Virus record (IMG/VR): IMGVR_UViG_3300010354_000698
Span: 1-22,950 of that record
Strand: one strand, 5' to 3'
DNA: 22,950 nucleotides
From: a virus
Shown: positions 1-22,950 of the stretch, piece after piece
Layout: each line of letters begins with the position of its first letter
Position numbering within the stretch: the first letter of the stretch is position 1
Program-made: the position numbers and the translations under genes
The notes under the pieces: generated by a model
Told to the model about the DNA's origin: nothing
Seen by the model: the letters and a program-made list of their open reading frames with translations, nothing else
Database searches by the model: none

Positions 1-1395
1 AATACCACTTGTAGCATTCCAGTCACTATTGATTTGTGCAAAACCTGTACCAGCAGTTACAAACTCTGCAGTATTAGTTGATGAATTCCACTGCAAAAAC
101 TTACCATCATAAGCACTTGAATTTGTTGCAACACCCACAACATCATCCAAATATCTTAAACGAGTTTCACCACCACCACCAAAAGTGGCAAGTTGTTGTT
201 GAATACGATTGATGAATAAACGATAGTGTTCTTGGAGTTGAGTTAGAGTTACGAAGTTTTGGTTGAGTGGTGTGAGTGGATCCGAATTCTTTGTTTCTGG
301 TGGTTCATTTAGAAGTCCTTCTTGAATAACTTCTCTTACAATAACTTCTGGTTCAATACTCTTATATACTTCCTCAATATACTCAAGTTTTCTTTCAAGT
401 TTTCTTACGTTCTCTTGAACATCGCCAAGAGGAAGTTTTTCAATTTCTTCTAATACTTCTTTTTTGAGTTCTATGAGTTCTTGATGATTTTCTTTTAGAT
501 AATTATCAACACCTTCTAAACGAGTATTATATTCCTCAATATTCCTACCAAAAATTTTCAGATGTTGTTCATTAATTACAACATCTGCTTTGATATTTGA
601 AATTTCTGAAGAAACTTTACCTTTAAAACTTTCTACTTCTTCGTCAATATTATCAATTCTATTTTTTACACCTAAAGAAATAGTTTCAAACTCTTTCTTA
701 ATTGATTGAAGATGCGATGATGCTTCCTCTTCCAGTGATGCTTCGAGTTCTACAAATGCTTCATATAAACCTTGAATGGCTTGAGAATATTCTTCTAGTT
801 TCTCATTCTCTTTAGAAACTTTACTTTCTACAATCTTAGAAAGTTTATTATAAGTGTCTGTAGTTTTTTTAACTTCAGAAGAAGTTTCTTGTAGTTGACT
901 GTTAAAGTTTTCTAAATTTGAATCAATTGCAAAAGCAATATTTTCTACCCTGTCATCAATTTCTTGACGAATATCGGCAATATTTTCTTCTACAACTTCT
1001 CTGAGATTGTCAAATTTTTCACCAATACGAACTTCATTATTAGTGATTTGTTTTTTATATTTTGGAAGTTCTTTTTCTACAAGATTGCCAACAATTTCTG
1101 TGAGTTCTGATACTCTATCTTTAAACTCACGAATATCTTTCTTATTTGACTGCTTAAAATCATTTTGCAGGTATTTAAAGTTTTCCTGCATAGTATTGAT
1201 TTGAGAAAGCACCAGACTTTCTAAATCATTTTTAACAACTTTTTGAGAAAGTTCTTGTTGAAGTTGGATTACTTGTTCTGAAAGACTTTCTACTTTGTTT
1301 AATTCGTCGCGCAAAACATCATCAGACTCAACAACTGGAATGTTGCTTTCCTCCGATTTTTTATCAAAAAAGTCTGATGGTTTTTTGAGTGCCAC
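1..1395 (-). CDS. Coiled-coil virion protein, probably fibre-like (3' end outside window)
   Basis: 465 codons are open from a GTG at 1395 to the left edge, so the C-terminus is missing. The GTG directly follows an in-frame TAA and no ATG lies nearby; the protein begins MALKKPSDFFDKK. Residues ~25-370 are rich in Glu, Lys, Leu and Ile, with heptad-like patterns typical of a long coiled coil and few Gly or Pro. A Pro-containing hinge (PLTPLNQNF, ~390) leads to a second helix, then to GGGGETRLRYLDD and a Ser/Thr/Asn/Gly-rich stretch like the start of a fibre or head-decoration domain. I recall similar LDDVxG segments in cyanophage structural proteins. It sits where T4 has genes 68 and 21, so it is an insertion relative to T4. 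A late promoter box lies 25 bases upstream. Virion fibre is an inference; exact role and length are unknown. Confidence 0.85.
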   Translation of the reverse strand, partial: MALKKPSDFFDKKSEESNIPVVESDDVLRDELNKVESLSEQVIQLQQELSQKVVKNDLESLVLSQINTMQENFKYLQNDFKQSNKKDIREFKDRVSELTEIVGNLVEKELPKYKKQITNNEVRIGEKFDNLREVVEENIADIRQEIDDRVENIAFAIDSNLENFNSQLQETSSEVKKTTDTYNKLSKIVESKVSKENEKLEEYSQAIQGLYEAFVELEASLEEEASSHLQSIKKEFETISLGVKNRIDNIDEEVESFKGKVSSEISNIKADVVINEQHLKIFGRNIEEYNTRLEGVDNYLKENHQELIELKKEVLEEIEKLPLGDVQENVRKLERKLEYIEEVYKSIEPEVIVREVIQEGLLNEPPETKNSDPLTPLNQNFVTLTQLQEHYRLFINRIQQQLATFGGGGETRLRYLDDVVGVATNSSAYDGKFLQWNSSTNTAEFVTAGTGFAQINSDWNATSGI

Positions 1396-1420
1396 TTATA
1401 AACTTACTCACATATAATAA

Positions 1421-1428
1421 TATTTATT
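1421..1428 (-). promoter_or_regulatory. T4-type late promoter box for the coiled-coil gene
   Basis: The minus strand reads AATAAATA (T4 late consensus TATAAATA), placed 25 bases before the GTG start at 1395. It lies in the 48-base gap after the gp67-like gene. Late boxes elsewhere in this window have the same core and similar spacing. Confidence 0.55.
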
Positions 1429-1443
1429 TTCTTACAAAATGCC

Positions 1444-1608
1444 TTATTCTTTTGCACCTTCCTCATGGGTGCCGAACATTGATACTGCTACTGTTGGACG
1501 CAAAGCATCAATTTTTTCAGCAGATTTTGTAAATAGCAATTCTTTAATTTTGTCGCTGATATTTGAAGGTGACTCATCAGAAACAATCATATCCATAAGA
1601 TCATCCAT
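1444..1608 (-). CDS. 67: Small prohead core protein, gp67-like (54 aa)
   Basis: A 54-codon gene starts at ATG 1608, 30 bases after the gp20 stop, exactly where T4 carries gene 67 (prohead core, needed for correct head shape). It begins MDDLMDMIVSDESPSNISDK and continues with an amphipathic helix containing KIKELLFTKSAEKIDALRPT, then VAVSMFGTHEEGAKE. The pattern of a short acidic start, an 'A..ID.' helix and a turn before an acidic tail recalls T4 gp67 as I remember it (MEGLIEAIKSND...AARTIDLIKEEK), but the long acidic T4 tail is missing; T4 gp67 is about 80 residues. A perfect TATAAATA late box lies just upstream. No good Shine-Dalgarno sequence is visible. Assignment rests on position plus weak similarity. 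Confidence 0.75.
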   Translation of the reverse strand: MDDLMDMIVSDESPSNISDKIKELLFTKSAEKIDALRPTVAVSMFGTHEEGAKE

Positions 1609-1635
1609 TTTTAATCAATCAAAAGTAACTGTTTG

Positions 1636-1643
1636 TATTTATA
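1636..1643 (-). promoter_or_regulatory. Late promoter TATAAATA for the gp67-like gene
   Basis: A perfect match to the T4 late promoter consensus on the minus strand, 27 bases before ATG 1608. Its internal TAA (1639-1641) is the stop codon of gp20, so promoter and stop codon share bases. Confidence 0.75.
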
Positions 1644-3318
1644 TCTCCCCACCCTTGGGCATTTCCATAACTTTTCCGTCAGCTTCTGTTGCTTTACCCT
1701 GCCCGTCTAAATTTGGTTCCATAACTGGTTGTCCCAAATCCATCTGAGCAGTTTGGTCTAATGGCATACCTGTCATTGGATCAACTGGGGCATTGGGATC
1801 TGGAATAATTCCATTCTTTATTTCTTTTTGAATCAATTTATCTTGCTCTAAGATTTCAACATCAGTCTGTCTTAAAATTTTTCTTCTAACATAATCTTGG
1901 GAGAAATATTTTCCAATATAAGGTTCTGCAACTTGAACCATATTTAATCTTTCCCCAAGAAGTTCTGTTTCCTTGAGTTCTGAGAAATGATTATCATATA
2001 GGAAATCATATTGAATATGCTCACTCATCATTTCCCAATCTTCTGGGGTGATTATATTTTTCAATATAAGTTGGGTTTTCAGCATGTCATTAAACATGTT
2101 TGAGAATCTCTTTCTCAATCTACCAACAAACTTAGTAAATTTAAGTTCATCTCTTAGAATCTCTGAAGATCTACCAAGATTAAATCCACCTTCACCATCC
2201 ATTCTTGATGGTGGAACATTTAGAGAACGATATAGTTTCTTCTTAAAATATTCAATATCGGTAATTTCTCCAAGGTTTTGTCCACCAGGAAGTGTAGTAA
2301 TCTCTGTGCCTCTGCCACCTTCACGACGTGGGAGCCAGAAATCTTCAAGCATCGCCATGTATTTTTTATCATCACGAATTTCTCCAGTATTTGCATCATA
2401 TACCAACTTATTGCGATATCTCATCATCACGTCGCGGAGGTATTGCTCTGCCTTTACTTTAGGAAGATTGCCTACATCAATGTAAAAAATTCTTCTTTCA
2501 GGTGCTCTCGATAAACGGTAAATTACCAAGGAATCTTCAATCATTCTAAGTTGATTGAGAGATTTAATTGCTTTATGTAAGTATGACAGGGTTGATCCCT
2601 TATTTCTATCTACCAATCCAGAAGTGCAGTATGCAATTGCATCTCTTGCAATTTTTATTCCTTGACTTGCACCAGTTGCATTTACATTTCCCGTTGGATA
2701 TCCTGATTTAGGATCATAAATGAAGTATTCTTCAATTTCTGGAAAGTCATAATCCATAGGATTATCACTTTGAATTTTTGATAAATTATACTTGTCGTCG
2801 GATTTCTTTTTATTTTGTCTAATATATCTCATCTTCATTGCGTCAATATAACGCAATTCTTGAATTCCAAGATGTGGATTTTTTAAGTCAATTACTTTGT
2901 GATAGTAGATTCTGCCATCAATATACCAATTTCTATAAATCTCATGAGACTTTTTATCAAAATCTAAAAGATCTAAAATGTGCTTGAATTCTTGTCTTAT
3001 TTTCTTTTTTATACCATCACTTGCATTCAAATTAGACAGTTCAATTTCTACAGGACTATCATTGGTGTCAGAAACAATCGCCTCATTTACAATATCTTCA
3101 ATGGCACTATCGACTTCTGGGTGAAGTGCCATTTCTCTGTATCTTTTAATTAACTCAAATTCGGTTCTATAGATTCCTTCAATGTCAACATAGGAACCAA
3201 AAAAACCACTACTCATGTAGTGGTCAACCCCGTCCTCATTATTGGGAGGAACGGGGGAAACCGCTGTCTGAGATAGTGGTTTATTATCCTCTATAGAGAA
3301 TCCAAATAATTTTGCCAT
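1639..3318 (-). CDS. 20: Portal vertex protein gp20
   Basis: This 559-residue protein is the dodecameric portal at one head vertex, through which gp17 pumps DNA and to which the neck attaches. Recognisable cyanophage gp20 features are the N-terminal MAKLFGFSIED, SSGFFGSYVDIEG (~36-49), EFELIKRYREMALHPEVDSAIEDIVNEAI (~54-82), the RNWYIDGRIYYHKVID block (~125), RIEDSL-type helices with YRLSRAPERRIFYIDVGNLPK (~267-290) and the wing/stem region with NVPPSRMDGEGGFNLGRSSEI (~370-390). The C-terminus is Pro/Gly/Gln-rich, as in other cyanophage portals. Length is close to T4 gp20 (524). It follows gp19 by 32 bases, and its late promoter overlaps the gp19 stop. The nearest purine-rich Shine-Dalgarno candidate (AAGG) is distant from the ATG. 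An intrinsic-terminator-like hairpin lies in codons 32-41. Confidence 0.97.
   Translation of the reverse strand: MAKLFGFSIEDNKPLSQTAVSPVPPNNEDGVDHYMSSGFFGSYVDIEGIYRTEFELIKRYREMALHPEVDSAIEDIVNEAIVSDTNDSPVEIELSNLNASDGIKKKIRQEFKHILDLLDFDKKSHEIYRNWYIDGRIYYHKVIDLKNPHLGIQELRYIDAMKMRYIRQNKKKSDDKYNLSKIQSDNPMDYDFPEIEEYFIYDPKSGYPTGNVNATGASQGIKIARDAIAYCTSGLVDRNKGSTLSYLHKAIKSLNQLRMIEDSLVIYRLSRAPERRIFYIDVGNLPKVKAEQYLRDVMMRYRNKLVYDANTGEIRDDKKYMAMLEDFWLPRREGGRGTEITTLPGGQNLGEITDIEYFKKKLYRSLNVPPSRMDGEGGFNLGRSSEILRDELKFTKFVGRLRKRFSNMFNDMLKTQLILKNIITPEDWEMMSEHIQYDFLYDNHFSELKETELLGERLNMVQVAEPYIGKYFSQDYVRRKILRQTDVEILEQDKLIQKEIKNGIIPDPNAPVDPMTGMPLDQTAQMDLGQPVMEPNLDGQGKATEADGKVMEMPKGGEI
3199..3224 (-). terminator. 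Terminator-like hairpin inside the gp20 coding start
   Basis: On the minus strand an 8-bp perfect stem (ACCACTAC / GTAGTGGT) closes a 4-base loop (ATGA) and is followed directly by six T. It encodes DHYMSSGFF of gp20 (codons 32-40), so the T-run is also a Phe-Phe pair. The shape is that of an intrinsic terminator, but the location inside a coding region and the moderate GC of the stem make function uncertain. Confidence 0.3.
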
Positions 3319-3344
3319 AATTTATTTGACTTGTGCCTTTCTAA

Positions 3345-3352
3345 TATTTATC
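3345..3352 (-). promoter_or_regulatory. Late promoter GATAAATA for gp20
   Basis: The minus strand reads TGATAAATATT 26 bases before the gp20 ATG. The TGA (3351-3353) is the gp19 stop codon and overlaps the box (7 of 8 to TATAAATA). Confidence 0.65.
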
Positions 3353-3935
3353 AGACTTTAGCGGCGGTAGATGAAGAAATAATTTCGTAGGATTGAACTT
3401 GGAATTCTACAGTAAATTCTTCAATAGTATCGCCACTATCATATGATAGATCAATGTTTGAGACACTTGTTGGGAAAATATCAACAAACTTATAAGCAGC
3501 TAAAATAGAACTTTCTGAACCAGCATTTGTTGTTCCATTTAACTGGGAACTTCTTCCCAATTGATAAACTGTTGCGTTGCTCATGTATGCATTTGGATTT
3601 GTAGCGCCAAGGTTATTGTCAAGTTTAGCGATCAGTTCAGTCCAGGCTTCAAATGCTCTTCTAAGTTTAAAGTCTTCATCGTTAATAATGGTTACAGTCC
3701 AAGTATCAATAGTTCTGTCTCCAGCAACCTTGAAGATTCTTCCTCTGAAAGGAACATCAATCGCTACAATATTTGATGCTGGTAGAGCAGCTGCTTTGCA
3801 TAGATATTTGAATTTGTCTGCATCCCAAGCAATACCTGTTGGTAAAGTTGTTAATTCAACTTCAAATAGATTGGGACGAGCACCACCACCACTTAGAGCA
3901 CTCTTGAATTGTGAGATTGTTTTGAGTCTTGCCAC
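3351..3935 (-). CDS. 19: Tail tube protein gp19
   Basis: This 194-residue protein stacks as hexameric rings to form the inner tail tube inside the gp18 sheath. It begins with GTG at 3935, decided by a strong AGGAGG Shine-Dalgarno sequence nine bases upstream and by the MARLKTISQFKSALSGGGARPNLFEVEL start typical of cyanophage tubes. The central FRGRIFKVAGDRTIDTWTVTIINDEDFKLRRAFEAW (~63-98) is the hallmark block of T4-family and other contractile tube proteins (beta strands and an alpha helix). The C-terminal DTIEEFTVEFQVQSYEI forms the closing strands. T4 gp19 is 163 residues; the extra length lies around the NPNAYMSNATVYQLG loop and near the end. It lies between gp18 and gp20 as in T4, with its own CTAAATA late promoter. 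Confidence 0.97.
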   Translation of the reverse strand: MARLKTISQFKSALSGGGARPNLFEVELTTLPTGIAWDADKFKYLCKAAALPASNIVAIDVPFRGRIFKVAGDRTIDTWTVTIINDEDFKLRRAFEAWTELIAKLDNNLGATNPNAYMSNATVYQLGRSSQLNGTTNAGSESSILAAYKFVDIFPTSVSNIDLSYDSGDTIEEFTVEFQVQSYEIISSSTAAKV

Positions 3936-3939
3936 GGTT

Positions 3940-3963
3940 CTTTACCTCCTAGGGTCTATTTAG
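3940..3963 (-). promoter_or_regulatory. CTAAATA late promoter and strong Shine-Dalgarno for gp19
   Basis: In the 38-base gp18-gp19 gap the minus strand has CACTAAATA (core at 3957-3963), the form reported for cyanophage late promoters, then CCTAGGAGG and the gp19 GTG. AGGAGG is the best ribosome site in the window, which may compensate for the GTG start. Confidence 0.65.
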
Positions 3964-3973
3964 TGAATAATGA

Positions 3974-6154
3974 TCAAACAGTACCTGCAACTTCTTCAAA
4001 ACTTACTCCAGTTCGAGTAGCAACAAAAGTAAGAGTTACGTAGTTGATAGACTTAGCTGGTTTCAGGTAAATATCAGCTCTAAATTCATTATTATCAATA
4101 ACATCTGGAGTGTTATTTGTCGTATCACAAACAACTAAGAATCCATAAAGACCTCTCTTTGCTTGAATATCTCTGAGGTATGGTTCTACGATATTCTTAA
4201 AGTTTGCTCTAGTGAGTTCATCATTCAGTTCAAACAGTTGAGCTTGTGCTGCTTTTTGTAAAGCTTGCTCAATTGTGAGGAATAAGCGGCGAACGTTAAT
4301 TCTATCAAATGCTGACGCATATCCCAGTGCAGTTTTATCCCCAAACAATAGAGTTCCAATTCCAGGTTGAGTTATAACAGAATTAATTCTCAATGGATAA
4401 AGTTGATCTCTTTGTGCTTTGTTTGGATTGTATGCAAGTTTAATTGCATTATTGATAATGCCTCTTTGTTGTCCAGCAGGAGAGAACCAAGGATAAGAAA
4501 TAATGTTAGTGCGGCACATGAGACCAGCAATATCCGCATTACATGGGATATATACAAACTTATTATTGAATCTATCATAGGTGTACTTGTATCCACTATC
4601 AAATACTGCATATGATGATGAAGTTAGTGAACTGAAATACTTAATTAAGTTTGTAGTCTGAGTAGTTGTATTTGTCACTCCAATTAGATTTGATCTATGT
4701 GGACCAATAACGGCAACACAATCCTTTCTATTCTCTGCAAGTGAGATTAGATATTGTGCTTTTGCTTGAGTATCAGACTCAGAATCAAATCCAGGTCCCA
4801 TGATAATATAATCTGCTTGGATCTCATCTTTATTTGAGAAGAGATTATATGAATTAATTAGATCACCTAAGGCTGGCTTCATTCCACCAGCAGCAGAATA
4901 ATCAACACCACCACCTAGAGTATAAGTCTTGTTACCAATAGCACTGAAGGTTACATCTTGTGCCTCTAGACCCCACAAACCATCTGCAGTTGTGATTGGA
5001 GTGAATCCAGATGAGAAACCGGTTGCTCTAGGAGTAGTTCCCCAATATGCATCAGTTGCGGATGATGGATTACCTCCAGCATAAATTTGAGATGAGAAAT
5101 CTGCAATATATTGCTCATACCAGATTTTCTGAGGAGAATTAACCGCAGAAATAGCATCTAGTGCTTTTGATAAGAATAAGTGCTTCTCAAGAATTGTTCC
5201 TTGATTTCCTGTGATTGATCCTAGGTCATCAACTACAGCAACGTGTAATGCATCATTCTTACCATTTCTTTCTAATGAATGCCTATTAGTAACTGGTTTT
5301 GGTGCAATAGACTTCCAGTAAATTGTGGTATTTGTGAGATTCAGAGTTTGGTCATCATACCAGTCAGATACTGTAACAGCAGAAGTACTTTGTGTTGAAA
5401 TTCCAGAAGAATTTACAAAGTTGATTGTTGTCCCAGCAACAAATGCTGATGTAGTTGAACCTTCTGCGTAATTAATTTTAGTTTCTGTTCCAGCAGAAGA
5501 AACTCTCGATGTAACCTTAACGGTAATGGTACTGTTTCCGTTTGTTGCATCGGTATTGATGCCAGTGATGATCCCCTTTAAGTATCCAGTGAATACTGAA
5601 GTTGATCCAGAACCAGCAATTGTAGTTGTAAGTGCAGAAGTAACTCCAAGTCCAACAGAAGCTCCAAGTGCTCCGAGATTGGTTGTAGTAATTCCAATAA
5701 TTTGATCCGCTAAATCGTCAATAAAGCAGACCTTTAATCCATTTGCCCAAGAACCTGGATTCTTTGCTGCAAATGTAAAATTATTACCATCAGAATGATT
5801 ATTTGTATAATCATCGTAATTGTCAATCTTCAGAGAAGTTGTAGAAGCAGCACCTACTCCAGCATTTGCATTATTGAGTAGTGAACCGCTAGTTCTCGCA
5901 ACTTTTAGAACTCCGCCATATGAAAGATATGAAGAAGCACTCATCCAATATTCGTATTGGGAATCTGTTGAGAGTGGTTTTCCGAAAGTATTGATTAAAT
6001 CCTGTTCAGTTGCAATATCAATAGGATAATCAACTGGTCCAATTGGGAAAGGTCCAGCAATTACTCCAATATTATCTAAAACATTATCAGCTCTTCCTAC
6101 AGTTAAGTCAACCTCTCTGACGAGTACGCCTGGAGATAATTGAGGAGTCGCCAT
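3974..6154 (-). CDS. 18: Tail sheath protein gp18
   Basis: This 726-residue protein forms the contractile sheath around the gp19 tube. The N-terminus MATPQLSPGVLVREVDL and the GVIAGPFPIGPVDYPIDI block (~31-48) are typical of T4-like sheath subunits. The conserved C-terminal half has KYTYDRFNNKFVYIPCNADIAGL (~519-540), the WFSPAGQQRG motif (~555), AFDRINVRRLFLTIEQALQKAA and the final YLKPAKSINYVTLTFVATRTGVSF strands that polymerise the sheath. Residues ~150-285 are a Thr/Ser/Gly-rich beta insertion, probably a surface-exposed domain; T4 gp18 is 659 residues. ATG at 6154 follows GGAG by six bases. The leader holds a late promoter inside a long hairpin that covers this ribosome site, suggesting translation only from late transcripts. 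Confidence 0.97.
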   Translation of the reverse strand: MATPQLSPGVLVREVDLTVGRADNVLDNIGVIAGPFPIGPVDYPIDIATEQDLINTFGKPLSTDSQYEYWMSASSYLSYGGVLKVARTSGSLLNNANAGVGAASTTSLKIDNYDDYTNNHSDGNNFTFAAKNPGSWANGLKVCFIDDLADQIIGITTTNLGALGASVGLGVTSALTTTIAGSGSTSVFTGYLKGIITGINTDATNGNSTITVKVTSRVSSAGTETKINYAEGSTTSAFVAGTTINFVNSSGISTQSTSAVTVSDWYDDQTLNLTNTTIYWKSIAPKPVTNRHSLERNGKNDALHVAVVDDLGSITGNQGTILEKHLFLSKALDAISAVNSPQKIWYEQYIADFSSQIYAGGNPSSATDAYWGTTPRATGFSSGFTPITTADGLWGLEAQDVTFSAIGNKTYTLGGGVDYSAAGGMKPALGDLINSYNLFSNKDEIQADYIIMGPGFDSESDTQAKAQYLISLAENRKDCVAVIGPHRSNLIGVTNTTTQTTNLIKYFSSLTSSSYAVFDSGYKYTYDRFNNKFVYIPCNADIAGLMCRTNIISYPWFSPAGQQRGIINNAIKLAYNPNKAQRDQLYPLRINSVITQPGIGTLLFGDKTALGYASAFDRINVRRLFLTIEQALQKAAQAQLFELNDELTRANFKNIVEPYLRDIQAKRGLYGFLVVCDTTNNTPDVIDNNEFRADIYLKPAKSINYVTLTFVATRTGVSFEEVAGTV

Positions 6155-6160
6155 GTTTTT

Positions 6161-6216
6161 CTCCGTAAAGTCTCAGTTTATCTAGAAATTATTTATTAAA
6201 AATTCACTTTACGGAG
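6161..6216 (-). promoter_or_regulatory. gp18 leader hairpin that covers the Shine-Dalgarno and encloses a late promoter
   Basis: An 11-bp perfect inverted repeat pairs 6206-6216 (minus strand CTCCGTAAAGT) with 6161-6171 (ACTTTACGGAG), with a 34-base AT-rich loop. The 3' arm ends in GGAG, the gp18 Shine-Dalgarno, six bases from the ATG. The loop contains AATAAATA. A read-through transcript from upstream would carry both arms and hide the ribosome site, while a transcript started in the loop would lack the 5' arm. It is followed by A residues, not U, so it is not an intrinsic terminator. The RNA switch is inferred by analogy with T4 late genes such as e. Confidence 0.7.
6190..6197 (-). promoter_or_regulatory. 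Late promoter AATAAATA for gp18
   Basis: Seven of eight bases match TATAAATA, 35 bases before the gp18 ATG. It sits in the loop of the gp18 leader hairpin, so initiation a few bases downstream would leave out the 5' arm. Confidence 0.6.
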
Positions 6217-6237
6217 GGGAAATTGGACGTGAACAAT

Positions 6238-6468
6238 TTACCAGTCAGGATATTCCCATTTATCAAAAACAGCACTTTTTATCCTATCTACAACTACACG
6301 TTTTATCGTGCAGTCTTTACATTCATAAGAATAAGAAGAAGCGACTGGTCCTCTATCTTTTCTTGTTCTATAGAATCCATCGATCAAATTTTTCATTTCT
6401 CCGCAAGTTCTACATTTGCGATCGGTAAGTAATAAATGTCCTAAACGTATCTGCTTATCTAGATCCAT
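6238..6468 (-). CDS. Small zinc-finger protein between gp17 and gp18 (76 aa)
   Basis: The preferred start is ATG 6468, one base after the gp17 stop (TAATATG), giving MDLDKQIRLGHLLLTDRKC. An upstream ATG at 6510 would give 90 residues but overlap gp17 by 41 bases and adds an unremarkable leader. Two CxxC pairs, CRTCGE (~19-24) and CKDCTIKR (~50-57), are separated by about 27 residues including DGFYRTRKDRGPVASSYSYE. This 'CxxCGe....FY..r...g....C..C' layout is that of the zinc ribbon seen at the front of many phage HNH and endonuclease VII-like proteins, but no nuclease domain follows (the protein ends KSAVFDKWEYPDW). It may be a stand-alone DNA- or RNA-binding protein or the remnant of a mobile endonuclease. 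T4 has no gene at this place. Function unknown. Confidence 0.8.
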   Translation of the reverse strand: MDLDKQIRLGHLLLTDRKCRTCGEMKNLIDGFYRTRKDRGPVASSYSYECKDCTIKRVVVDRIKSAVFDKWEYPDW

Positions 6469-6469
6469 A

Positions 6470-8116
6470 TTACATGTATTCCCACATATAAGCTCTATCG
6501 CCATATTCATCTAAAAACCATCTATCCCCATCGGGATCAACAAAACTTTCTCCAGAATCTATACCGTCAGTTATAAATCCAAATGGAGCCATATCTTGTT
6601 CTATCTGATTCTTCTGTTCTTCATATAAACGTTTTCTTACATCTTGATCTGTTAGTTCTTTAAAATAATCTTGCGCCACTAACCAAGCATATATTACTAG
6701 ACACATTGCAAGGTCATCATTACAACCTTCTTCTGCTTCAAATGAATTATGCTTTTGTACAAAGGTTGTAAGTTCAGAAATTATTTCATAATCTTTGAGG
6801 AAAAGTTTATCTTCCTCAATCATAGTTTTTAAATTTAAAGATCCAACTTTTTTTACTGTCTTTGACATTTTAACGCCAAGTTGAGTCTTTTTTCCCGAAA
6901 ACCCCTGTCCGACAATTTGACCTGCTCGGCCACGCATAGAACACATGAGTACATTTTGATACTCTAGATCATAATGAAGTAGAGACGCAACTTGATCGCC
7001 AATATCATTTACTTCGCACAAAATGTAAGCATTATTATAATTCTTCGCAACTTCATATATTATATTTGGGAAAAGCATCGGTTTGATTTCATTGTTTCTG
7101 TATTTTGCAACTAATCTATGAGGAAACTGCGTTATATCTACAACTACAAAAGCAGAATAGTCATTTCCAACACCTCTAGCAACGTCTACAGTGATCAAAT
7201 AGTCATGATCATCTATGCAGTCTTCATGAACGTCTAATCCAGCGTTTCTAGTTTGTGGATGGTCATATACTAGATTTCTAAGTTTAGATGGTGCAATAAG
7301 AGTATCAACAGACCCTAAAAATTCACACTCAAACTCAACTTTGAACTGTTGCTCTGAAGTGTTTGCGATTGTTTGTTTTTTCCACTCTTCATCACGTCCA
7401 GGAACTTCACTCCAATGAACGTCAGTAAACACATATTCGTTTTTACCCTTTTCCGCATCATGCCACATTCGGTAGAAGTGATTCATGCCGTGTGGGGTTG
7501 AAACTATAATTACTTTTGTTTGTTTACCGGAAGTAATAGTTGGATAAACCGACGCAAAAAATGAATCTGCGATGTGATTTGGAACGAATGCAAATTCGTC
7601 CAAAAAGAGAATATTGAAAGACATGCCACGAACCGCAGAAGCAGAAGTAGAAGCAGCCAAGATCTTACTTCCGTTCTCCAGTTCCAACGATCCTTTATTC
7701 CATGAGATAATACCTTGTTGCATCCACTTTGGTAAATTCTCATATGCGGTTTGAAGGCGATCCAGGAGTTCCCTTGCAGTTGCCGCCTTGTTTGCAAGTA
7801 TACCTATGTTTACATTGTCATTGAATACCGCATAGTGTAAAAGAAAAGATACTACAGTAGTAGATTTGCCAGTCTGACGTGGCATTTTACAAATGTTAAA
7901 TCTATTCTTATGGAAATTATTAATTAACTTTTCTTGGAAATGATATGGTTTAAATGTCTGTAGACCGTGATCCAAAGTTACAATTTTTACATAGTTATTT
8001 GCAAAATAAACGGGATCATCCTTGCATTTTAAAAATTCAAGAATCTGATCTTGACTAAATTCGATTGGGGTATTAGCTTTTTTTAGAAGCGGATTACCAA
8101 GATATACATCACTCAT
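6470..8116 (-). CDS. 17: Terminase large subunit gp17 (packaging ATPase-nuclease)
   Basis: This 548-residue protein docks on the portal, hydrolyses ATP to drive DNA into the head and cuts the concatemer at headful. The ATPase domain has Walker A PRQTGKST (79-86, Lys84), Walker B NILFLDE (168-174, Asp173-Glu174) and the coupling motif VSTP (205-208). The RNase H-like nuclease has its acidic residues at Asp311 (TVDVARG), Glu368 (CEVNDIG) and Asp467/Asp468 (CNDDLA), matching the Asp-Glu-Asp triad of T4 gp17. T4 gp17 is 610 residues; this copy has the shorter cyanophage length. ATG 8116 is preceded by GTAGGA at a spacing of six. The gene is 15 bases after the 570-residue modular gene, which ends in tandem TAATAA. 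All key residues are present, so it should be active. Confidence 0.98.
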   Translation of the reverse strand: MSDVYLGNPLLKKANTPIEFSQDQILEFLKCKDDPVYFANNYVKIVTLDHGLQTFKPYHFQEKLINNFHKNRFNICKMPRQTGKSTTVVSFLLHYAVFNDNVNIGILANKAATARELLDRLQTAYENLPKWMQQGIISWNKGSLELENGSKILAASTSASAVRGMSFNILFLDEFAFVPNHIADSFFASVYPTITSGKQTKVIIVSTPHGMNHFYRMWHDAEKGKNEYVFTDVHWSEVPGRDEEWKKQTIANTSEQQFKVEFECEFLGSVDTLIAPSKLRNLVYDHPQTRNAGLDVHEDCIDDHDYLITVDVARGVGNDYSAFVVVDITQFPHRLVAKYRNNEIKPMLFPNIIYEVAKNYNNAYILCEVNDIGDQVASLLHYDLEYQNVLMCSMRGRAGQIVGQGFSGKKTQLGVKMSKTVKKVGSLNLKTMIEEDKLFLKDYEIISELTTFVQKHNSFEAEEGCNDDLAMCLVIYAWLVAQDYFKELTDQDVRKRLYEEQKNQIEQDMAPFGFITDGIDSGESFVDPDGDRWFLDEYGDRAYMWEYM

Positions 8117-8131
8117 AATAAATCCTACTTA

Positions 8132-9844
8132 TTAATTACAGTTCCAACGGCGTAAAGCTTTATTGATATTGCTGTCCGGGTCTCTTGCAGTTTTTGCTGA
8201 AGTCAACTTAGACTTCATACCTTTCATTCTTCTACAGAATGAAGCGCGACGTTTTGCTCTTTTTCCCGATGGTTTCTTTTCTGTTACTGCAGTCTGAAGT
8301 TTGGAACCCGGATTCTCACGACGATAAGCATTAACTGCTGCCTGACTTAATCCGTCAGTTTTATCTTGACGATTTACTTTTTGCCAGTCTTCTTCAATCT
8401 CAATCTCTTCTCCCATAGTTTTTACATAATTTTTATTTGGACCTGGTTTCGCAAAACTTCCTCCTTGAGGTCCAAATGCTTGTATTAATGGTTGCCCTGG
8501 TTCAATTTCTGATATAGAGTGATAAACTACATTAGACCCAGGATATACTTTTTGAAGTTCATCATTCAAGTCTTTGCGAGTTGGTAATTTTGTTGATGGG
8601 AAAAACATTTTTAATGAATAATATTTACCCCGCCACGATAAAGTAACTGCAATTACATTTCCTTTTTGTGTTTTTAGTTTTGCAGATTCCTCTACTTGAG
8701 ATTTAAATCCGCTAATTGGATCTGGTTTGATAAGATCAATAACCTCAGCAAAGGTATTTCCATTTAAATCTTCAATTGTTTCTTCTGAAGTTGGAACACA
8801 ATTTGGAACTACTTTTTTGCCTTTCTTCTTCATTCCTACTTGTTTATATCCAGACCAACAAGATTCCTCCATCTCACCACTCTCAATATAATCAGCTGCC
8901 GTATCAATATAATCTGCTGCTTTAGTAATTTTAGATTGCACCCAAGCTTCAAGACTACCTTCACCATTGGAAACTTTAGATTTAATTCTTTGCGCTGCCT
9001 TCATTAGTGTATCAATTTCAGAACGAACCATTGAGTATTCATGATCTTTTACTGATACTTTATCCCATGCTTTTTCGCCATAAGAACATTCGGATCTTGT
9101 TTCTCTCTTAGCACATAGTGGGCAATATCTTTCTTCTTCTTGCATGGTTTCTTCTGATTTAGTTCCCCAGTTTGATGCACCAACTTTACGGCATTTAACT
9201 AGTGCTCCGGATGCATATGCGCTTGGCCAAACACTATAACGAGACTTTACTTTGTTATAGCAAGCATCTTTCTTTCCACTACCTTTGCTTGGTTTGTCCT
9301 TTACTTCTTGTAAATCCATCTCTTCAGTTCTTACGTTAGTTGGTTTTGCACCACCAGTTTTTTGTGGTTGATTTGGGTCTTGAATATTTTTTCTTCTTTT
9401 TGCTGCTTCTTCTTCGTCTGCACTAAGATTACGTTTCATTTTTGAACTTCCGCATTTTGGTGTAGAAGTTTGACCTGGCTGACGGGCACAAGGTTTACCT
9501 GCCCACTTTCCACCCAATTGAACCCATCCCTTTTTACCATCAGATGACTTTGATTTATTAAACCAATCGTGAAGACCTTCATCTCCAGATTTGGTTTCTT
9601 CTTTTACATCTTTAAATTTTTTATGATGCTTTTTAGCATCTGCTTCCATTCTTTTCAGACGTGTATAATAATCTGGAATTTCATCAAGATGTTGGAGAGC
9701 AATATCTTTTGCTAGATCATGATCTTTGGTGTGCTCATGCTCAATAGGTTCTCCCATATCAAGTTGCTTTTGTATGAAAGAAACATCAAGACGATGCTTC
9801 TTTGCAATTTGCTCAACTGTTTTGTGCGACTTGATTTTGGGCAT
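8132..9844 (-). CDS. Modular basic/cysteine phage protein between gp16 and gp17 (570 aa)
   Basis: I recognise pieces, not a function. Residues 1-70 (HRLDVSFIQKQLDMGEPIEHEHTK...YYTRLK) resemble DUF5661. Residues ~87-168 (WVQLGGKWAGKPCARQPGQ...STPKCGSSKM...DPNQP) resemble DUF5872, with Cys119 and Cys131. Then come a SRYSVWPSAYASGALVKCRKVG module (~186-227, Cys195, Cys218), a CPLC segment with the AWVQSKITKAADYIDTAADYI helix (~240-325), a CWSGYKQVGMKKKG..VPNC module (328-350), an alpha/beta block (~360-475, LSWRGKYYSLKMFFP) and a C-terminal RASFCRRMKGMKSKLTSAKT...RRWNC module (~525-570). Strongly basic modules alternate with Glu-rich linkers. Related modules recur in T4-like marine phages. The start overlaps the 51-residue gene's stop (TAATG), indicating coupled translation. 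A nucleic-acid-binding or head-internal protein is inferred from charge and its place between the terminase genes. Confidence 0.9.
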   Translation of the reverse strand: MPKIKSHKTVEQIAKKHRLDVSFIQKQLDMGEPIEHEHTKDHDLAKDIALQHLDEIPDYYTRLKRMEADAKKHHKKFKDVKEETKSGDEGLHDWFNKSKSSDGKKGWVQLGGKWAGKPCARQPGQTSTPKCGSSKMKRNLSADEEEAAKRRKNIQDPNQPQKTGGAKPTNVRTEEMDLQEVKDKPSKGSGKKDACYNKVKSRYSVWPSAYASGALVKCRKVGASNWGTKSEETMQEEERYCPLCAKRETRSECSYGEKAWDKVSVKDHEYSMVRSEIDTLMKAAQRIKSKVSNGEGSLEAWVQSKITKAADYIDTAADYIESGEMEESCWSGYKQVGMKKKGKKVVPNCVPTSEETIEDLNGNTFAEVIDLIKPDPISGFKSQVEESAKLKTQKGNVIAVTLSWRGKYYSLKMFFPSTKLPTRKDLNDELQKVYPGSNVVYHSISEIEPGQPLIQAFGPQGGSFAKPGPNKNYVKTMGEEIEIEEDWQKVNRQDKTDGLSQAAVNAYRRENPGSKLQTAVTEKKPSGKRAKRRASFCRRMKGMKSKLTSAKTARDPDSNINKALRRWNCN

Positions 9845-9999
9845 TATTCAACTGGGTTTGATTTAGTCTGCTCGCCTTTTGCTCTTTTTCTTCTCGCAGC
9901 ACAATGAGCACGTTGAGAAAATCCTTTTGGATTGGAGCAATCAATACTCTTTTTATATTTATTAGTCCACTCTTCTTGAAACTGTCTAAACGTTTTCAT
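9844..9999 (-). CDS. 51-residue basic protein with capsid-targeting-like N-terminus
   Basis: ATG 9999 lies inside the end of gp16 (14-base overlap), and the stop TAA at 9844-9846 shares its last base with the ATG of the next gene (TAATG). The protein begins MKTFRQFQEEW, which closely resembles the capsid-targeting start of T4 internal proteins (MKTYQEFIAE as I recall for IPIII). It continues YKKSIDCSNPKGFSQR and AHCAARRKRAKGEQTK, a basic module with two Cys (21, 33) that I recognise as a recurrent element in marine T4-like phages. The overlaps on both sides support a real, translationally coupled gene. I infer a small DNA-binding head-internal protein; if the prohead protease cuts at the EE, a ~41-residue basic peptide would remain. 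Confidence 0.8.
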   Translation of the reverse strand: MKTFRQFQEEWTNKYKKSIDCSNPKGFSQRAHCAARRKRAKGEQTKSNPVE

Positions 10000-10444
10000 C
10001 GTTTGTTTGAGATTGTTGTTTTAGTAATTTTGCTAATTCTGCTGTTGACCCAACAAAAAGCGCATTGTTTACCGTTGTTGGTCCCTTTACACCCCTTTCT
10101 TCCTCAATATCTTTCATTTTTTTCTGAAGATCAATTAATTTATCTGTAGCATCAGCCACATTTTTTATTAATTGCCCCGCTACTTCATACGCTCTAGGCA
10201 TTTCACTCTCTTGAGCTAATTCCAATATTCCATTAATTGCTTCTTGCCCCTTTTCAATTAAGGAATATAAATTTCCTCTAGTATAATCATAATCTTTTTT
10301 TATATCTTCATTAGAATTTGATAAAGATTTTACTTTTTCTAGTGAGGTTTCTATTTCTGGAGAAATAGATATTTCCGAAGAAATAATTTCCTCTTCAATA
10401 TTAAAGGCATCATTTAGACCATCAAATTTTTTTGTCATTTTCAT
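9986..10444 (-). CDS. 16: Terminase small subunit gp16
   Basis: This 152-residue protein recognises DNA and stimulates the gp17 ATPase at packaging initiation. It is slightly shorter than T4 gp16 (164). The acidic N-terminus (FDGLNDAFNIEEEIISSEI) precedes the central helical oligomerisation core (DYDYTRGNLYSLIEKGQEAINGILELAQ, ~50-77, then PRAYEVAGQLIKNVADATDKLIDLQKKM). The C-terminal tail has GPTTVNNALFVGSTAELAKLLKQ, a block shared with other cyanophage gp16. The start is ATG 10444, five bases after the gp15 stop; ATG 10438 (MTKKF...) is equally plausible, and neither has an obvious Shine-Dalgarno sequence, so coupling to gp15 is likely. No late box lies directly upstream, so it is probably co-transcribed with gp15. 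Confidence 0.95.
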   Translation of the reverse strand: MKMTKKFDGLNDAFNIEEEIISSEISISPEIETSLEKVKSLSNSNEDIKKDYDYTRGNLYSLIEKGQEAINGILELAQESEMPRAYEVAGQLIKNVADATDKLIDLQKKMKDIEEERGVKGPTTVNNALFVGSTAELAKLLKQQSQTNDENV

Positions 10445-10449
10445 TTTAA

Positions 10450-11451
10450 TTAAAAGGTAGATCCACTAAAACCAAAATCATCACCCTCTTCAATTAAGAG
10501 ATTATCAGAAGTTGTTATTGATTTAATAGGAGAACCTGCTAAGTGAGAAGTTACTGTGGTATTATCCCTACCTCTGTCTACAGTGAGAACATTTCCAGAT
10601 TTTAATTTAACATATACTTCTTCTCCTTCCAAATCCAAATAAGTATTTGTTGAAATTGATGAAGCATCATTTACTGTTATTAAAGTATCCTCTATTCCAA
10701 CATCTTTTGAGAGATTGGTAAGAACAATTCCAGTATAATTTTTGATTGCTCTTGGTTCTGATGCATAAACAACTTCTCTCTTTGGAGATGAAGTTTGATC
10801 TCCAGAAATATAACTGATTGTAGTCTTTTTGATAATATCTTTTGTTGCAGAAGAAATCGGACCAAATAGATAGGTTTTTACTGTAAATCTTAAAGTATAA
10901 ATTAATACTCTTCTGGTGGAAAAATTGCCCTCATAGTCATCCTGCATTGTAATATTTTCTAGGATGACCGGGACATCTCTTTTTTCGTTAATATCATCCA
11001 CTAGTTCAACTGTCAAGGTATATGCAGGTTGAAAATATGGAAGAATTTGTTCAATTATCTGTAAAGCATCATCATTTAATTTTGACATGATGCTCAATTC
11101 AAACTGCATATTATACGGAACTGGTAAATATACTTTTTTAACTTCTGTTCCGCCAGATGCAAGACCTGTTGTAAATGTTTGAGTTGTAGTTGATTTTCTT
11201 GCTGGATCATAAGTTAAACCTGTAAATTCAAATGACATTCTGGGTAATGTAATTTGAACTGGTTTATTTAAATCTGGAGACTGTTCTAATCTGGCAAGAA
11301 ATTTTTGAGTAGGACCATAAGCAAGAGGAACTTTGATTACATCAATAGTCGCTCCATTATTATTAGTATGCTTGATACTAATTTCATTGAATAGAGAACC
11401 AAATGCAATCACGGTTCTTCTTAAAATTTGGTGATAAAAATAGTCAAACAT
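10450..11451 (-). CDS. 15: Tail sheath stabiliser / tail terminator gp15
   Basis: This 333-residue protein caps the finished tail, stabilises the sheath and connects the tail to the neck. The N-terminal MFDYFYHQILRRTVIAFGSLFNEISI and the block DVIKVPLAYGPTQKFLARLEQSPDL (~38-62) are the diagnostic gp15 signature. These are followed by TLPRMSFEFTGLTYDPARK (~68-87), PVPYNMQFELSIMSKLNDDALQIIEQILPYFQPAYTLTV (~110-150) and RRVLIYTLRFTVKTYLFGP (~180-198), which form the conserved fold. T4 gp15 is 272 residues; the extra ~100 at the C-terminus (~225-333) form a beta-rich domain with a TVNDASSISTNTYLDLEGEEV repeat-like segment, common in cyanophage structural proteins. ATG 11451 has an AAGGA Shine-Dalgarno about ten bases upstream. 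Its late promoter overlaps the end of gp14. Confidence 0.96.
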   Translation of the reverse strand: MFDYFYHQILRRTVIAFGSLFNEISIKHTNNNGATIDVIKVPLAYGPTQKFLARLEQSPDLNKPVQITLPRMSFEFTGLTYDPARKSTTTQTFTTGLASGGTEVKKVYLPVPYNMQFELSIMSKLNDDALQIIEQILPYFQPAYTLTVELVDDINEKRDVPVILENITMQDDYEGNFSTRRVLIYTLRFTVKTYLFGPISSATKDIIKKTTISYISGDQTSSPKREVVYASEPRAIKNYTGIVLTNLSKDVGIEDTLITVNDASSISTNTYLDLEGEEVYVKLKSGNVLTVDRGRDNTTVTSHLAGSPIKSITTSDNLLIEEGDDFGFSGSTF

Positions 11452-11492
11452 ACTTATATTGTCCTTATTAAATTATTGCACATAATAACTTT

Positions 11493-11500
11493 TATTTATG
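11493..11500 (-). promoter_or_regulatory. Late promoter CATAAATA for gp15 and the packaging genes
   Basis: The minus strand reads CCATAAATAAAA 41 bases before the gp15 ATG. Its TAA (11496-11498) is the stop codon of gp14. No further convincing late box is seen until gp18, so this promoter may serve gp15 through gp17 and the zinc-finger gene. Confidence 0.65.
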
Positions 11501-14063
11501 GCATACCAAATGGATTCCTTTCGCTAAAATCAACAATGTCACTGGCTTCCTCTTCAATAGACTTATTACTTGCAAATCCATCCTCAGCTGGGAATTCATC
11601 GATGATTCTTAAGTAGTGTGATGCACTGGAGGAAGATCCAACAATATTCTCACCCAACTTAAATTCTCCAGTCACATTAGAGACTTCTAAAATGTTTGTA
11701 GTGGCATTCCAAGACCTTACCCTACCAGTTACTCCACTTTCAGATCCTGTGACTACTTCATTAAATGTAAAACTTCCGTAGGAGTTTAATGAAGGATTTT
11801 GAATAGTTACTGTGGGAGGCAGTACATAACCAAATCCAGCATTTGTCATATAAATTGCTGTTACTACGCCAGCAGAATTTAATGTTGATATTCCAGTAGC
11901 AGTTGCTATTCCTGGAACAATATCTGCATAATTTTTTTCAGAAACATTATTTGATATTGTCACTGTTGGTGGTGTTAAATATCCGCCCCCGCCATAAGTA
12001 ACAGCAATTCCAGTAACGATTCCACACTGATCGACGCCAAATTCAAAGGAAGATGTTGCAATTCCAACATTTGTGGAAGATGCGGACATGTATATTATAT
12101 TTGATCCAATTCCAGAAACAAAGGTGTTATTTGGAATAAAATTGTAAGTATCACTATGACCAATCGCCAATCTTACCCTATCTCCAACAATAATATTTGT
12201 CGTATTAACGCCAACTATGGTGGTGGATCCAATACCAACAGTGCCTTGTCTAACAATTGAATTATAACGAATAGTTGCAATCCCAAGTGCTCTAAATGCC
12301 TCATTTACTCCTTGTGGTGGGGCTATTGTTACTGATGGTGTAGATGCATAACCAAATCCACTATTTCCAATAGAAATGGAGGTTATTGTTCCTGCAACAG
12401 AAACACTTGCAGTTGCTGTTGCTTGTATTGGAGAAGGAGTTCCAGAAAAAGTAATATTTGGTGGAACGGTATATCCAAGTCCAATTGTTGCACCAGTGCC
12501 TACTGCCCAAGGATCTGAGGGATTGAAAGAAACTGCCGTAACAATTCCAGTAATTGGATGAATAGTTGCAATTCCAACTGCGGTAATAGTGGGTGGAATA
12601 GTTCCATATACACCACCAGTGCTAATAGCAACAGTTGGCGCTGTTGTATATGCTCTACCGGTGGTACTAAAAGCTAATGATGTTGGTTCGATGCTAGAAC
12701 CAACAACACCTCCACCAATGTCAATAGTTGCGCTTGCATAACTAAATCCTGGATGAGATATAGTCACTAAAGGTGGTGAAGATGGATCATAGAACTTTCC
12801 TTCAGATGTAATTGCAATGCTTGAAACTCTACCACCAGTTGTAGCATAGTTACTCATAACTGCAGTTGCTAAAGCAACATTACCAACCCCAGCAGGTAGA
12901 CTGAAAGTTACTGTAGGCGCTGTTTTGTAGAAAACTCCTCCAGTAGTTCCACCTGGGAATAAGAATGAAGATGCTCCAATACTAATAACTGCTCTTAAGA
13001 CACTCACTCCAGTCCCAACTACTGGAGAATCAATAACTGCAGTCGCAGCAGCCCCAACATGTTTTGGTCTTGAGAATGTTACTGTAGGTGCAGTTGAATA
13101 TCCAGAACCACCTAAAGTAACCGTAACTATACCAACACCACCTGTTGTAGAAATTCCAACTATTGCCTGCGCTCCACTGCCACCACCACCAATAAATCTT
13201 ACTCCAGGATTTGTAGTATATCCATATCCTGGACTTATAATTTCTACGCTTTGAACAGATTCTGCGGATGGGTTTGTATTATCATTACATACAACAATTC
13301 CACCGATCATTTTTGCAACCGCAGTTGCAGTCTTTCCGCCAACAGGAGCTGAAGAAATTCCTACCTTTGGCGTGGATGTGTATCCCCCACCCCTATTAGT
13401 GACAGCAATAAATCTAACAACACCATTAAGAATTGACGCCGTTGCTGTAGCAGTTACTCCTACACCGACCATTGTGAGTTTTTGTACAACTCCAACTGGT
13501 TTTTGATCCTCACCTACTATTTCATCTCCAGAAATATTGTCATCTATTTCATCAACACCAGTATCAATGACTTCATCCTCATATCTAAAGAGCTCACATC
13601 TCAACTCATATGTATAGAGTCCTTGAAGTTGGTAAAATGGTTTTTCGTGCTCAACATATTTTATTTCAAATAAACGATCGCCCAGAGGAAAATAAAGTAA
13701 ATCACCTTCTTTTGGTCTTGATGATAATTTAATGTTTGACTGATTGGCAATAAGAGGACTTATGTATGTCTTAAATCTTTCTCTGGAAATAGTTAAAGTT
13801 ATTTCATTCAAAGCTTGTATTCCAAACTTTGATAATATTGTTGGATTATCTCCATATCCATCATAAGTATTAACGTATGCTTCAATCGGATATGCTACAT
13901 TAAAAAGAGATTCTATTACTTCTTTTATTACTGTTTTTTCTGTAATATATTTTCTTGGAAGATAATAAATCTCAACTCCATACATTTTGAGTTGTTCATT
14001 GATTAAATCTTGGATTAAACCCTGTTCTCCTTTAGAACCCTGCAGAAAAAATGGATTGAGCAT
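11496..14063 (-). CDS. 14: Neck protein gp14 with large repeat insertion (855 aa)
   Basis: gp14 seals the filled head together with gp13 and offers the site for tail joining. Residues 1-170 are the gp14 core: MLNPFFLQGSKGEQGLIQDL, NEQLKMYGVEIYYLPRKYI (~22-41) and the LYFPLGDRLFEIKYVEHEKPFYQLQGLYTYELRCELFRYEDE block (~123-164). The C-terminal ~80 residues return to conserved gp14 sequence, ending NPFGMP. Between them, ~195-755 is a Gly/Ala/Thr/Val-rich insertion with eleven GxGYxxxPxVTI repeats. T4 gp14 is only 256 residues, so two thirds of this protein is extra, presumably beta-rich domains projecting from the neck. ATG 14063 follows the gp13 stop by four bases, implying coupled translation. 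Confidence 0.95.
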   Translation of the reverse strand: MLNPFFLQGSKGEQGLIQDLINEQLKMYGVEIYYLPRKYITEKTVIKEVIESLFNVAYPIEAYVNTYDGYGDNPTILSKFGIQALNEITLTISRERFKTYISPLIANQSNIKLSSRPKEGDLLYFPLGDRLFEIKYVEHEKPFYQLQGLYTYELRCELFRYEDEVIDTGVDEIDDNISGDEIVGEDQKPVGVVQKLTMVGVGVTATATASILNGVVRFIAVTNRGGGYTSTPKVGISSAPVGGKTATAVAKMIGGIVVCNDNTNPSAESVQSVEIISPGYGYTTNPGVRFIGGGGSGAQAIVGISTTGGVGIVTVTLGGSGYSTAPTVTFSRPKHVGAAATAVIDSPVVGTGVSVLRAVISIGASSFLFPGGTTGGVFYKTAPTVTFSLPAGVGNVALATAVMSNYATTGGRVSSIAITSEGKFYDPSSPPLVTISHPGFSYASATIDIGGGVVGSSIEPTSLAFSTTGRAYTTAPTVAISTGGVYGTIPPTITAVGIATIHPITGIVTAVSFNPSDPWAVGTGATIGLGYTVPPNITFSGTPSPIQATATASVSVAGTITSISIGNSGFGYASTPSVTIAPPQGVNEAFRALGIATIRYNSIVRQGTVGIGSTTIVGVNTTNIIVGDRVRLAIGHSDTYNFIPNNTFVSGIGSNIIYMSASSTNVGIATSSFEFGVDQCGIVTGIAVTYGGGGYLTPPTVTISNNVSEKNYADIVPGIATATGISTLNSAGVVTAIYMTNAGFGYVLPPTVTIQNPSLNSYGSFTFNEVVTGSESGVTGRVRSWNATTNILEVSNVTGEFKLGENIVGSSSSASHYLRIIDEFPAEDGFASNKSIEEEASDIVDFSERNPFGMP
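11800..13380 (-). repeat. Eleven GxGYxxxPxVTI repeats in gp14
   Basis: Repeat cores begin near residues 225, 279, 319, 376, 422, 469, 483, 528, 569, 692 and 743 of gp14, for example GGGYTSTPKVGI, GSGYSTAPTVTF, GFGYASTPSVTI and GFGYVLPPTVTI. Between cores the protein tends to read 'A.ATA.....G.V..I.V...', giving a unit of roughly 40-55 residues. Copies are diverged in DNA and protein, so this is an old protein-level repeat, not a recent tandem duplication. Confidence 0.85.
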
Positions 14064-14067
14064 GGGT

Positions 14068-14913
14068 TTAACCTATCATATCTAAAGGTGGAAGTTCATA
14101 AGTACTTGACATTCTTTCCATAAGTAAATCAATTTCTCTTTGGGCATCGTCAAACATTTGTCTCCCATTGAGTTCAACTCCGCCTGGAAGTTTTACTCCA
14201 GTAAATTTCATCATATTTTGACCCCACTGCCTTTTGATTAATGCAGTTAAGTATGGTTTTAAAAATGAGTCGTTCCAAACCCTAGCATAATCATTTGGAT
14301 CTAAGGTAGTATAACAATCAATAACAATATACTGACCAACAGTTACTGAGGACCAATCTATATCCAAATATAATCTATCTTGCCTCTTATTAAAACGAAT
14401 TTGCTTTTGAGTATTTAATAAGAAATTTAAGTCTTCTAAGTATGTCTTTACCATTGCATAACTTAAAAGTTCAGTTGCCCCCCAATAATAAATGTCATTC
14501 AAGAATAGCTGATACTTGACACTAAACATATTATGCGTGATAGTATTTGAACTATCAAACGCAAAGATTTTATTAACACCAATTACATTCGGCGGAACTT
14601 GCAAATAGTTGCTATTTTCTGTATAAGTAAAGGTTGTGGGTGTACCTGCAATATTAGCAGTAGCTGTTGTGGAGGCAAGACCTACGGTGCTATTATTGTA
14701 TCCAGCTCTTCCCCTGTCAATATCATTTTGGGTTATTTTGTATTTGTAAAGAGCTGCATAAACTCCATCAAAATGCCTCTCTTGGAAAAATTGAACGGCA
14801 TCGTCTACAAGATCATCAATCTGCTCATCAGCAACGTTAATCTCTAAAACTGGCGCTCCCAGCTTCCTTTTGCAGTAATTTATTAATTCTTGTCTGGTAG
14901 ATGGTTGCGCCAT
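14068..14913 (-). CDS. 13: Neck protein gp13 (head completion)
   Basis: gp13 binds the portal after packaging and, with gp14, closes the head. This 281-residue protein starts MAQPSTRQELINYCKRKLGAPVLEINVADEQIDDLVDDAVQFFQERHFDGV, the well-conserved cyanophage gp13 N-terminus. The middle has VPPNVIGVNKIFAFDSSNT and QLFLNDIYYWGATELLSYAMVKTYLEDL (~133-160), and the end has KPYLTALIKRQWGQNMMKFTGVKLPGGVELNGRQMFDDAQREID, also typical. T4 gp13 is 309 residues. ATG 14913 has GGAG nine bases upstream and a late box 21 bases upstream. It is the first gene of a tightly coupled gp13-gp14 pair. Confidence 0.96.
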   Translation of the reverse strand: MAQPSTRQELINYCKRKLGAPVLEINVADEQIDDLVDDAVQFFQERHFDGVYAALYKYKITQNDIDRGRAGYNNSTVGLASTTATANIAGTPTTFTYTENSNYLQVPPNVIGVNKIFAFDSSNTITHNMFSVKYQLFLNDIYYWGATELLSYAMVKTYLEDLNFLLNTQKQIRFNKRQDRLYLDIDWSSVTVGQYIVIDCYTTLDPNDYARVWNDSFLKPYLTALIKRQWGQNMMKFTGVKLPGGVELNGRQMFDDAQREIDLLMERMSSTYELPPLDMIG

Positions 14914-14934
14914 TTATTGTTTCTCCATTAAGAA

Positions 14935-14942
14935 TATTTATG
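14935..14942 (-). promoter_or_regulatory. Late promoter CATAAATA for gp13-gp14
   Basis: Seven of eight bases match TATAAATA on the minus strand, 21 bases before the gp13 ATG. The TAA (14938-14940) is the stop codon of the preceding small gene. Confidence 0.65.
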
Positions 14943-15117
14943 TTTTGGGTAGAAGTAACTGAGAAACTACCTCTTGCTGCTTCAAATATAGTTTATAATA
15001 GCATTTTGCAATTTTTTTTGCATCTTCAATATTCTCTAAAGAATCTATTTCAGAAGCAACTTTAAAATACTCAAAACTTTTGCTTAAGTTTTCTAATTCT
15101 ATTTCATTTGGATCCAT
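14938..15117 (-). CDS. Small helical protein upstream of gp13 (59 aa)
   Basis: The start is taken as ATG 15117, with AGGAG eight bases upstream; the ORF also includes a TTG one codon earlier. It reads MDPNEIELENLSKSFEYFKV, then ASEIDSLENIEDAKKIAKCYYKLYLKQQEVVSQLLLPKT, predicted all-helical and acidic at the N-terminus. Short proteins of this type (KCYYKLYLKQQE) recur upstream of gp13 in cyanophages as I remember, without assigned function. It overlaps the preceding 75-residue gene by 14 bases, so the two are probably translated together, and its stop codon is embedded in the gp13 late promoter. Possibly a small virion or assembly factor; function unknown. Confidence 0.8.
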   Translation of the reverse strand: MDPNEIELENLSKSFEYFKVASEIDSLENIEDAKKIAKCYYKLYLKQQEVVSQLLLPKT

Positions 15118-15331
15118 CAATCAAACTCCTAAGTAAAGATTTTATTTCATTCAAATCATCCTTCATATTAGCAACATCTTCCTCAATCCCCTGTATCTTT
15201 TGAGTCTCTTTATTTTTAGTATCTCTTCTTGAGATGTAGTTTTCATACTCTGACATATTAGTATTAATAATGTTGTTTGTGTTTGGGTCCTTAAAAAGAC
15301 CGTCGTATCCGTTTACCTTCAGATATTCCAT
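15104..15331 (-). CDS. Small coiled-coil protein (75 aa)
   Basis: It begins MEYLKVNGYDGLFKDPNTNN and continues IINTNMSEYENYISRRDTKNK, with a C-terminal coiled coil (QGIEEDVANMKDDLNEIKSLLRSL, ~47-70). The first 30 residues (LKVNGYDGL.KDP.T..IINTN.SEY..Y) form a compact motif seen in several cyanophage small proteins, often fused to or followed by such a coiled coil. It starts 12 bases after the stop of the 2510-residue gene and overlaps the next gene. No strong Shine-Dalgarno sequence is visible, so translation may be coupled. The location between structural genes suggests a virion or assembly protein; function unknown. Confidence 0.8.
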   Translation of the reverse strand: MEYLKVNGYDGLFKDPNTNNIINTNMSEYENYISRRDTKNKETQKIQGIEEDVANMKDDLNEIKSLLRSLIDGSK

Positions 15332-15343
15332 AATAATTAATTC

Positions 15344-18300
15344 TTACGCCAGAGCCAAAACTCTCATATTTCTTATCCTTGGTGGATAAGCTTGATTAGT
15401 AGATGTTAATACCAATTTAATTCTATAGTTTTTGAATGATGGTAGTTGATCTGCGGTGAATGTATATTCTCTAAATTCAATATTAGACGATTCAAATCCA
15501 AGTGATGGGGTTTGTGCAATAAATGCATCGGGTAAACCATTACTATCTTCAAAATTGATTATTTGTTTTTTAGAATCTAAATTATTGTATCCTGGGAATG
15601 GAGTGAAAATTGGAAGGAAATTCTGAGACTCGCCAATTGCATAGAAAGCTCTAATATCGCAATATGTGTTTATATGAGATTCTAAAATGATTTTAATAGA
15701 AGTTGCTGCAGTTTCTAATGAAATTTCTTTAGAAAGATATTGGCAAGCAGTTGGGTCGCCTTCAATCAAATTAGCTCTATTATCATCAGCATAATTAGTA
15801 ATTACACTATTGACCCTGTTTGATGTCAAGATTAGATTTATTCGTTGAGTATCTATTACAGGACTTACTTTTGAATTTACTGTATTCAAGAAGGTCCTTA
15901 AATTCAACGATTTATTTCCAGGAAGGGTTCCTAGGGAATTAATTTCATTTATTCTAGAACAAATTAATCTTGGACTATCAAAATAATTAGAGGCATTAAT
16001 AGTTACTGGTTCATAACCTTTATCAACAAAGGCAATTTCATTTCCACTAATACTTACTCCAGTTACAGTTCTGACTTCAGCGTTAATAGAAGTTCCCTGG
16101 ACTGTAGTATTTTGAATCATCGGGGTCAAAATTTCATAAGAGATGTTTTGTGTTGCCGTAACATTAAATCCACCAGTGGATTTTGTTTGGTTGAAGAACA
16201 ATGTTGGGAAACTTGTTCCAACACTTCTATCAACACCATCTTGATTCATTTGAATTTTTACATTATATGAATCAAAAGATATTGGATTTGAGACTGTTAC
16301 TAAGTCTAAATCATGATCCTTATTAATTCTCCTTAGGGAGACTCCACCAAGCTCATACTTGTAGACTGGTGTGCCTACTAAATGACTTTGAGAGATATTA
16401 TAGATGTCATTTGATTCTCTAGGATCTATAACACCAAGTCTAGTTACATCATCAAGAGATCCTGCAGAAACTGCAGAGTATGAGAATAACTCTCTTCCAA
16501 TTAAAGCATATCCTAGATTAGTCGTACCAACACCAACATTCTCGAAAGTAGAAAACTCAGATGAATTTTCTACTAAAATTGAGCCAGCAGCGTCGAATGC
16601 ATATGCCGCTGTTAATTTGGTAGGTTTAATATCAGATTCTACATTGGAGATTGTAACAATATTTTGGTCAAAATACATTCCATGATTTTTATGATTTACT
16701 AAAATATGCAATCCGTCACTTTCTTGATTTATATCTGAAATTTGAACTCCACCACCAGACGAGAAATTTAATACAGTTGTAATTCCAGAATTATTGACAT
16801 ATTGAACTGTACCTGCAGTTCCCACAATTCCAAAATCACCTTGAACATTATCTAAAATAAGCTCATTTGTACTTGCAATAGAAACTAAGGAAAATAGTGC
16901 ATTTCTTCCTAGATTATTAACACCCATGGTGTCAATTTCAAGGACATCTCCCACTTGATATCCATTTCCAGAAGTAACAACTGTTGCTGCTACTGCAACT
17001 CCATTTGTAATCGTTATATTTGCGGTGGCATTTCTGCCATTACCTGTCAATGAGTTTAAAGGAATATTAGTAAAGGTATAAGAACTACTTGAAGGTGTAT
17101 ATCCAATACCAGAATTAATTACTCTAAGTGTGCCTGTAGCTATTCCTGCATTTGAAATATAATTACCAGATGCATTTGATCCATCCTGAAGAATAGTATT
17201 TCCTATTGTAAGACCGGAATCTGATAATGCTGAAGTTAATCCTATTCTAATCTTTCTGGAGTTGATCAATAGTGAATCTGGCATTAGAGTTGCAATTTCT
17301 TTATTTGCCAGACTTAATTCTGGATTGTAGAATTCAACAACACCGTTGCTTACAAAATCTGCTCTATATAATGTAAATTTGAGATCTTCCCATTGACTTG
17401 GTTCCCAAGTAGAAGCATTTTGTGATTTAAATAGTGAACCAAGGTATGGTTGGTTTGAAATATAGGATTGAGTAAGAAGATCAACTTCTCCAACTCTAGC
17501 AATATATGCCGTATATTTGGGGGAATTGGATCCAATCGTAATGCAATACTCTTTCTTACCTTCTAGATAAACTGGAGACTTGAAGATAAAACTTGTAGCA
17601 ACACTTCCATCTTCTGAAACATTTACCTGATCCGGATCCAAATTGAGTTCAGAGAATGGGACAACAGTTTGCGTTGGTAATCCATTTTGCATTGTTCTGA
17701 TTTGGAACAAAATAGGAATATCTGCGTCATCTTTGTTCTTGAAGAACAAATCACACCTAGTTATAAAGACTCCACTTTCATCATCTACCAGGAAAGATTG
17801 TGCAAGGGGATCCCACCAAGGACATCCACCAAAAGATGAAGTTTGGGAGATTACTTGACTTCCTACTAGTTGACTTCCGGTTGTTTTAAATACATCCTCA
17901 CTTTCTAATTCTTGCTTCGTTTCAATCTTACCATTTCTAGTAGAAATAATATTTTCTTGTACGGTTTCGATAGTTCCGCTAGAAATAAATTTCTCTTCGG
18001 AAACTGTAGTAGCAAGTGCTCTTTGATTGAGATTATTGTTGATTAATGTGAAAGTTTTATTTCCATTTTCAAATCTTGGATTTGTATTAATGTTGGGATC
18101 TGGAACATAAAAACTTCCGATGAGAGAGGTATAAACATCAGAAACTAGTCTGACATTTGTTACTGTTGCTTGAGCACCACTAGTTTGTCCAATAAGAATC
18201 ATATCAGATTCTACCCATCCACTAAATTCACCTTGAGTATGACTTGACAGTGAAAAAATATCAACGTTTAGAATTGTAGATGTTGAAGAATAATTATCCG

Positions 18301-21300
18301 GTAAGGATTGACTTGTATATGGGTTAAGTGGGAATGTTCTTAATGGAGAATTATAAATTCCCTCTTTATGGTTTGACTGTGCTACTCTGAATTTGATAGT
18401 TGGTTTTGAATTTTGCCAATCCGGACCCAATCCAGTTGCCCTAGAATAACCAATTACAGTTTCCCCAACGCTAAAAACTCCCGAATTCATACTTATTTCT
18501 AAGAGTTTTGGAACGCAATACTTAGTTACATCAATTCCATCAAAGAATGCGTAAACCTGAGTTAATGGTTTAACGTTTTTAGCAACAAATTGAATATTTC
18601 TAGATCTCATGTATTGAATGAGTTCTCTGCTTACAACTTTGTCCCCGATTGATTGTCTATCAAATTGTTCTGAGACAAAAGTTGTTGTTCCAGTTCTTGA
18701 TTTTACTCCAGTTTCTTTAATTTCTCTATAAGTATCTTGAGTTACTGTAGTTGTAACTTGTCTTCCATAATAACCATAATATCCATACCATCCATAATAA
18801 CCCCACCACCAATATCCACCCCACCATCCATAAGGATGTCCCCAGTAATTATGACTATAATTCGTGTCCGTTCTGACTTTTGCAGTTTCAATTACTTCTT
18901 TTCCTGTCCAATTAGTCTGCCAAGAGTTCCAAACCGTAGGTGCAAATCCAGTCTGAGGGTCAACGTTTAGTGTCCTGACTGCAGTTGCGAGAGTTTCTGA
19001 ATAATTACCCTCAACATTAATGATCTTTGCATCCAAACGAACTGTATCAACCCAAGTATCTGAAGATGGAGTTAATTCGACCACACCCTGCCAGAAACTA
19101 ATTACGAATGGAGTAACACTTTCGGTTCTAGTTGCAAAAGACTGTTTTAACCATTCAATTTCAGAATAATCTAGGGTGATAATATCTCCAGTTTTTCTAA
19201 TATTAGTCCCCTCTGGTTGTTCAAATGCCAAATCTGTATCTGGACTTACTCCATCAACTGGTCCTTGAATAAGATCAATAGCAGTCGTATAATGTTGTGG
19301 ACGCAGTTCTTTATTCTTAGAATCAAGACTGTTTTTATATTCAATACCGTTTTCTTGTGATTTCAATGATGTAAAATTATCAACAAAGAATCCAGATTTA
19401 AATCTATCTAATCCTTCAGAATCCGCAACAAATAAATTAGCAGTATTTGTTTCCAGTAATGATAATGAAGTATAATATTCTAAATTCTTAATTCTATTCT
19501 CTAGTTGTTTAATATCGACCATGCGATATCTTTTATGCTCTAAAAATTCAATAGATGCTTGAGAGACGTTGAAAAGATATGGAGGTAAAGATACTGTTGC
19601 AATTTCTAGAGCATCGTCTACTGATACTGGTTTTTCTGGTTTTTCTGATGGAACACCATATTTTACTTGGAATTTTCCTTCCTTAGTCAGATAAATTCTG
19701 TCAATTCTTCCAAGATAGAATGAAAAGGTTGTTAGGAAAGATTCATCTGATGCTAAAATATTAGCAGCAGAATTTCCAGAGGCATCAAATGTTCTTCCAT
19801 AAAATTCTAGAGGAGATCTTGAGTTCTCTGAAACTGAATAGTTAGAAACTCTTGGTCTTATATCAATTATATCTGAATTTCTAATAGAATTTACTGATTG
19901 AATATCTAAATTATAATCAAAGTTTGTATATGATTGTATAGTAGTAATATCTCCATCATCAGATCCCTGATAGTAACCGGAACAATAATATACTTTTATT
20001 TTTCTAGTGGGTTCAGATGTGGAATCTTTTCTAGTAATAGTTCCATAACCATAAAAAGATCCTTTTTGCCCATTATCAAACTTAAAGTTTGGTGAAATAT
20101 TATTACTTGGTGAATTTAGGGATGTAATGACTGCCTGTATATTAGATTCTTCAAATACTATAGTTTCACCTTCTTTCAGAGTAACTTCATTCAATGGTAT
20201 GAATGTGATCAGAGAATCGGTCAGTCTTTCTGCATATATTCCAATCGCTCCACTTGTTTGTGCGGTAAATCTTTCCCCTATAATTAAGTCAGATGTTTTT
20301 GCAGTTGGACCACTAATAGAAGTTAAAACCGCTGTAGGAGCAGATGGATCGGAAGTATCAGTTGATTCATAAATGCCAAAGACATTTATAATGTCTGGAG
20401 TGTTTAATGAAATAGTTTCATCTTGAACTCTTGTTCCGTATGGATAATTTCCATATAAAAGTCCATCATTAAAGGTAGTACCACCTATACCCGAACCTTG
20501 ATATTTCGATTTATCAATGACTACTGAATTAACTCTATTTTTTAATTTAATCTTTGATTTTGGATTAATTTTTCTAAGAGTTGTTATTAGTGTTGCTGAA
20601 CCATTGGACCCTAAGTTATAAATTTGTAACTGAGATCCTCCACTGATATAATCAAATTTATCAGATGACAATGGTACAATGGTCCCATCATTTCTTATTA
20701 ATGAATATCTTTCTTCATCAAAAGATAAGAAAGTCTCATTAGTACCCGCTGAGACTGGAGTTGATAATTGCCCACCTGTTATTGTAACATCAAATGATTT
20801 TCTAATGACCAGTGTTGAATTGGTTAGATCTACCGAAGCAATATTTGGTCTTGGTAAAATTGTATATAGAGAATCATCAGTAGATGCAGTTAGATTTGTG
20901 GTTAAAATTTTAAAATCTGAAACCTGTATTGGACTAGTTGATAAGGACCCTGCGTTTACACCAACCACTGTTGTAGTTGGGACAATTGTAATCTCTGTAG
21001 CACCTACCCCAGTTACTTTTGCGTATACGGGATCAAATGAGGTTCCATCACTAAATTTGACAATATTTCCTACTTTTACAATCTTTCCTGGGAATGATTG
21101 ATTTGTACTAGTTACTGTACTGACGCCGCTATACCCAGTAATAGTTGCAAATCCAACAAAGAACGAATCAGATAATATAGTATCTGCAGTGAAGGTTTTT
21201 GATGTGCCAACTGATCCATATACTGATTTTATATCGTTAATTCCATATGAGGTAATAGCAATACCAATGTAACCAAAATCTATACCATCAAAAGAAAATG

Positions 21301-22876
21301 CCTCATTTGGTATAAAATCACCACTTTTTTGATAAACTGTTAAGCTAGTGGAGTTTGAAACAGAGTCTTTTAAAAATGCAGATGCTCCACTTTTCTTACC
21401 TTTTACAATTGTTGGAACAACTAAATTAATAGGTTCGTTTAAAGTAATTTCTGTGATAGTTTGTACATCATATAAAGAAATGTCCCATTGATTTATTGAT
21501 AAGTTTGAAAGATTATAAGACCCAGATTCTAAAGCAAAATCATAAACTCTAGCTACGCCAATTTCTTTACCTGCAGCAATAGTTGATGCAGATCCCACTC
21601 TTTCATCTCTTAAACTTAGAACATAGGTATTTCCTATACCAATAACTGGAGCTCCATAAACTCTATTGAGAGTTAGTGATGCACCTGTATTATAATTTAT
21701 TGAAAAATTTTCTAATTTTTTTGTTGTCCTTGGTTTTTCTACATCTATGAAGGTAGAACTTGTCGTTTCTAGTTCGTATCCTCTTACAAATGCTTTTCCT
21801 GGGGAAATTTGATAAACGGCTAGATTATTTGAGGGAATGCTTCCACCGTAAGTAAACTGACCCCTATTAAATATTCCACGATTTCCTAAATTATCATTAA
21901 GTGATTCCTTTACGGAAAGATCAAAAGGACTTACGTAATAATCTCCAGACTCTGCATATGTCCTTCTGGCAAGTTCATCAGTTAAAAGATTATATTCTTT
22001 AGTGGTCCTATTGCTTTTGATTATACCATTAACAATACTGGCCAATTCGACAAAATTTTTGTCATTGAAATCATCTAGTGGTTTTTTAAACAAAGAAACG
22101 CTAATCTTCAATCTATCTGCACCTGGAGATGCATAATTGTTATATCCTTGAGAATTATCAAGAAGATCCTCATCCATATTAGCATTAACAATCTCTTCAT
22201 TAACGAAGAGACCAACTCTATAATTAGAATTATTTCTATACTGATCTAAGATTAATGTTTCGGTTTTTACAGTTACAAATTGTCCTCTAATAAAATATAC
22301 ACCTTCTGAAATAGAAAACGCGGATCCGATTGAGGTTGCTCCCGATGCAATAGTAGATGCAAATGGAGATCCTGCTGCTATTGCAGTATTTCCTAACAGA
22401 CCGGATGTAATGGTTAAATCAGCAACTAACAGTTCTCCATCAGAAAATTGCTGAGTTGAATTATTTTGAGTGTTTGAACTTAGATAATTTAAGTATAATG
22501 TTGTTGTTTGTCTTTCGGATTCTGTGGAAAGTAAAACCTTTTCAACAACTGCGGTTACTCCTGATGTTTGCCCAGTAATTTTTCTACCGACCAATTGACT
22601 TACATATGCATCTACTGGAACACCCTGATAGTTATTATCAAGTTGAACAGCGTAGAAAAAAGAGTTAAATGAAATATTGCCAGGAATTACCTTTGCACCC
22701 TCTTTAAAAAAATGTTGCCCGAACTTTTCAATCTGATTCTGAAGAATAGATTGAAGTGTAGTTAATTCCCTAGCCTGTACTGGATATCCAGGTTTGAAAA
22801 GTACTTTATAATAGTCATTATTTGCATCAAAATCATCAAAGTATGGAGATACATTTAAATTAGTTTCTTGTGGCAT
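15344..22876 (-). CDS. Giant DUF4815-type virion structural protein (2510 aa)
   Basis: The N-terminus MPQETNLNVSPYFDDFDANN, with GYPVQARELTTLQSILQNQIEKFGQHFFKEGAKVIPG (~29-65), is the signature of DUF4815 proteins of cyanophages and other tailed phages. Much of the length is Ser/Thr/Asn/Val-rich, beta-type sequence with repeated 'SGA.A.v....' elements (QTSGVTAVV, KSGASAFL, QTSGAIGIY, QTSGAQATV). An aromatic Gly/Trp/Tyr tract lies at 1342-1372, a conserved DPLAQSFLVDDESGVFITRCDLFFK block at ~1680-1710 and a GIGYTPS repeat like those of gp14 near 1925. The C-terminus (PRIRNMRVLALA) is a typical beta-sandwich end. The position before gp13 and the size suggest a baseplate-linked or tail-fibre/adsorption protein, but the exact place in the virion is unknown. 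There is no frameshift. The ribosome site (AAAG) is weak. Confidence 0.92.
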   Translation of the reverse strand: MPQETNLNVSPYFDDFDANNDYYKVLFKPGYPVQARELTTLQSILQNQIEKFGQHFFKEGAKVIPGNISFNSFFYAVQLDNNYQGVPVDAYVSQLVGRKITGQTSGVTAVVEKVLLSTESERQTTTLYLNYLSSNTQNNSTQQFSDGELLVADLTITSGLLGNTAIAAGSPFASTIASGATSIGSAFSISEGVYFIRGQFVTVKTETLILDQYRNNSNYRVGLFVNEEIVNANMDEDLLDNSQGYNNYASPGADRLKISVSLFKKPLDDFNDKNFVELASIVNGIIKSNRTTKEYNLLTDELARRTYAESGDYYVSPFDLSVKESLNDNLGNRGIFNRGQFTYGGSIPSNNLAVYQISPGKAFVRGYELETTSSTFIDVEKPRTTKKLENFSINYNTGASLTLNRVYGAPVIGIGNTYVLSLRDERVGSASTIAAGKEIGVARVYDFALESGSYNLSNLSINQWDISLYDVQTITEITLNEPINLVVPTIVKGKKSGASAFLKDSVSNSTSLTVYQKSGDFIPNEAFSFDGIDFGYIGIAITSYGINDIKSVYGSVGTSKTFTADTILSDSFFVGFATITGYSGVSTVTSTNQSFPGKIVKVGNIVKFSDGTSFDPVYAKVTGVGATEITIVPTTTVVGVNAGSLSTSPIQVSDFKILTTNLTASTDDSLYTILPRPNIASVDLTNSTLVIRKSFDVTITGGQLSTPVSAGTNETFLSFDEERYSLIRNDGTIVPLSSDKFDYISGGSQLQIYNLGSNGSATLITTLRKINPKSKIKLKNRVNSVVIDKSKYQGSGIGGTTFNDGLLYGNYPYGTRVQDETISLNTPDIINVFGIYESTDTSDPSAPTAVLTSISGPTAKTSDLIIGERFTAQTSGAIGIYAERLTDSLITFIPLNEVTLKEGETIVFEESNIQAVITSLNSPSNNISPNFKFDNGQKGSFYGYGTITRKDSTSEPTRKIKVYYCSGYYQGSDDGDITTIQSYTNFDYNLDIQSVNSIRNSDIIDIRPRVSNYSVSENSRSPLEFYGRTFDASGNSAANILASDESFLTTFSFYLGRIDRIYLTKEGKFQVKYGVPSEKPEKPVSVDDALEIATVSLPPYLFNVSQASIEFLEHKRYRMVDIKQLENRIKNLEYYTSLSLLETNTANLFVADSEGLDRFKSGFFVDNFTSLKSQENGIEYKNSLDSKNKELRPQHYTTAIDLIQGPVDGVSPDTDLAFEQPEGTNIRKTGDIITLDYSEIEWLKQSFATRTESVTPFVISFWQGVVELTPSSDTWVDTVRLDAKIINVEGNYSETLATAVRTLNVDPQTGFAPTVWNSWQTNWTGKEVIETAKVRTDTNYSHNYWGHPYGWWGGYWWWGYYGWYGYYGYYGRQVTTTVTQDTYREIKETGVKSRTGTTTFVSEQFDRQSIGDKVVSRELIQYMRSRNIQFVAKNVKPLTQVYAFFDGIDVTKYCVPKLLEISMNSGVFSVGETVIGYSRATGLGPDWQNSKPTIKFRVAQSNHKEGIYNSPLRTFPLNPYTSQSLPDNYSSTSTILNVDIFSLSSHTQGEFSGWVESDMILIGQTSGAQATVTNVRLVSDVYTSLIGSFYVPDPNINTNPRFENGNKTFTLINNNLNQRALATTVSEEKFISSGTIETVQENIISTRNGKIETKQELESEDVFKTTGSQLVGSQVISQTSSFGGCPWWDPLAQSFLVDDESGVFITRCDLFFKNKDDADIPILFQIRTMQNGLPTQTVVPFSELNLDPDQVNVSEDGSVATSFIFKSPVYLEGKKEYCITIGSNSPKYTAYIARVGEVDLLTQSYISNQPYLGSLFKSQNASTWEPSQWEDLKFTLYRADFVSNGVVEFYNPELSLANKEIATLMPDSLLINSRKIRIGLTSALSDSGLTIGNTILQDGSNASGNYISNAGIATGTLRVINSGIGYTPSSSSYTFTNIPLNSLTGNGRNATANITITNGVAVAATVVTSGNGYQVGDVLEIDTMGVNNLGRNALFSLVSIASTNELILDNVQGDFGIVGTAGTVQYVNNSGITTVLNFSSGGGVQISDINQESDGLHILVNHKNHGMYFDQNIVTISNVESDIKPTKLTAAYAFDAAGSILVENSSEFSTFENVGVGTTNLGYALIGRELFSYSAVSAGSLDDVTRLGVIDPRESNDIYNISQSHLVGTPVYKYELGGVSLRRINKDHDLDLVTVSNPISFDSYNVKIQMNQDGVDRSVGTSFPTLFFNQTKSTGGFNVTATQNISYEILTPMIQNTTVQGTSINAEVRTVTGVSISGNEIAFVDKGYEPVTINASNYFDSPRLICSRINEINSLGTLPGNKSLNLRTFLNTVNSKVSPVIDTQRINLILTSNRVNSVITNYADDNRANLIEGDPTACQYLSKEISLETAATSIKIILESHINTYCDIRAFYAIGESQNFLPIFTPFPGYNNLDSKKQIINFEDSNGLPDAFIAQTPSLGFESSNIEFREYTFTADQLPSFKNYRIKLVLTSTNQAYPPRIRNMRVLALA
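18761..18853 (-). other. Trp/Tyr/Gly-rich tract in the giant structural protein
   Basis: Residues 1342-1372 contain 7 Trp, 10 Tyr and 9 Gly in 31 positions, with runs such as GWWGGYWWWGYYGWYGYYG, between HNYWGHP and RQVTTTVTQ. Nothing similar is seen elsewhere in the window. It interrupts a conventional sequence between WTGKEVIETAKVRTD and VKSRTGTTTFV. Confidence 0.9.
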
Positions 22877-22882
22877 AATTCT

Positions 22883-22950
22883 TTAGAACTGCAAAATGAC
22901 TTTAATATCTTCTTTTTGATTTGAAGACCTTGTTATTGATGGTCTATTGT
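22883..22950 (-). CDS. C-terminal end of upstream gene (partial)
   Basis: One minus-strand frame is open from the right edge to TAA 22883-22885 and encodes NRPSITRSSNQKEDIKVILQF. The stop lies six bases before the ATG of the 2510-residue gene, the tight spacing seen elsewhere in this module. The other two frames close within 20 bases. Too short to identify; in T4-like cyanophages other tail or baseplate genes lie upstream of this point. Confidence 0.55.
   Translation of the reverse strand, partial: NRPSITRSSNQKEDIKVILQF

Follow-up and report, generated by a model that had tools for sequence, protein, structure and literature searches.

A conserved 27-nt box and a candidate translational hairpin at the late promoter of a cyanophage tail sheath gene

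The leader of the tail sheath gene gp18 in cyanophage record IMGVR_UViG_3300010354_000698 has an inverted repeat with a late promoter in its loop, and one arm of the repeat includes the Shine-Dalgarno (SD) sequence of the gene. The DNA analysed is a stretch of 22,950 nt of this record and is referred to as the window. Leader hairpins that act as switches have been described for T4 gene e (lysozyme), soc, 49 and I-TevI and for Aeh1 mobE (PMC3014915). The gp18 leader raises the question of whether it holds a switch of this type or whether its sequence is shaped by another element.

The inverted repeat and its predicted folding

The order of features on the minus strand is gp17, a small endonuclease-VII-like gene, the intergenic leader and gp18. 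The terminase large subunit gene gp17 (positions 6470–8116, Pfam PF03237 and PF17289) and the endonuclease-VII-like gene (6238–6468, a zinc protein of 76 aa from an inner ATG, phrog_4723) are upstream of gp18 (3974–6154, Pfam PF17482 and PF04984) and co-directional with it, and any read-through transcript would be supplied by gp17. There is no intrinsic terminator in the gp18 leader; the sole one found is within gp17 (6524–6537). A search of positions 6000–6400 in Rfam gave no match up to E = 1. The motif ATAAATA has seven copies in the window, all seven on the coding strand.

A preliminary description of the locus had reported an 11-bp perfect inverted repeat with a 34-base loop, and the sequence bears this out. 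The 5' arm CTCCGTAAAGT (6216–6206) and the 3' arm ACTTTACGGAG (6171–6161) are perfect reverse complements on the minus strand. The 3' arm terminates in GGAG (6164–6161), the SD of gp18, which is six bases from the ATG (6154–6152). Between the arms, also as described, is AATAAATA (6197–6190), a T4-type late promoter element with the cyanophage consensus NATAAATA (PMC2984593). In T4 geometry transcription starts one helical turn below the TATA-like element (PMC2988020), which would place the late start at 6184–6183.

No other perfect repeat of at least 11 bp (loop up to 60) is present in the window. First-order Markov shuffles (n = 15) contain 0–2 repeats of 11-bp length, and none of these has five or more G/C. 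About half of the bases in the 5' arm are part of a strongly conserved box upstream of the promoter: the arm opens with the final C of TTTCCCC, and further in it has the G and the AAA of the box. With half of this arm derived from the box, the two arms cannot be treated as independent random sequences. Among random 5' arms with the column composition observed in the 5' region, 0.5% would pair equally well with the 3' arm of the window, which amounts to about one leader per family of 216.

Secondary structure modeling of a 106-nt read-through RNA places the 11-bp stem in the minimum free energy structure (-19.7 kcal/mol). The fold has a z of -2.9, with 2 of 200 shuffles equally good, and the z is -1.3 once the flank is lengthened. 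The stem is lost in a late RNA assumed to start near 6183. The predicted cost of opening the GGAG is 10.0 kcal/mol in the read-through RNA and 3.0 kcal/mol in the late RNA, which agrees with the switch that the preliminary description had proposed. The two properties of a gene-e-type leader are thus present by prediction: the longer transcript has its SD within a helix, and promoter placement would leave the late RNA without the 5' arm, given the start near 6183 from T4 geometry. The mechanics of such a switch exist on paper in this phage.

A weaker hairpin of like design in the window (14068–14985, minus strand) has GTTTCTC and GAGAAAC around an ATAAATA (14935–14941), and its 3' arm GAGAAAC overlaps the SD of a neck/adaptor-like gene (phrog_211). 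It is probably due to chance: the fold z is 0.0, and S-SM2 and S-SCSM2R have no stem in common with it. The leaders of the S-PM2 group (L177–L198) have a GTCCAA/TTGGAC inverted repeat around the gp18 late promoter; this repeat is upstream of the SD and therefore would not mask it.

Variation of the hairpin among related leaders

Leaders of gp18 were gathered from IMG/VR and from named phages. The nearest relative, L001, has a gp18 that is 94% identical. Between the promoter and the ATG its leader matches that of the window base for base, the 3' arm included. Its 5' arm is CTATGTAAAGT in place of CTCCGTAAAGT. Two bases are changed, they are uncompensated, and the masking is gone: SD opening costs 3.5 kcal/mol, compared with 3.0 kcal/mol in its own late RNA. 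When these two bases are placed in the window leader, SD opening falls to 3.0 kcal/mol.

In a pattern scan, 27 distinct leaders shared both the inner 7 bp and the 3' arm with the window. All four bases opposite the SD are paired in two of them, where 3.6 are expected from column composition. The other 25 lack this pairing, and CTCC is present in none of the 27. The preliminary description had called for a search for compensatory changes in the two arms and had named independent variation of the arms as grounds for rejecting the switch; such independent variation is largely what L001 and these 25 leaders show. About half of the stem appears to be shared among relatives, because the 5' arm contains box bases.

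A comparison of 72 representatives gives the same picture. SD masking is 3.79 kcal/mol in native leaders and 3.67 kcal/mol in chimeras with foreign 5' halves (P = 0.43), and both exceed shuffles. Conserved SD masking as a general rule was rejected, since native leaders mask no more than chimeras. Retention of the structure in closely related phages, which supports the assignment in gene e, is not seen here; there is a weak family-wide excess only.

The size of this excess depends on how ancestry is treated. Native arms pair better than swapped arms when ancestry is ignored, with z values to -5.6, and -2.4 to -4.1 in larger groups. A comparison of sister pairs gives P = 0.05. In a tree-aware null, the 5' arm was simulated along the gp18 tree for 216 leaders; the excess at the SD has a z of -1.9 (P = 0.04), and there is none in the upstream UTR. 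Four leaders are at or below -17 kcal/mol compared with 1.0 expected on the tree (P = 0.02), and about half of the simulations yield a best leader as strong as that of the window. In the window's own clade the tree-aware mean effect is not significant (P = 0.11). The null is conservative in that its column frequencies may carry some selection. Strong co-evolution of the arms, as suggested by the plain native-versus-swapped tests, is reduced to marginal by the sister pairs and the tree simulation, and the family-wide excess of SD masking is slight against the tree-aware null (P about 0.02–0.05).

SD-masking stems of equal strength and other spelling are found in a few distant relatives, i.e., S-SCSM2R (CCCTCTGAA/TTCAGAGGG), the P-TIM68 group (TTCCCCT/AGGGGAA in P-TIM68), L074 and L269. 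These differently spelled stems suggest that a switch may occur here and there.

A gene-e-type switch selected in this phage, where gp17 read-through RNA masks the SD and late RNA started in the loop is translated, is therefore a reading with evidence on both sides. The difference in SD opening, the loss of the stem in the late RNA, the position of the promoter between the arms, the differently spelled stems and the number of leaders at or below -17 kcal/mol all favor it. The uncompensated loss of masking in the nearest relative, the pairing of the SD in fewer same-3'-arm leaders than expected, the equality of native and chimeric leaders and the non-significant mean effect in the window's clade make it unlikely. 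The original proposal is partly supported: the anatomy and the energetics fit in this phage, and the masking is without conservation in the nearest relatives. The hairpin is best taken as a lineage-specific addition, perhaps accidental, rather than a conserved switch. Since it is largely restricted to this phage, it says little about regulation across the group.

A 27-nt box upstream of the gp18 late promoter

A 27-nt box, GTTCAYGYMNNGTTTCCCCNNTGAAAA, precedes the gp18 late promoter at -38 to -12 from xTAAATA. The copy in the window is GTTCACGTCCAATTTCCCCTCCGTAAA (6208–6234, minus strand), with TTTCCCC at 6216–6222, 19 nt from the xTAAATA core. An alignment of the 72 representatives without gaps, anchored at xTAAATA, resolves three blocks: GTTCAYGYM (from -38), GTTTCCCC (-27 to -20) and TGAAAA (-17 to -12). 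Most columns between the blocks and the promoter have near-zero information. The C residues at -23 to -21 are present in 96–97% of the representatives; TAAATA is invariant, partly by selection since the leaders were anchored on it.

The spacing is as constant as the sequence. Of the 175 leaders with TTTCCCC, 167 have it at exactly 19 nt upstream of xTAAATA, and GTTCR is 7 nt above TTTCCCC in each of the 132 leaders scored. The spacer between box and promoter has a mean identity of 51%, and the promoter-to-ATG distance ranges from 31 to 40 nt, i.e., the spacer and the 5' UTR diverge while the box and its spacing stay fixed. Spacing that is exact to one base across a diverged spacer suggests a double-stranded DNA site that is read jointly with the promoter.

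The box is found once per genome in S-PM2, S-SM2, P-TIM68 and S-SCSM2R (200 kb searched in the latter), where a position weight matrix scores 30–36 bits at gp18 and less than 10 bits anywhere else. In 42 other late leaders, taken from the window and the same phages, no conserved column was found upstream of TAAATA. The gp18 promoter has the TATAAATA-like element of T4-type late promoters. Sequence at the -35 position is not conserved in T4 late promoters (PMC2988020); the 42 other late leaders conform to this, and the gp18 promoter does not. In the openly accessible literature the box appears to be undescribed. Degenerate forms are present in P-RSM6, S-RSM4 and P-TIM40. A short coding stretch was rejected as an explanation, since the distance from the stop codon to the box is mostly -2 to 5 nt and does not vary in threes.

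The box adjoins the endonuclease-VII-like gene, and the two co-occur closely: 194 leaders have both, 42 have neither, 5 have the box only and 6 have the gene only. The box is absent where gp17 abuts gp18, e.g., in S-RIM2, ACG-2014d and ACG-2014f. When the gene is sited elsewhere (beside psbA in P-SSM2, and in AG-345-O18) no box follows it. The box as the 3' end of this gene was rejected on the latter ground, and the box would belong to the gp18 junction or promoter. The tight co-occurrence makes another, gene-linked role possible. In leaders L317, L319 and L332 an intact box (35–37 bits) is before gp18, and the endonuclease-VII-like gene was undetected upstream.

The phrog_4723 protein (6238–6510 in the window, minus strand; 113 cyanophage records) is usually encoded between gp17 and gp18, and within the collection it is confined to cyanophages and marine single-cell viruses. 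It has been variously annotated as endonuclease VII, PacI protein or hypothetical protein, and Pfam gave no significant match. The P-SSM2 gene beside psbA has a late-promoter-like TAAATA of its own downstream.

The explanation that is given a slightly better than even chance is that the late promoter of gp18 has an upstream element dedicated to it, the hairpin being a phage-specific addition on top of it. The box would be a double-stranded DNA site that spans approximately -51 to -25 relative to the start point, and a protein bound there would contact the late sigma machinery or RNA polymerase and determine how strongly the sheath gene is expressed. The hairpin of 11 bp would be built partly from the 3' end of the box, with an extension of a few bases into the SD. 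By this mechanism gp17 read-through RNA would give no translation of gp18, and late RNA that starts inside the loop would be free.

A wider form of this explanation is tentative: in most marine cyanomyoviruses one late promoter alone would be accompanied by an upstream recognition element. A phage or host protein would read this element and set sheath synthesis apart from all other late genes, possibly in connection with the endonuclease-VII-like protein. T4-type late promoters are described as a bare TATA-like box. A single-copy upstream element that is held at its distance to the exact base in many genera of cyanophages, and that is restricted to the sheath gene, would imply that late genes differ in how they are turned on and that an additional factor adjusts tail assembly in abundant ocean phages.

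Other functions of the box

The box may also be regarded as an RNA element, in which UUUCCCC is a general weak anti-Shine-Dalgarno in read-through RNA that is reinforced by its flanks in some phages. Box-keeping chimeras mask the SD better than shuffled leaders (3.67 compared with 2.97 kcal/mol, P = 3e-6), and the tree-corrected excess is located at the SD and absent from the upstream UTR. However, pairing does not require exact promoter spacing, and the GTTCAYG half of the box is without a partner. The C-run is invariant, whereas the complement of GGAG would be CTCC; TTTCCCC does not shift to the perfect complement TTTCTCC even though the SD is mostly GGAG. Pairing is therefore no explanation for the invariance of the box, and a C-run that does not track the SD argues against a mainly RNA role, which is considered rather improbable.

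A few leaders with a decayed box (S-RSM4, which is L441, and L353, L074 and L372) have a sequence complementary to their own SD in the box position. Examples are ACCTCT/AGAGGT in S-RSM4 and CTCCC/GGGAG in L353; such leaders are very few. Given these complements and the slight tree-corrected excess, there may be some RNA-level selection on the leader.

A packaging-linked site below the terminase genes, where box and late promoter would load a terminase that binds gp55, is very doubtful: the single copy beside gp16/gp17, the co-occurrence with the small endonuclease-VII-like gene and the interaction of T4 gp17 (terminase) with the late sigma gp55 (PMC9026906) are consistent with it, but the box is retained, or nearly so, in P-TIM68 and P-TIM40 despite other genes between gp17 and the endonuclease-VII-like gene, and S-RIM2, ACG-2014d and ACG-2014f are boxless. 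Equally little weight is given to box and hairpin as inherited sequence with no present function: the relatedness and recombination of these phages would fit this reading, but the spacer and UTR are substitution-saturated and the UTR is variable in length while box and spacing are constant.

Comparison with known systems

The leader of T4 gene e resembles that of the window in that a helix hides the SD in the longer RNA and a late TATA-type promoter leaves the late RNA without the 5' arm. Similar leaders have been reported for gene e in closely related T-even phages. Unlike gene e, the gene in the window encodes a cyanophage tail sheath protein, the masking is a prediction that does not extend to the nearest relatives, and part of the 5' arm lies within a conserved box with fixed spacing to the promoter. 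The gp18 promoter shares with T4-type late promoters (gp55, gp33 and gp45) a TAAATA approximately one helical turn above the inferred start; unlike these, it has in most cyanophages a conserved block of 27 nt in the -35 region. The hairpin in the psbA 5'-UTR of S-PM2 (PMC5931967) is likewise an inverted repeat in a cyanophage leader that was noted from sequence. It differs in that it belongs to another gene, and neither SD masking nor a promoter-in-loop design has been claimed for it.
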